From positions 310,001 through 374,000 of the forward strand of contig JAIXWL010000010.1 of NCBI GenBank assembly GCA_027491315.1: a stretch of DNA of 64,000 bases. Direction: 5' to 3'. The notes beneath the pieces were generated by a model. It was not told the DNA's origin. It ran no database searches and was given only the letters and a program-made list of their open reading frames with translations. This DNA comes from Cytophagaceae bacterium (GTDB taxonomy: Bacteria; Bacteroidota; Bacteroidia; Cytophagales; Spirosomataceae). Within the stretch, counting starts at the first letter, position 1; the number at the start of each line of letters is the position of its first letter. This document shows positions 1-64,000 of the stretch, piece after piece. The position numbers and the translations under genes are program-made.

Positions 1-500
1 AATATGGAGATTTAAATTATGAATGGTTTTTAAAATCATTGGATGTATCTGCTCTTTCCTTCCACAAAATGCTTCAGGTAGCTCAGAAAAAAGATGCTAT
101 CGCTCAAGGAGGGTCTGTTGTAGCTTTATCATACATCGCTGCTCAACGTTCTTTCCCTGATTATACGGACATGGCTCAAGCGAAAGCCATGTTGGAATCC
201 ATCGCGAGATCCTATGGTTATCACTATGGTAAAGCTAAAGGAGTACGTATTAATACAGTTTCTCAATCTCCAACCAAAACAACAGCTGGAACAGGGATAA
301 GTGGTTTCAATGCATTCTATGAATATGCCAACCAAATGTCTCCATTAGGCAATGCTACTGCTGATGATTGTGCAGATTATGTTATTACCTTATTTTCTGA
401 TTTAACTCGTAAAGTAACTATGCAAAACTTATTCCATGATGGAGGTTTCTCTTGTGTAGGTATTTCAGAGGAAATTGTTGAAAAGATGGAAAAACAATAA
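1..500 (+). CDS. fabI: Enoyl-[acyl-carrier-protein] reductase (FabI), 3' portion; 5' end outside window
   Basis: The frame is open to the left edge (...YGDLNYEWFLKSLDVSALSFHKML...). SYIAAQRSFPDYTDMAQAKAMLES, GVRINTVSQSPTKTTAGTGI and VGISEEIVEKMEKQ resemble Bacteroidota FabI. The ORF-track start at 39 is an internal TTG. Confidence 0.85.
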   Translation, partial: YGDLNYEWFLKSLDVSALSFHKMLQVAQKKDAIAQGGSVVALSYIAAQRSFPDYTDMAQAKAMLESIARSYGYHYGKAKGVRINTVSQSPTKTTAGTGISGFNAFYEYANQMSPLGNATADDCADYVITLFSDLTRKVTMQNLFHDGGFSCVGISEEIVEKMEKQ

Positions 501-529
501 TCATTTTCGTATTTCAGCTAAGCTTTACC

Positions 530-1075
530 TTGAGATTACTTTCAACTTTTATTCGGATTTTTTTGTGGCTAATTGTAGGTACTTTCCCGGCATTGGCCAC
601 TTACGAAGTTTTTCCTAATCCCCCAGAAAGTGCTATTAGGTTATTCTACATTCAACGTAGTTCTAATTCGAATGTGGTGGTCTATGACGCTAATTTAACA
701 AGTTCTAAAGCCTTAAATTCAAAAAATCCGGTACATACTTATTGGATTAGGTATGCAGAAAAAGGCCAACAAGAAGAATTGTCTTCCATTCAGAAAACCT
801 TAGCATACGGCTTATATACCAACAAAATTCCAAGTGAAATTGAACCTGCTTATGAAGCCTATTTTTTGGCATACAGGAAAAGGAAATTTGTTGTCAAACT
901 AGACCCCAAAGGTCTACCCATTGCCTTATTCCCAATCAACGGAAAGCTTCAAGTCCTAAAAAGAGTCTTTGTGAGCGTAGACGAAAGTAAATTTATGCCT
1001 TCGGTCAATTACATTGAATTATTTGGTAAAGACCCCATATCAGGCAAAGAAGTCTACGAGCGCTTTAAACCATGA
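530..1075 (+). CDS. DUF4833-like secreted/periplasmic protein
   Basis: 181-aa ORF with an N-terminal signal-like segment; RLFYIQRSSNSNVVVYDAN...NPVHTYWIRY pattern resembles DUF4833 proteins. Confidence 0.6.
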   Translation: MRLLSTFIRIFLWLIVGTFPALATYEVFPNPPESAIRLFYIQRSSNSNVVVYDANLTSSKALNSKNPVHTYWIRYAEKGQQEELSSIQKTLAYGLYTNKIPSEIEPAYEAYFLAYRKRKFVVKLDPKGLPIALFPINGKLQVLKRVFVSVDESKFMPSVNYIELFGKDPISGKEVYERFKP

Positions 1076-1081
1076 TTTCTT

Positions 1082-1114
1082 AACGCTGTCAAGGTTTAAA
1101 ACCTTGACAGCGTT
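1082..1114. repeat. 33-bp perfect palindrome AACGCTGTCAAGGTTT-A-AAACCTTGACAGCGTT (copy 1)
   Basis: 16-nt arms are exact reverse complements; identical copy at 1249-1281 and near-identical copy at 53382-53414. Confidence 0.95.
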
Positions 1115-1248
1115 GGTAAAATTGGCATTTTTATTTTTAAAATCCCTCCAGTTTTTTGATAAATTAAATTAAAATCAATCTGTTGATTTTATGAGAAAAA
1201 TATCAATTTTTAAAAACAGATGTAAGCAAAGAAAGAATAGCTTTGCCT

Positions 1249-1281
1249 AACGCTGTCAAGGTTTAAAACCTTGACAGCGTT
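1249..1281. repeat. 33-bp perfect palindrome, copy 2, identical to copy 1
   Basis: AACGCTGTCAAGGTTTAAAACCTTGACAGCGTT read directly; 167 bp start-to-start from copy 1. Confidence 0.95.
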
Positions 1282-1299
1282 GAAAAAAAATCCCAAAAC

Positions 1300-3258
1300 T
1301 TACCACTGATACTTCAAGGCAAGCAATAGATTCCATGGCTGAGTTGAATATCCATACGATTCAACAAATGTTTGATTGTACAAATTTTTAATCAAAAGAT
1401 TGAATTGCAACTGCTTACTTATCTGATAACTACTTTGTAACTCCGACCAGACATAGGGTTTCAATTGCTTAGAAACCACGCTGAATGATGCCTCATCATA
1501 AACAAAATCAGTTCTTTTAGCTTGCCAATGATGCATCCATGACACTTGCCATTTCGCATTAATTTGGTAACTCAAATTTAATACCACAGAATGCGCAGGC
1601 CGCCTTATTAAGGAAGAATAAGTACTATCCTTCCCTGCGATTTTATTTGTCAGATTTCCATCGAGAAAAGTGTAATTCAGGGACGAATTAAATCGCCCTG
1701 TTTTATAGTTACCCTCCAATTCAAGCCCTCGAGTATTTTGTTTGGAAACATTGACATATTCTCCATAAGGATCTACGCTTTTCGATTGAAAAACAATCCC
1801 ATCTTTCACTGTGTTTTGAAAACCGACTATCCTAGCCGACCAAGCTGCCTGTGCGACTGACAATCCAATTTCTAAAGTTGATCCTAATTCTGGCTTCAAG
1901 GCACTATTTCCATAAGGAGAATATAATTGATACAAGGAAGGAACCTTGAATCCGGAATAAACATTAGAAAACAACTTCAAGTCCTTCGTTAAAAATAAAT
2001 AGGGATTAATGGTAAAGGTCGTAAAATCACCAAAATTGGAGGGCTTATTCCATCGAGCACCTAACTCAATTCCTCCCCTTTCCCCATGCTTCTGCACCGT
2101 AACATAACTTGCCCAAATGGATTGATTGGCTTTTTCAGGTGCTAAAGCAGGCGAGTCATATCTTCCAAAATTACTAATCGAGTAATCTGTTTGTAAGGTA
2201 TTTTGAAAACGATATTCAGTACCGGCTAATAGTATCAATTCTTTACCTAAAACCCATTTACCATACCATTCCAATCCTTGACTTTTACCTTCATAATTGG
2301 ATTTAGAAAAATTGGTCCAAGCATTCGCAGCAATAAAACTGGAGTCGTTAGTAAATTCACGGTGAATAATTTCATGAAAAGCCCGAAAATACCAGGTTGT
2401 AACCTTTCCCTTATATTGATACTGCAAACGTAAAGAGCTAGAATTCGCTTTAGCTGTATAATCTTTTTCATCGACATACGGACCTGCATCTAAATGACTC
2501 TTGTTGGCATTCCATTGGTAATAAACATCCAACCAAGACTTTTCCCCAATGGGTCTAGACCAAGCCAAATGTACCTGCTGTTGACGAAATCCGTCCTTTT
2601 CAAAATTCCCCAATGTATCCTTTGCAGCGGAATATCCTTGACTTATAAAATCTCGAACTTGAATATTCCACAAATTTCTGGCTAAGGATCCGCGAACTTG
2701 AGCACTTGTGTTTAATTCACCGATACTTCCACCTTGTACTTGAACTTTCCCTTGTATTTGTTTGGAACTCGGTTTTTGCGTCACCAAATTAATTACCCCT
2801 GCCATGGCATCTGAACCATACAGGGTAGATTGACCTCCTTTTAATATTTCAATTCTCTCCAATGAACTGATATCCAATAAATTCCAATCCATTACTTGAG
2901 AAATATGCGAGGGGTCATTTACAGGAAATCCATCTATCAATAATAATACATGTCCCGTGTTAGCCCCTCGGACGTAAATTTCTTGATTTGACCCGGGTGC
3001 ACTTCTTGCTCCATTGATGGAAATTCCGACCTGACTTTGTAGTACTTCGGCCAAACTTTTACCTGCCATTTGATCTAATTGAGTTCGACTGATCAAACTT
3101 ACCACCTTTCCCGTTTGGCTTAATTTTTGGGGATACTTTGGGGCAGAAACTTGTACTTCGGATAATAATTGAGATTCAGCTGATTGCTGAGCAAAAGCCA
3201 AAGCGCTAGGGAACAAAATCGCCCCCAATGCTAAGCATTGCGATTTTAAATGAAACAT
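1300..3258 (-). CDS. btuB: TonB-dependent outer-membrane receptor, BtuB-like (vitamin B12 uptake)
   Basis: Plug domain (GKLAEVLQ-type, GANTGHVLLLIDGFPVNDP, LKGGQSTLYGSDAMAGVINLVT) and a beta-barrel. Preceded by a cobalamin riboswitch. ATG at 3258 (MFHLKSQ) preferred over the track's extension to 3318. Confidence 0.85.
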   Translation of the reverse strand: MFHLKSQCLALGAILFPSALAFAQQSAESQLLSEVQVSAPKYPQKLSQTGKVVSLISRTQLDQMAGKSLAEVLQSQVGISINGARSAPGSNQEIYVRGANTGHVLLLIDGFPVNDPSHISQVMDWNLLDISSLERIEILKGGQSTLYGSDAMAGVINLVTQKPSSKQIQGKVQVQGGSIGELNTSAQVRGSLARNLWNIQVRDFISQGYSAAKDTLGNFEKDGFRQQQVHLAWSRPIGEKSWLDVYYQWNANKSHLDAGPYVDEKDYTAKANSSSLRLQYQYKGKVTTWYFRAFHEIIHREFTNDSSFIAANAWTNFSKSNYEGKSQGLEWYGKWVLGKELILLAGTEYRFQNTLQTDYSISNFGRYDSPALAPEKANQSIWASYVTVQKHGERGGIELGARWNKPSNFGDFTTFTINPYLFLTKDLKLFSNVYSGFKVPSLYQLYSPYGNSALKPELGSTLEIGLSVAQAAWSARIVGFQNTVKDGIVFQSKSVDPYGEYVNVSKQNTRGLELEGNYKTGRFNSSLNYTFLDGNLTNKIAGKDSTYSSLIRRPAHSVVLNLSYQINAKWQVSWMHHWQAKRTDFVYDEASFSVVSKQLKPYVWSELQSSYQISKQLQFNLLIKNLYNQTFVESYGYSTQPWNLLLALKYQW

Positions 3259-3345
3259 GATGTGTAGCCTCTCGGCTATAAAATTGAAAAAATACTCGAA
3301 CGCTCGATCTCGTCTCATCCTCCGTAATGCGACATCAAGAATCGA

Positions 3346-3515
3346 AAAAGGCAGGTCTCCTGACTCGTTTTCATCATCTATCTACCTTCCCAGAAAATCC
3401 AGTGGCTTTGATTTGATAAATGCTTTACAAAAACTTACAGTTGCGGGGACAGTTTTGGCTTTGACCAAATTCCCTATTAAGTGACAATCTTTAGGAAAGA
3501 TTTACACACCTTTAT
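3346..3515 (-). promoter_or_regulatory. Cobalamin (AdoCbl) riboswitch
   Basis: Minus strand contains the B12-box-like AGTCAGGAGACCTGCC, ACTGTCCCCGCAACTGTAAG, GCCACTGG and GGGAAGGT core motifs in order, just upstream of the BtuB-like gene. Boundaries approximate. Confidence 0.9.
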
Positions 3516-3649
3516 CTAAGGTCAAAGGTAGAAATTTTTTTGAAAGAATTCAGTTCTAATAGCAAGAGGAAAACTTCATTTATGAATTTATCAGTTTTTA
3601 ACAAGGCTATTCCCCATAAATTCACTTGATTGCAGGCTAATTGAATGAT

Positions 3650-4216
3650 ATGACGAATCAAACTCGATGTGCCTGGGTTTCTTCCGACCCTCTTTACATA
3701 GACTACCATGATCAGGAATGGGGAATACCTCAACATGATGAACAAAAACTGTTTGAACTTTTAATCTTAGAAGGATTTCAATCAGGATTGAGCTGGATTA
3801 CCATTCTTAGAAAACGTGAAGACTTCAGAGAGGCCTTTGATCAATTTAATTATCAAAAAATTGCTCAATGGGAGGACCATAAGTTTGAAGAATGCCTTTC
3901 AAACCCAAAAATTATCCGAAATCGATTAAAAATCAATGCCCTAAAAATGAATGCTCAAGCATTTATCAAAATTCAGGAAAAATTTGGTAGCTTTGACCGC
4001 TACATTTGGGAATTTGTAGGGTTTACGCCCATAAAAAGCCACTTCTTCAGTCATCAAGAATTACCTAGCAGTACGGAAATCTCATTAGCCATGAGCAAAT
4101 CCCTGAAGAAACACGGTTTTAAATTCGTCGGTCCAACTATTTGCTATTCATTTATGCAAGCTGCGGGCCTGGTTAATGACCATATTACCGAATGTTTTTG
4201 CTATCAAAAAAAATAA
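3650..4216 (+). CDS. tag: DNA-3-methyladenine glycosylase I
   Basis: RCAWVSSDPLYIDYHDQEWGIPQHDEQKLFELLILEGFQSGLSWITILRKR and the C-terminal GLVNDHITECFC match the Tag family. Confidence 0.92.
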   Translation: MTNQTRCAWVSSDPLYIDYHDQEWGIPQHDEQKLFELLILEGFQSGLSWITILRKREDFREAFDQFNYQKIAQWEDHKFEECLSNPKIIRNRLKINALKMNAQAFIKIQEKFGSFDRYIWEFVGFTPIKSHFFSHQELPSSTEISLAMSKSLKKHGFKFVGPTICYSFMQAAGLVNDHITECFCYQKK

Positions 4217-4220
4217 ATTT

Positions 4221-4952
4221 ATGAATTCGAGGATTGTCATCATCCCGACCTACAATGAAATTGAAAATATCCAAGCCATTATCGAAAAGGTAATGAGCCT
4301 AGATCCTTTATTTGATGTGTTAATTGTAGATGATGGTTCTCCAGACGGTACGGCACAAGCCGTAAAACAATTACAAGTCGATTTCCCCAAAAGAATTCAT
4401 CTAATCGAACGCCAAGGAAAACTGGGATTAGGAACTGCCTATATTGCTGGTTTTAGCTATTGTATCGAAATGCAATACGATTTTATTTTTGAAATGGATG
4501 CGGACTTTTCTCACAATCCTGACGATTTAGTACGCTTATACCAGACCTGTGAACAAGATGCTGATATGGCTATTGGTTCTAGGTATATCAATGGCGTCAA
4601 TGTAGTAAACTGGCCCATAGGACGCGTTTTAATGTCCTATTTTGCTGGCTTTTACGTACGCTTTATCACAGGAATGCCGATCCAAGATGCTACCGCCGGC
4701 TTTGTATGTTACCGTAGAAAAGTGCTAGAAACAATACCTCTTCACGAAATCAAATTCATTGGATACGCTTTCCAAGTAGAAATGAAATTTACTACCTGGA
4801 AATACGGATTTAAGATCGTTGAAGTGCCTATTATCTTTACCGACCGTACGAAAGGGGAAAGTAAAATGTCTGCCAATATTTTCAAAGAAGCTATCTTCGG
4901 GGTAATTCAACTAAAAGTAAATAGTTTTTTCAAACGGTACCAAAGATCATGA
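4221..4952 (+). CDS. Glycosyltransferase family 2, polyprenol-phosphate mannosyltransferase (DPM1-like)
   Basis: RIVIIPTYNEIENI...VLIVDDGSPDGTA...LGLGTAYIAGF...EMDADFSHNPDDL. ATG at 4221 chosen. Confidence 0.88.
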   Translation: MNSRIVIIPTYNEIENIQAIIEKVMSLDPLFDVLIVDDGSPDGTAQAVKQLQVDFPKRIHLIERQGKLGLGTAYIAGFSYCIEMQYDFIFEMDADFSHNPDDLVRLYQTCEQDADMAIGSRYINGVNVVNWPIGRVLMSYFAGFYVRFITGMPIQDATAGFVCYRRKVLETIPLHEIKFIGYAFQVEMKFTTWKYGFKIVEVPIIFTDRTKGESKMSANIFKEAIFGVIQLKVNSFFKRYQRS

Positions 4953-5491
4953 TCTATCCAATATTAAAATCACTGCACATCATTTTTGTGGTAAGTTGGT
5001 TTGCTGGATTATTCTATTTACCTCGTTTATTGGTCTATCACGCAGAATCTCAAGATAAAGCAGAACCTGAGCGCAGCATTCTTTCCTCGCAATTCGAAAA
5101 AATGCAAAAGTTATTATTCAATGCCATCATGATACCAGCCATGTTTTTAACTTGGTTGACAGGGCTGAGTCTTATTTATCTTCAGTGGTGGGATGGTTTT
5201 GGGCAACATACATGGTTGCACCTAAAATTGGCCTTTGTGGTTGGTATTACCATTTACCACTTCTATTGTCGCCACATAATTTTAAAATTCCGACAACAAA
5301 AATTTATTTTCTCTGGTCCCCAGCTTCGACTGTTCAATGAGATTGCCACCATTTTATTGGTGTCAGTGGTGTTTCTAGTGGTAGGAAAAAATAGCCTGGA
5401 TTGGCTTTATGGCTTACTTGGATTTACCTTGTTTGGAATACTGATCATGGCAGCAGTAAAGCTTGCTAAGCGCTTTAGAAATAAAGCTTAG
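4949..5491 (+). CDS. hemJ: HemJ/CopD-family protoporphyrinogen IX oxidase
   Basis: MIYPILKSLHIIFVVSWFAGLFYLPRLLVYHAE is typical of UPF0093/HemJ. Confidence 0.85.
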   Translation: MIYPILKSLHIIFVVSWFAGLFYLPRLLVYHAESQDKAEPERSILSSQFEKMQKLLFNAIMIPAMFLTWLTGLSLIYLQWWDGFGQHTWLHLKLAFVVGITIYHFYCRHIILKFRQQKFIFSGPQLRLFNEIATILLVSVVFLVVGKNSLDWLYGLLGFTLFGILIMAAVKLAKRFRNKA

Positions 5492-5949
5492 GATAATTGC
5501 CTAGCCATTTCTCGCTTGACATCTTTTTCCTTAATATCCTCTCGCTTATCAAAACTTTTTTTACCCTTTGCCAAGGCAATATTCAGTTTGGCATAGCCTT
5601 TATCTGAAATAAATAATCGAGTAGGAATGATGGTTAAGCCTACATTTTTTAACTCTTTTTGAAGTTTTTTCAGCTCCCTTTTAGACAATAACAACTTTCG
5701 ATCTCGAAGTGGCGTATGGTTGAAATGAGTACCCTCTTCATAGGTGGAAATATGCATATTTCTCACATATAATTCGTCCTGCATGAACAAACAATAGGCG
5801 TCTGTGAGGTTGGCTTTTCCTTGACGGATGGATTTAATCTCCGTGCCTGTCAATACCAATCCTGCGGTCCAGGTTTCCAAAAATGCATATTCAAAAGAAG
5901 CTCTTCTATTCTGTATTTCAACTTTCTTTTGAATTTTTTCTCTTGCCAT
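5488..5949 (-). CDS. smpB: SsrA-binding protein SmpB
   Basis: NRRASFEYAFLETWTAGLVLTGTEIKSIRQGKANLTDAYC; C-terminal KGKKSFDKREDIKEKDVKREMAR. Confidence 0.95.
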   Translation of the reverse strand: MAREKIQKKVEIQNRRASFEYAFLETWTAGLVLTGTEIKSIRQGKANLTDAYCLFMQDELYVRNMHISTYEEGTHFNHTPLRDRKLLLSKRELKKLQKELKNVGLTIIPTRLFISDKGYAKLNIALAKGKKSFDKREDIKEKDVKREMARQLS

Positions 5950-5961
5950 GTTGGTACAAAT

Positions 5962-5996
5962 AAAAAAGCCACACAGATGCACTGCGTGGCTTTTTA
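5962..5996 (-). terminator. Intrinsic terminator after skp/ompH, upstream of smpB
   Basis: AAAAAAGCCACACAGATGCACTGCGTGGCTTTTT: 10-bp stem with one mismatch and a T-tract on the minus strand. Confidence 0.7.
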
Positions 5997-6008
5997 GCGT
6001 TTAAAAGA

Positions 6009-6590
6009 TTACTTACCCGCTTTTTTTGCAGCGTATTCTTTGTTCAAACCTTCAATCATTTTTTGAGTTACATCCACAGAAGCATCAGCAAATAAAATAC
6101 CGCCTCCTAGTTTAGAATAACCCAAAACGAATTCATACTTGTTCTCTTTGTTCACCTTGGTGATATACTCACGAATGTTATTATATAACTCTTCGTTTTT
6201 CTTAGCTTGTTCTTGACCTAACTCAGCTTGCTTTTGCTGGCTATATTGTTGCAATTCTGCACCCTTCTTTTTTAAAGTCATGTCAGCGGCTTGCAATTCT
6301 GCTTGAGTCATAGCAGAAGCACGTTGTTGGATAGCTTGCAATTCCCCTTGAAGTGCTCTTTCTTTTTGACCTAAATCAACCTGTAAACGGTATCCTTTAT
6401 TTTCAAACTCTTTTTGAGCGTCTTTGTAGAATTGATAATTATTCAAAAGTGAATCTGAATTAACGAATACAATTCTCTTTCCGTCAGAAGTAGTGGCTCC
6501 AATTCCTGCTGAAGACCCTGATGGTTTAAAATACAAATAAGCAATTGCAAAAGTTAAAACTACTAACCAAGCATAATGAAGATTTTTCAC
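6009..6590 (-). CDS. OmpH/Skp family outer-membrane chaperone
   Basis: N-terminal TM/signal, then coiled-coil Q/K/E-rich helices (LQGELQAIQQRASAMTQAELQAADMTLKKKGAELQQYSQQKQ) and a VLGYSKLGGGILFADASVDVT C-terminus. Confidence 0.82.
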   Translation of the reverse strand: MKNLHYAWLVVLTFAIAYLYFKPSGSSAGIGATTSDGKRIVFVNSDSLLNNYQFYKDAQKEFENKGYRLQVDLGQKERALQGELQAIQQRASAMTQAELQAADMTLKKKGAELQQYSQQKQAELGQEQAKKNEELYNNIREYITKVNKENKYEFVLGYSKLGGGILFADASVDVTQKMIEGLNKEYAAKKAGK

Positions 6591-6665
6591 GGGGTATAAT
6601 GTTTAAAAATGACTAGGACGCAAAGATACAAGGTCTTATTCAGTTGTCCTAAAAAATTACAATTT

Positions 6666-7034
6666 TCAATGATTTCCTCTCAATTTTGAGCCTGCCCAGG
6701 ACCATAATGCCCCAGTTAAACCTCCAAAAACACCTGTAAGCAAGTATAAAGCCAGCACACTTCCACCTAGAGGTAAAATTTGTGCCATGCGTGAAGGCAA
6801 AGTACTTGGGAATTGGCTATCCATCCAAATCGCAGAAACGCTCCAAAGGATAAATCCAGCCCCTAATCCAATTAAAAATGCCGATCTACTCGGTAAAGCC
6901 AAAAAGAAGGAAATTATTCCAAACACAATTCCCATGGCATACCAAGGCAAATATATTTGAACAATTGCGCCCAATATTACCAAAATGAGAATTGTAGTAA
7001 GGGCAAAAGATGTACTCACGTTACGCTGTGCCAT
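6666..7034 (-). CDS. Hypothetical integral membrane protein
   Basis: 122-aa hydrophobic ORF with about 4 TM segments, abutting the penicillin acylase gene. Confidence 0.6.
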   Translation of the reverse strand: MAQRNVSTSFALTTILILVILGAIVQIYLPWYAMGIVFGIISFFLALPSRSAFLIGLGAGFILWSVSAIWMDSQFPSTLPSRMAQILPLGGSVLALYLLTGVFGGLTGALWSWAGSKLRGNH

Positions 7035-7036
7035 AA

Positions 7037-9490
7037 TTACTTAGTTAAAATCATTTTTTTACGAATTCGATTGGTTTTTTGATCAGGTTGATTCAAAAAT
7101 AATAAGGGTCTTAACTCTCCTTTGGCCCAGGTATCAATTAAATCATCATAATGTGAACTACCCGGATTTCCTGACTGTCCGCCTGGATAAACGCCATAGG
7201 CATTCGGATTTCCTGATTTAGACAATTCAACCACCAATCTCCAAGAAGGTCCTGTTTTGGTAGTTGAAGCATTCACTATGGTACCACCTCCGCCAATGGG
7301 AATATTAAGTCGGCTCAAGGCATCCATGCCTGGAATTAAATGACGAACACCTGTCTGCTTATGTTTGTACCAAACCCAATCAGCACCTAATGGTCCATGT
7401 AGCTTAGTTAAACTATCTACGTTGGCTTGGAAAGAAGTTCGAATGATATCATCCATACTTTCCTTCTTATTCTTGGTTTTCACATTGTCCCACCAAATTG
7501 CTGTCGGTTCTTCGATGATCAATTTCAATGTTCTATCCACCGTTGGAATATTCATAGGCGCCTTTTCATCACTATTGAATTCATCATCCCAAAGGAAAGA
7601 CTGCAATAAAATCACCCAATTTTCAAAAATAGTAGCACCAATGGATTCCTTCGAATTCTGCAAGTCCCATTTCTTCAATACATCGATGGCTGATGCCATG
7701 GCTGGACTAGGATTGGTAATATGAGGCAATAATAATGGCAATAATCTACGGGCCCTGATATTAAAATTATCATTTTGCAGCCCCCTCAATGAATCAACTG
7801 TGGCTTTATTCATGGCTGTTAAGCGCTCATTAATTCTTCTTCCACGCTCAGAGGGAGCAAACTGCCAGCCCAAATAATATGGATAACTTTTATCCACCGA
7901 AAATTGGTTTGCTGAGCTCACAAATCCTCTAGGCGGGTTTTTAACATGCGGATCATGATCATGAGGAATATAGCCCTTCCAATCAGCTGCTGGATCCGTT
8001 CCATCCAATAGATATTTACCTTGTAAAGGAGATTTTAAAGGGAATTTTCCATTGACCCAAAGAGCAATATCTCCTTGATTACTAGCAAAAACAAAGTTTT
8101 GCGCTGGTGCAGAAAAATGGGTAATTGCCGCTTTATATTCCTCATAATTGGCAGCACGATTTAACTGATAAAAAGCAGAAACTTCGCTCGATTTTTCCAA
8201 GGCAATCCACTTTAAAGCATGTCCAACCGGTATATTCGAACGGAATGGTTTTTCGTGACTCAAATAAACCACCGGACCATGGTGCGTGAAAAACACGGTA
8301 TCAACAAAATCATCCTCCCCTCTTACTTTAAACCTCTCTATGCGCATGGTCGTTTTTTTCCATTTTCCATCATGCCAATACTCTCGCTTAGAAGCATCTT
8401 TGAATTTAATTTGGTACCAATCCAACACATCCGAACCCACATTGGTAACTCCCCAAGCGATGTTCTTATTAAAACCGGCAATCACATTGGGTGAACCTGG
8501 CATGGTAGATCCATAAACATTGATACCTGGTGCTACCAATTGCATTTGATACCAAATGGAAGGCAATGAAAGCGTCAAATGGGGGTCATTGGCTAAAATT
8601 GGCATTCCAGATATCGTTTTATTCCCTGCTACTGCCCAGTTGTTCGATCCCGTATTCGGATCTTTTTCTGGAGTTTTCATGGTACTTCCTAAACCTATAA
8701 AATCTGCAGGAGCTGCCGGAATAGGCAAAGGCTTGAAATCTAAGGGAGTCCCTTCGGGGATAATTGGACTTTCTTCGAAGGGATAATTTGGGAATAAATG
8801 CTCGGCTACTTCACGACCATACTTTCTCAAAATATTAGTCATCTTTAAATCATCCGTACCTGATGCCAAAACAAATGACATATTTTTTAAAAATAAGGCA
8901 CTTTTAATTGGTGCCCATTTTTCAGGACGATAATTCAATAATTTATATTCTAAGGGTAATGTTCGGTCATTTAAGCTTTCTATGTAAGCATTAACTCCAT
9001 CTGTATAAGCTTCTAGCGAGGCTTTAGCCACTGGATCTTCCACCATACCTTTTAAGGATTGCTCCGCACCATACACAGCCCCCATTCTTCGTTGAAATTG
9101 ATCCGAGGCCATTCCTTTTGAACCGACGATTTCCGAAATTCTTCCACCAGCAAAATGGGTTTGAAATTCCATTTGCCACAAACGATCTTTGGCTGTTAAA
9201 TAACCCTGAGCCAGGTATAAATCGTGGTCATTTTTAGCAAAAACATGGGGAATAGCCATTTCATCGTACAAGACTTGAACAGGCTCAATTAAACCAGGAA
9301 TTTGTAGGGTCTCCTCCGTTTGCTCTGAGGCATCTGCTTTCTCAGCATTGACCCAGAAACCGTGGAAAGGACTTAGTAATTTACCCATCGGAGGTAAGGT
9401 GCCCCAATTGGTATGCAAGGCATAAGTCCAAATTAAGGTTACGATTAAAGGGAAAAAGGATTTAAATTGTCTCATTGATGCGTTGGGCAC
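7037..9490 (-). CDS. Penicillin acylase family protein (Ntn hydrolase)
   Basis: IPHVFAKNDHDLYLAQGYLTAKDRLWQMEF; GSNNWAVAGNKTISGMPILANDPHL (catalytic SNNW); NVIAGFNKNIAWGVTNVGSD. Confidence 0.93.
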   Translation of the reverse strand: MPNASMRQFKSFFPLIVTLIWTYALHTNWGTLPPMGKLLSPFHGFWVNAEKADASEQTEETLQIPGLIEPVQVLYDEMAIPHVFAKNDHDLYLAQGYLTAKDRLWQMEFQTHFAGGRISEIVGSKGMASDQFQRRMGAVYGAEQSLKGMVEDPVAKASLEAYTDGVNAYIESLNDRTLPLEYKLLNYRPEKWAPIKSALFLKNMSFVLASGTDDLKMTNILRKYGREVAEHLFPNYPFEESPIIPEGTPLDFKPLPIPAAPADFIGLGSTMKTPEKDPNTGSNNWAVAGNKTISGMPILANDPHLTLSLPSIWYQMQLVAPGINVYGSTMPGSPNVIAGFNKNIAWGVTNVGSDVLDWYQIKFKDASKREYWHDGKWKKTTMRIERFKVRGEDDFVDTVFFTHHGPVVYLSHEKPFRSNIPVGHALKWIALEKSSEVSAFYQLNRAANYEEYKAAITHFSAPAQNFVFASNQGDIALWVNGKFPLKSPLQGKYLLDGTDPAADWKGYIPHDHDPHVKNPPRGFVSSANQFSVDKSYPYYLGWQFAPSERGRRINERLTAMNKATVDSLRGLQNDNFNIRARRLLPLLLPHITNPSPAMASAIDVLKKWDLQNSKESIGATIFENWVILLQSFLWDDEFNSDEKAPMNIPTVDRTLKLIIEEPTAIWWDNVKTKNKKESMDDIIRTSFQANVDSLTKLHGPLGADWVWYKHKQTGVRHLIPGMDALSRLNIPIGGGGTIVNASTTKTGPSWRLVVELSKSGNPNAYGVYPGGQSGNPGSSHYDDLIDTWAKGELRPLLFLNQPDQKTNRIRKKMILTK

Positions 9491-9607
9491 TCATTTGAAG
9501 ATGAAAATTCAAAGATTTTATTTTAATTTAGAAAGACAATTTTACACATTTGTTATTCAATCAACAAACAAAATTAATTCTTAAGTGGGCGAGGCCATAA
9601 ATATTGA

Positions 9608-10549
9608 ATGAAAAGAAGATCATTTTTACAAACTACAGGAATTTTAGGACTTGCTAGTCCTGCTTTACTAGAACAGCAAAGCATCCCAGAACCCATTATC
9701 ATAGCTACTTGGAAAAATGAAAAAGGTACCCAGGCGGGGTATCAAAAAATCATGGAAACAGGAAAAGCCTTAGATGGTGTAGAAGCGGGTGCTTGGGTAC
9801 CGGAGGCAGACCCCAATGAAACGACGGTGGGGTATGGAGGATATCCTGACCGAGATGGACATGTGACCTTGGATGCTTGTATCATGGATCACTTGGGCAA
9901 TGCCGGATCTGTTACTTTTCTAGAGCATATCATGCATCCTATTTCGGTAGCTAGGGCCGTAATGGAAAAAACACCCCATGTCATGCTTTCTGGTGCTGGA
10001 GCTCTGGAATTCGCCCTTTCGCAAGGTTTCAAAAAGCAGAATTTATTGACAGAAAAATCTAAAAAAGCTTGGCTTGAGTGGAAGAAACAAGCTAAATATG
10101 AGCCAAAAGTAAACATCGAACGACATGATACCATCGGCTTGTTGGCCTTAGGAAAAGCCGGTGAAATAGCGGGGGCATGCTCCACAAGTGGCATGGCCTT
10201 TAAAATGCATGGTCGCGTGGGGGATTCTCCTATCATTGGTGGAGCTGTATTTTGTGATGATGAAGTGGGTGGAGCCTGTGCTACCGGCCTCGGAGAATTT
10301 GTGATGAAAACATTGGGCTCCTTCCTGATTGTCGAGTTTATGAGACAAGGTAAAAGTCCACAGCAGGCTTGTGAAGAAGCCATTATGCGGATTGTTAAAC
10401 GATATAAATACCAAGAATTTCAAGTTGGCTATTTAGCCATGAATAAAAAAGGAGAATATGGTGCTTATGCTATTCAAAAAGGCTTTAATTTCACCATTAC
10501 CAAAAATGGAAAAACGGAAGTCATTGAAAGTGCCTCTTACATGTCTTAA
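9608..10549 (+). CDS. N4-(beta-N-acetylglucosaminyl)-L-asparaginase / isoaspartyl peptidase family
   Basis: HDTIGLLALGKAGEIAGACSTSGMAFKMHGRVGDSPIIGGAVFCDDEVGGACATGLGE: HDT nucleophile motif and GRVGDSPIIG. Confidence 0.9.
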   Translation: MKRRSFLQTTGILGLASPALLEQQSIPEPIIIATWKNEKGTQAGYQKIMETGKALDGVEAGAWVPEADPNETTVGYGGYPDRDGHVTLDACIMDHLGNAGSVTFLEHIMHPISVARAVMEKTPHVMLSGAGALEFALSQGFKKQNLLTEKSKKAWLEWKKQAKYEPKVNIERHDTIGLLALGKAGEIAGACSTSGMAFKMHGRVGDSPIIGGAVFCDDEVGGACATGLGEFVMKTLGSFLIVEFMRQGKSPQQACEEAIMRIVKRYKYQEFQVGYLAMNKKGEYGAYAIQKGFNFTITKNGKTEVIESASYMS

Positions 10550-10560
10550 ATCATTTCACT

Positions 10561-12393
10561 ATGACGAACGAAATTAAAACAAGAAAGCCCGTAGTTAAAA
10601 AGAAATTCTTAGTCGAAGTAGCTTGGGAAACATGTAATCAAGTAGGTGGAATATATACGGTTATTCGTACCAAAGTTCCTTCTATGGTGGAAAAATGGGG
10701 AGATGACTATGCCTTATTAGGCCCCTATTTTCCTCAAACGGCTGCAGCTGAATTTGAGGCTCTACCAGTGGGAGAAGACACCCCAATGGAAAGGGCCATT
10801 TTGTGGATGAGGGAGCAAGGATATCAAGTGCATTATGGTAATTGGTTAATAACCGGTAAACCAAAAATCATTCTCTTTGACATAGCTTCCATTTATGACC
10901 AAATAAATGCCATCAAAGGTAGAATTTGGGAAAACCATAAAATCTCCACCTTAGGAGTAGAAGAATTAGTAAACCAAACCATTGCTTTGGGGGAATTAAT
11001 CCGACTATTCATCACGAAATGGGCACAAGAAAATCAGAATAAAAAAGACCTAATCGTTCATTTTCATGAATGGATGGCTTCCACTTGTCTACCTGATTTA
11101 AAGAAAGATAAAGTAAAAATTTCAACGGTATTCACGACACATGCTACCATGTTAGGGCGTTACCTCGCCGGCAATGTTCCCAATTTTTATGATGTCATAG
11201 ATACATTTGACTGGTATAAAGAAGCCGTTAATTATGGCATTGAAGCTCAAGCTAGCTTTGAAAGACATGCCGCTCAAAAAGCAGACGTTTTGACTACCGT
11301 CAGTGATATCACGGCCAAAGAATGTCAATATTTTTTGGGTCGAATACCTGAATTGATCTTGCCAAATGGATTGAATATCCAACGCTTCGCAGCCTTGCAT
11401 GAGCATCAAAATTTGCATTCCAAATACAAGCAGAATTTATCTGAATTTGTCATGGGGCATTTTTTCCAAAGTCAAGCATTTGACCTGGATCAAACCCTCT
11501 ACTTATTTACCTCTGGTCGATTCGAATATAGCAATAAAGGATACGATTTAACGCTTGATGCACTCGCCTTGTTAAATCAAAAAATGAAGGACATTGGCTC
11601 CAAGAAAACGGTGGTAATGTTTTTTGTCACCAAGCAGCCATACCATTCCATTGATCCAGAAGTATTGCATTCACGTGCCGTATTAAATGAAATTCGAGAG
11701 AACTGCTCAGCCATTGAAAAAGAAGTAGGGGAAAAACTATTTTTAGCAGCTGCTTCTTCCAACAACCTACAATTACCTGATTTAAACAATTTTGTTGATG
11801 AATATTGGCGACTTCGTCTTAGAAGAACAGTTCAAACTTGGAAATCTGGTTCTCGTCCTAAAGTGGTTACTCACTTATTGAAACAAGAAGATGACATCAT
11901 CCGCAATTTGCATCGCACCAACTTATTGAATAACCCAGATGATAAAGTCAAGATTGTTTATCACCCTGATTTTATTGTTTCTACGAATCCATTATTTGGT
12001 TTAGATTACAGTCAGTTTGTACGAGGATGTCATTTAGGTGTATTCCCAAGTTATTATGAACCATGGGGGTATACTCCATTAGAATGTATGGCTAGAGGTG
12101 TGCCTACAGTTACTTCCGACTTATCTGGTTTTGGGGATTATATCATGCAAATCATGCGAGATTATGAGCAATGGGGCGTAAGCGTAGTGAATCGTAAAAG
12201 CCAAACTTACCAAGAGTCGGTGGAACAATTGGCCAACAATTTATTCAAATTTACCCAACAATCTCAAAGGGAAAGAATTACGCAAAGAAACCGCGTAGAG
12301 AGTATTGCGGATACCTTTGATTGGTCCAATTTACGTAGCTATTATGATACGGCCCACGAATTGGCCCTAATGAAAAAAAGGAATAAGGCATAA
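10561..12393 (+). CDS. Glycogen synthase, eukaryote-like GT3 (GYS-type)
   Basis: FLVEVAWETCNQVGGIYTVIRTKVPSMVEKWGDDYALLGPYFP; HEWMASTCLP; VFPSYYEPWGYTPLECMARGVPTVTSDLSGFG. Confidence 0.92.
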   Translation: MTNEIKTRKPVVKKKFLVEVAWETCNQVGGIYTVIRTKVPSMVEKWGDDYALLGPYFPQTAAAEFEALPVGEDTPMERAILWMREQGYQVHYGNWLITGKPKIILFDIASIYDQINAIKGRIWENHKISTLGVEELVNQTIALGELIRLFITKWAQENQNKKDLIVHFHEWMASTCLPDLKKDKVKISTVFTTHATMLGRYLAGNVPNFYDVIDTFDWYKEAVNYGIEAQASFERHAAQKADVLTTVSDITAKECQYFLGRIPELILPNGLNIQRFAALHEHQNLHSKYKQNLSEFVMGHFFQSQAFDLDQTLYLFTSGRFEYSNKGYDLTLDALALLNQKMKDIGSKKTVVMFFVTKQPYHSIDPEVLHSRAVLNEIRENCSAIEKEVGEKLFLAAASSNNLQLPDLNNFVDEYWRLRLRRTVQTWKSGSRPKVVTHLLKQEDDIIRNLHRTNLLNNPDDKVKIVYHPDFIVSTNPLFGLDYSQFVRGCHLGVFPSYYEPWGYTPLECMARGVPTVTSDLSGFGDYIMQIMRDYEQWGVSVVNRKSQTYQESVEQLANNLFKFTQQSQRERITQRNRVESIADTFDWSNLRSYYDTAHELALMKKRNKA

Positions 12394-12414
12394 CAACTGA
12401 TGCCATTTCATTTT

Positions 12415-12455
12415 AAAAGCCTTGTCAGAATAGAATCATTCCGACAAGGCTTTTT
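12415..12455. terminator. Bidirectional intrinsic terminator between convergent glycogen synthase and AlkD-like genes
   Basis: AAAAGCCTTGTC...GACAAGGCTTTTTCT; 12-bp stem with A/T tracts on both sides. Confidence 0.8.
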
Positions 12456-13115
12456 CTATAAATGCTTCAAAGCTTCCCTCCTACTCAAGGCGGCTAATTC
12501 ATGGGATTTGACAAAATCTTTCACCCAAATGCTATCCACTCGAGCATATTGTCTTAATGACCAACCGATAGCTTTTTGGATGAAAAATTCTTTCTCCCGA
12601 GAAAGTTCCAAAATGATGCTGGATAATAAGTCGATATCGGTCTTTTGCTTATATGTCAGCTGAAACAAAACACAAACCCGGTGAAGCCAAAAATTACCCG
12701 ATGACATCCAACGACTAATCCAAAAATCTCGTTGAGCAGGATTTTTCAATAAATAATGCCCCATAACATGCGGCCCCAAAACATCTACAACATCCCACCA
12801 GGATTGATTTCCAATCCAATTTTCCACTAATTCGGGAATTCGATCATCCCATTGTTTTTTCTCCAAAAAGAGGTAATCCAATGCGAGGTATTGAAATTCT
12901 CGTTCCCTCATTTGAAATAATTCATTGGCTACCACAAACCAATCTAAACCTTTACCTTCCTGCTTGTACCATGCCTGGAGAATTTGATGCCTCAGCGGTT
13001 TCTTAATCCCTAAAAATGGGAATTGATCCCGCATGTATTTCCTCATCCAGAACGAATTTTCTTCCTGGGCATGGGCATGCATATGCTCAGATAAGTGGGC
13101 TAATGGAGCATTCAT
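12456..13115 (-). CDS. DNA alkylation repair protein (AlkD-like)
   Basis: HEAT-like helices; LDYLFLEKKQWDDRIPELVENWIGNQSWWDVVDVLGPHVMGHYLL and FFIQKAIGWSLRQYARVDSIWVKDFV. Confidence 0.88.
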   Translation of the reverse strand: MNAPLAHLSEHMHAHAQEENSFWMRKYMRDQFPFLGIKKPLRHQILQAWYKQEGKGLDWFVVANELFQMREREFQYLALDYLFLEKKQWDDRIPELVENWIGNQSWWDVVDVLGPHVMGHYLLKNPAQRDFWISRWMSSGNFWLHRVCVLFQLTYKQKTDIDLLSSIILELSREKEFFIQKAIGWSLRQYARVDSIWVKDFVKSHELAALSRREALKHL

Positions 13116-15829
13116 CGATTACTAAAATAGATGTTACCTTGCAGGCCACTGTCCGTTATGGGCCAATTAGAAGCATCAAAAGGATTATATCGAATGTCCA
13201 CAAAATTAATCTCATAGAAATTTTTCCATTTCCCTCCCTCTTTATCCAACTGGCGGATTCGATTAGCTGATACATTGGTTACTTCCAATTCGATGTGGTT
13301 TTCTTCTTTCAATATTCCTGCAGGAAGCTTTAATTGAAATGGAATTGACCAAACTATTCCTACATCTTTTCCATTTAACCGCACCTTTACCCAATCTCTA
13401 ACCTGATCAAAATGAAGGATTTTAGCTGATTTTAATTCTTCCGCACTTAAAGAAAAATCAAAGGAGTATTTCGCAGAGCCACTAAATTGATGCGTAGATG
13501 AGTCCTTCGTCCAATAGCCTAATTCCTTCATTTTAAGGGAAGGAGGTAAAAAGGGCGAACCATGTAAAAAATCTACTTGTATGTTACCCTTAGGCTGGAT
13601 AAGGACTTCTTGTTTTTCTAACAAAGCTTGAATTTCCCCTCCTTTAAAAGTATTTGACACCTTGATAATCCGGCTTTCACCTGGCGCCAAGACTAAGTTT
13701 AAAACTTTAGATTTCGGTAATTTAATTTTCTTCAACTCCAGTGTCAATGGATTCAAAAGTTCAAGGCTCGAACCAGATTTTGCTAGGGAAATATTTCCCT
13801 CTGAAAACTGATGGGATAAATTGCTAACAAAATAAGCAAAACCGTTTTCCGTCCTTTTACGGATAAAAGAAAGCCCTTGCTCGGCCATCGTTTCCTTACT
13901 GACAGCGTGACGAGTTAAGGCATCAGCAGGATCAGATAATACCTTTAATAGAAAACTTTCTCGGGCCTTATTCCAGCGCTCCTTTTGTTCATCTGAATAA
14001 TTCCAAGTACTAGGCACTGAGGGAATATGTTCTAAAAAATAAACGGGCATACCCTGCTTAACCCATCCGGCTAATAATTCCATAGTTTCCAAAGACAAAT
14101 GGGTACTAGGAGGAATTAATAACATCTTATAGGTATTACCCGAAGGGGCCTTCCATCTCTTTGGAGCTACTACCTGTAAAGTGCTAAGTAAATGATCAGA
14201 TACATAATCGACCTGAAAACCACGGTTTTGTAAGGCATTGGACCACTTACCAAATGGGGTTTGAATCATCCAATCACGACTATTGGCATGCAAATCCAGC
14301 GCATGTGTTTTACCGGATGCATTTCTTTGATGCCAAATATCTTCCATGGGAAAATACAACAACAAGTCAGCGTCGGTCGGATACTTCTGCAACATGCTTT
14401 GACATGTTTCAATGTACTTGTTCAATTCGGGCAATGCACCCCAAAAATGGCTTTGTGGGTTAAAATTGGTACTAGCATAAAATAACCAACCTGGCCAGGC
14501 TACTTCGGGTGGTGAATAGGTAGCACCATGGTAGAAAACATGGTTGACTCCACCAATAAAAACTTCATCAATGATGGGTTTTACTTGAGCCAATGAAACT
14601 TTAAAATGGTTACCTAACCAAGTAGCTGTTTCACAAGAAACAAGTTTTTTACCCATGATATCAGCTGCCGAAGAAGCCAATTTGATATTTCGTAGGTCAG
14701 GTATTCCAAATCGAACGCTATCATAATCAGGATCAATGCGATACCCTGGAATGGTATAGGGCTTACTACCAAAAAACTCGGTTTCCGGAATGTCCACTGA
14801 GGCATATAAATCAATTAAATTTCCAGGGGATCCATGTGCTTGATCCCGACTTATAAATCCTTGACTTTTAATCCATTGTGCCCAAGGTTTGGTAAACTGA
14901 TTTAACAATAAATCAGCTAAGGTACGGTGATAATCCGCCCAAACTTGGTTTTGGAATTCGCCTTCTGCTTTTGCTTCTGCCAAAACGGGTAAATAATGGC
15001 GTAAATCGTAGCCGTTTATGCGCTTAAATTCATCAAATAAACGAGGACTAAAGTTTGCTCCATAAACTTCATAAGAATCGGTATAAATGGCTCTTAAGGG
15101 GGCATGCGACTTTTTTAAGACAGCCGCAAAAGGTTGTTTATAAACATCCCAAGCTTCTTGAGAAAAATGATCCATGACCAAACCTTCCCCACCCGGAGCG
15201 GCGCGTTTCACCTTTTGTTGGGTTAATGTCTGGTAAAACAAATAAACAACGGTATTAGAGACTTTGGCTTTCCAGTTGGCTAGTTGGCCCTGTTGATATA
15301 ATGGCCATAAATCTTCTTGAAAATTCTTAGCTTGATAAGCGGTGATGGATACCAATTTAGCATTGGGAAATTTATCAAGCGCGGGGGAAATTGGGGCTAA
15401 TTTTTCTCCTTCAGATAAAGTTATTTGTTGAATTTTATACGATTTGGCCGCTTCGGATGCTCCAATTTGTGGCCCTCCATACGGCCAGCCGGTTCCTAAG
15501 GTTAAATCAATCCCCAAGTGTAACCTTTTGGCTTCCTTCAAGACAAATGCCAATTTACTATTCCACTCAGGACTTAGGTAATTCAAAAATTGCTTCTCAT
15601 AACCTTTAGCTCCGTAAATAGGAATGATATGTAAGCCCCCAAAACCTGCTTTAGAAAAAGCCTCCAAGTTATGCGTAATTCCTTTTTCAGAAACAGCATT
15701 TCCAGGCCACCACCAATATGCCCAGGGTTTGGCACTTGAAAAAAGAGCAGGGTCTTTCGGCCCTGCTGCTTTAACATTGCTGCCAATTAACAGCAATAAA
15801 AAGAGAATTTTCTTCATTTTCTTAGACAA
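13112..15829 (-). CDS. Secreted glycoside hydrolase, GH106 (alpha-L-rhamnosidase)-like
   Basis: Signal peptide; [56 protein letters not shown]-terminal galactose-binding-like fold ([21 protein letters not shown]). Confidence 0.75.
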
Positions 15830-17150
15830 ATCTGCCCAATAAATTTTCTAAATATTCTTGCTTTCCTGATATCAAGGCTGGCTCACCAATTTCAGTGGCA
15901 ATTTGATATAAGTCTTCCAATTTCAATTTTCCTTGCTCAAATTCCGCTCCTTTACCTGAATCAAAGCTGGCATAACGAGCAGCTTTCAAACGATCCATTT
16001 CTCCGTGAGTTAAAATCTTATCAGCGATCAATAAAGCCCGAGCAATGGTATCCATTCCACCTACGTGAGCATAGAATAAATCAGCCGCATCCGTTGAATT
16101 TCTACGACGCTTCGCATCAAAGTTAATTCCTCCTCCAGCTAAACCACCTTGACGTAATACGATGGCCATAGCTTCAGCCCATTCATAAATATCCGTTGGG
16201 AATTGGTCAGTATCCCAACCATTTTGATAATCTCCGCGGTTAGCATCCATCGAAGCTAGCATTCCATTATCAGAGGCTACTTGGCACTCATGTGCAAAAG
16301 TATGACCAGCTAAAGTAGCATGGTTAACCTCTAAATTCAATCCAAATTCAGAAAGCAAATCAAACTCTCTCAAGAAACCAATCACCGTAGCTGAATCATA
16401 ATCATATTGATGCTTTGTCGGCTCACAAGGTTTTGGTTCAATAAAGAATTTACCTTTAAATCCATTTCTACGAGCATATTCCACACAAGTATGCAACATA
16501 CGAGCAAAGTGCTCACGCTCGCGTTTCATGTCCGTGTTTAATAATGACATATAACCTTCTCTACCTCCCCAGAAAACATAACCACGTCCTCCCAATTTTA
16601 TCGTTGCATCAATCGCTGATTTTAACTGAGCACCCGCATGGGCCACTACTTCAAAATTTGGATTGGTCGCTGCACCGTTCATATACCGCTCATTTGAGAA
16701 CAAATTGGCCGTTCCCCAAAGTAATTGAACGCCACTTTCCGCTTGTTTCTTGGCAAAAATATCGGAAATGTATTGCACGCGACTGCTGAATTCTTTCGGA
16801 TCATTCGACTGATCGATAGCATCCACGTCGTGGAAACAATAAAATGGTGCACCTATTTTGGTAATAAATTCAAATGCTGCATCAGCTTTATCTGCCGCGC
16901 GCTGACGAGGATCAGATGCTACATCCCATGGATAGTGATGCGTGCCTGGTCCAAATGGGTCTGAACCATCTCCACAAAAAGAGTGCCAATACGCAATAGC
17001 AAAACGAAGGTGCTCCTTCATGGTTTTACCCGCTACTATTCTATTTTCATCATAGTAACGAAATGCTAAAGGATTATCAGAATCAACTCCTTCAAATTTA
17101 ATTTTTTCGATGCCTTTGAAATATTCTTTTTGGCCTATAATCACACTCAT
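15822..17150 (-). CDS. xylA: Xylose isomerase
   Basis: [76 protein letters not shown]-type motif. Confidence 0.97.
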
Positions 17151-17326
17151 GGTTCAACAGTTTAAATTATATCTATAAGCTTCAAAACTACAAAATCTAC
17201 CTAAGACTAAAATAGCAATCTATCCTTTTTTTTTAGTCTGTCCTGCCTGATAATCAACGAAGGCTTAAGAATAGATGAACAAAGAGTAAAATCTTTTTTC
17301 TATTTTTGAAAAAAAAGAGCTCATCA

Positions 17327-19684
17327 ATGACAAAAAAACTATTTTTCATCCTCCTTTTAGGACTTTTTTCCCAGTCTGTTTTGGGTCAATCTTCCACAGG
17401 TACCTATAATGCAAACAATCGATTCGAACAATTAGAATCAATTTTGCCCACACCCAATTCCTACCGTACAGCCAGCGGATCACCCGGTAAAGATTATTGG
17501 CAGCAGCGTGCAGATTATGATATTAAAGTTGAACTAGATGATATCAATAGAAAAATCACCGGTTCTGAAACAATCACCTATTTCAATAATTCACCAGATG
17601 AATTGCCCTATTTGTGGTTACAATTAGACCAAAACTTATTTGAAAAAGGGGCAGCAGGTAATACCACTAAAACTGGCGACATTAAAAATGGTATTTCAGC
17701 AGCGGCGTTTAAAGAACTAACAGATCCTAAAAGTTACGGCTATAAAATCACTGCTGTAAAAGACATCAAAGGAAATGCTTTGCGCTATACCATCAATCAG
17801 ACAATGATGCGGATCGACTTACCTACACCGGTTAAATCTGGGGCTAGCGTGAGTTTTGCAATTGATTGGAATTATTTAATCACTGAATATTATGGCCGTT
17901 CTGGCTATGAATTTTTTGCCAAAGATGGTAACGCCAATTATTTCATTGCTCACTGGTTCCCAAGAATGGCCGTGTACAATGATGTTTACGGATGGCAACA
18001 CAAACAGTTTTTAGGTCAGGGAGAATTCACCCTGAACTTCGGAAACTATAAAGTAGCCATCACTGCGCCCAATGACATGGTAGTAGGTGCTGGAGGAGAA
18101 TTATTGAATCCAAATCAAGTGATGACCGCTACCCAATTAAAACGTTGGGAAAAGGCCAAAACGGCTACTCGTCCAGTAGAAATCGTGAATCAGGAAGAAG
18201 CAGAGTTAGCGGAAAAAGGTAAACCGACAGGTAAAAAAACTTGGATTTATAAGGCAGATAATGTGCGTGACTTTGCCTTTACAGCTTCCCGTAAATTCAT
18301 TTGGGATGCCATGCAAGTAGATGTAGAAGGTAAAAAAGTTTGGGCCATGTCCTACTATTCCAAAGAAGGAAATCCACTTTGGGGGAAATACTCCACCATG
18401 GTCGTAGCCCACACCCTGCGTTCTTATTCCAAAAGAACCGTAGCCTATCCTTATCCTGTAGCCATTTCTTGTCATGCTACCTTGGGAGGCGGAATGGAAT
18501 ACCCTATGATTTCATTTAATGGCGGTCGTCCTGAAGCAGATGGTACCTATTCAGAAAATGTGAAGAATGGTATGATTGGGGTTATTATCCACGAAGTTGG
18601 CCATAATTTCTTCCCAATGATCATCAATTCAGATGAAAGACAATGGTCTTGGATGGATGAAGGATTAAATACTTTCTGCCAATATTTAGCTGAGCAAGAG
18701 TGGGATAGAAATTTCCCAGCTAGAAGAGGAGAAGCTCAAAGCATCGTTCCTTACATGCGTTTAGATTCCAAAAATCAAGTTCCGATCATGGCGAACTCAG
18801 AAAACATCATGGATTTTGGAAACAATGCCTATGCCAAACCTGCCGCGGCTTTGAACATTTTACGTGAGACAGTTATGGGTCGAGAATTATTTGATTATGC
18901 CTTCAAAGAGTACGCTCGTAGATGGGCATTCAAACAACCCTATCCAGCTGATTTCTTCCGTACCTTGGAAGATGCCTCTGGAGTTGATTTAGATTGGTTC
19001 TGGAGAGGTTGGTTCTATGGAACAGAGCCTGTTAACCAATCGATTGAAACCGTAGAATGGTATGGAATTGACAACCAAGATCCTATTGCCAAAAAGGCTA
19101 AGGATAAAGCAGATTTTACAGCTAAAAGAGAGACCATTTCTAATATCCGAAACAAAACAGATATCAAAGAAACGGTGGTTGAAAAAGAACCTGATATGAA
19201 GGACTTTTACAATAGCTATGACCGCTTTGCAACTTCAGATGCGGAAAAAAAGAAATACCAAGATTACCTGGCTTCCTTATCAGATGATGAAAGAAAATTA
19301 GTAGCAGAGGGTAAAAACTTCTATGTAGTCAATTTTAAAAATAAGGGAGGTTTACCTATGCCGGTCATTGTTAAATTGACTTTTGAGGATGGAACAGAAG
19401 AAGTACTTCGTTTTCCTGCAGAAATTTGGAGATTAAATGATGTTCAAGCGAAGAAAATCATTCCAACTAGCAAGAAAGTAGCTAAGTGGACTTTAGACCC
19501 TTACTATGAAATTGCGGATATCGATACGGATGATAACGCATTCCCAAGGGAGCCTGTACAACCTACTCGAGTTCAATTGTTTAAGGCTCAACCAAGAAGC
19601 TACGGAGCAGGTCAGGCCAACCCTATGCAAGAAGCTCAAAATGCTAAAAAAGCGGCAGGAGCAGTGACAGGTTCAAAAAATTAA
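17327..19684 (+). CDS. M1 family metallopeptidase (aminopeptidase N-like), secreted
   Basis: GGMEYPMISF; VIIHEVGHNFFPMIINSDERQWSWMDEGLNTF (HExxH...E). ATG at 17327 gives a signal peptide. Confidence 0.92.
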   Translation: MTKKLFFILLLGLFSQSVLGQSSTGTYNANNRFEQLESILPTPNSYRTASGSPGKDYWQQRADYDIKVELDDINRKITGSETITYFNNSPDELPYLWLQLDQNLFEKGAAGNTTKTGDIKNGISAAAFKELTDPKSYGYKITAVKDIKGNALRYTINQTMMRIDLPTPVKSGASVSFAIDWNYLITEYYGRSGYEFFAKDGNANYFIAHWFPRMAVYNDVYGWQHKQFLGQGEFTLNFGNYKVAITAPNDMVVGAGGELLNPNQVMTATQLKRWEKAKTATRPVEIVNQEEAELAEKGKPTGKKTWIYKADNVRDFAFTASRKFIWDAMQVDVEGKKVWAMSYYSKEGNPLWGKYSTMVVAHTLRSYSKRTVAYPYPVAISCHATLGGGMEYPMISFNGGRPEADGTYSENVKNGMIGVIIHEVGHNFFPMIINSDERQWSWMDEGLNTFCQYLAEQEWDRNFPARRGEAQSIVPYMRLDSKNQVPIMANSENIMDFGNNAYAKPAAALNILRETVMGRELFDYAFKEYARRWAFKQPYPADFFRTLEDASGVDLDWFWRGWFYGTEPVNQSIETVEWYGIDNQDPIAKKAKDKADFTAKRETISNIRNKTDIKETVVEKEPDMKDFYNSYDRFATSDAEKKKYQDYLASLSDDERKLVAEGKNFYVVNFKNKGGLPMPVIVKLTFEDGTEEVLRFPAEIWRLNDVQAKKIIPTSKKVAKWTLDPYYEIADIDTDDNAFPREPVQPTRVQLFKAQPRSYGAGQANPMQEAQNAKKAAGAVTGSKN

Positions 19685-19705
19685 TTGACCGATTTGGTTA
19701 AAATG

Positions 19706-19740
19706 AAAAATGTCAACCCTAGTGGTTGACATTTTTTTTA
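19706..19740. terminator. Bidirectional intrinsic terminator between M1 peptidase and crtB
   Basis: AAAAATGTCAACC-CTAGT-GGTTGACATTTTTTTT; 13-bp stem. Confidence 0.88.
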
Positions 19741-19762
19741 TCCTATTCTTATCATAATGGGA

Positions 19763-20593
19763 TTAGGCTAAACCACATTTTAGTTTAACAAAAATCCATA
19801 ACTTCTCTAGGTCTGGAACTCGAACACGTTCTTCTTTGATTAATTGAAGTGGTGCCTGTTTTATATGCTCAAATAAACGGGTGTAGTATAAATAGGCCAA
19901 CAAAACTCCATTTTTGGCCTCTTGAGGAAGTCGATTGATACCACGCAATCCAGCGTCAAAGTCCAGTTGAATATCAGCCTCAATGGCTTTTTTATCGTTC
20001 TCCGTCATGGTCAAATAATCGACTCCCGGGAAATAAACCCGACCTCGTTCATCAAAATCTGATTTGATATCACGTAAAAAATTGATTTTTTGAAATGCTG
20101 AACCCAAGGCACAAGCATCGTCCCTTAATGAGTGATATTGTACTTTATCCCCTTGACAAAAAACATGTAAACACATCAAGCCAACTACCTCTGCTGAGCC
20201 ATAAATATATCTTTTATACCCAGCTTCATCGTAGTTAGTCTCAAATAAATCCAACTCCATGGAATATAAAAAAGCATCCACTAATTCTTGCTCCATGCCA
20301 AACTCATGATACACCCTTTGAAAAGATTCTAGAATAGGATTCAAACTGATTTTTTCCTCAAGTGCCCAATAGGTATCCTTCTTAAAACGTTCAAAAAGCA
20401 CTTTTTTATCGTGCTCATGAAAGGTATCTACAATTTCATCCGCCAAGCGTACGAATCCATAAATCGCATATACGGGATCGTGAAATCGACTAGACAGAGT
20501 CTTAATGCCGGATGAAAAAGAAGTTGAATAGGCATTCGTCAATAATTTAGAACATGCCAAAGAAACACGTTGATATAAATCTATCTGGGTCAT
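19763..20593 (-). CDS. crtB: Phytoene/squalene synthase
   Basis: YAIYGFVRLADEIVDTFHEHD; ALGSAFQKINFLRDIKSDFDERGRVYFP. Confidence 0.93.
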   Translation of the reverse strand: MTQIDLYQRVSLACSKLLTNAYSTSFSSGIKTLSSRFHDPVYAIYGFVRLADEIVDTFHEHDKKVLFERFKKDTYWALEEKISLNPILESFQRVYHEFGMEQELVDAFLYSMELDLFETNYDEAGYKRYIYGSAEVVGLMCLHVFCQGDKVQYHSLRDDACALGSAFQKINFLRDIKSDFDERGRVYFPGVDYLTMTENDKKAIEADIQLDFDAGLRGINRLPQEAKNGVLLAYLYYTRLFEHIKQAPLQLIKEERVRVPDLEKLWIFVKLKCGLA

Positions 20594-20594
20594 G

Positions 20595-22079
20595 CTATTT
20601 TTTTAGGGATTTATCCACCTCATTAGCTACCACCAAGCCTGAAATCAATGAAGGAGGAACGCCAGGGCCAGGCACTGTGAGCTGACCAGTGTAATATAAA
20701 TTGTCCAGTTTTTTATTTTTCAGACTAGGTTTTAGAATAGCTGTTTGTAATAAAGTATTCGCTAAACCATAAGCATTGCCCTTGAATGCATGGTAGTCCG
20801 ACATAAAATCCTGATGCGCATAGGAACGCTTGTAGACTATAAAATCCCGAATATTTTCTCCACAATATGCTTCTAAACGATCCATTAACTGGTGAAAATA
20901 TTTTTCACGATGCGCCTCTGTATCTTCTAAATTAGGAGCTACAGGAATCAACAAAAACAGATTCTCGCATCCCTCAGGGGCTACACTTGGGTCAGTTACC
21001 GAAGGAGCACTGGCATAAAATAATGGATCTGAAGGCCAAGAAGGTTCAGTATAAATCTCGTGGGAATGCACTGAAAAATCACGGTCAAAAAATAAGTTAT
21101 GATGTTTCAACTTCGGTAAACGTTTAGAAATACCTAAATAAAACAACAAAGACGAAGGAGCCATTACGCGTTTATCCCAATACTCTTCGTTATAATTCCT
21201 AAAATCATCACCCAATAACTGTTCCACCCAATGGTAATCAGCACTTGCTACCACCATGTCTGCCTCCATTAAGCCATTGGCTGTCTTTACACCTCGAACA
21301 TGATTATTGAAAATTTCAAAACCTGTCACTTCAGCATTATAGGTGAATTTTACCTGCTTTTCCTCAGCTAAAGCTACCATTCCTTTGACAATTTGATGCA
21401 TACCACCCATGGGGTACCAGGTTCCCATGGTTATTTCTGCATAATTCATCAAACTATACATAGCAGGGGTATTTTGTGAAATTGCTCCTAAAAATAAAAT
21501 GGGGAATTCCATCAATTTTAAGAGGGTACTCGACTTAAAAAATTTACGAATATGCTTGTAAAAAGAAGAAAACACATCCATTCGAATGGCATCAATAAGT
21601 ATTTTGATGCTCAAAAATTCGGATATCTTTAGGGAAGGACGCCACACGAAATCTTGAATACCGACGCGGTATTTATACGCTGCTTGATGCAAAAATTTAT
21701 CCAATTGAGCCGAAGCCCCCTCTTCATAGGATTCAAACATGGACTTAATACCTGCTAAATCCGCAGGTACATCAATTACTTCTGAGTCAGATAATATTAC
21801 GGAATAAGAAGGATCTAATCGTTTTAAATGGTAATAATCCGAAGGCTTTTTACCAAATTTCCCAAAATAAGTCTCAAATATATCCGGCATCCAATACCAG
21901 CTTGGCCCCATATCAAATACAAATCCTTGCTCTCGAAAAACGCGAGCTCTCCCCCCTGGCTCAGCATTTTTCTCTAAAACCTGAACCTCATATCCCTTGT
22001 CAGCCAAAGCCGTAGCTGCCGAAATTCCTGAAAAACCTGCACCAATGACAATTACCTTTTTCTTTTTCATTCTTTCCAT
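20595..22079 (-). CDS. crtI: Phytoene desaturase (CrtI family)
   Basis: VIVIGAGFSGISAATALADKGYEVQVLEKNAEPGGRARVF; C-terminal YYTGQLTVPGPGVPPSLISGLVVANEV. Confidence 0.94.
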   Translation of the reverse strand: MERMKKKKVIVIGAGFSGISAATALADKGYEVQVLEKNAEPGGRARVFREQGFVFDMGPSWYWMPDIFETYFGKFGKKPSDYYHLKRLDPSYSVILSDSEVIDVPADLAGIKSMFESYEEGASAQLDKFLHQAAYKYRVGIQDFVWRPSLKISEFLSIKILIDAIRMDVFSSFYKHIRKFFKSSTLLKLMEFPILFLGAISQNTPAMYSLMNYAEITMGTWYPMGGMHQIVKGMVALAEEKQVKFTYNAEVTGFEIFNNHVRGVKTANGLMEADMVVASADYHWVEQLLGDDFRNYNEEYWDKRVMAPSSLLFYLGISKRLPKLKHHNLFFDRDFSVHSHEIYTEPSWPSDPLFYASAPSVTDPSVAPEGCENLFLLIPVAPNLEDTEAHREKYFHQLMDRLEAYCGENIRDFIVYKRSYAHQDFMSDYHAFKGNAYGLANTLLQTAILKPSLKNKKLDNLYYTGQLTVPGPGVPPSLISGLVVANEVDKSLKK

Positions 22080-22135
22080 TTAGTCGAACCTAAACAAATA
22101 TAACCATCTTTTGAAAGAGCTAAACAGACTAAAAG

Positions 22136-22162
22136 AAAAAGTCAGATAAAATCTGACTTTTT
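22136..22162 (-). terminator. Intrinsic terminator between ECF sigma gene and crtI
   Basis: AAAAAGTCAGAT-AAA-ATCTGACTTTTT perfect 12-bp stem. Confidence 0.8.
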
Positions 22163-22207
22163 GCTTGTTTCTTCTGTTAACCAAAAAACTAATCAATTGT
22201 GAAAAAT

Positions 22208-22711
22208 CTATGCGTACATGTACAATTTTTTCTTTAATTCTTTACGAGCAATGTGGATGCGATTCTTAACTGTACCGATAGGTAAATCCAATTCTTCTGA
22301 AATCTCGTGGTATTTAAATCCTCGGAAATACATCAAAAAAGGCAATCGGTACATCTCGTCTGTTTGTTGCAAGGCTTTTTCTAAATCTTCGCGAACAAAA
22401 TCGCTTAATGCCCCATTATACTGTAAAGATTCTTGTGAGTTGATGAAATGTAAATTTTCTGTAGTATCTATAAAAGTATTTCTACGAACCATCCGCTGGT
22501 ATTGCGTGATGAACGTGTTTTTCATGATGGTAAACAACCAAGCTTTTAAATTGGTCCCTTCTGCATACTTGTCTCTGTTGGAATATGCCTTGACCAAAGT
22601 ATCTTGAACCAAGTCATTGGCATCATCCATATCTTTTGTTAAACGTAAAGCAAAGGGTTTCAAAAACTTAGAAAAGCTTCCAACCTGGTACGTAAATTCA
22701 AGAGCTGTCAT
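22208..22711 (-). CDS. ECF-type RNA polymerase sigma factor
   Basis: DANDLVQDTLVKAYSNRDKYAEGTNLKAWLFTIMKNTFI; region 4 FKYHEISEELDLPIGTVKNRIHIARKELKKKL. Start MTALEF at 22711 (track extends to 22759). Confidence 0.92.
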   Translation of the reverse strand: MTALEFTYQVGSFSKFLKPFALRLTKDMDDANDLVQDTLVKAYSNRDKYAEGTNLKAWLFTIMKNTFITQYQRMVRRNTFIDTTENLHFINSQESLQYNGALSDFVREDLEKALQQTDEMYRLPFLMYFRGFKYHEISEELDLPIGTVKNRIHIARKELKKKLYMYA

Positions 22712-22908
22712 ATCTGAAGTGTTTGTTTTGTTTAACAAATTTATAAAAAGATTAAACAAAACAAATTATTATGAAAAAAAATTTATCGTTTTATTTTAAA
22801 GACTGGTCGCCCCATATGGCTTGATCATCGGTTATATCCTATCAAAATTGGGCTAAAAACGAAAATGAGTGTATATTTAAAGTCTCATCTTATATAGATG
22901 GCCTACCC

Positions 22909-25242
22909 ATGAAATTAAAATCCCTGGTCATATTTTTTTTGTTTATACTTCCATTACACGATAGCTATTCGCAGAAAAATTGCTTTTGTACTTTACAAGG
23001 GAATGTATTTTCCAAAGAAAACAAGGAAAAAATCAAAGGGGCCTATGTTTATTTAAAGGGGACAAATATTGCTGTCCAAACCGATTCTCTTGGATTTTTC
23101 TCCCTCAAAAAAATCTGTCCTGGTTCATATACCTTAGTTTGTGAAATGAGTAGCTATGACCCGGTGGAAATTAAGGTTAATCTTAGCAACGAGCATGAAG
23201 AAAATATTGCCTTGCAAGTGCATGATGAGCACCTACAAGAAGTAATTGTAAGCGGCAAAAGGAATGAAACCAGTGCGCAAATGCGTGGTACGCTAAGTGC
23301 GGAGGAAAGAAAAGAAAGGGATGGTCTCAATTTAGGTGAAATGTTGAAGGGCATCTCGGGGGTACAAAGCTTACAAACAGGTAGTACTATTTCTAAGCCC
23401 GTGATTCATGGCATGCACTCCAGCAGGGTCATCATATTAAACCAAGGTATAAGACAAGAAGGGCAAAACTGGGGCAGTGAACACGCTCCTGAGGTAGATC
23501 CATTTGTGAGTAAGAATATCCAAGTCATCAAAGGACCTGCTGGCTTACGCTATGGCGGGGACGCCATTGGAGGAATTGTGATGTTAGAACCTAATGCCCT
23601 TCCAGATACAAGCGGCATCAAAGGTGAATTACAAAGTATCTATTTTACCAATGGTCGACAATGGGTTGGTTCAGGTAGTCTAGAAGGTGGTTTCACAAGA
23701 GCCAAAGGCTGGGGCTGGCGTGTGCAAGGAACCATCAAAAACGGAGGAAATATTCAGGCGGCTGATTATTATTTAGCGAATACTGGAGTGCAAGAGCAAA
23801 ATTTTTCTACCCAGTTAGGCTACAAATCTCGCCAATTCGGGGCGGATTTATTTTACAGTCGTTTTCATACTGTATTAGGTATCTTTCTGGGTTCTCATAT
23901 TGGTAATGTCAATGATTTAGAACGATCTATTGCATTGGCTAGACCTTTAGCACAATTCACTCCAAAGGATTTTATCCGCAACATTGACCGCCCAAATCAA
24001 GATGTCATTCACGATTTATTAAAGTTTAAAAGCTTTTACCAAGTTTCTAGCCAATATAACTTGCGCTTAACCTTAGCCCATCAAACCGATCAACGCTTGG
24101 AATTGGATGTGCTCCGTGCAGGAAAAAACATTAATACCTTAAGTTTTCAGTTAAGTACCTGGAATGGTGAGTTAATATTAGATGGGTCTAACGCTAGCCA
24201 ATTATGGAAAGGCCAATTTGGCCTAACTTTTTCCTTACAGGATAATATCACGTCTGGAAACCGAGTTAACTCACCTACGCTCGTTACAAGCCTTTTACCC
24301 AATTATGAACAAAATAATTTGGGCTTATTTGCCATAGAAAGAATGGTTAAAGAAAAATGGGAATTGGAATTAGGCCTTCGCTTAGACCAAAAGCAAATTA
24401 TCACCCACCGTCCTATCAAAAATTATTCTTTCATCGTGGACCGAGATGAAAAGCGATTTACAGGCCTATCAGGTAGCGTAGGAATTAAATACCACTGGAC
24501 AGATCAGCTAGAAAGCCACTTGATTTTAGCCCGGGCATTCCGTGCACCAGGAGCCAATGAGCTTTTCTCCAATGGCGTTCACCATGGTGCTGCTGCCTAT
24601 GAAATTGGACAAATAAACTTAAAAGGTGAGACAGCTACCAATCTAAGCCTCAATACTCAATACAATTTAGATAAGTGGGACATTGAATTAGGCTTATATA
24701 GTAATCAGATTCGTGACTTCATTTATTTACGTCCCATGGTAAACGATGGTCAAGCTTTCTATGTCGTGACCCTGCGAGGCATTTTTCCTGGATTTACCTA
24801 TGAACAAATCAATGCCAGATTCAATGGATTAGATGGTCAAATTACCTACCATGTTAATCCTAAAATTTCGTTCCAACATAAAACAAGTTTGGTCAGGGCT
24901 TACAATACCAAAAACAGGGAGTATATGGTCAACATTCCAGCTGACCGTTTTGAATATTTAATCCGTTATCAATTCAATAGCAACAAACAGTACCTCAGTG
25001 CTGGTGTTACCCAGGTTTCTCGGCAAAGTCGGGTGGAACCCGGCTCAGATTATACAGACCCACCTGCCGGCTACCAATTGGTGCAAGTTAATTGGGGCTA
25101 TCAATTCAAAAATGTAGATGTGGGAATCAGAGTCACCAATGCCTTGAATGAATCTTATCGAGATTATTTAAATAGATTTAGATATTACACGGATGACCAA
25201 GGGAGAAATATCCAGTTCAGGGTAGCCTACAAATTTAGCTGA
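22909..25242 (+). CDS. TonB-dependent receptor with N-terminal carboxypeptidase-regulatory-like domain
   Basis: LQGNVFSKENKEKIKGAYVYLKGTNIAVQTDSLGFFSLKKICPGSYTLV, then plug SKPVIHGMHSSRVIILNQGIRQEGQNWGSEHAPEVDPF and barrel. Confidence 0.92.
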   Translation: MKLKSLVIFFLFILPLHDSYSQKNCFCTLQGNVFSKENKEKIKGAYVYLKGTNIAVQTDSLGFFSLKKICPGSYTLVCEMSSYDPVEIKVNLSNEHEENIALQVHDEHLQEVIVSGKRNETSAQMRGTLSAEERKERDGLNLGEMLKGISGVQSLQTGSTISKPVIHGMHSSRVIILNQGIRQEGQNWGSEHAPEVDPFVSKNIQVIKGPAGLRYGGDAIGGIVMLEPNALPDTSGIKGELQSIYFTNGRQWVGSGSLEGGFTRAKGWGWRVQGTIKNGGNIQAADYYLANTGVQEQNFSTQLGYKSRQFGADLFYSRFHTVLGIFLGSHIGNVNDLERSIALARPLAQFTPKDFIRNIDRPNQDVIHDLLKFKSFYQVSSQYNLRLTLAHQTDQRLELDVLRAGKNINTLSFQLSTWNGELILDGSNASQLWKGQFGLTFSLQDNITSGNRVNSPTLVTSLLPNYEQNNLGLFAIERMVKEKWELELGLRLDQKQIITHRPIKNYSFIVDRDEKRFTGLSGSVGIKYHWTDQLESHLILARAFRAPGANELFSNGVHHGAAAYEIGQINLKGETATNLSLNTQYNLDKWDIELGLYSNQIRDFIYLRPMVNDGQAFYVVTLRGIFPGFTYEQINARFNGLDGQITYHVNPKISFQHKTSLVRAYNTKNREYMVNIPADRFEYLIRYQFNSNKQYLSAGVTQVSRQSRVEPGSDYTDPPAGYQLVQVNWGYQFKNVDVGIRVTNALNESYRDYLNRFRYYTDDQGRNIQFRVAYKFS

Positions 25243-26652
25243 TTAGCGTCTTAACCATTGTTCAGGATTCTGTCGAATGGTATTTTTCCAAACCTGAAAA
25301 TTTATTTCAGCAGTACCATCATCATCTGAGGCTACACTTCCTATGCGCTGACCTGTTCTAACTCGTTGACCTGTGGAAACAGACACATTATCCAATTTAC
25401 TATATACGGTAAAATAATCTCCATGTTGGATAGCCACCACCATGTTAATACCTGGAATATTCACCACGGATTGTACTATACCTTCATATACAGAATGAAC
25501 TGGAGAACCTGGAGCTGTTTGAATATCAATACCATTGTTATTGATCATTACCCCTTTTAGTATGGGATGCTTATGTACCCCAAAGTGATCTGAAATAAAA
25601 CCGGAAGGTACTGGAAATGGCATTTTCCCACGTAAGGCTCCAAAGGAATTAGCCAATTTAGCTTCTTCCGCATTCATATAATATATATTCTTCTCTAGTG
25701 GAGCAGTTTTGGCTTCCTCAGCCTTTTCTGCTGCTTTGGCTCTGGCTACCTCTTTTTTATCTTCAGCAGCTTCCACCCTAGTTTCAGATTTAGTATCATC
25801 ATCTTTGGTAGACCTATCACTCAATTTCGGTAAAGTGCCATCACCTTTCAAAGTAGGTAAAGCGGGTTTATTAACCTCCAATTTTCGAGCTTGCTGGGCT
25901 AAACGCAAACGGCGCTCTCTTTCCTGACTTTTCTGAATTTCACGCGCAACGATACCTGCAATTAAATTGTCCAATTTTCGAATAGCAAGTTTTTTGCGTT
26001 CTAGTTCGATCCGTAATTTCTTCTCCTGCTGGGTTAGTACCGTAACAACTTTGTCTTCTTTGGTTTTAAGCACTTCCAAATTCTTCTTTTCTTTCTCTTT
26101 TTCAACCAACACTTTCTTCTCCTCTGTCTTCTTGAAAATAACCTGCTGTTCTTTGGACATTAAGTCTTGACGAGTCTGAAAAATTTTGTGGGCTTGTGCC
26201 TTACGGTTGCTTGTAAATTGACGTAAGTAATCAAAACGCCGAGTAAATTCACCCAGATTAGAGGAAAGAAGTAAGAAACTGAGCTTATTGTAAACGGTAG
26301 AAGTTTTCTGAGCTTCAAATAACATTTGCGCATACATACGCTTTAATTTTTTCAATTTAGCGGCTAATATGTCACTTTCTTGCCGCAATTTATTGGCTTC
26401 TTGTGCTAATAATTTTTGATTTTCACTTAAAATACCAATCTGCTTTTTCTGTACTCCAATCTGCTCTTTTAGCACATTCAGTTTCCCCAATGAGGCTTTT
26501 TTCTTTTTGGAAGTACGGGATATGATGCTGTTTAATTCTTTAATCTTAGCTAAGTTCTCCTTCTTTTGACGCTCCAATTGCTCTCTTTTATCCACTTGGG
26601 CATCCAGGGAAAAAACGAATAGAAAACAGATTAAAAAAACAATGTATTTCAA
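25243..26652 (-). CDS. EnvC-like murein hydrolase activator / M23 peptidase family
   Basis: N-terminal coiled coil (signal, KREQLERQKKENLAKIKELNSIIS...) and C-terminal LytM-like domain (SDHFGVHKHPILKGVMINNNGIDIQTAPGSPVHSVYEGIV). Confidence 0.87.
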   Translation of the reverse strand: MKYIVFLICFLFVFSLDAQVDKREQLERQKKENLAKIKELNSIISRTSKKKKASLGKLNVLKEQIGVQKKQIGILSENQKLLAQEANKLRQESDILAAKLKKLKRMYAQMLFEAQKTSTVYNKLSFLLLSSNLGEFTRRFDYLRQFTSNRKAQAHKIFQTRQDLMSKEQQVIFKKTEEKKVLVEKEKEKKNLEVLKTKEDKVVTVLTQQEKKLRIELERKKLAIRKLDNLIAGIVAREIQKSQERERRLRLAQQARKLEVNKPALPTLKGDGTLPKLSDRSTKDDDTKSETRVEAAEDKKEVARAKAAEKAEEAKTAPLEKNIYYMNAEEAKLANSFGALRGKMPFPVPSGFISDHFGVHKHPILKGVMINNNGIDIQTAPGSPVHSVYEGIVQSVVNIPGINMVVAIQHGDYFTVYSKLDNVSVSTGQRVRTGQRIGSVASDDDGTAEINFQVWKNTIRQNPEQWLRR

Positions 26653-26663
26653 GGTTGCAAGAT

Positions 26664-27521
26664 TTATTTGTTGAGGTATTTTGCTGGCACTTTAAAAGGG
26701 AATTCTAAAGGGGTATCCAATAATTCTACTTTGGAATATTTTATACTAATGAGTGTTTTAACCAATTTATTGTCCTTGTCCTTCACATCTAAGGTAATTT
26801 GGCTCGAAAAAGGAAATAAAAATTGATTTATCGAAGCAAAATCTTCGTAATCTAAAGTCAATTTATTTTCGGTTGGTCCATCATTCACTAATAATTTTTT
26901 TAGTTTTCGATTGGGACCCACATAATTATCAATTTGAATTCGACCTTCATCTTGCTTCAAAATGTAATTTTCATTCTCGCGAATCACCCTGGAATTCTTC
27001 TTTTTGAATGGCTGATTTCCCACAATGAGTGATTGAAGTATTTCGTAATTAATTTTAAAACCCATTTTGGTACTTAAACTATCATAGGTCAAATTAAAAT
27101 ATTCATTATTGATCTTATGAAAAAACTGAACGCGGTCTTTTGAAAATAAACCAGTGGCTCCTGTAATCATTGAAACCGAAATGTTCATCCAGATTAAACT
27201 ATCCTTTTTCATTCGAATATCTACCGTGTAGGTATCAGCATTTGAATTTGTTTTCCAAAGCACCTTTGACTTAGCTTTTAAATAATTGAAATTCAAATCT
27301 TCTGAAACTACTTTATTGTCCTCTTTAGGCTCTTCTACGGGCGGCTGAACTTCAACTGGCACGGGTTTTATTTCTGCCTGTACCAGCGTGTCTTTAGGAA
27401 TTAAGCTATCCAAAACAGCCACATTTTCTACCAGAGGGGCAGCTACCTTTTTTCCACAGGATTGGAAAAGTATAAACATAACAACTAGTAAAATAGTATT
27501 CCTGTGGCTTATATTCGGCAT
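26664..27521 (-). CDS. DUF4292-type lipoprotein
   Basis: Lipobox-like LFQSCGKK; NFNYLKAKSKVLW...YTVDIRMKKDSLIWMNISVSMITGATGLFSKDRVQFFHKINNEYF is typical of DUF4292. Confidence 0.75.
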   Translation of the reverse strand: MPNISHRNTILLVVMFILFQSCGKKVAAPLVENVAVLDSLIPKDTLVQAEIKPVPVEVQPPVEEPKEDNKVVSEDLNFNYLKAKSKVLWKTNSNADTYTVDIRMKKDSLIWMNISVSMITGATGLFSKDRVQFFHKINNEYFNLTYDSLSTKMGFKINYEILQSLIVGNQPFKKKNSRVIRENENYILKQDEGRIQIDNYVGPNRKLKKLLVNDGPTENKLTLDYEDFASINQFLFPFSSQITLDVKDKDNKLVKTLISIKYSKVELLDTPLEFPFKVPAKYLNK

Positions 27522-27549
27522 GCGATTATTTTTACAGCACAAAATTATC

Positions 27550-29268
27550 TCAATTTTCGATAATTTGCCTCTTCTCTATCTTTTTAAATAAATTAGGACT
27601 GGCACCTTCCAAGGTTTTGGCCTTTTGCCAGGCATTCATGGCCTCATCAGTCCTACCCAATCGAAAAAGGATATCACCATAATGTTCCCAGACTGTTGAA
27701 CTGTTTTGCTTCTCATCTTTCAATGCGAGTTCCAAGTACTGTAAAGCTTTGCTGTAGTCTTTTTGCTGATATAAAACCCAAGCATAGGTATCTAAATAAG
27801 TACCATTTTTAGGGAATTTATCCGTTAACATTTTGGCCATTTTGGCGGCTTTGTCCAGCTTTTCCTTACGAAGCGACAAATAGTAACTATAGTTATTTAA
27901 TACATGTTCTTCATCGGGACTTTTCGCTAATACCTTTTCAAAACTCATATCGGAATCACGGTAATTACCCACAGCATGATAGGCATCCCCCATCAAGGCA
28001 AATAATTGAACGTACCATGAATCTTTTTCTTGCACATAAGGATTTGCTGACTCAAATGAGGCTAATGCCTCTTTACTTTTTCCTTGCATGTATTGAGCAA
28101 AACCCATTTGAAACCATAAAAACCCTTGATTCGGATAAGCCTCCAATGCTTCTTGAGCATGCACAATGACACTATCCAGCGTATTCATTTCAAAATCTAA
28201 TTGGATGATTCTAGTCCAAACCTCAAACTTACCCCCTCCATTTCTGGCTGCTTTTAAATAGGATTTTTGACCTTCTTGAAATTTGGAAATACTCATCCAC
28301 AAATCACCTTGCATCGCCACAAAACGAGGTTCTTTAGGGAAAGCCGCAACCGCTTTTTGAAGAAAAGCATAGGCTTTATCCCAATCCGTTTTCCCGGACA
28401 TCAATTCAAAAGTTTGTAATGTTACTTGACTGAATAACTCGATGTGCATATCAGCATCTGCCAAACAACGCTCCAAAAAGTCGAGTGAACCAGCAAAATT
28501 CTTCTCATGAACGCGAACATTGGCATTCAATAAGGCAACCTGACCATCATTTGGGAAATCTATTGACAATTGCTCCAAGGCTGATTTTGCTCCTTTCCAA
28601 GTACTTAAATGCCACCAATATTCCATTTGTTCCCAAGCAAACAAAGGCTGTTCAGGATTATTGGCTACAAAAGCTACTCCTTCTTGAATAGCCTCCTCCC
28701 ATTGTTCATTTTTTAAATAAATGTATTGCTTAGTCCGAATGATTTCCGGAAAATCACCAACCCATGGCTCCGCAGATTTTAATGCTTTCAAAGCCTCGTC
28801 ACCTTGATTATTCCAAAGATAAGCTTGTGCCAATCGAAGATTTACATCAGGCTGCATGGAATCATATTGAATCAATTTCAAAAAACAGGCAATGGCCTCC
28901 TTCGACTTGCGCTCCTGTAAAAGCAAGTCTCCGTATAACAAACCGTAATCTAAAGAATAAGGTGAAAGTTCATTGGCCTTCTGAGCATATTTAAGGGCAT
29001 TAACAGACTTCCCTTGAGCCAAATACGACTTAGCCAAATAAAAAGAAATAGAGGCTTCCTGAGGCATTTCTGGCAAAAGCTGCTCCCAAACTAAGATGGC
29101 TTCATCATAATCCTCTTTTAAATAATGACGCATGCCCTCAGCCATCCATTCCTCTGCTCGTGCAGGAGAAAAAGCGGTGCTTTCTTTCTTAGCTTTTTTA
29201 CCAGTATCCTGTGCCAAGAGTGGACTGGAAAGCAACAAAATATAAAGTATTAGATTGAGGTATTTCAT
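27550..29268 (-). CDS. Tetratricopeptide repeat protein
   Basis: Multiple TPR motifs (ISFYLAKSYLAQGKSVNALKYAQKANELSP; VLNNYSYYLSLRKEKLDKAAKMAKMLTDKFP) and a signal peptide. Confidence 0.9.
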   Translation of the reverse strand: MKYLNLILYILLLSSPLLAQDTGKKAKKESTAFSPARAEEWMAEGMRHYLKEDYDEAILVWEQLLPEMPQEASISFYLAKSYLAQGKSVNALKYAQKANELSPYSLDYGLLYGDLLLQERKSKEAIACFLKLIQYDSMQPDVNLRLAQAYLWNNQGDEALKALKSAEPWVGDFPEIIRTKQYIYLKNEQWEEAIQEGVAFVANNPEQPLFAWEQMEYWWHLSTWKGAKSALEQLSIDFPNDGQVALLNANVRVHEKNFAGSLDFLERCLADADMHIELFSQVTLQTFELMSGKTDWDKAYAFLQKAVAAFPKEPRFVAMQGDLWMSISKFQEGQKSYLKAARNGGGKFEVWTRIIQLDFEMNTLDSVIVHAQEALEAYPNQGFLWFQMGFAQYMQGKSKEALASFESANPYVQEKDSWYVQLFALMGDAYHAVGNYRDSDMSFEKVLAKSPDEEHVLNNYSYYLSLRKEKLDKAAKMAKMLTDKFPKNGTYLDTYAWVLYQQKDYSKALQYLELALKDEKQNSSTVWEHYGDILFRLGRTDEAMNAWQKAKTLEGASPNLFKKIEKRQIIEN

Positions 29269-29372
29269 AAAAGTTCGAATATACCGAAATACCCTGAATC
29301 CTTTTCAAAATTCTCTATGAAATGCGCTGTATTTGAACAGAATTGAATAGATTCGTTAAAATTATTAAAAAG

Positions 29373-30485
29373 ATGAAATACCTATTGTTCTGCACATTAC
29401 TAATAAGTAGCTCTATTTTCGCTCAAGAAAAAACCATGAGTTTCGAGGAATATGATCCAATTTCAACCTTGAAAGTTCCAGAGCATCAAATAAAACAAGC
29501 CAAATACCCCTTCATTGATATTCATAATCATCAATTTAATATGCCTAATCAAGATTTGGCCTACCTATTAAAACAGATGGATAGCCTCAACATGAAGGTC
29601 ATGGTCAACCTAAGTGGAAAGGGCTCACAACGAGGGGCCGATATCGCTGCGGGAACCGAATATTTGGCACAATCGGCGCGCGCTGGCCGTGAAAAAACCA
29701 ATAATCGCGTGGTGGTATTTACCAATTTGAGTTTTGCCAATATTGATAGTCCCGATTGGACGGCCAAGACAGTTGCAGCCCTTGAGGCCGAAGTAAAAGC
29801 TGGGGCTATGGGATTAAAGATTTATAAAGACCTAGGCTTGGAAGTAAAAGACTCCAAAGGAAACAGACTACGTACCAATGACCCTAGATTAGATCCAGTA
29901 TGGGCAAAATGTGGGGAATTGAATATACCTGTGTTAATCCACACGGGAGAACCAATCTCCTTCTTCGATGTGCACGATAAAACCAATGAGCGCTGGCTGG
30001 AATTAAAACAATTCCCTGGAAGAGCCCGTCCTGCCTCTAAATATCCTTCCTGGCAGGTGGTGATGGATGAACTTACTGACATCATTCGCAAGCATCCGAA
30101 AACAAAATTTATAGCCGCACATTTGGCTTGGAGAGGTAATGATTTAGCTGAATTAGGCCGTCTATTGGATACGTATCCTAATATGTACACAGAAATAGGG
30201 GCCGTAATTCACGAACTAGGAAGACAACCCAAAAATGCCCGCAAATTCATGATTCAATACCAAGATAGAGTTCTATTCGGTAAAGATATTTGGGCTACAT
30301 CCGAGTATTACACGTATTTTAGGTTGTTAGAAACAGATGATGAATACTTTCCATATTACAGAAAAAGACACGCTTTTTGGCGAATTTATGGACTAGGTTT
30401 ACCAGATGAAGTATTGAAAAAGGTCTATTATAAGAATGCTCTGAGTTTACTACCTAAATTAGATAAAAGCTGGTTTCCCAAATAA
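29373..30485 (+). CDS. Amidohydrolase (TIM-barrel metal-dependent hydrolase), secreted
   Basis: YPFIDIHNHQFNM; GAMGLKIYKDLGL; PVLIHTGEP; KFIAAHLAWRGNDLAELGRLLDTYPNMYTEIGA; RVLFGKDIW. Confidence 0.85.
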   Translation: MKYLLFCTLLISSSIFAQEKTMSFEEYDPISTLKVPEHQIKQAKYPFIDIHNHQFNMPNQDLAYLLKQMDSLNMKVMVNLSGKGSQRGADIAAGTEYLAQSARAGREKTNNRVVVFTNLSFANIDSPDWTAKTVAALEAEVKAGAMGLKIYKDLGLEVKDSKGNRLRTNDPRLDPVWAKCGELNIPVLIHTGEPISFFDVHDKTNERWLELKQFPGRARPASKYPSWQVVMDELTDIIRKHPKTKFIAAHLAWRGNDLAELGRLLDTYPNMYTEIGAVIHELGRQPKNARKFMIQYQDRVLFGKDIWATSEYYTYFRLLETDDEYFPYYRKRHAFWRIYGLGLPDEVLKKVYYKNALSLLPKLDKSWFPK

Positions 30486-31565
30486 TTAGGGTAATTTATC
30501 GAGCACTTGATTGAATTCCTTCAGCCATATTTGTGCCCCTCTGAGGGTCCAATGAGAGTCCGACTGATAAAAATTCATGCGAGCGTTTTGCTTCAAAGCT
30601 TTACTAGGGTCTAATAATTTGACGCCGAGTTTGGGATGTAGTTTAATCTTTTCCAATGCCAAATTAGGTGCATTCAGTTCCGTTCCTAATACAGCCACGG
30701 GATTAGGAATCAAAGAAAAGATAACCTCATCATAGCCATTTGATAAATAATAAGATTCTATTTCTTGAAGGTTTTTTACCATCAAATCTACCTGATTTGG
30801 CTCCAAGGGTCTAAAGGAAGAAGTCTTTTTTTCAGGATTGACTGTCTCTTCCAAATATAGAAATTTTCCATCCTGAGATACACAGACATCAGGATTTGTT
30901 CGTCCTAAAATCCTCCAAGTAAAATCCGCTTTTAGCTCTTTTATCCAGCCTAATATCCCAAGATTAAATAAAACAAAATCCAAATTAGACTCTAAGGTAG
31001 GGTGGTAAATGGCTTTTTTAACCCCTGCATCAAATCGATCTAATTGATACAAAATGGATTCTTTGACTGATCGATCTTGGACTAATTTCTCTGGCATTGG
31101 GTGGTCCAAACGTAACCTAGTGTCTGCCAAATTCATTCGATCCCACATATTTCTTTCAACACATTCAATCAACAACACCTGCTTATTTCCCATTTTAGCA
31201 GGAATTAGATGTGTTTGAGTATCTGACCAGCGATAAAATTGAAGGGATTTGACCCGATTAAAATAGGCAGGATTAACTTGAAATGAACTGTACAAATAAC
31301 TATCCCCTAAGATGGTTAGGTCATAATCCTTTAGGGCTGAATCAATTTTTTCAGGCAAGGGCAACAATTGCGTATCCTTTTCAATCCGAAAATCAGATAA
31401 ATATGAAATCCCATATAAATCCCCAAAACGATATTTATCTGCACCCCAAACATCGTTTCTGGCATATCGCCCTTGGGTAATCCAATGCATTCCCTTTTCC
31501 GAACTACTGATTATCAGTATGGCCGAAGAGAAAAGAAATACAAAAAGAGCTATTATCCGACGCAT
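30486..31565 (-). CDS. SGNH/AlgJ-AlgX-like acyltransferase partner protein
   Basis: LTILGDSYLYS (GDS block) and C-terminal FYQSDSHWTLRGAQIW (D-x-H). Adjacent to the MBOAT gene, in the same orientation. Confidence 0.65.
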   Translation of the reverse strand: MRRIIALFVFLFSSAILIISSSEKGMHWITQGRYARNDVWGADKYRFGDLYGISYLSDFRIEKDTQLLPLPEKIDSALKDYDLTILGDSYLYSSFQVNPAYFNRVKSLQFYRWSDTQTHLIPAKMGNKQVLLIECVERNMWDRMNLADTRLRLDHPMPEKLVQDRSVKESILYQLDRFDAGVKKAIYHPTLESNLDFVLFNLGILGWIKELKADFTWRILGRTNPDVCVSQDGKFLYLEETVNPEKKTSSFRPLEPNQVDLMVKNLQEIESYYLSNGYDEVIFSLIPNPVAVLGTELNAPNLALEKIKLHPKLGVKLLDPSKALKQNARMNFYQSDSHWTLRGAQIWLKEFNQVLDKLP

Positions 31566-31566
31566 C

Positions 31567-32973
31567 TTAAAATTGGAAGTAGATAAATTGTTTCAAACTA
31601 AATACTCCTAAAAAATAAATGGCAAGTACTAAAAAACTAAACTGCCAGGCAAATGAGCCTTGGTTAGCCTTATGCAATATGTTTTGTCTGTATTCCCACC
31701 AGCACAAAGAAATTATTAAGCATAAAGACAAGATAATTTCCTGGAGGCTCATGGCCAAAACCAAGCCTTTTTCTGTACCAATAACTATGGTTGAAAAAAA
31801 CTGTTTTACCTCCGTAAAGTGTTTTAACCTAAAAAAGACCCAAGCAAATGTCACCAAGGTGAAAGTCAAGATGCGATACAGCCATTGTACCCAAATCTGC
31901 TTTTGTGCCTCTGCAGCCAAACTAGGGAACACTCGGTTGATACTTAAACCTATCACCTGAAAAATACCATGCAAAGCCCCCCAAATAACAAAATTCCAAC
32001 TTGCGCCATGCCAAATCCCCGATAAGATAAACACGACCATGATATTAAAATACCATTTGGGAACAGCCACTCGGTTTCCTCCTAAAGAGAAATAAACGTA
32101 ATCTTTGAACCAAGTAGATAAGGATATATGCCAACGACGCCAAAATTCAGGCAAGGATTTAGCAAAATAAGGAGCGTTAAAATTATCCATTAATTTAAAC
32201 CCCATAACCCTGGCAGCGCCAATGGCCACATCCGAATAACCTGAAAAATCACAATAAATCTGAAAGGAATAAAAAAACGCGGCTAAAACTAAAGCTCCAC
32301 TAGATTGATCCTGAATATGTTCATAAGTTGGATCAACTAACAAAGCCAATCGATCCGCTATGACTACCTTTTTGAAAATACCTGCCGCCATTTGTAAAAG
32401 GCCTGATTTGACTCGATTCCAATCCCAAGCATGCACTTCGTAAAATTGGTGCAACAAATTTTGAGGTCTTTCAATGGGGCCTGCTACCAGCTGAGGGTAA
32501 AACATGACATAAAGACTATAAATCCCAAAATTCCTCTCAGCTTTTTGATGGCCACGATACACTTCTATGGTATAACTCATGGCTTGAAACGTATGGAAGG
32601 ACAATCCAATGGGCAAAATCATTTCCAAAACCGGAAGCTGAACATGCGTCCCCAAACTTTCGGATAACCATTCGATGTTTTGATCAATGAAATGATAGTA
32701 CTTAAATATGGCCAAAACACCAATATTGGCTAACAAACTTGCCGCTAAAAATAACTTTTTTTGAAGCCCTTCAAAACGTTCTAGGTAAATGCCAGCAAAA
32801 TAATCGATGAAAATGGTGAAGCCTAAAATGCCCAAATACATGGGCACAAAAGCCATATAAAAGTAGCATGAGGCCACTAAAAGTAGGAGCCAACGAAATT
32901 TGGGATGTAATAAAAAATAGGCACTGGTAATAATTCCAAAGAAGACTAAAAACTGCAAGGAATTGAATACCAT
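31567..32973 (-). CDS. MBOAT family O-acyltransferase (AlgI-like)
   Basis: MVFNSLQFLVFFGI...; LPIGLSFHTFQAMSYTIEVYRG; NFNAPYFAKSLPEFWRRWHISLSTWFKDYVYFSLGGNR; LSGIWHGASWNFVIWGALHG. Confidence 0.95.
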   Translation of the reverse strand: MVFNSLQFLVFFGIITSAYFLLHPKFRWLLLLVASCYFYMAFVPMYLGILGFTIFIDYFAGIYLERFEGLQKKLFLAASLLANIGVLAIFKYYHFIDQNIEWLSESLGTHVQLPVLEMILPIGLSFHTFQAMSYTIEVYRGHQKAERNFGIYSLYVMFYPQLVAGPIERPQNLLHQFYEVHAWDWNRVKSGLLQMAAGIFKKVVIADRLALLVDPTYEHIQDQSSGALVLAAFFYSFQIYCDFSGYSDVAIGAARVMGFKLMDNFNAPYFAKSLPEFWRRWHISLSTWFKDYVYFSLGGNRVAVPKWYFNIMVVFILSGIWHGASWNFVIWGALHGIFQVIGLSINRVFPSLAAEAQKQIWVQWLYRILTFTLVTFAWVFFRLKHFTEVKQFFSTIVIGTEKGLVLAMSLQEIILSLCLIISLCWWEYRQNILHKANQGSFAWQFSFLVLAIYFLGVFSLKQFIYFQF

Positions 32974-32979
32974 AGCTTC

Positions 32980-35900
32980 TTATTTATGAACCGTCACCTT
33001 GACCGATAAAATGGTGTCATCGATGGAAATTTCAGACGCTTGGTCTAGCGACTCCTTCCAATCAATACGCAAAGCCTGCACTTCTTGACAAATATATGAC
33101 TCAAATTCACGGATACTTTCTTCCCATGCCTCATCACCCTGGAGCACCTCGATGTTTATCTTATCCACCACATCAAATCCCGAATCTTTTCTTAGGTTTT
33201 GTATGCGGTTTACGAATTCACGTGCTCTACCTTCTCGAACCAATGATGGGCTCAATTGATTATCTAGCGCAATGGTTAAACCCGATTCACTGGCCGTTAA
33301 ATAACCTGGCATATCCTCAGTCAAAATCTCCACATCCGCTAATTCAATAGAAAAACCAGCCTTTGAAATGGTCCCATGTGCTTCCAATGATTGTAAATCA
33401 TCTGAACTCATTGAGCTAATTGCTTCCGCAACAGCCTTCATATCTTTACCAAATTTAGGACCTAGGGCCTTGAAATTAGGTTTCACTTTTTTGCTCAATA
33501 CTCCCGCTGCATCGTCTAAATAATTGACTTGCTTTACATTAACCTCCGATTTAATCAAATCTTCTACTCGACGAATTTGATCCCGAACTTGTTCTTGTAA
33601 AACTGGCACTAAAACCTGTGCCAATGGCTGACGTACTTTCAATTTATGTACTTTACGAATAGAATGCACCAAAGAACAAATTCGTTGGGCTAGGTCCATG
33701 GAAGCTTCTAAATCTGGATTAACCCAAGACGGATTAACTTGAACAAAATCCGTTAAATGAACAGATTCCTTTTGGCTTAGATTCTTGTATAACCAATCTC
33801 CATAAAAAGGCGCTATGGGCGACATCAATTGAGCAACTGTCTCCAAACAAGTATATAAAGTTTGGTAAGCCGCTTGTTTATCCGGATTGATTCCTTTTTC
33901 CGTAGACTCTGGATTCCAGAATCTTCTTCGAGATAATCGTACATACCAGTTTGATAAATGATCACATACAAAATCTTGAATTGCTCGACCCGCTTTGGTT
34001 GGCTCATAGGTAGCATAAGACTCATCTACCTCTTGAATTAATTGCATTAATTTAGATAAAACCCAACGATCTAATTCGGTTAAATTAGCTTCTACTAATG
34101 GATTGGCCTTCGGGTCGAATCCGTCTAAATTAGCATATAAAGCAAAGAAATTATACGTATTGGTTAAGGTGCCAAAAAACTTATTTCTCACCTCGGTGAT
34201 ACCCGCTAAATCAAATTTTAAGTTATCCCAAGGCTGTGCATTGGTAATCATATACCAGCGCGTAGGATCAGCCCCATACTTTTTCAAGGTATCAAAAGGG
34301 TCAATGGCATTACCCAAACGTTTGGACATTTTATTGCCATTTTTATCTAATACTAAGCCAGTAGAAACGACATTTTTAAATGCAACAGAATCTTCTACCA
34401 TGCTAGAGATCGCATGTAAGGTAAAGAACCATCCCCGAGTTTGATCCACACCTTCTGAAATAAAATCGGCTGGATATGATTCTTTAAATATGTCTTGATT
34501 TTCAAATGGGTAATGCCATTGAGCAAAAGGCATAGCACCAGAATCAAACCAAACGTCAATCAGATCTAATTCCCTAGATAATATTGCTCCTTGAGCACTA
34601 ATCAAATAAACCTGATCAACAAAAGGACGATGAAGGTCAGCCGTACCAGCTTGTATGGCGGCTAAAAAATCTTGATTCCCTTGGGCTTGCTCTGCATTTA
34701 ATTTACCTGAAGCTAAAGCCTTCTCCAATTCAAAAGTCAACTGCTCCAAGGACCCAATACAAATCTCCTCAGCACCATCTTCCGTTCTCCAAATGGGCAA
34801 AGGAGTTCCCCAATACCTCGAACGCGAAAGATTCCAATCCACTAAATTCTCCAACCAGTTTCCAAAACGACCCGTACCAGTAGATTCAGGTTTCCACTGG
34901 ATGGTTTGATTCAAAGCAATCAATTTATCTTTTACTGCTGTGGTTTTAATAAACCAAGAATCTAATGGATAGTATAAAACAGGTTTATCTGTTCTCCAAC
35001 AATGTGGATATGGGTGATCAAATTTCTGTACGTTGAATGCCTTGTTTTCCGTTTTCAATTGAATGGCTATTCGCTCGTCCACTGACAAATACTTATCGCG
35101 GCCTTGTTTAATTCTGGCCTGCTCTTTTCCTTCATCCGAAAGGTAAGCTTCTTTAACTGGCTCTAAAGCATAATCACTTACTTCTTGAACAAATTGACCT
35201 TGGCGATTCACCAAAGGCACTTCTTTGCCATTGGAATCCAATACCATGATAGCAGGAATACCGTTTTGTTGTGCAACTCGGAAGTCATCTGCCCCAAAAG
35301 TTGGAGCTGTATGAACGATTCCCGTTCCATCTTCAGTCGTCACGAAATCACCTAAAATCACACGGAATGCCGGTGTAGCAGGTTGCACATAGGGCATTAA
35401 TTGTTCGTATTCAATTCCTTCTAAATCAGAGCCTTTACATTCCCCTACTACCTGATAAGGAATGGCTTGAGGTTTTTTCTCTGCAGCTAAAAAGGCATCA
35501 AAATCCCCATTTTCAGCCGAAGCGGTAAAATAGTTTTTAAGTAAATCCTTAGCAAGTACTACGTGTACAGGAAGAAAGGTATAGGGATTAAAAGTCTTTA
35601 CCAGCACATAGGTAATCCCTTTCCCTGCGGTTAAGGCAGAGTTGGATGGCAAGGTCCATGGAGTTGTAGTCCATGCCAAAAGATATACAGGATTAGCTTG
35701 ACTCCATTCAAATAAAAACTGAGATTTCGCATTCTGAATCGCTTTGAACTGAGCCGTTAAAGAAGTGTCTTTAACATCTCGATAGCAGCCAGGCTGGTTC
35801 AATTCATGTGAAGATAATCCCGTACCAGCAGCAGGAGAATAAGGCTGAATGGTATAACCTTTATACAGCAGGCCTTTGTCGTAAAGCCGTTTCAATAAAT

Positions 35901-36381
35901 TCCAAACACTTTCTATGTAGGGCGTTTGATAGGTAACATAAGGGTTTTCCAAATCTACCCAGTAGCCCATTTTTTGAGTTAAATCATTCCATTGTCCCGT
36001 GAATTTCATGACAGTTTCACGGCACTTTTGGTTATACTCTTCTACGCTTATTTTCTTACCAATATCTTCTTTGGTAATACCCAATTCTTTCTCTACTTGC
36101 AACTCCACTGGTAAACCATGGGTATCCCAACCGCCCTTACGCTTTACTTGCTTTCCTTTAAGTGTTTGATAGCGACAAAAAATATCTTTGATAGCACGCG
36201 CCATCACATGGTGGATACCCGGAGTACCATTAGCGGAAGGGGGGCCTTCGTAAAAAGTAAAGCTTGGGTGACCTGCACGTGTGGAAATTGATTTCTCAAA
36301 AATCTGTTCTTGATTCCAGAAATTTAAAATCTCATCGGCAACTTGCGCGTAATCTAAATTTTTGTATTCCTTGAATTTCAC
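32980..36381 (-). CDS. ileS: Isoleucyl-tRNA synthetase
   Basis: FYEGPPSANGTPGIHHVMARAIKD; VKRKGGWDTHGLPVELQVEKELG; KNGNKMSKRLGNAIDP. GTG start at 36381 (VKFKEYKNLD) preferred over the track's 36426. Confidence 0.97.
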   Translation of the reverse strand: MKFKEYKNLDYAQVADEILNFWNQEQIFEKSISTRAGHPSFTFYEGPPSANGTPGIHHVMARAIKDIFCRYQTLKGKQVKRKGGWDTHGLPVELQVEKELGITKEDIGKKISVEEYNQKCRETVMKFTGQWNDLTQKMGYWVDLENPYVTYQTPYIESVWNLLKRLYDKGLLYKGYTIQPYSPAAGTGLSSHELNQPGCYRDVKDTSLTAQFKAIQNAKSQFLFEWSQANPVYLLAWTTTPWTLPSNSALTAGKGITYVLVKTFNPYTFLPVHVVLAKDLLKNYFTASAENGDFDAFLAAEKKPQAIPYQVVGECKGSDLEGIEYEQLMPYVQPATPAFRVILGDFVTTEDGTGIVHTAPTFGADDFRVAQQNGIPAIMVLDSNGKEVPLVNRQGQFVQEVSDYALEPVKEAYLSDEGKEQARIKQGRDKYLSVDERIAIQLKTENKAFNVQKFDHPYPHCWRTDKPVLYYPLDSWFIKTTAVKDKLIALNQTIQWKPESTGTGRFGNWLENLVDWNLSRSRYWGTPLPIWRTEDGAEEICIGSLEQLTFELEKALASGKLNAEQAQGNQDFLAAIQAGTADLHRPFVDQVYLISAQGAILSRELDLIDVWFDSGAMPFAQWHYPFENQDIFKESYPADFISEGVDQTRGWFFTLHAISSMVEDSVAFKNVVSTGLVLDKNGNKMSKRLGNAIDPFDTLKKYGADPTRWYMITNAQPWDNLKFDLAGITEVRNKFFGTLTNTYNFFALYANLDGFDPKANPLVEANLTELDRWVLSKLMQLIQEVDESYATYEPTKAGRAIQDFVCDHLSNWYVRLSRRRFWNPESTEKGINPDKQAAYQTLYTCLETVAQLMSPIAPFYGDWLYKNLSQKESVHLTDFVQVNPSWVNPDLEASMDLAQRICSLVHSIRKVHKLKVRQPLAQVLVPVLQEQVRDQIRRVEDLIKSEVNVKQVNYLDDAAGVLSKKVKPNFKALGPKFGKDMKAVAEAISSMSSDDLQSLEAHGTISKAGFSIELADVEILTEDMPGYLTASESGLTIALDNQLSPSLVREGRAREFVNRIQNLRKDSGFDVVDKINIEVLQGDEAWEESIREFESYICQEVQALRIDWKESLDQASEISIDDTILSVKVTVHK

Positions 36382-36553
36382 GTATAAAGGGGATTTAATA
36401 GTATATGCTAGGCAAAATTGAGGCAAAAATAGTAAAATTTGGGCTGATTTCGTAATAAGATCATGTAGCTAAGCCAATAAATCGAATTTATATCTGGCTT
36501 AATTTACTTTGATTTTCCAGCATTAATATCCTAATTTGATTCTACTTTGAATT

Positions 36554-37171
36554 ATGAAAAAGAGTGACATCAGAAATAGGCATGCTAGCCAAAGAAAATC
36601 CTGGTCTCAGGAGGAATGGTTGCTGCGAAATTTACGAATACAAGAAATTCTCTTTGACTTTTTAAGACAAGTCCCACCGGGCTGCTTAATGCTTAGTTTT
36701 CAATCCATCGAAAGTAAGCGAGAAGTGGATACCAAGACCATCAACGAAAAATTGCTTCTTCCTCCTTTTGAATTTCAACTAGCTTTCCCTCGCGTGGAAG
36801 GAGATGGAATCATATCTGCCTACCTCTCGGATGAAAAAACAATTTGGCATAAGTCCTCTTGGAATATTCTAGAACCCGATCCCACTACTTCCAAGAAAAT
36901 CAAGCCAAGCACCCTTCAAGCTATTTTAGTTCCTCTAATAGGCTTTGATTTGCAAGGTCATCGCGTAGGATTTGGTAAAGGGTTTTACGACCGCTTTTTA
37001 GCACTTTGTGATCCTGCCTGTTTAAAAATTGGTTTAAGTTTAGAAGAACCTGTGGCTCAAATAGAAGATTTACATGCCCATGACATCCCATTGGATGTTG
37101 TGGTTACTCCCGAAAGACTTTATTCCATACATGGAATTAGTCCAAAAAATCCTTTCTTGTTCAAGATATAA
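36554..37171 (+). CDS. 5-formyltetrahydrofolate cyclo-ligase
   Basis: KKSDIRNRHASQRKSWSQEEWLLRN; ILVPLIGFDLQGHRVGFGKGFYDRFL; IPLDVVVTPERLY. Confidence 0.9.
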   Translation: MKKSDIRNRHASQRKSWSQEEWLLRNLRIQEILFDFLRQVPPGCLMLSFQSIESKREVDTKTINEKLLLPPFEFQLAFPRVEGDGIISAYLSDEKTIWHKSSWNILEPDPTTSKKIKPSTLQAILVPLIGFDLQGHRVGFGKGFYDRFLALCDPACLKIGLSLEEPVAQIEDLHAHDIPLDVVVTPERLYSIHGISPKNPFLFKI

Positions 37172-37180
37172 GACCTAATT

Positions 37181-37711
37181 TTGCGTTCCTTTAAATATTT
37201 TTCTGTGAAAATCAGGCTATTATTGGCACTTTTCTTTTGTTTGTTGACTTGTAATTTATTAGGTCAAGAAGAAGTCAAGGGCAAATTATATCCTATTGAA
37301 CAGATTGAAGGAGGTTGGAATAAAAAGTATTCCTACAAAAGGCAAATTATTGAAAGTCCCTTGGCCTTACAAATTCCATTATTGGAAGCAAAGGATCCAG
37401 AAGTGAGCTATGAGTTTTTGACCTATAAACGTCAAAAAAAGAGTGCAGAAATCATTTCAGCTTTCACGACGGGATTTTCGGTTTATACTTTTTTGAGTAA
37501 AGGAAAGGTATCTGATGGCTTTTATTGGACAGTAGTAGGAAGTGCCGCCGTTTTAAATTTGTATTTAGGTACGGTAAGTATCAAGCATTTCAAAAAAGCA
37601 TTGAAACGCTACAATGAAATAGCACAAACTGACAGTAAAATCAGTTTACAAATTAATTCTCATGGGAGCTCAGGGGCTTCGATGGGTTTAGCATGGAATT
37701 ATCAATTTTAA
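37181..37711 (+). CDS. Hypothetical secreted/membrane protein
   Basis: TTG-start ORF with signal peptide, 10 bp after the previous gene; no family recognised. Confidence 0.55.
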   Translation: MRSFKYFSVKIRLLLALFFCLLTCNLLGQEEVKGKLYPIEQIEGGWNKKYSYKRQIIESPLALQIPLLEAKDPEVSYEFLTYKRQKKSAEIISAFTTGFSVYTFLSKGKVSDGFYWTVVGSAAVLNLYLGTVSIKHFKKALKRYNEIAQTDSKISLQINSHGSSGASMGLAWNYQF

Positions 37712-37721
37712 CGATTATACA

Positions 37722-38714
37722 ATGAAAGTTGCAGTAGTGGGCGCCACAGGCTTAGTTGGCGGTGAAATCTTGAAAGTTTTGGCGGAAAGAAATTTCCCGG
37801 TTAGCGAATTAATTCCGGTTGCATCGGAGCGCTCAATCGGTAAAAAGGTAAGTTTCAAAGGAAAGGAATATGCTGTTGTCGGATTTGATACAGCTATTGC
37901 CATGAAACCTAACGTGGCTATTTTTTCAGCGGGAGGAAGCACATCCCTAGCTATTGCACCCAAATTTGCCGAAGCGGGAATTACGGTGGTGGATAACTCT
38001 TCTGCATGGCGCATGGATCCTAGCAAGAAATTGGTTGTTCCAGAAATCAATGCCTCCACTTTGACACCTGAAGATAAAATCATTGCAAATCCTAATTGCT
38101 CTACCATTCAAATGGTGGTTGTGATGAATCCATTGCATAAAAAATATAAAATCAAACGAGTGGTTGTTTCAACCTACCAGTCGGTTACAGGAACAGGTAA
38201 AGCAGCCGTAGATCAACTTTTCAATGAGCGTGCTGGTAAAACAGATTACGATAAGGTTTATCCTCATAAAATAGACTTGAATGTATTGCCGCACATTGAT
38301 GTGTTTTTAGATAATGGTTATACCAAAGAAGAGATGAAAATGGTCAATGAGACCAAAAAAATCATGATGGATGACTCCATACAGGTTACAGCAACGACTG
38401 TTCGTATTCCTACGATTGGGGGTCACTCAGAATCGGTAAATATCGAATTCGAAAATGATTTTGATTTAGATGAAGTTAGACGCCTATTGGAACAAGAAGA
38501 AGGGGTTATTGTGCAAGATGATCCAAAAAATTTCTTATACCCAATGCCTATCACCGCTCATGGAAAGGATGAGGTTTTTGTAGGACGTATTCGTCGCGAT
38601 GAAACCCAAGCGAATACCTTGAATCTGTGGATTGTAGCAGATAATTTAAGAAAAGGGGCCGCTACCAACGCCGTTCAAATTGCGGAGTATTTGGCCAAGC
38701 ATCAATTAATTTAA
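37722..38714 (+). CDS. asd: Aspartate-semialdehyde dehydrogenase
   Basis: [54 protein letters not shown]. Confidence 0.97.
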
Positions 38715-38720
38715 AAAATT

Positions 38721-38744
38721 GGCCGGTTTATCCGGCCTTTTTTA
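38721..38744 (+). terminator. Intrinsic terminator after asd, directly upstream of pdxJ
   Basis: GGCCGG-TTTAT-CCGGCC-TTTTTT. Confidence 0.88.
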
Positions 38745-38748
38745 TGAT

Positions 38749-39465
38749 ATGACTAGACTTAGTGTAAACATTAATAAAATTGCCACGCTTAGAAATTCTC
38801 GAGGTGGGAATAATCCTGATTTAATCCAGGTTGCATTAGATTGTGAGCGTTTTGGAGCAGAGGGAATAACCGTTCATCCTAGGCCAGATGAAAGACATAT
38901 TCGATATGCTGATGTTTACGCATTAAAAAAAGTCATCCAAACAGAATTCAACATTGAGGGAAACCCTTTGGAAGAGAAATTCGTTGAGTTGGTTTTAGCG
39001 GTAAAACCTGAACAAGTAACCTTGGTACCAGATGCCTTGGGGCAGATTACGTCCAACCATGGTTGGGATACGGTAAAACATCAGGACTTACTTATTCGAT
39101 TAATTGCCCCTTTCAAAGCGGCCGGGATTCGAACTTCCATATTTGTTGACCCAGTTCTAGAGATGGTTGAAGCGGCTAAAACCACTGGCGCAGACCGCAT
39201 AGAATTATACACAGAGCCTTTTGCTGAGGAATTCCCGAATCATCCAGATCAGTCGGTGGCTGCTTACAGAAAAGCTGCATTTAGGGCACATTCTTTAGGC
39301 TTGGGCGTAAATGCGGGTCATGACTTAAGCCTAGAAAATTTAGCCTTTTTCAAGTCCCAAGTTCAACCTTTAGATGAAGTCTCGATAGGACATGCCTTGA
39401 TTTGCGATGCTTTATACTATGGATTGGAGAATACAATTCAACTCTACAAACGTCAGTTGATCTAG
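38749..39465 (+). CDS. pdxJ: Pyridoxine 5'-phosphate synthase
   Basis: [69 protein letters not shown] at 38749; the track start at 38719 would read through the terminator. Confidence 0.97.
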
Positions 39466-39773
39466 GACATTTCTGTTATTTAAAGCGTCCTTTAAACAAC
39501 AAAAACATCCTTTAAAAATGATTGAATTTAAAAAATTCATCATTCTACATTAACCGTGGTTAGGTATTCCAAAGAAAACCTTAATTGTTCAGCCTCAGCT
39601 GATTTCCTGTTCTGAGTGATACAAAAGTGAGGATAATTAAAATAATTCAACTTGCGAATAATCAATAAATAAAATTGCGGCCTATCAATTAAACTGTGAA
39701 AATCTATTTCAGATGAATCTAAAACAGTATTTTAGGTTGAAGGCATTTAGATTGATCGATTCAAAATATTGAT

Positions 39774-39805
39774 AAAAAAAAGGGGGTAACCTTTCGATTA
39801 CCCCC
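39774..39805 (-). terminator. Intrinsic terminator for the 39830-40444 gene
   Basis: GGGGGTAA-CCTTTCGA-TTACCCCC with T-tract on the minus strand. Confidence 0.85.
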
Positions 39806-39829
39806 TAATTTATAAGTTCTAATGGCCTA

Positions 39830-40444
39830 TTAATCTCTTTGACCCGTTAAAACTACGGCACCACCTGCTACAGATAATTTGATAGCAGCTACTTTTCCAT
39901 CTGTTCTTGAAAAAATAATATCGGCATCATATCCTTGAATCGTGGCTGTATATACATCAGCATCCTTGGATGGTTTTAATTCAGCTGGCTCACCACCACC
40001 TGCATCTGAGCTTAAGAAAAGTTTACCTTCTTTAGCTGCAATTAAGATTTTCTTTACATACTCATTCTCGGCCATTTTAAAAGAACCAGCATATTCGTCT
40101 GAAGCAGATTTTGCCGCTTCTTTTTGACCTGCTAATACTTGTCCTTGCGCATCAATTTTAATGACACTTACCTGACCATTCACACGTTCAAATGTGATGG
40201 TAGCACCCATACTTTCTAATACAAACTCATCCGCTTTTTTACCTGCGGCCAATTCAGTATCTGGGAAACCTTCTGCTGACATGACCAATTTTCCTTCTTT
40301 GGTGGTCAATTTTACTGACTTCACGTATGGATTATCTTGTAATTTATAATTACCAGCATAATCTGTCACGGCGGTTTGGGCATTGGCGGTAAATGCAAAA
40401 AATGCCAATGATAGTCCTATGGCAATATTTTTTAATTTTTTCAT
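39830..40444 (-). CDS. Secreted protein with two tandem about 85-aa repeats
   Basis: Signal peptide, then DYAGNYKLQDNPYVKSVKLTTKEGKLVMSAEG... and EYAGSFKMAENEYVKKILIAAKEGKLFLSSDAG.... Confidence 0.75.
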   Translation of the reverse strand: MKKLKNIAIGLSLAFFAFTANAQTAVTDYAGNYKLQDNPYVKSVKLTTKEGKLVMSAEGFPDTELAAGKKADEFVLESMGATITFERVNGQVSVIKIDAQGQVLAGQKEAAKSASDEYAGSFKMAENEYVKKILIAAKEGKLFLSSDAGGGEPAELKPSKDADVYTATIQGYDADIIFSRTDGKVAAIKLSVAGGAVVLTGQRD

Positions 40445-40671
40445 TGGGTGTTAATTTTGATTTGTTTGGCAAATCTAATAAAAAAATGATGCTTGCATCA
40501 TACTTCTTAGCTTGAAATGATAAAAAATAATATAAAAAATTTCATATCAATTTGATTAAGGATTTTGATTTATAAAAGTTTTATTTACTTTTGAAGCGAA
40601 ATCAATTCGCCAACCAAACAATAGGAGACCCTGCATGAGATAAAACTCTACGTTAACAATTTTGAATTTTT

Positions 40672-41271
40672 ATGATCAAAAATCAAGTTAACGATGCAGC
40701 GTTGGTGTCAGCGTACATCCAAGGCGACGACCAAGCGTTTGAAACGTTGGTTAAAAGAAGCAAATCAAAAGTCTACACAACCCTTTATTTAATTGTTAAA
40801 GATCGCTACATAGCAGAAGATCTGATGCAAGAAACCTACATTAAAGCCATCGACGTGTTGAAGTCGGGCCGCTATAATGAGGAGGGTAAGTTTCTGCCAT
40901 GGGTAGTCCGAATTGCTCACAATTTGGCTATTGATTATTTCAGAAAAGACAAGCGTTATCCAACCATTGTATTGGAAGATGGCTCAAAAGTATTCAACAG
41001 TTTTGAATTTGCAGAAGATTCTGCAGAGGAGATACAATTAAAAGAGGATCAAATCGTTAATATCAGAGAATTAATTAAAAAACTGCCTGATGAACAACGA
41101 GAGGTCCTTGTCATGCGTCATTACGAAGAATTAAGTTTCCAAGAAATAGCGGCACAGACTCAAGTTAGCATCAATACGGCCTTAGGTAGAATGCGTTATG
41201 CGTTAATCAACCTAAGAAAAATGCTAGAAAAACAAGAGAATGCCTATGACGCAAAGCTTTACCACAAATGA
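40672..41271 (+). CDS. ECF-type RNA polymerase sigma factor
   Basis: DDQAFETLVKRSKSKVYTTLYLIVKDRYIAEDLMQETYIKAID; LPDEQREVLVMRHYEELSFQEIAAQTQVSINTALGRMRYALINLRK. Confidence 0.94.
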   Translation: MIKNQVNDAALVSAYIQGDDQAFETLVKRSKSKVYTTLYLIVKDRYIAEDLMQETYIKAIDVLKSGRYNEEGKFLPWVVRIAHNLAIDYFRKDKRYPTIVLEDGSKVFNSFEFAEDSAEEIQLKEDQIVNIRELIKKLPDEQREVLVMRHYEELSFQEIAAQTQVSINTALGRMRYALINLRKMLEKQENAYDAKLYHK

Positions 41272-41458
41272 CCTAGTTAAAAACCTTTACGAACCCAAAC
41301 CAGGGTTTTCACCCGTTTTAAGCTTGGAAGACCAATCGGAATTGGCTTCCCTGCAAAAGGTCAAATTGTCATTAGACAATGCCCTGCTAGAACCTCCTAG
41401 TAGAACGATTGAGGCTATTTTAGCCTATTCAAAGCATCAGATGCCCATTCAATCCTAA
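41246..41458 (+). CDS. Small conserved-looking protein overlapping the sigma-factor gene 3' end
   Basis: 70-aa ORF (MTQSFTTNDLVKNLYEPKPGFSPVLSLEDQSELASL...), ATG 26 nt before the sigma stop; same strand. Confidence 0.6.
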   Translation: MTQSFTTNDLVKNLYEPKPGFSPVLSLEDQSELASLQKVKLSLDNALLEPPSRTIEAILAYSKHQMPIQS

Positions 41459-41488
41459 TGGATGGGCATCCTAGCTTAAAATTTTTCT

Positions 41489-41496
41489 TACCTTTG
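41489..41496 (+). promoter_or_regulatory. Bacteroidota -7 promoter element TACCTTTG upstream of nth
   Basis: Matches TAnnTTTG, 16 nt before the nth start codon. Confidence 0.55.
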
Positions 41497-41511
41497 TAGA
41501 AAGCCTTTTTC

Positions 41512-42162
41512 ATGCAAAGAAAAGAACGATTTCAAGCGTTTGTTGATCATTTTTCCAGCTCTTTTCCAGAGGCCGAAACCGAGTTACACTACCGTAATCC
41601 ATATGAATTATTAGTGGCCGTAGTGTTGTCGGCACAATGTACAGACAAGCGAATCAATCAAGTTACCCCTGCCCTTTTTAAACGCTTTCCTAGTCCTAAA
41701 TTTTTAGCTGAATCCAATGTGGATGAAATATTCAGCTACATTCGATCTGTTTCCTATCCCAATAATAAAGCCAAGCATTTATTAGGCTTAGGTCAAAAAC
41801 TGATGGACAACTTTCAGGGGGAAGTACCTGAATCTTTGGATGATTTACAAACACTTCCAGGAGTGGGCAGAAAAACCGCTAATGTAATTGCCTCGGTAAT
41901 TTACCATCAACCAGCTATGGCGGTGGATACTCATGTATATCGCGTTTCCAGAAGATTGGGCTTAGTGCCTCAAACCGCCAAAACACCTCTAAAAGTTGAA
42001 CAAATTTTAGTCAAACATTTACCCAATGACGTGATAGCCAGGGCACACCACTGGCTCATCCTACATGGTCGATACATTTGTTTAGCCCGTAAACCTCAAT
42101 GCTCAAGCTGTCAAATTAGTAGTTTTTGTGCTTTCTTTGAAAAAAATAAGCTCAAAGCATGA
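41512..42162 (+). CDS. nth: Endonuclease III
   Basis: NPYELLVAVVLSAQCTDKRINQVTPALFKRFP; LPGVGRKTANVIASVIYHQPAMAVDTHVYRVSRRLGL; C-terminal 4Fe-4S cysteines (CLARKPQCSSCQISSFC). Confidence 0.97.
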   Translation: MQRKERFQAFVDHFSSSFPEAETELHYRNPYELLVAVVLSAQCTDKRINQVTPALFKRFPSPKFLAESNVDEIFSYIRSVSYPNNKAKHLLGLGQKLMDNFQGEVPESLDDLQTLPGVGRKTANVIASVIYHQPAMAVDTHVYRVSRRLGLVPQTAKTPLKVEQILVKHLPNDVIARAHHWLILHGRYICLARKPQCSSCQISSFCAFFEKNKLKA

Positions 42163-42725
42163 TCTTCCAATGGCTGCGTGAAAACTTCTGGGAGTTTGGT
42201 GGTATCATTTGCTCCCTTTTGGGAGTTTATTTTTCTATTCAACAACATTTGTCGTCTTGGATTTGGAATATATTAGGCTCTTTCCTGTTTGGAATTTTAT
42301 TCTATCAACATGGATTGTATTCCGACATGGAATTGCAAGGTTTTTTTATTGCGATGGCTGTATATGGATATTATCAATGGAATAAAGAGGAAAAAATTTG
42401 GAAGGCAGAGAAAAGCTCCAAGAGCTCCCTCCTATGGGGGGCAGTCTTATCCTTGGCTTATGGGATTTTCGTAGGATTTCTTCATACCCGATTTACCCAT
42501 TGGGTTTCCTTTGCCTATGTAGATGCTACTTTAACAGGATTAAGTATCTGGGGAACTTGGTTAGCCATCCATAAAAAAATAGAAAACTGGATATTATGGA
42601 TGATTGTAGATATAGTGTATGTCATCATCTATATCCAAAAGGAACTTTGGGGAACCAGTTTACTTTATGTGCTGTTTATCTTTCTGGCTATCAGGGGCCT
42701 ATACCGGTGGAGAAAAAACCTCTAG
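42159..42725 (+). CDS. pnuC: Nicotinamide mononucleotide transporter PnuC
   Basis: IICSLLGVYFSIQQHLSSWIWNILGSFLFGILFYQHGLYSDMELQGFFIAMAVYGYYQW. Confidence 0.92.
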   Translation: MIFQWLRENFWEFGGIICSLLGVYFSIQQHLSSWIWNILGSFLFGILFYQHGLYSDMELQGFFIAMAVYGYYQWNKEEKIWKAEKSSKSSLLWGAVLSLAYGIFVGFLHTRFTHWVSFAYVDATLTGLSIWGTWLAIHKKIENWILWMIVDIVYVIIYIQKELWGTSLLYVLFIFLAIRGLYRWRKNL

Positions 42726-42781
42726 GTTAAAAATTTAAATTCAATTTTATATAATAATTATCTATTTCGAATAGATAAATT

Positions 42782-42789
42782 TATATTTG
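42782..42789 (+). promoter_or_regulatory. Bacteroidota -7 promoter element TATATTTG upstream of DksA/TraR-like gene
   Basis: Matches TAnnTTTG; about 100 nt before the ORF. Confidence 0.5.
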
Positions 42790-42886
42790 TGCTACCATTA
42801 TTAGAAACGAAACTAAATCACTGATTAACAAATACTTGCAAGAGCAAAATATTTATTCAACATTCAGATTAAGCATTATTTAGAAC

Positions 42887-43270
42887 ATGGGAAACGAAGA
42901 AAAGCAAAGGTATTCAGCCGAAGAATTAAAAGAGTTTGAAGACATCATTCTTAAAAAACTAGAAGAAACAAAAGCCGAATTAACTTATTTAAGAGAGACC
43001 TTAAGTAAAAAAAATGATCCTGGAACAGATGATACTGCGGGGAATTCCAAAGTAATGGAAGATGGCGCAGATACGGCCGAAAAAGAAAACATGAACCAAT
43101 TGGCAGTACGTCAGCAAAAATTTGCTAGTAACTTGGAAAAAGCTTTGATGCGAATTAAAAATGGCACTTACGGGGTTTGTGTAGAAAGTGGTAAATTAAT
43201 TTCTAAAGAAAGGTTACGTTTGGTTCCTCATACGCAGCATTCCATTGAAGCCAAACTTAAACAAAAGTAA
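42887..43270 (+). CDS. TraR/DksA-family protein with degenerate zinc finger
   Basis: KNGTYGVCVESGKLISKERLRLVPHTQHSIEAKLKQK aligns by pattern to the DksA C-terminus, but only one Cys is present. Confidence 0.85.
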   Translation: MGNEEKQRYSAEELKEFEDIILKKLEETKAELTYLRETLSKKNDPGTDDTAGNSKVMEDGADTAEKENMNQLAVRQQKFASNLEKALMRIKNGTYGVCVESGKLISKERLRLVPHTQHSIEAKLKQK

Positions 43271-43621
43271 ATGGGCCTATTCGATAACAATAAGTTAATC
43301 GATCTCTTGAGCAATTACCTCAAGACACAATTCGAACTGGTGAAGTTAGACATCCAAGAGCGAATCGAAGAACTATTGACTCGAATTTTCACCTTTTTCT
43401 TAACGGCTTTTGCGGTATTGATTACCCTGTTTTTTGCCTTAATGGGTATGGCCAACTTTTTAAACGAATATGTAAAAAGTACTTATTTAGGTTATCTCAT
43501 TGTGGCGGGGTTCACAGCTATAGTTAGTATAATTTTAGTGAGTAACCTTAAAAAACAAGGTAAAAAAGAAGACGCAGAGGAAATTGACAGCCCATCAACT
43601 GAAGACGATATTGAACCATGA
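43271..43621 (+). CDS. Phage-holin-family (holin-X-like) membrane protein
   Basis: LLSNYLKTQFELVKLDIQERIEELLTRIFTFFLTAFAVLITLFFALMGMANFLNEY. Confidence 0.72.
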   Translation: MGLFDNNKLIDLLSNYLKTQFELVKLDIQERIEELLTRIFTFFLTAFAVLITLFFALMGMANFLNEYVKSTYLGYLIVAGFTAIVSIILVSNLKKQGKKEDAEEIDSPSTEDDIEP

Positions 43622-43959
43622 GCCGAGAAAAAAGTAAAAAAGAAGTTTTGCTTGCCCAAGCGGAGAGCTATGAAAAAGAACTTTCTGAGGAAGTGGGTGA
43701 AATAAAACAACAGATTAAAGAAAAGGGAAGCCAAGTATTACTGATTGGTGGCGTATTACTTGGTTCCTATTTGCTGTATTCCCTTTTATCGGGCTCAGAA
43801 AAAAAATCAAAAGTAGAAGATAAAGAAGGTGGTTCTTTCATCGGAGGAGCCATCAAATCATATGCCATTGCCCTGGCGCTTTCTCTAGCAAAAGATAAGT
43901 TAGTTGAATTTCTTAGCCAATTGGAGGAAAATAATCAACAAGCTCCAACTGAAAAGTAG
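43618..43959 (+). CDS. Hypothetical membrane protein
   Basis: 113-aa ORF with ATGA overlap to the upstream gene; one clear TM segment plus helices. Confidence 0.6.
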   Translation: MSREKSKKEVLLAQAESYEKELSEEVGEIKQQIKEKGSQVLLIGGVLLGSYLLYSLLSGSEKKSKVEDKEGGSFIGGAIKSYAIALALSLAKDKLVEFLSQLEENNQQAPTEK

Positions 43960-43981
43960 GAGGAAGTGATCACTTAGGTTT

Positions 43982-44061
43982 AGATTTGTCAAGTTTAATA
44001 TTTGTTAGCATTCAGATTTGGTAACATTGGGATTTGGTAGCATTTAGATTTGTCAACTTTT
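43982..44061 (+). repeat. Five degenerate 16-nt tandem units in exact register (AGATTTGtcAACaTTt-like)
   Basis: agatttgtcaagttta / atatttgttagcattc / agatttggtaacattg / ggatttggtagcattt / agatttgtcaactttt read consecutively. Confidence 0.85.
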
Positions 44062-44078
44062 GAAAAGTTGACAAATCT
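44046..44078. repeat. 33-bp perfect palindrome AGATTTGTCAACTTTT-G-AAAAGTTGACAAATCT
   Basis: 16-nt arms are exact reverse complements. Confidence 0.95.
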
Positions 44079-44129
44079 CTAAGACAAATCTCTGAATGAA
44101 ACCACTGATGCAAATCTCTAAGACAAATC
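44072..44129. repeat. 19-nt direct repeat caaatctctaagacaaatc (44072-44090 and 44111-44129)
   Basis: Exact sequence repeat at a 39-nt offset. Confidence 0.9.
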
Positions 44130-44168
44130 CCAAAAAATTCCCTAGCTAATCCTACCCACCGCCATCAA

Positions 44169-45243
44169 TTAATTTCCCATCAAATAAGCTTTGATAAACT
44201 CATTGATTTCACCATCCAAGACGGCATCCGTATTGGAAGTTTGATGATTTGTTCGATGATCCTTTACTCTTCGATCATCCAATACATAACTTCGAATCTG
44301 GGACCCCCACTCAATCTTTTTCTTTCCAGCCTCTACCTCAGCTCGTGCAGCATTTCGTTTATCTATTTCAATTTGGTATAATTTCGACTTCAATAAACGC
44401 AAGGCTACTTCCTTATTTTGCAATTGTGATCTTTCCTGTTGACAAGCAATTATGATTCCTGAAGGCCTGTGGGTTAAGCGCACTGCTGTTTCTACCTTAT
44501 TTACGTTTTGCCCACCTGCTCCTCCTGATCGGAAGGTATCCCAGTCAATATCTGCTGGATTCACATCAATCTCAATGGAATCATCCGCTAAGGGATAGAC
44601 GTAAACGGATGCGAAAGAGGTATGTCGACGAGCATTGGAATCAAAAGGCGAAATACGTACCAAACGATGAACTCCATTTTCAGAACGTAAATTTCCATAC
44701 GCAAATTCGCCTTCTATCTCAATCGTCACTGATTTTAAACCAGCAACATCGCCATCATTGGAATCTACCAAACGAACTTTAAAGCCATTTTTATCTGCCC
44801 ACATGGTATACATGCGAAGGAGCATACTTGCCCAATCTTGTGATTCTGTTCCTCCAGCTCCGGCATTGATTTCTAAAACAGCGCTCATTTGATCGCCCTC
44901 TTCTGACATCATTTTACGAAACTCTAGAGCCTCTAGTTTTTCTTCTAATTTAGCTCCCTCGATATCTACCTCTGCTTCAGTAGCATCACCAGACTCATAG
45001 AATTCCCAAATGGTTTCTAAATCTTCCATAGAAGCATTAAGTTTATCGAAACCCTCTGTCCAAAATTTCAAGCCACGCATCTCGCGCATGGTGCTTTCCG
45101 CTTTGTCAGGATTATTCCAAAACTCGGGATCCATGGTCACCGTTTCCAATTCGGAAATCAAATATTTTTTGTGATCGTAGTCAAAGATACCTCCTTAAAG
45201 CCTCTATTCTGGCTTTCAGGTCATTGAACCTGTCTTTTGTCAT
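44169..45243 (-). CDS. prfB: Peptide chain release factor 2, translated via programmed +1 frameshift at in-frame UGA (45183-45181)
   Basis: Track ORF 44169-45161 is RF2 ([39 protein letters not shown]). Upstream on the minus strand: ATGACAAAAGACAGG...TTAAGGAGGTATCTTTGAC: 20 codons, then TGA, then +1 frame into [13 protein letters not shown]. Confidence 0.95.
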
Positions 45244-45265
45244 ACCTAAATGTGTAATTAAGCTA

Positions 45266-45273
45266 CAAATATA
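45266..45273 (-). promoter_or_regulatory. Bacteroidota -7 element TATATTTG upstream of prfB
   Basis: Plus-strand CAAATATA, 23 nt upstream of the prfB ATG. Confidence 0.55.
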
Positions 45274-45323
45274 CCCGCTTTTGTGCTAAATTGCGGACAA
45301 ATTCATTTAATTCAAGCAATACA

Positions 45324-46718
45324 ATGGCGCAACAATACGATTTAATCGTGGTAGGATCAGGCCCGGGAGGGTATGTAGCCGCGATACGAGCTTCTCAATT
45401 AGGCTTAAAATGTGCAGTCGTGGAAAAAGAATCTCTGGGCGGAATCTGCCTAAATTGGGGTTGTATTCCTACCAAAGCACTTTTAAAATCTGCTCAGGTT
45501 TTTGAATACATCAAACATGCTTCTGATTATGGAATTACGGTAAAAGGAGCAGAAGCAGACTTTAATGCTGTTATTCAACGCTCCCGTGGTGTAGCTGATA
45601 GCATGAGCAAAGGAGTTCAATTTTTGATGAAGAAAAACAAAATCGATGTGATCATGGGTTTTGGTAAAATCAAACCTGGCAAAAAAGTTGAAGTAACGGA
45701 TGCGGAAGGTAAATCAACTACCTATGAAGCCAAAAATGTAATGATTGCAACTGGTGCGCGCGCAAGGGCATTACCTAATATTCCTATCGATGGAGAAAAG
45801 GTAATCGAATACCGTAAGGCAATGAGCTTAAGTAAAAAACCCGATTCAATGGTGATCATTGGATCAGGTGCCATCGGGGTTGAATTTGCTTATGTATATG
45901 CTGCCATGGGAACCAAAGTGACCATAGTGGAATTCCTTCCAAATATTGTACCCGTTGAAGATGAGGACGTGTCCAAAGAGTTGGCTAAACAATACAAAAA
46001 AATGGGTATTGATATTTTAACCAATTCTAGTGTTGAAAAAGTAGATACAAAAGGAAAAGGGTGTAAGGTTTCTATTAAAACGCCAACGGGCAATCAAGAA
46101 ATTGAATGTGATATCGTTTTATCAGCTGCTGGAGTTATTTCAAATCTTGAAAACATCGGTTTAGAAGAGGTTGGTATCATCGTAGATAAAGGCAAAATTC
46201 CAGTGAATGCATGGTATGAAACTAATATGCCAGGCTATTTTGCAATTGGTGATGTTACCCCAGGCCCAGCTTTAGCCCACGTAGCATCTGCCGAGGGAAT
46301 CATTTGTGTAGAAAAAATAGCTGGACATAAAACAGAAGCCTTAGATTATACCAACATTCCTGGATGTACTTATTGTACACCTGAAATTGCCTCTGTAGGT
46401 ATGACGGAGAAAAAAGCTAAAGAAGCTGGCTACGATATTAAAGTGGGTAAATTCCCATTTGTCGCATCTGGAAAAGCCACCGCAGCTGGTGCTCGCGATG
46501 GCTTTGTCAAAGTAATCTATGATGCTAAATACGGAGAATTGCTTGGAGCACACATGATTGGTTATAACGTAACCGAAATGATTGCTGAAGCAGTTGTCGT
46601 ACGTAAATTAGAGAGTACTGCTTATGAAATCATGAAGTCAGTACACCCTCACCCGACCATTTCTGAAGCATTTAAAGGTGCAACAGAAGCGGCCTATGGT
46701 GAAGCAGTTGATTTATAG
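45324..46718 (+). CDS. lpdA: Dihydrolipoyl dehydrogenase
   Basis: YDLIVVGSGPGGYVAAIRASQLGLKCAVVEKESLGGICLNWGCIPTKALL; C-terminal SVHPHPTISEAFKGA. Confidence 0.96.
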   Translation: MAQQYDLIVVGSGPGGYVAAIRASQLGLKCAVVEKESLGGICLNWGCIPTKALLKSAQVFEYIKHASDYGITVKGAEADFNAVIQRSRGVADSMSKGVQFLMKKNKIDVIMGFGKIKPGKKVEVTDAEGKSTTYEAKNVMIATGARARALPNIPIDGEKVIEYRKAMSLSKKPDSMVIIGSGAIGVEFAYVYAAMGTKVTIVEFLPNIVPVEDEDVSKELAKQYKKMGIDILTNSSVEKVDTKGKGCKVSIKTPTGNQEIECDIVLSAAGVISNLENIGLEEVGIIVDKGKIPVNAWYETNMPGYFAIGDVTPGPALAHVASAEGIICVEKIAGHKTEALDYTNIPGCTYCTPEIASVGMTEKKAKEAGYDIKVGKFPFVASGKATAAGARDGFVKVIYDAKYGELLGAHMIGYNVTEMIAEAVVVRKLESTAYEIMKSVHPHPTISEAFKGATEAAYGEAVDL

Positions 46719-47345
46719 AAGTCGAACTTTAATCGACTTATACATTACTTTAGATTTGGGATCATGTGCTTGTATAGCGATGGTCCCATTTTTTATTAGT
46801 CTTAATTCTTGACCTTTATTTCTCAAAGGACTAGCTGGTTGCGTATAATCCACCACGGTGATTCCATTGAGTTTAGTAACGATACGGTTACCCTTTACAG
46901 TAACCACCATATCATACCACTCATTATCTTTCACATACACTTCGGCACAATCTACCACATTGTACAAACTAGCTGACCTTCTCCAATCGGTATGGGAATT
47001 GTTAACCTGAATTTCATAGCCTTGTTTTGGCCAATCGCTAGGTAAAAAATCAGTATGCACATATAATCCAGAGTTTGCACCAGGGAATGTCATAATTCGA
47101 GCTTGCACCTCGAAATCTTTGAAATTATGGTTATTAAATGGACCATCATAGTATAGGTGAGCACGTTGCCCTTCTACTACTAAATTTCCATCTTCTACAC
47201 GGAATGACTCCGGTCTTTCGCTGGCTTTCCAACCATCCAAGGTTTTACCATCAAATAATTCTACCCATTTCCCTTTTTGTGAGAATCCTACTGAGCTAGC
47301 CAATAAGCCTAGCATAACGGTCAATACAATCTTTTTCATTTTCAT
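46713..47345 (-). CDS. DUF1080 (3-keto-disaccharide hydrolase) domain protein, secreted
   Basis: GKWVELFDGKTLDGWKASERPESFRVEDGNLVVEG; ANSGLYVHTDFLPSDWPKQGYEIQVNNSHTDWRRSASLYNVV. Confidence 0.9.
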   Translation of the reverse strand: MKMKKIVLTVMLGLLASSVGFSQKGKWVELFDGKTLDGWKASERPESFRVEDGNLVVEGQRAHLYYDGPFNNHNFKDFEVQARIMTFPGANSGLYVHTDFLPSDWPKQGYEIQVNNSHTDWRRSASLYNVVDCAEVYVKDNEWYDMVVTVKGNRIVTKLNGITVVDYTQPASPLRNKGQELRLIKNGTIAIQAHDPKSKVMYKSIKVRLL

Positions 47346-47347
47346 AG

Positions 47348-48670
47348 TTAAATTTTTATACCCCAAGTTTTGTTCAATTTTCTACCTAATAATGCATTGG
47401 CCTCGGCATCATTGAATTTTTCCGTTTTTGGATTCCATTCCAATGATTTGTTTAAGGCATAGGCTATATTTCCTATGTTACAAACCGAAGCTGTCCTATG
47501 GCCTATTTCCACATCGCAAATTGGCATAGTTCTGTTTCTAATGGCCTGAATAAAGTCTGTATAATGATTTTCACTCTTATATACGTGCTTTTCATTTGGA
47601 CCAATGATACGGTCTTTCAGTTCAGGCTTAGATGTTTCTAGTTTTTTTCTAGCGCTACGCAATGTTCCTTCCGTACCCACAAATTCTATCCCATTATTCC
47701 ATTCCCATGGTTGATGGGTCATGGTAATACCATTGGCATAGGTATAGGTTAAATAAGGCTGATCTTTTCCTTGAGGTGCACTAACCTTCACCGGACCCGA
47801 TTGATCCATATCCAATGCCCATTGAACGATATCAAACATATGAGCACCCCAATCTGTCATACCGCCTCCACCGAACTCCTTGTATTTTCTCCAGTTAGGA
47901 AATACATCCTGAGTAATTGGAGGTGCTAATTCCGAATTAAAGGCCACTACCTCATTAGGTCCTAACCATTTTTCAAAATCCAAACCCTCTGGTACAGACT
48001 GTGCGGCCAAATGATAAGCTTCAGGCGGTGGGCCAACATTGACTTTAATGGACTTAATCTCACCAATATATCCATTACGAATTAATTCAACTGCTTGACG
48101 AAACTCGGGCCAAGAACGTTGCATACTTCCTGTTTGAAATACTCGCTTATGTTTACGAGCAGCATTCACCATAGCTCTACCTTCTTTAACAGTCAGAGAT
48201 AATGGTTTCTCACAATAAATATCCTTACCTGCCTCTGATGCTCTAACGGCCATGGCTGCATGCCAATGGTCCGGAGTAGCAATGACTACGGCATCCACAT
48301 TTTTAGAAGCCAATAATTCTCGATAATCTTGGAAAACAGGAATGGGCGAATAGGCTCCCCAAGAAGGATTTTTGGTATAGTTTTCCTTAACACGGTCTAA
48401 GAATAAATTGGCCTTAGCTTGATAAACTTCGCTGATAGCACTGATTCTTACCTGACCAGTCGACAAAAAAGAGCCTGACAATCCTCTGCCTTGTTTACCT
48501 GTTCCAATAAATCCTAAATTAAGTACATCACTAGGGGCAAGGTAAGAACTTCCATCCGGACGCTTCCCTCCTAACACATGCCTGGGAACAATCATGATTG
48601 AACCAAAGGCTAAACTGGCTTTCGAAAGAAAATCCCTCCGATTTAAGCCATCGTTATGCTTATTTTTCAT
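47348..48670 (-). CDS. Gfo/Idh/MocA family oxidoreductase with Tat-like signal
   Basis: LNRRDFLSKASLAFG; LNLGFIGTGKQGRGLSGSF; VDAVVIATPDHWHAAMAVRASEAGKDIYCEKPLSLTVKEGRAMV. Confidence 0.94.
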   Translation of the reverse strand: MKNKHNDGLNRRDFLSKASLAFGSIMIVPRHVLGGKRPDGSSYLAPSDVLNLGFIGTGKQGRGLSGSFLSTGQVRISAISEVYQAKANLFLDRVKENYTKNPSWGAYSPIPVFQDYRELLASKNVDAVVIATPDHWHAAMAVRASEAGKDIYCEKPLSLTVKEGRAMVNAARKHKRVFQTGSMQRSWPEFRQAVELIRNGYIGEIKSIKVNVGPPPEAYHLAAQSVPEGLDFEKWLGPNEVVAFNSELAPPITQDVFPNWRKYKEFGGGGMTDWGAHMFDIVQWALDMDQSGPVKVSAPQGKDQPYLTYTYANGITMTHQPWEWNNGIEFVGTEGTLRSARKKLETSKPELKDRIIGPNEKHVYKSENHYTDFIQAIRNRTMPICDVEIGHRTASVCNIGNIAYALNKSLEWNPKTEKFNDAEANALLGRKLNKTWGIKI

Positions 48671-48942
48671 TTGCAAATAGGTTAATTAATTGGCATAAAT
48701 GTAAACGAATTTCACCAAATAAAAAACCTTATCTGTCTGCCGATAAATTGATTACGAATTTGACCTAGATGATTCTTAAAAAAATAATTCCAATCAAATA
48801 AAATTGGCCACATCCTCACCCAAAACCTGGTGATAACTGAAAAAATAAAATTTCCCTACAAAAATATTTTTGAAAAAATGGAAACCTAAGGTCAGGGAAA
48901 ATCAAGTATGAAATTCAAATTATTCAAGTAATGGCTCCGTGT

Positions 48943-49566
48943 TTACTTTGATTTCCTTTCCAGATTTTTCATCATGTAATCGGCGATGAGTTTTTCTGAT
49001 GTAGTGGAACTTTGAGACAAAGCTTGCACAATTTGCCCCTGTTCTTTTTCTGATCTGTTCTGACTTATCTTTTTCTTCGCTTGCATGTTGGAAACAATTA
49101 TTTCAAAAGCCACTACCCCTTGAATCATGTTGGATTTATAACTATCCGACAGCGTATTCCATTGTTTTCTATAAGCACTATCAAAGTATTCAATACTAGA
49201 TTCCAAGAATTCCAAGGTTTCCTCGGGCTTTACAACTATTCTTGCACGACCATAAAGATGCACAGAAATATAATTCCAAGTAGGTACATTTTGTTCTTTC
49301 TCATAATGACTAGGAGAAATATAGGCGTGTGGCTCTTGGAAAATGATTAAGTTATCTTGCTCTTCCACATACTTCCATTGTTCATTCGCTTTCGCAAAGT
49401 GCGCTTGTAAAATGATTTGATTTTCTCTCTGAAAAGACACAAAGGGCAAATGAGTGGCTTTGGGTTTTCCATCCTCGAAGGAAACAATGGTTCCGAAACT
49501 GAACCTTTGAATAAAGTCCATAATTTCGGTTAAATCTGTCAATTGATTGACCAAAGGAATATACAT
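48943..49566 (-). CDS. FMN-binding negative transcriptional regulator (PaiB-like)
   Basis: FGTIVSFEDGKPKATHLPFVSFQRENQIILQAHFAKANEQWKYVEEQDNLIIFQEPHAYISPSHYEKEQNVPTWNYISVHLYGRARIV. Confidence 0.92.
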   Translation of the reverse strand: MYIPLVNQLTDLTEIMDFIQRFSFGTIVSFEDGKPKATHLPFVSFQRENQIILQAHFAKANEQWKYVEEQDNLIIFQEPHAYISPSHYEKEQNVPTWNYISVHLYGRARIVVKPEETLEFLESSIEYFDSAYRKQWNTLSDSYKSNMIQGVVAFEIIVSNMQAKKKISQNRSEKEQGQIVQALSQSSTTSEKLIADYMMKNLERKSK

Positions 49567-49633
49567 CGTTCTGCGGATTTACTTGAACAAATGTATTCAA
49601 ATCTGCTGGAGATGACTTGATCCTAAAATAAAA

Positions 49634-49660
49634 AAGACAAATCTACATTAGATTTGTCTT
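49634..49660 (-). terminator. Hairpin AAGACAAATCTA-CAT-TAGATTTGTCTT 3' of tRNA-Ser, followed by T-tract on the minus strand
   Basis: 12-bp perfect stem; its TAGATTTGTCTT arm is also related to the 44046-44130 repeat locus. Confidence 0.8.
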
Positions 49661-49664
49661 AGAG

Positions 49665-49752
49665 CAGAGGGGAAGGGATTCGAACCCTCGATAAGCTTGA
49701 GGCCTATACACACTTTCCAGGCGTGCTCCTTCAACCACTCGGACACCCCTCT
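49665..49752 (-). tRNA. tRNA-Ser(GGA)
   Basis: Minus strand AGAGGGGTGTCCGAGTGGTTGAAGGAGCACGCCTGGAAAGTGTGTATAGGCCTC...GAGGGTTCGAATCCCTTCCCCTCTG: 7-bp acceptor stem, GGTTCGAATCC T-arm, long variable arm, anticodon loop CTGGAAA. CCA not encoded. Confidence 0.96.
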
Positions 49753-50023
49753 GTTTGGGAGGGCAAAACTAATCAATTCTTTTGAAGAATGGAAACAGCA
49801 TGTTACATCCTTCCTGCATTAAACCAAATTCTTTTATCCAATGGGACCAGACCTTGGTAGATTTTTTTCCTAAAAATCATTTTAAATCTGGTATTGGGAA
49901 CTATGACCAACCGAATTCATCAGGGTATAATTATTGCTTTACATCCAAAATTCCCGCTTTTTTTTGATATTCGAATTAAAAATCCTTTGTCGAATAAGGT
50001 CTAATGTGTAATTTTGCTTAAAA

Positions 50024-50040
50024 TCTATATATTATATAGA
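50024..50040. promoter_or_regulatory. 17-bp palindrome TCTATATATTATATAGA upstream of the sulfite/nitrite reductase
   Basis: 7-3-7 perfect inverted repeat, 27 nt before the ATG. Confidence 0.45.
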
Positions 50041-50066
50041 GTATATAAGATTAAAACCATGCCATT

Positions 50067-52157
50067 ATGCAAAGCTTCCGCTCAGAAATAGAAAATCCTA
50101 TAGTAGAAAAAGACATCATCGATCTTGCCAAGAAAATTGCTCAATTTAGAGCGGGTGAGATTCATGAAGAGAAATTCAGAAGCCTTCGTTTGGCTCGTGG
50201 AGTATATGGCCAGAGGCAGCAAGGAGTTCAAATGGTTCGTATTAAACTTCCTTATGGTAAAATTAAATTTAACCAATGGAGACGAATAGCAGCCATATCT
50301 GATGAGTATTCTACGGGAAATTTGCATTTAACTACACGTCAAGATATACAAATTCACTTTGTTTCCTTAGACCGTACACCTGAGCTATGGGCAAAATTAG
50401 AGCAAGATGATATCACGCTCAGAGAAGCTTGTGGCAATACGGTAAGAAATATTACCGCCTCTCCTACTTCAGGAATAGATCCATTGGAGTTATTTGATGT
50501 TAGCGCACATGCTGATACTGCATTTCGCTATTTATTGAGAAATCCGATTTGTCAAGAAATGGGAAGAAAGGTAAAAATTTCTTTCTCCAACACCGATGAG
50601 GATACCTCTTTAGCTTATTTGCACGACATGGGCTTTATCCCTAAAATGAAGGATGGGATCAAAGGATTTAAGGTGGTAGTAGGCGGAGGTTTAGGGGCCC
50701 AACCAATGTTGGCTTATACCGCTTATGAATTTTTAGCTGAGAATAAAATTATTCCATTCATGGAAGCGGTTTTACGTGTTTTTGACCGTCATGGCGAAAG
50801 AAATTCTCGTCATAAGGCACGTATGAAGTTTTTAATTCAAAAAATTGGATTCGAAGCTTTCATGGATTTAGTAAATGCTGAAACAAAAGCATTAAAAAAT
50901 CAAGTAGTTGAAATTCCCGCGGATGGAGTTTGGGAGGTTTCTATTCCATCTAAATTAGCCGATGTAGCATCCGATGGTTCGGAAGCATACCAAACATGGT
51001 TAAGTTCCAATACCTTTGAACAAAAGCAAGAAGGTTATTTCGGAGTCTATGTACGTATATTAAACGGCAATATATCCAGTGATACTTCTCGTAGCCTCAT
51101 GGAAGCCTTGGAAGGATACATTGGAGATGATGTGCGTATCACGATTAACCAAGGCCTTCTATTTAAATTTGTTCCTCAACAAAACTTGGCATATGTATAC
51201 CAAGTGCTTAAAGAACATAATTTAGCTTCACCAGGAGCTAATTCTGTGGCCAATATCACTGCTTGCCCTGGTACAGATACTTGTAATTTAGCTATTTCAG
51301 ATTCAACCAACATTACGTCCAAATTAGAGGAGGTGATTTCACAAGATTTCCCTGAGTTAATACATGACAGCCAAATGAAAATTAAAATTTCTGGTTGTAT
51401 GAATGCTTGTGGGCAACATAGCATGGCAAGTATTGGTTTTCATGGTTCGTCCTTAAAGGCACCAGACAAACGTGTACTTCCTGCCTTACAAGTGTTATTG
51501 GGAGGAGCCACCTTAGGAAATGGAGAAGGAAAAATTGCCGACAAAGTCATTAAAGTTCCTTCCAAAAGAGGTCCAGAGGTGTTGCGTGTAGTATTAAATA
51601 ATTATGAAGAGAATGCTTTGGAGGGGGAATATTTTCATCAATATTACGACCGTCAAGGGGAAAAATATTTTTATAGCCTTTTAAAACCGATCGCTGATTT
51701 ACAATCATTGGTAGACGATGATTTCATTGACTGGGGGGCAGCAGAGGCATTTCATACGGAAATTGGTGTGGGTGAATGTGCTAGTGTTATTATTGATTTA
51801 GTAGCAACCTTGCTTTTTGAATCAGAAGAAAAATATGATTGGTGCAAAAGCGCACTTGAAGACAAGCGCTGGGCAGATGCCATTTACCATGCCTATAGTG
51901 TATTTGTTTCAGCCGCCAAGGCTTTACTATTAGATAAGAGTGTACAAGTTTCCACTCAGCATGCCGTTATTACCAAGTTCGACGAACAGTATGTGCAGAC
52001 TGGAGATTTTGCTTTAGAAGCAGAAAGCTTTTCGGCAATGGTACTTCAAATCAACCAACATGAGCCAAGTGAGGCATTTGCTAAAGCCTATGCTAAGCAA
52101 GCTTTGAGCTTTTTGGAAACTGCCAGTTTATTCCGCCAATCTATTGCTAGTAAATAA
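50067..52157 (+). CDS. Siroheme sulfite/nitrite reductase with C-terminal HEPN-like helical extension
   Basis: GVYGQRQQGVQMVRIKLPYGKIKFNQWRRIAAISDEYSTGNLHLTTRQDIQIHFV; cluster cysteines around ITACPGTDTCNLAIS and ISGCMNACGQHSMASIGFHG; extra about 130-aa helical tail (GECASVIIDLVATLLFESEEKYDWCKSALEDKRWADAIYHAYSVFVSAAKALLLDK). Confidence 0.9.
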   Translation: MQSFRSEIENPIVEKDIIDLAKKIAQFRAGEIHEEKFRSLRLARGVYGQRQQGVQMVRIKLPYGKIKFNQWRRIAAISDEYSTGNLHLTTRQDIQIHFVSLDRTPELWAKLEQDDITLREACGNTVRNITASPTSGIDPLELFDVSAHADTAFRYLLRNPICQEMGRKVKISFSNTDEDTSLAYLHDMGFIPKMKDGIKGFKVVVGGGLGAQPMLAYTAYEFLAENKIIPFMEAVLRVFDRHGERNSRHKARMKFLIQKIGFEAFMDLVNAETKALKNQVVEIPADGVWEVSIPSKLADVASDGSEAYQTWLSSNTFEQKQEGYFGVYVRILNGNISSDTSRSLMEALEGYIGDDVRITINQGLLFKFVPQQNLAYVYQVLKEHNLASPGANSVANITACPGTDTCNLAISDSTNITSKLEEVISQDFPELIHDSQMKIKISGCMNACGQHSMASIGFHGSSLKAPDKRVLPALQVLLGGATLGNGEGKIADKVIKVPSKRGPEVLRVVLNNYEENALEGEYFHQYYDRQGEKYFYSLLKPIADLQSLVDDDFIDWGAAEAFHTEIGVGECASVIIDLVATLLFESEEKYDWCKSALEDKRWADAIYHAYSVFVSAAKALLLDKSVQVSTQHAVITKFDEQYVQTGDFALEAESFSAMVLQINQHEPSEAFAKAYAKQALSFLETASLFRQSIASK

Positions 52158-52158
52158 G

Positions 52159-52956
52159 ATGATCCAACAATTAAGTCGATTTAAATCATTAGAACCTCAA
52201 CCGAAACTTAGTGTGGTTGGTGCTGGACCTGGTGACCCTGAATTGATCACTTTAAAGGCCATTAAGGCTTTACAAAGTGCTCAAGCTGTTTTATTTGACG
52301 CCTTAGTAGATGTAAGTTTGCTAGAACATTGTTCTGAGCAATGTGAAAAAATATTTGTTGGAAAAAAAGCAGGAGAAAGTCATTCACAAGAGGCAATCAA
52401 TGAGCTTATTGTAAAAAAAGCCTATGAATTGGGTCATGTTGTTCGGTTAAAAGGAGGGGATCCGTTTGTTTTTGGAAGAGGCCAGGAAGAAATTGAATAT
52501 GCAAAGCAATTCGGCTTATTGACCGCCTATATCCCTGGCATAAGTTCATCATATGCAGCAGCCGGTGCAGCGGAAATCCCTTTAACTATCCGAGGGGTTA
52601 ATGAAAGTTTTTGGGTAATGACTGGGACAAAATCGGATGGTAGTTTGAGTAATGATTTACAACTTGGCTTACAATCCACAGCCACCATCATCATTTTGAT
52701 GGGTATGCATCGTTTAGCCGAGATCTCCAAGATTTGTCAGGAGGCTGGTAAAGCTCATATTTCGGCTGCTATAGTTCAAAATGGAACCATGGCACAGCAA
52801 AAAGTAGGATTAGGTATCGCCGGAGAACTTGAAAATTTGGCTAAAATTGAAGACCTTCGCAATCCCGCAGTTATTATCATCGGCGAAGTGGTTCGTCATG
52901 CCAAAAAGGATATCTGGGAAAAAGTATCTCACCTAATTAATAAAAATGAGCAATAG
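52159..52956 (+). CDS. cobA: Uroporphyrinogen-III C-methyltransferase
   Basis: LSVVGAGPGDPELITLKAIKALQSAQAVLFDALV; VVRLKGGDPFVFGRGQEEIEYAKQFGL; IPLTIRGVNESFWVMTGT. Confidence 0.95.
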   Translation: MIQQLSRFKSLEPQPKLSVVGAGPGDPELITLKAIKALQSAQAVLFDALVDVSLLEHCSEQCEKIFVGKKAGESHSQEAINELIVKKAYELGHVVRLKGGDPFVFGRGQEEIEYAKQFGLLTAYIPGISSSYAAAGAAEIPLTIRGVNESFWVMTGTKSDGSLSNDLQLGLQSTATIIILMGMHRLAEISKICQEAGKAHISAAIVQNGTMAQQKVGLGIAGELENLAKIEDLRNPAVIIIGEVVRHAKKDIWEKVSHLINKNEQ

Positions 52957-53335
52957 AATTTCAATATCAAGTGGCTCTCCATTTGAAGATGTATTTGGTT
53001 ACTGCAGAGCAGTAAAAACAGGAAATTTACTTGAAATATCGGGCACTGTGGCTCTGGTAGATGGAGATAAAGTAAAAGAAGATGATTTATACGCCCAAAC
53101 GTACAACATCATTGAGCGTATTGCAGTGGTGCTCGAAGAAGCTGGTTCTTCCTTGAATGACGTAGTTAGAACTCGAATATTCACTACGGACATTTCTAAA
53201 AACTTAGACATTGCTAAGGCGCATGCTCACTTCTTTGGAGCAATTAAACCTACCACGGGTATTTATGAAATTTCAGCGCTGATTGCACCTCAGTACAAGG
53301 TGGAGATAGAATTCACGGCTTGGGTCAAAGAATAA
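52946..53335 (+). CDS. RidA/YjgF family protein
   Basis: FEDVFGYCRAVKTGNLLEISGTVALVDG...VLEEAGSSLNDVVRTRIFTTDI. Confidence 0.92.
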   Translation: MSNRISISSGSPFEDVFGYCRAVKTGNLLEISGTVALVDGDKVKEDDLYAQTYNIIERIAVVLEEAGSSLNDVVRTRIFTTDISKNLDIAKAHAHFFGAIKPTTGIYEISALIAPQYKVEIEFTAWVKE

Positions 53336-53381
53336 GTTATCAGTTTTTTGATACAATAAATTTTAATTCAGCCGTTAGACA

Positions 53382-53414
53382 AACGCTGTCAAGGTTTGGA
53401 ACCTTGCCAGCGTT
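53382..53414. repeat. 33-bp palindrome copy 3: AACGCTGTCAAGGTTTGGAACCTTGCCAGCGTT
   Basis: Differs at three positions from the 1082 and 1249 copies. Confidence 0.92.
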
Positions 53415-53426
53415 ATAAAAATCTAC

Positions 53427-54410
53427 TTACATCAAGTGGCTTTCTGCCTCTTTTTTCAACAAATCTTTGTCGATAGGTACTACACCTAATGATTCACAAA
53501 CTAAGCCTCCTCCTAAATTGGCTAAGGAAGCAATATGTCGGGCAGGTAAACCCAAGGCTAGGGCGCAAGCAGCAATGGATATTACCGTATCTCCTGCTCC
53601 TGAAACATCTGCAATTTGCCTAATATGAGCAGGAATTCGAACTTGTTCATTTCCAAGATCCATCAATACACCCTTTTCAGACAAGGTTACAAATACTCCA
53701 TCAAATCCTTGACTTTCCTTAAATTGATGAACTGTCTCCAATAATTTTTGACCTTCAAGGTCTTCAGGAAATAAACCTAATCCATCTCTAAGTTCATGTA
53801 AATTAGGTTTAAATAAGGTAGCTCCGCGATAATTAAAAAAGTTTCGCTTTTTAGGGTCTACAACCGTAGGAATCCCTTGCTTTCTAGCTAGAGTAATTAC
53901 CTCTTGGATCAGTGGTTCGTTTAGTACTCCTTTGTCATAATCCTCAAAAATAATAACATCGACCTCCTTAATACAGGCCTTTACTTTTTCCAATAAGGCA
54001 CGAGAACTTTCCTGATTCACTGTTTTGTCCGTTTCAGAATCAACACGCAGCAATTGCTGAGAACCCGCAATAACCCTTTCTTTTATGGAGGTAATTCTTC
54101 CTTTTTCCTCTACAATTCCATGTAAGGATATCCCCTCTTTCTCCAACAATCCTTTTAACTGGGTTCCAGCCTCATCATCCCCTACCACAGAAACGACCCA
54201 TGGCTTGGCTCCTAAACTAGCTATGTTCATTACTACATTACCTGCACCTCCCAACCTAGCTTCTTTCTTGATAACTTGAACCACAGGAACGGGTGCTTCA
54301 GGAGAAATCCGACTCACCTTTCCCCAGGTATAGGCATCAATCATTAAATCACCAATGACCAAGACCTGTAATTCATCAAAACCCTTAAATATTTCGTTCA
54401 CTGTTTTCAT
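53427..54410 (-). CDS. rfaE1: D-glycero-beta-D-manno-heptose-7-phosphate kinase (RfaE1/HldE N-domain, PfkB fold)
   Basis: VLVIGDLMIDAYTWGKVSRISPEAPVPVVQVIKKEARLGGAGNVVMNIASLGA; VSGAGDTVISIAACALALG. Confidence 0.92.
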   Translation of the reverse strand: MKTVNEIFKGFDELQVLVIGDLMIDAYTWGKVSRISPEAPVPVVQVIKKEARLGGAGNVVMNIASLGAKPWVVSVVGDDEAGTQLKGLLEKEGISLHGIVEEKGRITSIKERVIAGSQQLLRVDSETDKTVNQESSRALLEKVKACIKEVDVIIFEDYDKGVLNEPLIQEVITLARKQGIPTVVDPKKRNFFNYRGATLFKPNLHELRDGLGLFPEDLEGQKLLETVHQFKESQGFDGVFVTLSEKGVLMDLGNEQVRIPAHIRQIADVSGAGDTVISIAACALALGLPARHIASLANLGGGLVCESLGVVPIDKDLLKKEAESHLM

Positions 54411-54412
54411 AA

Positions 54413-55429
54413 CTAACCCCCAATACTCGTCATTGACTCGTTAATAATTCCTTTTCTATTTTTTTCTGCTTCAAAACCGTCTTTGGGTCTACTTCCAAAT
54501 AAGGTTATAAAGGTCTGTTTTATCTCTTCATCGCATACGCCCTTCCGAATAAAAGATTTCAAATCAAAAACCCCATCATCGTATAAACATGTTTTTACCT
54601 CCCCCAAAGCGGTTAATCGAATTCGATTGCAAGTTCCACAAAATGTCCGACTAAAGGCTGCAATCACCCCTACATCTCCAAGATATCCTTGGATTTGGTA
54701 TCGCATAGCTGTCTCACCATAACTTACATTCATGGGCTGTAAATTCCCGAAATGATCTTTCAGATGATCAACTATTTTAATGAAATCCCATTTCAAAATA
54801 GCAGGCCCTTTACCTGAGCCGTTAAATGGCATTTCTTCTATAAATCGTACCGAAATAGGATATTGCTCAGTTAATTGGGCTAAGGCTAAAATATCTTGCT
54901 CATTCTTTCCATCCATCACCACCGCATTAATTTTAACCTGAAAATTTGCCTCAATCAATCCTAATAAGGCTGAATAAACGACATCGAAATCATCTCGACG
55001 AGTAATTTGGCGAAAGCGTTCCTTGTCCAATGAATCCAGACTCAAATTGACAGACTTAACGCCATATTCCATCAGCTGTGGGATATGCTTTTCTAATAAA
55101 ACGCCATTACTTGTCAAACAAATCTCTAAACCATCTAAGCGACTAAGTTCTTGGAGAAATTCCATGATGCCATGACGAAGCAATGGCTCCCCTCCCGTAA
55201 TTCTAACTTTTTTTAAACCGAGTGCATACAATTGCTGCACAATCCGCAACATTTCTTCCCACGTTAGCAATTGCTTTTCAGGCAAATAGTGAATTCCCTC
55301 CGCCGGCATACAATAAAAACACCTTAAGTTACAGCGATCTGTAACTGCCAAACGCAAATATGTCATTTCTCTACCATGATTATCATAGAGAATAGGGCGA
55401 GAGGCTGGTAAGCTTTGAGAAATATCCAA
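54413..55429 (-). CDS. moaA: GTP 3',8-cyclase (molybdopterin biosynthesis)
   Basis: LRLAVTDRCNLRCFYCMPAEGIHYLP; CGTCNRIRLTALGEVKTCLYD; probable TTG start. Confidence 0.95.
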   Translation of the reverse strand: MDISQSLPASRPILYDNHGREMTYLRLAVTDRCNLRCFYCMPAEGIHYLPEKQLLTWEEMLRIVQQLYALGLKKVRITGGEPLLRHGIMEFLQELSRLDGLEICLTSNGVLLEKHIPQLMEYGVKSVNLSLDSLDKERFRQITRRDDFDVVYSALLGLIEANFQVKINAVVMDGKNEQDILALAQLTEQYPISVRFIEEMPFNGSGKGPAILKWDFIKIVDHLKDHFGNLQPMNVSYGETAMRYQIQGYLGDVGVIAAFSRTFCGTCNRIRLTALGEVKTCLYDDGVFDLKSFIRKGVCDEEIKQTFITLFGSRPKDGFEAEKNRKGIINESMTSIGG

Positions 55430-55437
55430 TATATTTG
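55430..55437 (+). promoter_or_regulatory. -7 element TATATTTG for moaD
   Basis: Matches TAnnTTTG, 36 nt before the moaD ATG. Confidence 0.55.
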
Positions 55438-55446
55438 TATTATATA

Positions 55447-55454
55447 CAAAGGTA
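55447..55454 (-). promoter_or_regulatory. -7 element TACCTTTG for moaA
   Basis: Plus-strand CAAAGGTA, 17 nt upstream of the moaA start. Confidence 0.55.
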
Positions 55455-55473
55455 CAAAATCGCCCTCAAACGA

Positions 55474-55719
55474 ATGCCAAACTATCGAATTCTACTTTTT
55501 GGATTAACCCGAGATTTACTTCAAAATAGGGAAATTGTATTGAGTTCGGAGGAAAATTTAACAGCAGCCCAACTTTTACAGGAGGTAAAATCTAAATATC
55601 CCGCATTATCTAATCTTCCCTCCCTTAGAATTGCGGCAGAACATCGTTTTCCAGAAGATGATTTTATGGTACAAGAAGGCATGGAAATTGCCCTAATTCC
55701 ACCGGTAAGTGGCGGTTAA
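55474..55719 (+). CDS. moaD: MoaD/ThiS-family molybdopterin synthase small subunit
   Basis: NYRILLFGLTRDLLQNREIVLSSEENLTAAQLLQEVKSKYPAL...EIALIPPVSGG (terminal GG). Confidence 0.9.
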   Translation: MPNYRILLFGLTRDLLQNREIVLSSEENLTAAQLLQEVKSKYPALSNLPSLRIAAEHRFPEDDFMVQEGMEIALIPPVSGG

Positions 55720-55733
55720 ACAACAAAGAACTG

Positions 55734-55741
55734 TATATTTG
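55734..55741 (+). promoter_or_regulatory. -7 element TATATTTG for the nuoL-nuoM pair
   Basis: Matches TAnnTTTG, 22 nt before the ATG. Confidence 0.5.
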
Positions 55742-55763
55742 TATAATAAACTCGTGTAACCCG

Positions 55764-57659
55764 ATGGGCTTAACCCCCTTATTTATTGGCCTTCTCCTAT
55801 TTCCTTGGATTTCGGCCATGCTCATCGCACTTTGTTTTCGAATTCCCAAAGGTATCTTAAGTAAACTTTCTAGCTTTTTTTCATTCCTACAATTAGTGGG
55901 CTTGGCTTATTTTATTTATCAAGTCAATTCCCAAGAAATAGCCATTCATATACAATGGTTTATGCTAGGAGAAACTGCATTTAGGGCTAGTTTTATAGCT
56001 TCCTCTTCCGCAAAAATCATAAGCCTATTGGTAGCAATTGTTGCATTTTTTGTGCAAATTTTCTCCAGTTCTTACCTTCATGATGAACCAAAATTAGCTA
56101 CATACTATTTGTATTTAAATCTGTTTGCAGCGGCCATGTATGCTTTACTTTTTGCCGATCAAATTTGGATTTTCTATGCTTCTTGGGAATTGGTGGGTGC
56201 CTGTTCATACCTTTTAATAAGCTTTTGGCATCAAAAAGAAATAGCCATTAAAGCCGCCAAAAAAGCATTTTTATTAAATCGCTTGGGCGATATTGGCCTC
56301 CTTATTGGCTTAATTGGACTATCAGTTCATTTTAATACCATGGAATTTTCTTCGATGCAGATTGGTTCATTCGGGCCAGCTCCAATTGCCCTGGGTATCG
56401 CTTTATTAGCTGGAGCCATAGGAAAATCTGCTCAATTCCCCCTGATGTCTTGGCTTCCCGATGCTATGGAAGGACCAACTCCCGCCTCCGCACTCATCCA
56501 TGCCGCTACTATGGTGGCAGCTGGAGTCTATTTAGGAATTAAAATTTTTCCAATTACAGGTGAAGACACACATTTATTTATGGCTTTAATCGGTGCCATA
56601 TCCTTAGTCTCTGGGGCTATTTTTGCCTTATTTCAAAATGATATCAAAAAGGCCTTGGCCTATTCGACCATATCTCAATTGGGCCTCATGTGGATGGGCA
56701 TGGGATCTGATGCCTCCCTATTGCATTTAGTCGTACACGGTATTTTTAAAGCCGGGTTATTTCTTTCAGCTGGCTCAGTCATTCACTACCTTCACCATCA
56801 ACAGGATAGTCAACACCTCGATGCCCAAAGTTTAGATCAAATGGGTGGGCTCAGGAAGGTTCTACCCTGGACCGCCATCAGCTATGGAATTTTTGCCGCA
56901 GGTTTAATGGGTCTACCGTTTACAATTGGATTTTTCAGTAAAGAAAACCTGGCAGGCCTTCTCTGGGAGAATACCCAAAATAGTCCTTACTTCCCCATTT
57001 ACTGGACATTATTAGCGTGTTTGGGGCTAGGTATGCTATTGAGTAATTGGTATATAAGTCGACAATTCTACCTTATTTTTATGGGGAAAAATAGACAAAA
57101 TTTAACCTTAGAAAAAGTAGGTTCTTGGGATGTATCTCAAAATATCCCCATCCTTTTACTAGCCTTTTTCAGTTTATTTTTCTGGACAAGCACTCAAATT
57201 TTTCATATCCATGACTCCATCCTTTTGGATAGGTTTCGAATTAAACAATGGGAAGTGCCCACTTTTTGGTTAGTGGTAACTGCTTTCAGTTGGATAGTCG
57301 GCATCAGTTTAACTTGGATTAGTCGAAATTGGGTTCCCCAAAATAATTACCGTTTTTGGCCTTCATTTTGGCCATCTATTTTTCAATTTATCACATGGAA
57401 AGCACGCTGGACTCAAATTCTTGATCATGTACTACTTGATCGTTTCTTGATATGGCTAGCCCAACTGCAGGTAGTTTCAGGGCATATAGTGGCCTGGTTA
57501 GATCATTCTTTGGTTGATGGTTTGCTTGTTGGAGCTAGTACAAAAATCAGTCGAATTTCAGGTCATTTTTTAAGTAGATGGCAATCAGGAAAAGTTCAAC
57601 AATATTGGATATTGGTATTTTTAACATTTGGTCTATTTTTACTTTACGTTTGCTTGTAG
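55764..57659 (+). CDS. nuoL: NADH-quinone oxidoreductase subunit L-like proton pump
   Basis: FYASWELVGACSYLLISFW; NRLGDIGLLIGL; AQFPLMSWLPDAMEGPTPASALIHAATMVAAGVYLGIK; FALFQNDIKKALAYSTISQLGLM. Confidence 0.92.
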   Translation: MGLTPLFIGLLLFPWISAMLIALCFRIPKGILSKLSSFFSFLQLVGLAYFIYQVNSQEIAIHIQWFMLGETAFRASFIASSSAKIISLLVAIVAFFVQIFSSSYLHDEPKLATYYLYLNLFAAAMYALLFADQIWIFYASWELVGACSYLLISFWHQKEIAIKAAKKAFLLNRLGDIGLLIGLIGLSVHFNTMEFSSMQIGSFGPAPIALGIALLAGAIGKSAQFPLMSWLPDAMEGPTPASALIHAATMVAAGVYLGIKIFPITGEDTHLFMALIGAISLVSGAIFALFQNDIKKALAYSTISQLGLMWMGMGSDASLLHLVVHGIFKAGLFLSAGSVIHYLHHQQDSQHLDAQSLDQMGGLRKVLPWTAISYGIFAAGLMGLPFTIGFFSKENLAGLLWENTQNSPYFPIYWTLLACLGLGMLLSNWYISRQFYLIFMGKNRQNLTLEKVGSWDVSQNIPILLLAFFSLFFWTSTQIFHIHDSILLDRFRIKQWEVPTFWLVVTAFSWIVGISLTWISRNWVPQNNYRFWPSFWPSIFQFITWKARWTQILDHVLLDRFLIWLAQLQVVSGHIVAWLDHSLVDGLLVGASTKISRISGHFLSRWQSGKVQQYWILVFLTFGLFLLYVCL

Positions 57660-57681
57660 ATAGTCCTCTTAAAATGAAATA

Positions 57682-59340
57682 ATGGGTTTACCGCTTTTAT
57701 CATTTATTATTCTTTTACCCCTACTTGGCTCCATAGTTGCAGCCCTGCTGAAATGGGAAAATGGAATTAAACATTGGGCCACCGGCATATCTGTCATTCA
57801 ATTGTTTGCCCTTTTGTATGCAGGCACGAATTTTGACCAATCAGCCACTTCATTTCAATGGACAGAGGAGCTTACATGGATTCAATTGCCACTAGGATCA
57901 TTAGGTGAATTTGTCATCAAATATTCTTTAGGCTTAGATGGATTAAGCTTTTTGTTAATTGCCTTAACTGGTTTTATATCGTTTTTGGCCATTATCAATT
58001 CCCACACGATTCAAGAGAAGAAAGGAGCCTATTTTTCTTTAGTATTATTGTTAAATGCCGCCTTAATGGGTTGCTTTTTATCGCGCGACCTCTTCCTATT
58101 TTATGTATTTTTTGAGTTTATGCTTTTACCCATGTATTTTCTCATTGGTATTTGGGGTGGACCTCGTAAAAATTATGCTTCCATTAAGTTCTTCCTATAT
58201 ACCTTAATCGGCTCTCTTTTTATTCTCATCGTCATGCTAGGCATCAGTTTGGCCTACATCGATCCGTATGAAACAGCTAGACACCTTAACTTGATTCAAG
58301 AAGGTCAAAATTTTGATTTGGAAGCATTAAAAAATATACAATCGGCCCTATCCAATAAAGAAATTAGTTCCTTTGATTTGGTTCATAGTTTTGATATGCA
58401 AGCCTTAAGTGATGTGAATAATTGTCAAACTAGTAGCATTTTACATCCAAATTCAGGTTGGTTACTGAATGGGCTTAGTGCCAGAACTTGGGGTTTTTGG
58501 CTTTTATTCATTGGTTTTGCCATCAAACTACCCATGGTTCCTTTGCATACCTGGCTTCCAGATGCCCACGTTGAAGCACCAACACCCATTTCCGTTATAT
58601 TAGCCGGGGTACTTTTAAAAATTGGAGCTTATGGTTGGTTGAGAACAGCAATCCCCTTCTTCCCTAAAGAAGCGCTGGAATCGGCCAATATCTTGGCTGC
58701 CTTAGGTGCCATTTCCATCATATATGGGGCATACAATGCCCTAGCTATGAGTGATTTAAAAAAACTCGTCGCCTACTCATCCGTGTCTCACATGGGTTTT
58801 GTCCTGCTGGGATTAGCCTCCTTTCAAGCGGAAGGGTGGCAAGGAGCTATTTACCAATTAATATCTCATGGTATCCTTTCTTCTCTTTTGTTTCTAGTAG
58901 TTGGGGTTTTATATGAAAGGACTCATGATCGTCAAATAGACCATTACTCGGGAATTGCAAGCTTGATGCCCCAATTCACCATCATTTCAGGAATAGCCAT
59001 TTTTGCTTCTTTAGGTTTACCTGGATTCTCCGGATTTATAGGAGAATTTTTCAGTCTTCTAGGAGCATTTACCAGCCCTTACATACATCCAGCTTGGGCT
59101 ATTTTAGGGGCTTTTGGTATCTTATTGGGAGCAGGATATTTCCTTTGGACATTCCAAAAAATCTATTTAGGCAAGACTCATTTATTTAATTCTTCTTGGA
59201 ATTTGACAGATTTAACTCCTTTAGAAATATTTAGTTTATTCAGCCTTGGTATATTAAGCATCCTTTTCGGTATATTTCCACAATTAATCTTGGATTGGTC
59301 CAAATACTTTGTTTCCAATTTCTTGACAACCCTACCTTAA
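57682..59340 (+). CDS. nuoM: NADH-quinone oxidoreductase subunit M
   Basis: SLGLDGLSFLLIALTGFISFLAII; DLFLFYVFFEFMLLPMYFLIGIWGGPRKNYASIKFFLYTLIGSL; PMVPLHTWLPDAHVEAPTPISVILAGVLLKIGAYG. Confidence 0.95.
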   Translation: MGLPLLSFIILLPLLGSIVAALLKWENGIKHWATGISVIQLFALLYAGTNFDQSATSFQWTEELTWIQLPLGSLGEFVIKYSLGLDGLSFLLIALTGFISFLAIINSHTIQEKKGAYFSLVLLLNAALMGCFLSRDLFLFYVFFEFMLLPMYFLIGIWGGPRKNYASIKFFLYTLIGSLFILIVMLGISLAYIDPYETARHLNLIQEGQNFDLEALKNIQSALSNKEISSFDLVHSFDMQALSDVNNCQTSSILHPNSGWLLNGLSARTWGFWLLFIGFAIKLPMVPLHTWLPDAHVEAPTPISVILAGVLLKIGAYGWLRTAIPFFPKEALESANILAALGAISIIYGAYNALAMSDLKKLVAYSSVSHMGFVLLGLASFQAEGWQGAIYQLISHGILSSLLFLVVGVLYERTHDRQIDHYSGIASLMPQFTIISGIAIFASLGLPGFSGFIGEFFSLLGAFTSPYIHPAWAILGAFGILLGAGYFLWTFQKIYLGKTHLFNSSWNLTDLTPLEIFSLFSLGILSILFGIFPQLILDWSKYFVSNFLTTLP

Positions 59341-59350
59341 AGCCAAGCTT

Positions 59351-59710
59351 ATGAACCCTAAATTTTTGCCTTTAATTTCTCAATTTGAAATGGAGGAAAT
59401 GATTGCTGTGAAACAAAAATTGCAAGATTTAAGTGATAGTCAACAAGAGCAATTTTTGGGTATTTACTTAGCCAGAAGAAGAGATACCTTATTGATTCTT
59501 TTGTGCACCCTAATGGGTTTTGTAGGCTTTGCGGGCATTCAACGATTTGTCACCAATCGAATTGGATTAGGACTCCTCTATTTTTTTACGGGAGGTTTGT
59601 TGCTGATTGGAACCATTGTGGATTTAGTCAAATACAAAAAAATTGCCTTGAATTATAATTTAAAAGTCTTAGAAGAAACAGGTTTAATAATTGGTACTTG
59701 GAGAGGCTAA
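59351..59710 (+). CDS. TM2-domain-containing protein
   Basis: GFVGFAGIQRFVTNRIGLGLLYFFTGGLLLIGTIVDLVK. Confidence 0.85.
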   Translation: MNPKFLPLISQFEMEEMIAVKQKLQDLSDSQQEQFLGIYLARRRDTLLILLCTLMGFVGFAGIQRFVTNRIGLGLLYFFTGGLLLIGTIVDLVKYKKIALNYNLKVLEETGLIIGTWRG

Positions 59711-59737
59711 ACATATTTAAAAAGAAAAACCATTACA

Positions 59738-60634
59738 ATGAAAACTACATTTACAAGAAGAGATGTCATCAAGAATTCCGCAGGATTGGCAGGTCTAGGT
59801 TTCTTGGGTAATTCCATGGAACACCGATTTAAAGAAGCTGATACCCAAGTAGGAGCGGAATTAAAAGGTAAAGTAAATCACTCGGCATGCCGTTGGTGTT
59901 ATCAATCCATTCCTTTTGAGGAATTAGTGGTTAATGCGAAAAAAATCGGTTTGCAGTCCATCGAACTTACTGGCCCAGATGAATGGGACATTTTGAAAAA
60001 ACACGATATGACAGCCGCTATTGGTTGGGGTAAATATCCGGATGGAATGGGATTGCCTAATTTTTTCAATAAGGTAAAAAACCATGACCAATTAGTAGCT
60101 TTTTATGAGGATTTAATCCCTCGAGCAGCTAAAGCTGGTGTTAAAAACCTAATTACCTTTTCTGGAAACAGAGACGGGATAAGTGATGAACAAGGATTGT
60201 TGAATTGCAAAAAAGGCCTTCAGCGCATCATGAAAACCGCAGAGCGTCACGATGTGACTATCTCGATGGAATTATTAAACTCCAAAGTAAATCACAAAGA
60301 TTATCAGTGTGACCATACAGAATGGGGAGCTGTCCTTTGCGAAATGGTAGGGTCAGATAAATTTAAATTATTGTACGACATCTACCACATGCAAATCATG
60401 GAAGGAGATGTAATTGCAACCATTAAAAAGCATCATCAATATATTTCTCATTACCACACCGGTGGTGTGCCAGGAAGAAATGAAATAGATGAAAGCCAAG
60501 AATTAAATTATTCAGCTATCATTAAAGCCATTTATGATACGGGATATAAAGGCTTTATCGGTCAGGAGTTCATTCCTGCTCGTGCCGATAAAATGGCTTC
60601 ATTGGAACAAGCAGTTAAAATCTGCGATATTTAA
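59738..60634 (+). CDS. Hydroxypyruvate isomerase-like sugar-phosphate isomerase (AP-endonuclease 2 TIM barrel), Tat-type leader
   Basis: TRRDVIKNSAGLAGLGFL; HSACRWCYQSIPFEELVVNAKKIGLQSIELTGPDEW; LLYDIYHMQIMEGDVI; HYHTGGVPGRNEIDESQELNYSAI. Confidence 0.9.
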   Translation: MKTTFTRRDVIKNSAGLAGLGFLGNSMEHRFKEADTQVGAELKGKVNHSACRWCYQSIPFEELVVNAKKIGLQSIELTGPDEWDILKKHDMTAAIGWGKYPDGMGLPNFFNKVKNHDQLVAFYEDLIPRAAKAGVKNLITFSGNRDGISDEQGLLNCKKGLQRIMKTAERHDVTISMELLNSKVNHKDYQCDHTEWGAVLCEMVGSDKFKLLYDIYHMQIMEGDVIATIKKHHQYISHYHTGGVPGRNEIDESQELNYSAIIKAIYDTGYKGFIGQEFIPARADKMASLEQAVKICDI

Positions 60635-60653
60635 TTACCAAACTTATGATATT

Positions 60654-60694
60654 TACGCAAGCTGCTGACATACAACAGCTTGCGTATTTTTTTT
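60654..60694 (+). terminator. Intrinsic terminator
   Basis: TACGCAAGCTG-CTGACATAC-AACAGCTTGCGTA followed by TTTTTTTT; 11-bp stem. Confidence 0.9.
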
Positions 60695-60761
60695 GCCAAG
60701 GATTTTATAATTCCATGGACTCAGGCCATCTAGGCTTTATCACTTCAGATTAATTCAACTG

Positions 60762-60790
60762 TTTTGAACTCAACCATGATGAGTTCAAAA
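60762..60790 (+). promoter_or_regulatory. Perfect hairpin ending on the A of the start codon of the large secreted-protein gene
   Basis: TTTTGAACTCA-ACCATGA-TGAGTTCAAAA: 11-bp stem, 7-nt loop. Confidence 0.6.
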
Positions 60791-63700
60791 TGAAAAGGTA
60801 CTTTATTCTTATCCTATATTGGTTCATTGTTTGGGAAACATGTGGCCAATGTCCTATTATTCAAACCCAACCTTCTTCTCAAACAGATTGTGAAGGAAAT
60901 AGTATCCGAATGATCGTAAAAAGCGATGGGGATACCTTTCAATGGGAAAAGAAAAGGCCCAATGACAGTCAATTCACCGCAATTTCAGGGGCTAGTAGTG
61001 CCAATTATCAAATCAATCCTAGTGGAGGTACTCTTCATCCTTCTGGTACCCTATATCGCGTAAAGGTAAGCAAGAAATCATGCCAGGTTTATTCTCAAGA
61101 AGCAAGCATAAGCTTACACAGCATAACATCTATCCTTAACCCAAGTATTTGCGAAAGAGGCAACGGGACCTTGAGTCCACAGATCCCTAGCTCCTCTTTA
61201 AGTCAAGTTCAACAATACCAATGGACGCGTTCAATTAATGGAGGTCCATTTGAAGATCTGGTGGATGACGCTAATTTCAGTGGAACCAAGACGAAAGACC
61301 TTGTGATTTCTAAGGCCCAAATGGCATGGAATAGTCAAAAAATTAAAGTTCGAATTCATTTTGCGATCAGTGCCAATAATGATAATGACGGCTCCATTAA
61401 TAATGAAAATCAAACCCCTACTTGCCCTAGAACTTCATCAGAAGTAAGCTTACAAATAAAAAATGCACCTATTCCCTCGCATGCTTCCAATCTTTATAAA
61501 GGTTGTGTCGATAGCCCTGTAGCCGTTAATTCAACAGGTTGCTCCCCTTACAGTACCTTTTGGTACAATGAACAAGGACAAAAAATAGGAGAAGGTGCTC
61601 GAATTATCATACCAAGTGTGGATAAATCACCCCAGCTATTTAAAGCTACTTGTTTTAAAAATGGCTGTGAGAGTCTTGCATCTACGGGTACCTATGCTCA
61701 AGGATTCCCTATTCCTGAGGCTCCGCGAAATCTTGGGACACCATCTCAAGTATGTAGTGGCACTCCGATTACCTTCAAAGCTTCCGGCGGAAGTAATAAT
61801 TTATGGTACCTCAATTCCTCAGACAAAAGTCCAATAAGCACAGCTACCACTATTCTTGTATCTCAAACAACAAATACTGGCCAAGAGAACCTAGAGATTA
61901 CTCGATGGGTTTCTCAAAAAATCAATGAATGCGAAAGTCCCAAAACAGTAATTCGAGTGAATATTGCCCCAGCTCTGGTAGCAGATGCAGGTGAAAACAA
62001 ACATATAAAAGGTGATGAATTATATGATACTAAACAATATTCTACGGCGATTCGAGGCAATCCTCCTTATATTTTTAGTTGGTCTACCAGCAATAATACA
62101 CCGTCGAGTGGCTTACTTGAAAGTAATCCCATCTTTGGCCCATTTCGCTCTTCAGGTTTTGTTACCGTCCAAATCAAAGATCAATCGAATTGTATTGCCA
62201 AAGACTCCGTTTACATTCAATGGGAAAATCAAGTCATTAGTCTTCCAAAAGATAGCCTCATCACTCCTACTCTTCCCTCAGATAGTACAACGATAGTCCT
62301 CCCTGAACAAAATATAGACCCAAAGGATCCTAGCAATCCTATTTCAGAGGAGAAAATGGACGAAAATTTGGAGCCTCCAATCCCAGTTTGGCATGAGATT
62401 TCTTATACCATGGAGCCATTGTGCCAACAGGATGCTTACAAAATACAGGTCCAAGGCTGCCCGGGAAATGTCATGTATTTTAATCAATATGGGCCAGAAC
62501 AAATGCGTGCACAGGGTGCCGAATGGATTGTAGATGCCCGTTATGAACTTTTTGTCCAAATCCGCTGCTCTGACCCCAATAGTAATACCATTAACGTAAG
62601 AATCCCCGTCTTAAAAAAACCTAGTATTCCGATTATCAAAAATTTTGATGCCTATGTTTGTCAAGGCCAAATAGCTCAGATTGAAATTGATTATTTGTAC
62701 AAAAATCAATTCATTGGCTGGGAAAAGGATGGACATTTTTTTTCGGAAGCCTTTATTCTACATCAAGAATTAGAGCAAGGACAATACCAGGCAATTATTC
62801 AGCAAGGAACTTGCTTTTACCGAAGTGAGCCATTAGATCTCATCGTCCGAATTGCCCCACCTGCTACTCATATTATTGCTACTAAAATATCGCTTTGCCT
62901 TCAAGATACTAGTCGCTTGTCCATACGTCAGGATTATCCTCATGTCCGATGGCAAAATGGCGAAAGAGATAAAAGTATTAGTTTTCTAGCCCAAAAAACT
63001 GGCCCATTTGAATTCCAAGTTCAAATTAGTCAAGACCAGCAATGTTGGTCTGATTGGTCAGACCCTTTTCAAATTATCGTACATGAAAACCCCAAGCCAC
63101 CAAGCATTTTAGCATCTCCATCCTTGGAATTTTGTCAAGGTGATTCCATTCAACTACAAGTACCTTCCCATTTCACTAACTATCAATGGAATACAGGTAA
63201 TTCATTGCCAATAAACGAGGTACGTAAACCTGGATGGTATTGGCTGAAAGTACAAAATCAATTTGGGTGTTGGTCCATCCCAAGTGATTCTGTACATACC
63301 TATTTTTATCCAGAAGAACCTAGCCCTATTATACAGGCGATACCCTCTAGGCAATTTTGTTCTGGGGAAAGCATTGAATTAATAAGTAGTACAGCTCATG
63401 CCTATAAGTGGAAAAATGGTGATACAAGCGATCGAATTAAAATCACTGACTCTGGAAGTTATTGGCTAAAAACCCGCAATCAATATGGATGCTGGTCAAA
63501 TAGAAGTGAAGAAATTCAAACTTACCGAAGAGAAAACCCATTAATACCCGCCATTAAAAAGAACGGGGTTTATTTCCTTGAGGCTATCAATATTGATCAG
63601 CCAGACCGCTATGAATGGAAAAAAGATCAACAACTTTTACACGATTTCGCTTCCATCATAAAAGCACGAGAAGCGGGGCTTTATGAGGTTAGGGCACTAA

Positions 63701-64000
63701 AACAATTTGACCTTTCAGAGACAAAAAGCATCATTTGCTATTCTCCCTTTCAAAAAATCAGTATGACCATACCCGAATTTTTTCAAGGATTTTCGGTATT
63801 CCCCAATCCCAACAAAAATGGATTATTACAATTAGAACTACTGGAAGATATCTCCGATGCCTCGGCTTATATTTTCGATTTCTTAGGAAATGAAATCATT
63901 GCTTACCAACTTCCAGCAAGCTCACAACCCATGGCGGTACAACTACCTAAAATTCCTGCTGGAACCTATATATTAAGAATCATTGCCCCAAATTTTAGCA
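60790..64000 (+). CDS. Large multi-repeat secreted protein with T9SS type A sorting domain; 3' end outside window
   Basis: Most of the frame was translated line by line with no stop found; open to the right edge (>1070 codons) and absent from the ORF track. N-terminal signal MKRYFILILYWFIVWETCGQ. Repeated Ig/PKD-like units. C-terminal FQGFSVFPNPNKNGLLQLEL...FDFLGNEI...IPAGTYILRI. Confidence 0.88.
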   Translation, partial: MKRYFILILYWFIVWETCGQCPIIQTQPSSQTDCEGNSIRMIVKSDGDTFQWEKKRPNDSQFTAISGASSANYQINPSGGTLHPSGTLYRVKVSKKSCQVYSQEASISLHSITSILNPSICERGNGTLSPQIPSSSLSQVQQYQWTRSINGGPFEDLVDDANFSGTKTKDLVISKAQMAWNSQKIKVRIHFAISANNDNDGSINNENQTPTCPRTSSEVSLQIKNAPIPSHASNLYKGCVDSPVAVNSTGCSPYSTFWYNEQGQKIGEGARIIIPSVDKSPQLFKATCFKNGCESLASTGTYAQGFPIPEAPRNLGTPSQVCSGTPITFKASGGSNNLWYLNSSDKSPISTATTILVSQTTNTGQENLEITRWVSQKINECESPKTVIRVNIAPALVADAGENKHIKGDELYDTKQYSTAIRGNPPYIFSWSTSNNTPSSGLLESNPIFGPFRSSGFVTVQIKDQSNCIAKDSVYIQWENQVISLPKDSLITPTLPSDSTTIVLPEQNIDPKDPSNPISEEKMDENLEPPIPVWHEISYTMEPLCQQDAYKIQVQGCPGNVMYFNQYGPEQMRAQGAEWIVDARYELFVQIRCSDPNSNTINVRIPVLKKPSIPIIKNFDAYVCQGQIAQIEIDYLYKNQFIGWEKDGHFFSEAFILHQELEQGQYQAIIQQGTCFYRSEPLDLIVRIAPPATHIIATKISLCLQDTSRLSIRQDYPHVRWQNGERDKSISFLAQKTGPFEFQVQISQDQQCWSDWSDPFQIIVHENPKPPSILASPSLEFCQGDSIQLQVPSHFTNYQWNTGNSLPINEVRKPGWYWLKVQNQFGCWSIPSDSVHTYFYPEEPSPIIQAIPSRQFCSGESIELISSTAHAYKWKNGDTSDRIKITDSGSYWLKTRNQYGCWSNRSEEIQTYRRENPLIPAIKKNGVYFLEAINIDQPDRYEWKKDQQLLHDFASIIKAREAGLYEVRALKQFDLSETKSIICYSPFQKISMTIPEFFQGFSVFPNPNKNGLLQLELLEDISDASAYIFDFLGNEIIAYQLPASSQPMAVQLPKIPAGTYILRIIAPNFS

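Follow-up and report, generated by a model that had tools for sequence, protein, structure and literature searches.

A putative RAYT-associated palindrome beside prfB in Aquirufa, fringed by half-site arrays

The 64,000-nucleotide stretch of DNA analysed here (the window) belongs to a genome that we assign to Aquirufa, as the DNA around orthologous copies of the palindrome described below is 74–89% identical to named species of that genus. At about 44 kb, prfB – the gene for peptide chain release factor 2, on the minus strand (44169–45161), with a close orthologue in 37 of 38 genomes of the genus – converges with a plus-strand gene for a small protein of 113 amino acids (43618–43959). Between the two lies a perfect palindrome of 33 nt (44046–44078), read in the sequence as AGATTTGTCAACTTTT-G-AAAAGTTGACAAATCT, REP-like and of the T class, in which 16-nt arms (44046–44061 on the plus strand and 44063–44078 on the minus strand) surround a single G. 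The palindrome locus folds strongly as single-stranded DNA (z −5.9).

On its left, the palindrome is approached by four extra 16-nt units that follow one another without gaps and are oriented as the left arm (plus strand), which itself forms the fifth unit: AGATTTGTCAAGTTTA (43982–43997; 14/16 identical to the arm), ATATTTGTTAGCATTC (43998–44013; 11/16), AGATTTGGTAACATTG (44014–44029; 12/16) and GGATTTGGTAGCATTT (44030–44045; 11/16). The small-protein gene ends 22 nt from this array. On the right there are also four units, oriented as the right arm (minus strand) and set in a 13-nt register: CTAAGACAAATCT (44079–44091), the decayed CTGAATGAAACCA (44092–44104), CTGATGCAAATCT (44105–44117) and CTAAGACAAATCC (44118–44130), with an exact 19-nt repeat (44072–44090 recurring at 44111–44129). 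An earlier sequence-only reading had described half-sites that are direct on the left and inverted on the right of a perfect palindrome, and this layout is real, down to its coordinates and sequences, the five gapless left units (43982–44061) and the 19-nt repeat; the single 16-nt register that it assumed has to be given up, since the right side runs in steps of 13 nt and the decayed unit there had been overlooked. Within the left array, units 2–4 are 12–13/16 identical to one another and have changes in common that are absent from the arm, so re-duplication inside the array must also have happened. The best match to the arm among the left units is the outermost one, and there is therefore no simple outward age gradient at this locus.

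A palindrome of this kind did not arise by chance in any of 100 shuffles; matches to the half-site consensus number 7, where 1.7 would be expected. The two highest tandem-repeat (TRF) scores in the 64 kb belong to the left and right arrays, at 71 and 57 (next best 44). The former is barely above the best of 60 whole-window shuffles (70) and the latter below it; it is the position of the arrays on both arms, together with the recurrence of the pattern at dozens of copies elsewhere, that rules out chance. In 464 kb of the same genome, a tandem repeat is present in 6 of the 7 gaps that hold the palindrome and in 5 of the 153 that do not, a contrast somewhat inflated by the greater length of palindrome gaps.

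The palindrome is dispersed. The window's own genome has 22 copies at up to three mismatches (with 0 control matches), or about 26 when looser forms are included, and five other Aquirufa have 14–23 each; it is absent from the remaining Aquirufa searched. Copies are found in tandem and divergent gaps as well. Outside the genus the 33-mer, mostly in its A class, occurs in Mucilaginibacter, Thiomargarita, Desulfobacterota and others, where several copies lie beside or inside the gene for a related RAYT. Searches for the arm strings in the open-access literature returned no occurrence, Rfam only a spurious microRNA match for the palindrome locus, and phage records no match to it.

Two observations from these more distant genomes can be recorded in passing. 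In the Thiomargarita MAG DZAL01, A-class palindromes form dense clusters at four loci, in near-regular tandem with short spacers and with up to about 19 palindromes per 8-kb stretch; one of these clusters (L085) adjoins a RAYT gene. In three other stretches a RAYT-like gene contains the palindrome within its reading frame (near position 486 of L151, 1935 of L170 and 7054 of L128).

The core of the element is much better conserved than its surroundings. Eight arm variants exist, the main ones differing at position 8 in both arms together (T–A or A–T), and both position-8 classes occur within four clusters of orthologous sites (defined by blastn of 800-nt flanks), the prfB site included. Among 96 sites in six species, each represented by one genome, 94 have no mismatch between the outer 14 bp of the arms – a figure biased upward, as some arm positions were set by the search pattern itself – and the unbiased search, allowing up to three mismatches, turned up only one arm change in 22 copies that was not mirrored in the other arm. 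Orthologous sites in different species share 96.5% identity in the core and 60.6% over the adjoining 50 nt of flank, compared with 53% for shuffled sequence.

A gene for a protein of 210 amino acids lies between two A-class copies, 854 bp apart, in the window's own genome. This protein scores 49.8 bits against the NF047646 model REP_Tyr_transpos, under the 80-bit cut-off, and has no match in a Pfam search; it carries HUH (NHFH) and YIHxNP motifs, and H72, H74 and Y143 are invariant in an alignment of 16 proteins related to it. The best fold match of its AlphaFold model (pLDDT 86) is 4er8, a TnpAREP with its REP hairpin (E 2e-8). All six members of the clade with the AGATTTG palindrome have an open RAYT frame, and the motifs vary between clades, from NHFH and YIH[VLI]NP in this one to NHYH and YIHNNP in the AGCTTTA clade.

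The linkage between palindrome and RAYT extends across the genus. Different palindromes (beginning AGCTTTACTAAC or ACCTTTGCCAA) flank the RAYT of other Aquirufa clades, and the same family stands at the prfB site of the same genome; in all 17 Aquirufa genomes with a palindrome found at both places, the prfB-site family is the RAYT-flanking one, three families being involved in all. None of these families is present at prfB in eight genomes without a RAYT match. There are also genomes outside this pattern: one, with an assembly that is 89% complete, has a palindrome without a RAYT match; three have the ACCTTTG palindrome at prfB and none of these families at the RAYT locus read in each, the first of two matches; and six have a RAYT but none of these palindromes at prfB. 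A search for a RAYT specific to the majority T class found none, and the RAYT-flanking AGATTTG copies read in the clade are all of the A class. As for position 8 itself, the AGATTTG family reads AGATTTG-A-CAA beside the RAYT and mostly has T in dispersed copies, while the ACCTTTG family reads ACCTTTG-C-CAA beside the RAYT and has G at the prfB site in 5/5 genomes.

From these sequence comparisons and the structural model, we read the palindrome as a probable RAYT-associated, REP-like element of an atypical kind, without a GTAG foot. It shares with REP/RAYT (TnpAREP) systems the form of short palindromes dispersed between genes, the family-specific pairing with an HUH/Y1 gene flanked by the same palindrome, the predicted protein fold, and the coexistence in one genome of two families, each with its own RAYT. 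However, no GT[AG]G foot common to the copies was found, for which reason we do not file it as a GTAG REP; it has neither foot nor bulge, only 16-bp arms around one base, it numbers about 26 copies where classical REPs usually exceed 100, and it is fringed by half-site arrays. TnpAREP subclass 2.6, from Bacteroidetes, has the signature NH[LIV]H and YIH[QN]NP. The protein's NHFH and YIHxNP fit neither this signature nor that of subclass 2.4 exactly. Subclass 2.6 – rich in Bacteroidetes and described as having ‘atypical secondary structures’ (PMC6006769) – could include the palindrome's system.

A second REP-like family, AACGCTGTCAAGGTTTNAAACCTTGACAGCGTT (the AACGCTG family), has 48 copies in the genome, three of them in the window (1082–1114, 1249–1281 and 53382–53414). 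Many of its copies share one mismatch, at position 8 of one arm, and its RAYT gene has an in-frame TAG in this genome and an open frame in five relatives.

Other known elements resemble the locus in part. REPINs and BIMEs, too, are composite arrangements built around REP hairpins, but there the building blocks are whole REPs, set in opposite or alternating orientation – in a REPIN, two inverted REPs that form a longer hairpin – whereas here a single palindrome is flanked by half-sites only, always in outward tandem. TIRYT elements (RAYT relatives with terminal inverted repeats; PMC3733652) likewise have a Y1 gene bounded by inverted structures, although in Aquirufa these are complete palindromes that are also dispersed singly. 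With minisatellites produced by slippage at hairpins, the arrays have in common short, degenerate tandem units beside a hairpin, rapid turnover and internal re-duplication; they differ in being restricted to a single palindrome family of a single clade, in starting from the arm and in carrying its variant base. The sequence-only reading had known of no named feature type with this layout, which is wrong for the core, a probable RAYT-associated REP-like palindrome, but holds for the fringes as far as the open-access literature shows. It is these half-site arrays, belonging to one family in one bacterial group, that seem to be new.

The arrays recur at other copies, as that reading had proposed to check. 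In the 150-nt flanks of the 96 sites there are 33 exact extra copies of AGATTTG[TA]CA, 33 direct and 0 reverse with respect to the adjoining arm, an orientation rule that is what arm duplication gives by itself. In 33/33 the position-8 base (27 T, 6 A) matches that of the local palindrome, which demonstrates that the copies were made locally. Half-sites with at least 9/11 matches decrease in density with distance, thinning within about 60 nt of the arm. Tandem repeats with a TRF score of at least 45 are present in 69 of 180 flanks from four species (23/52, 10/42, 11/42 and 25/44), against 2 of 180 after shuffling. Their commonest periods are 12–16 nt, with others of 6, 7 and 18–24, and many arrays at other copies are built of units unrelated to the arm. 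At orthologous sites, arrays differ in unit sequence, unit number and period: the flanks have turned over faster than the species have diverged. As the sites are shared by descent, these counts do not represent independent events, though the flanks are nearly unrelated between species. The earlier proposal that the palindrome grows or decays by duplication of its units thus finds support next to the arms, in the orientation, class match and distance decay of the half-sites, but not for the palindrome itself, whose core stays at 33 nt and 96% identity between species; nor does the period in general equal the arm length, as had been supposed.

Comparison with other palindromes indicates that the arrays are specific to family and lineage. 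The AACGCTG family of the same genome has arrays in 0 of 46 flanks (G000) and 0 of 36 in a second genome (G033), the AGCTTTA family shows tandem repeats in just 1 of 32, and the AGATTTG palindrome outside Aquirufa in 3 of 54 flanks in Mucilaginibacter and 1 of 32 in Desulfobacterota. An enrichment of half-sites in both orientations in the pooled other genera was traced to the clusters of whole palindromes in one Thiomargarita assembly and set aside. General intergenic minisatellites were also considered and rejected as a source; Aquirufa that have neither RAYT nor palindrome often carry them at the prfB site, but they are rare away from palindromes in the window's own genome. Several Aquirufa without a RAYT match have degenerate heptamer arrays (AGTCGAT/AGTCGCT/AGTCGGG) downstream of prfB and no palindrome there.

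Taken as a whole, the locus is in our view quite probably a RAYT-associated hairpin with family- and lineage-specific outward duplication of its arms, followed by decay. On this reading the palindrome is a dispersed hairpin, and the intergenic site where it lies in Aquirufa, between prfB and the gene converging with it, has been occupied for a long time. The flank of each arm would keep gaining tandem copies of the outer 12–16 nt of that arm; these would keep the orientation of the adjoining arm, move outward or re-duplicate among themselves, and then decay, so that flanks turn over fast around a hairpin core held nearly perfect. The likely source is local tandem duplication set off at the foot of the hairpin during single-strand exposure, triggered either by replication slippage or by a RAYT that nicks the terminal CT and transfers strands there. 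The arrays themselves may be without function.

Slippage at the hairpin alone, with the polymerase pausing at its foot, the nascent copy of the arm slipping back and an extra arm being made without any part for the RAYT in the arrays, is a serious candidate, to which we give somewhat under an even chance. Slippage at a hairpin between direct repeats has been documented in vitro (PMC4134008), the locus has the strong single-stranded fold noted above, unit orientation would follow automatically, and left units 2–4 look like mutual duplicates. However, the documented outcome in vitro is deletion rather than duplication, and arrays are lacking both from another palindrome family that is more numerous in these genomes and from the same palindrome in Mucilaginibacter.

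It is conceivable, if rather doubtful, that the cognate RAYT drives the additions, cutting single-stranded DNA at the CT that ends the arms and many half-sites and rejoining it unequally, so that CT-bounded units are added or removed. TnpAREP enzymes are known to cleave at a CT on the 5′ or 3′ side of the REP and to recombine the ends (PMC8266576); all arms end in AAATCT, the RAYT frame is open throughout the clade, and the arrays are restricted to the AGATTTG family. Yet no arrays are formed by the AGCTTTA family, although it, too, ends in CT and its RAYT frame is open, and several array units end in something other than CT. The array-free AACGCTG family speaks against a general hairpin effect and the AGCTTTA family against a general RAYT effect, and neither trigger as yet explains the specificity. 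A stronger version, which we regard as unlikely, is an active enzyme-linked process that adds half-palindrome units outward from the RAYT hairpin, maintaining a conserved core with a self-renewing, class-matched fringe; through feedback, the fringe might even change the variant base of both arms at once.

Loss of the hairpin nuclease SbcD was considered as a cause, there being no match to it in 38/38 Aquirufa genomes, while the 9 listed genomes from other genera of the same family all have one. The AGCTTTA clade is likewise without SbcD, six Mucilaginibacter genomes have no match over the cut-off, and neither group has arrays; SbcD loss is thus insufficient, though a candidate permissive factor.

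It is improbable that the palindrome is a mere transcription terminator between convergent genes and the repeats ordinary intergenic drift. An intrinsic terminator has a G+C-rich stem followed by a U-tract; the stem here is A+T-rich, and no T-run or U-tract follows either arm. The site does lie between convergent genes, and REPs are often found at gene ends (PMC3733652), but other copies lie in the tandem and divergent gaps mentioned above, and tandem repeats are rare in the remaining gaps of the genome. Least probable of all is the suggestion of the sequence-only reading that the half-sites form a selected multi-site protein-binding array, iteron- or operator-like, since, although recognisable half-sites persist at many loci in strict orientation, unit sequence and spacing are not conserved between relatives, the period is not fixed, many flanks have unrelated units and flank identity drifts to near-random.

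RAYTs are widespread, and their action on palindromes in living cells is poorly known. In Aquirufa, an exact palindrome has been kept symmetric across species through paired changes in both arms, and the flanks of its dispersed copies record local DNA events. Three built-in controls – a different family within one genome, the palindrome itself in other genera, and orthologous sites between species – allow an effect of hairpins in general to be told apart from one peculiar to the family, and so make the question of RAYT activity one that could be tested by resequencing strains.
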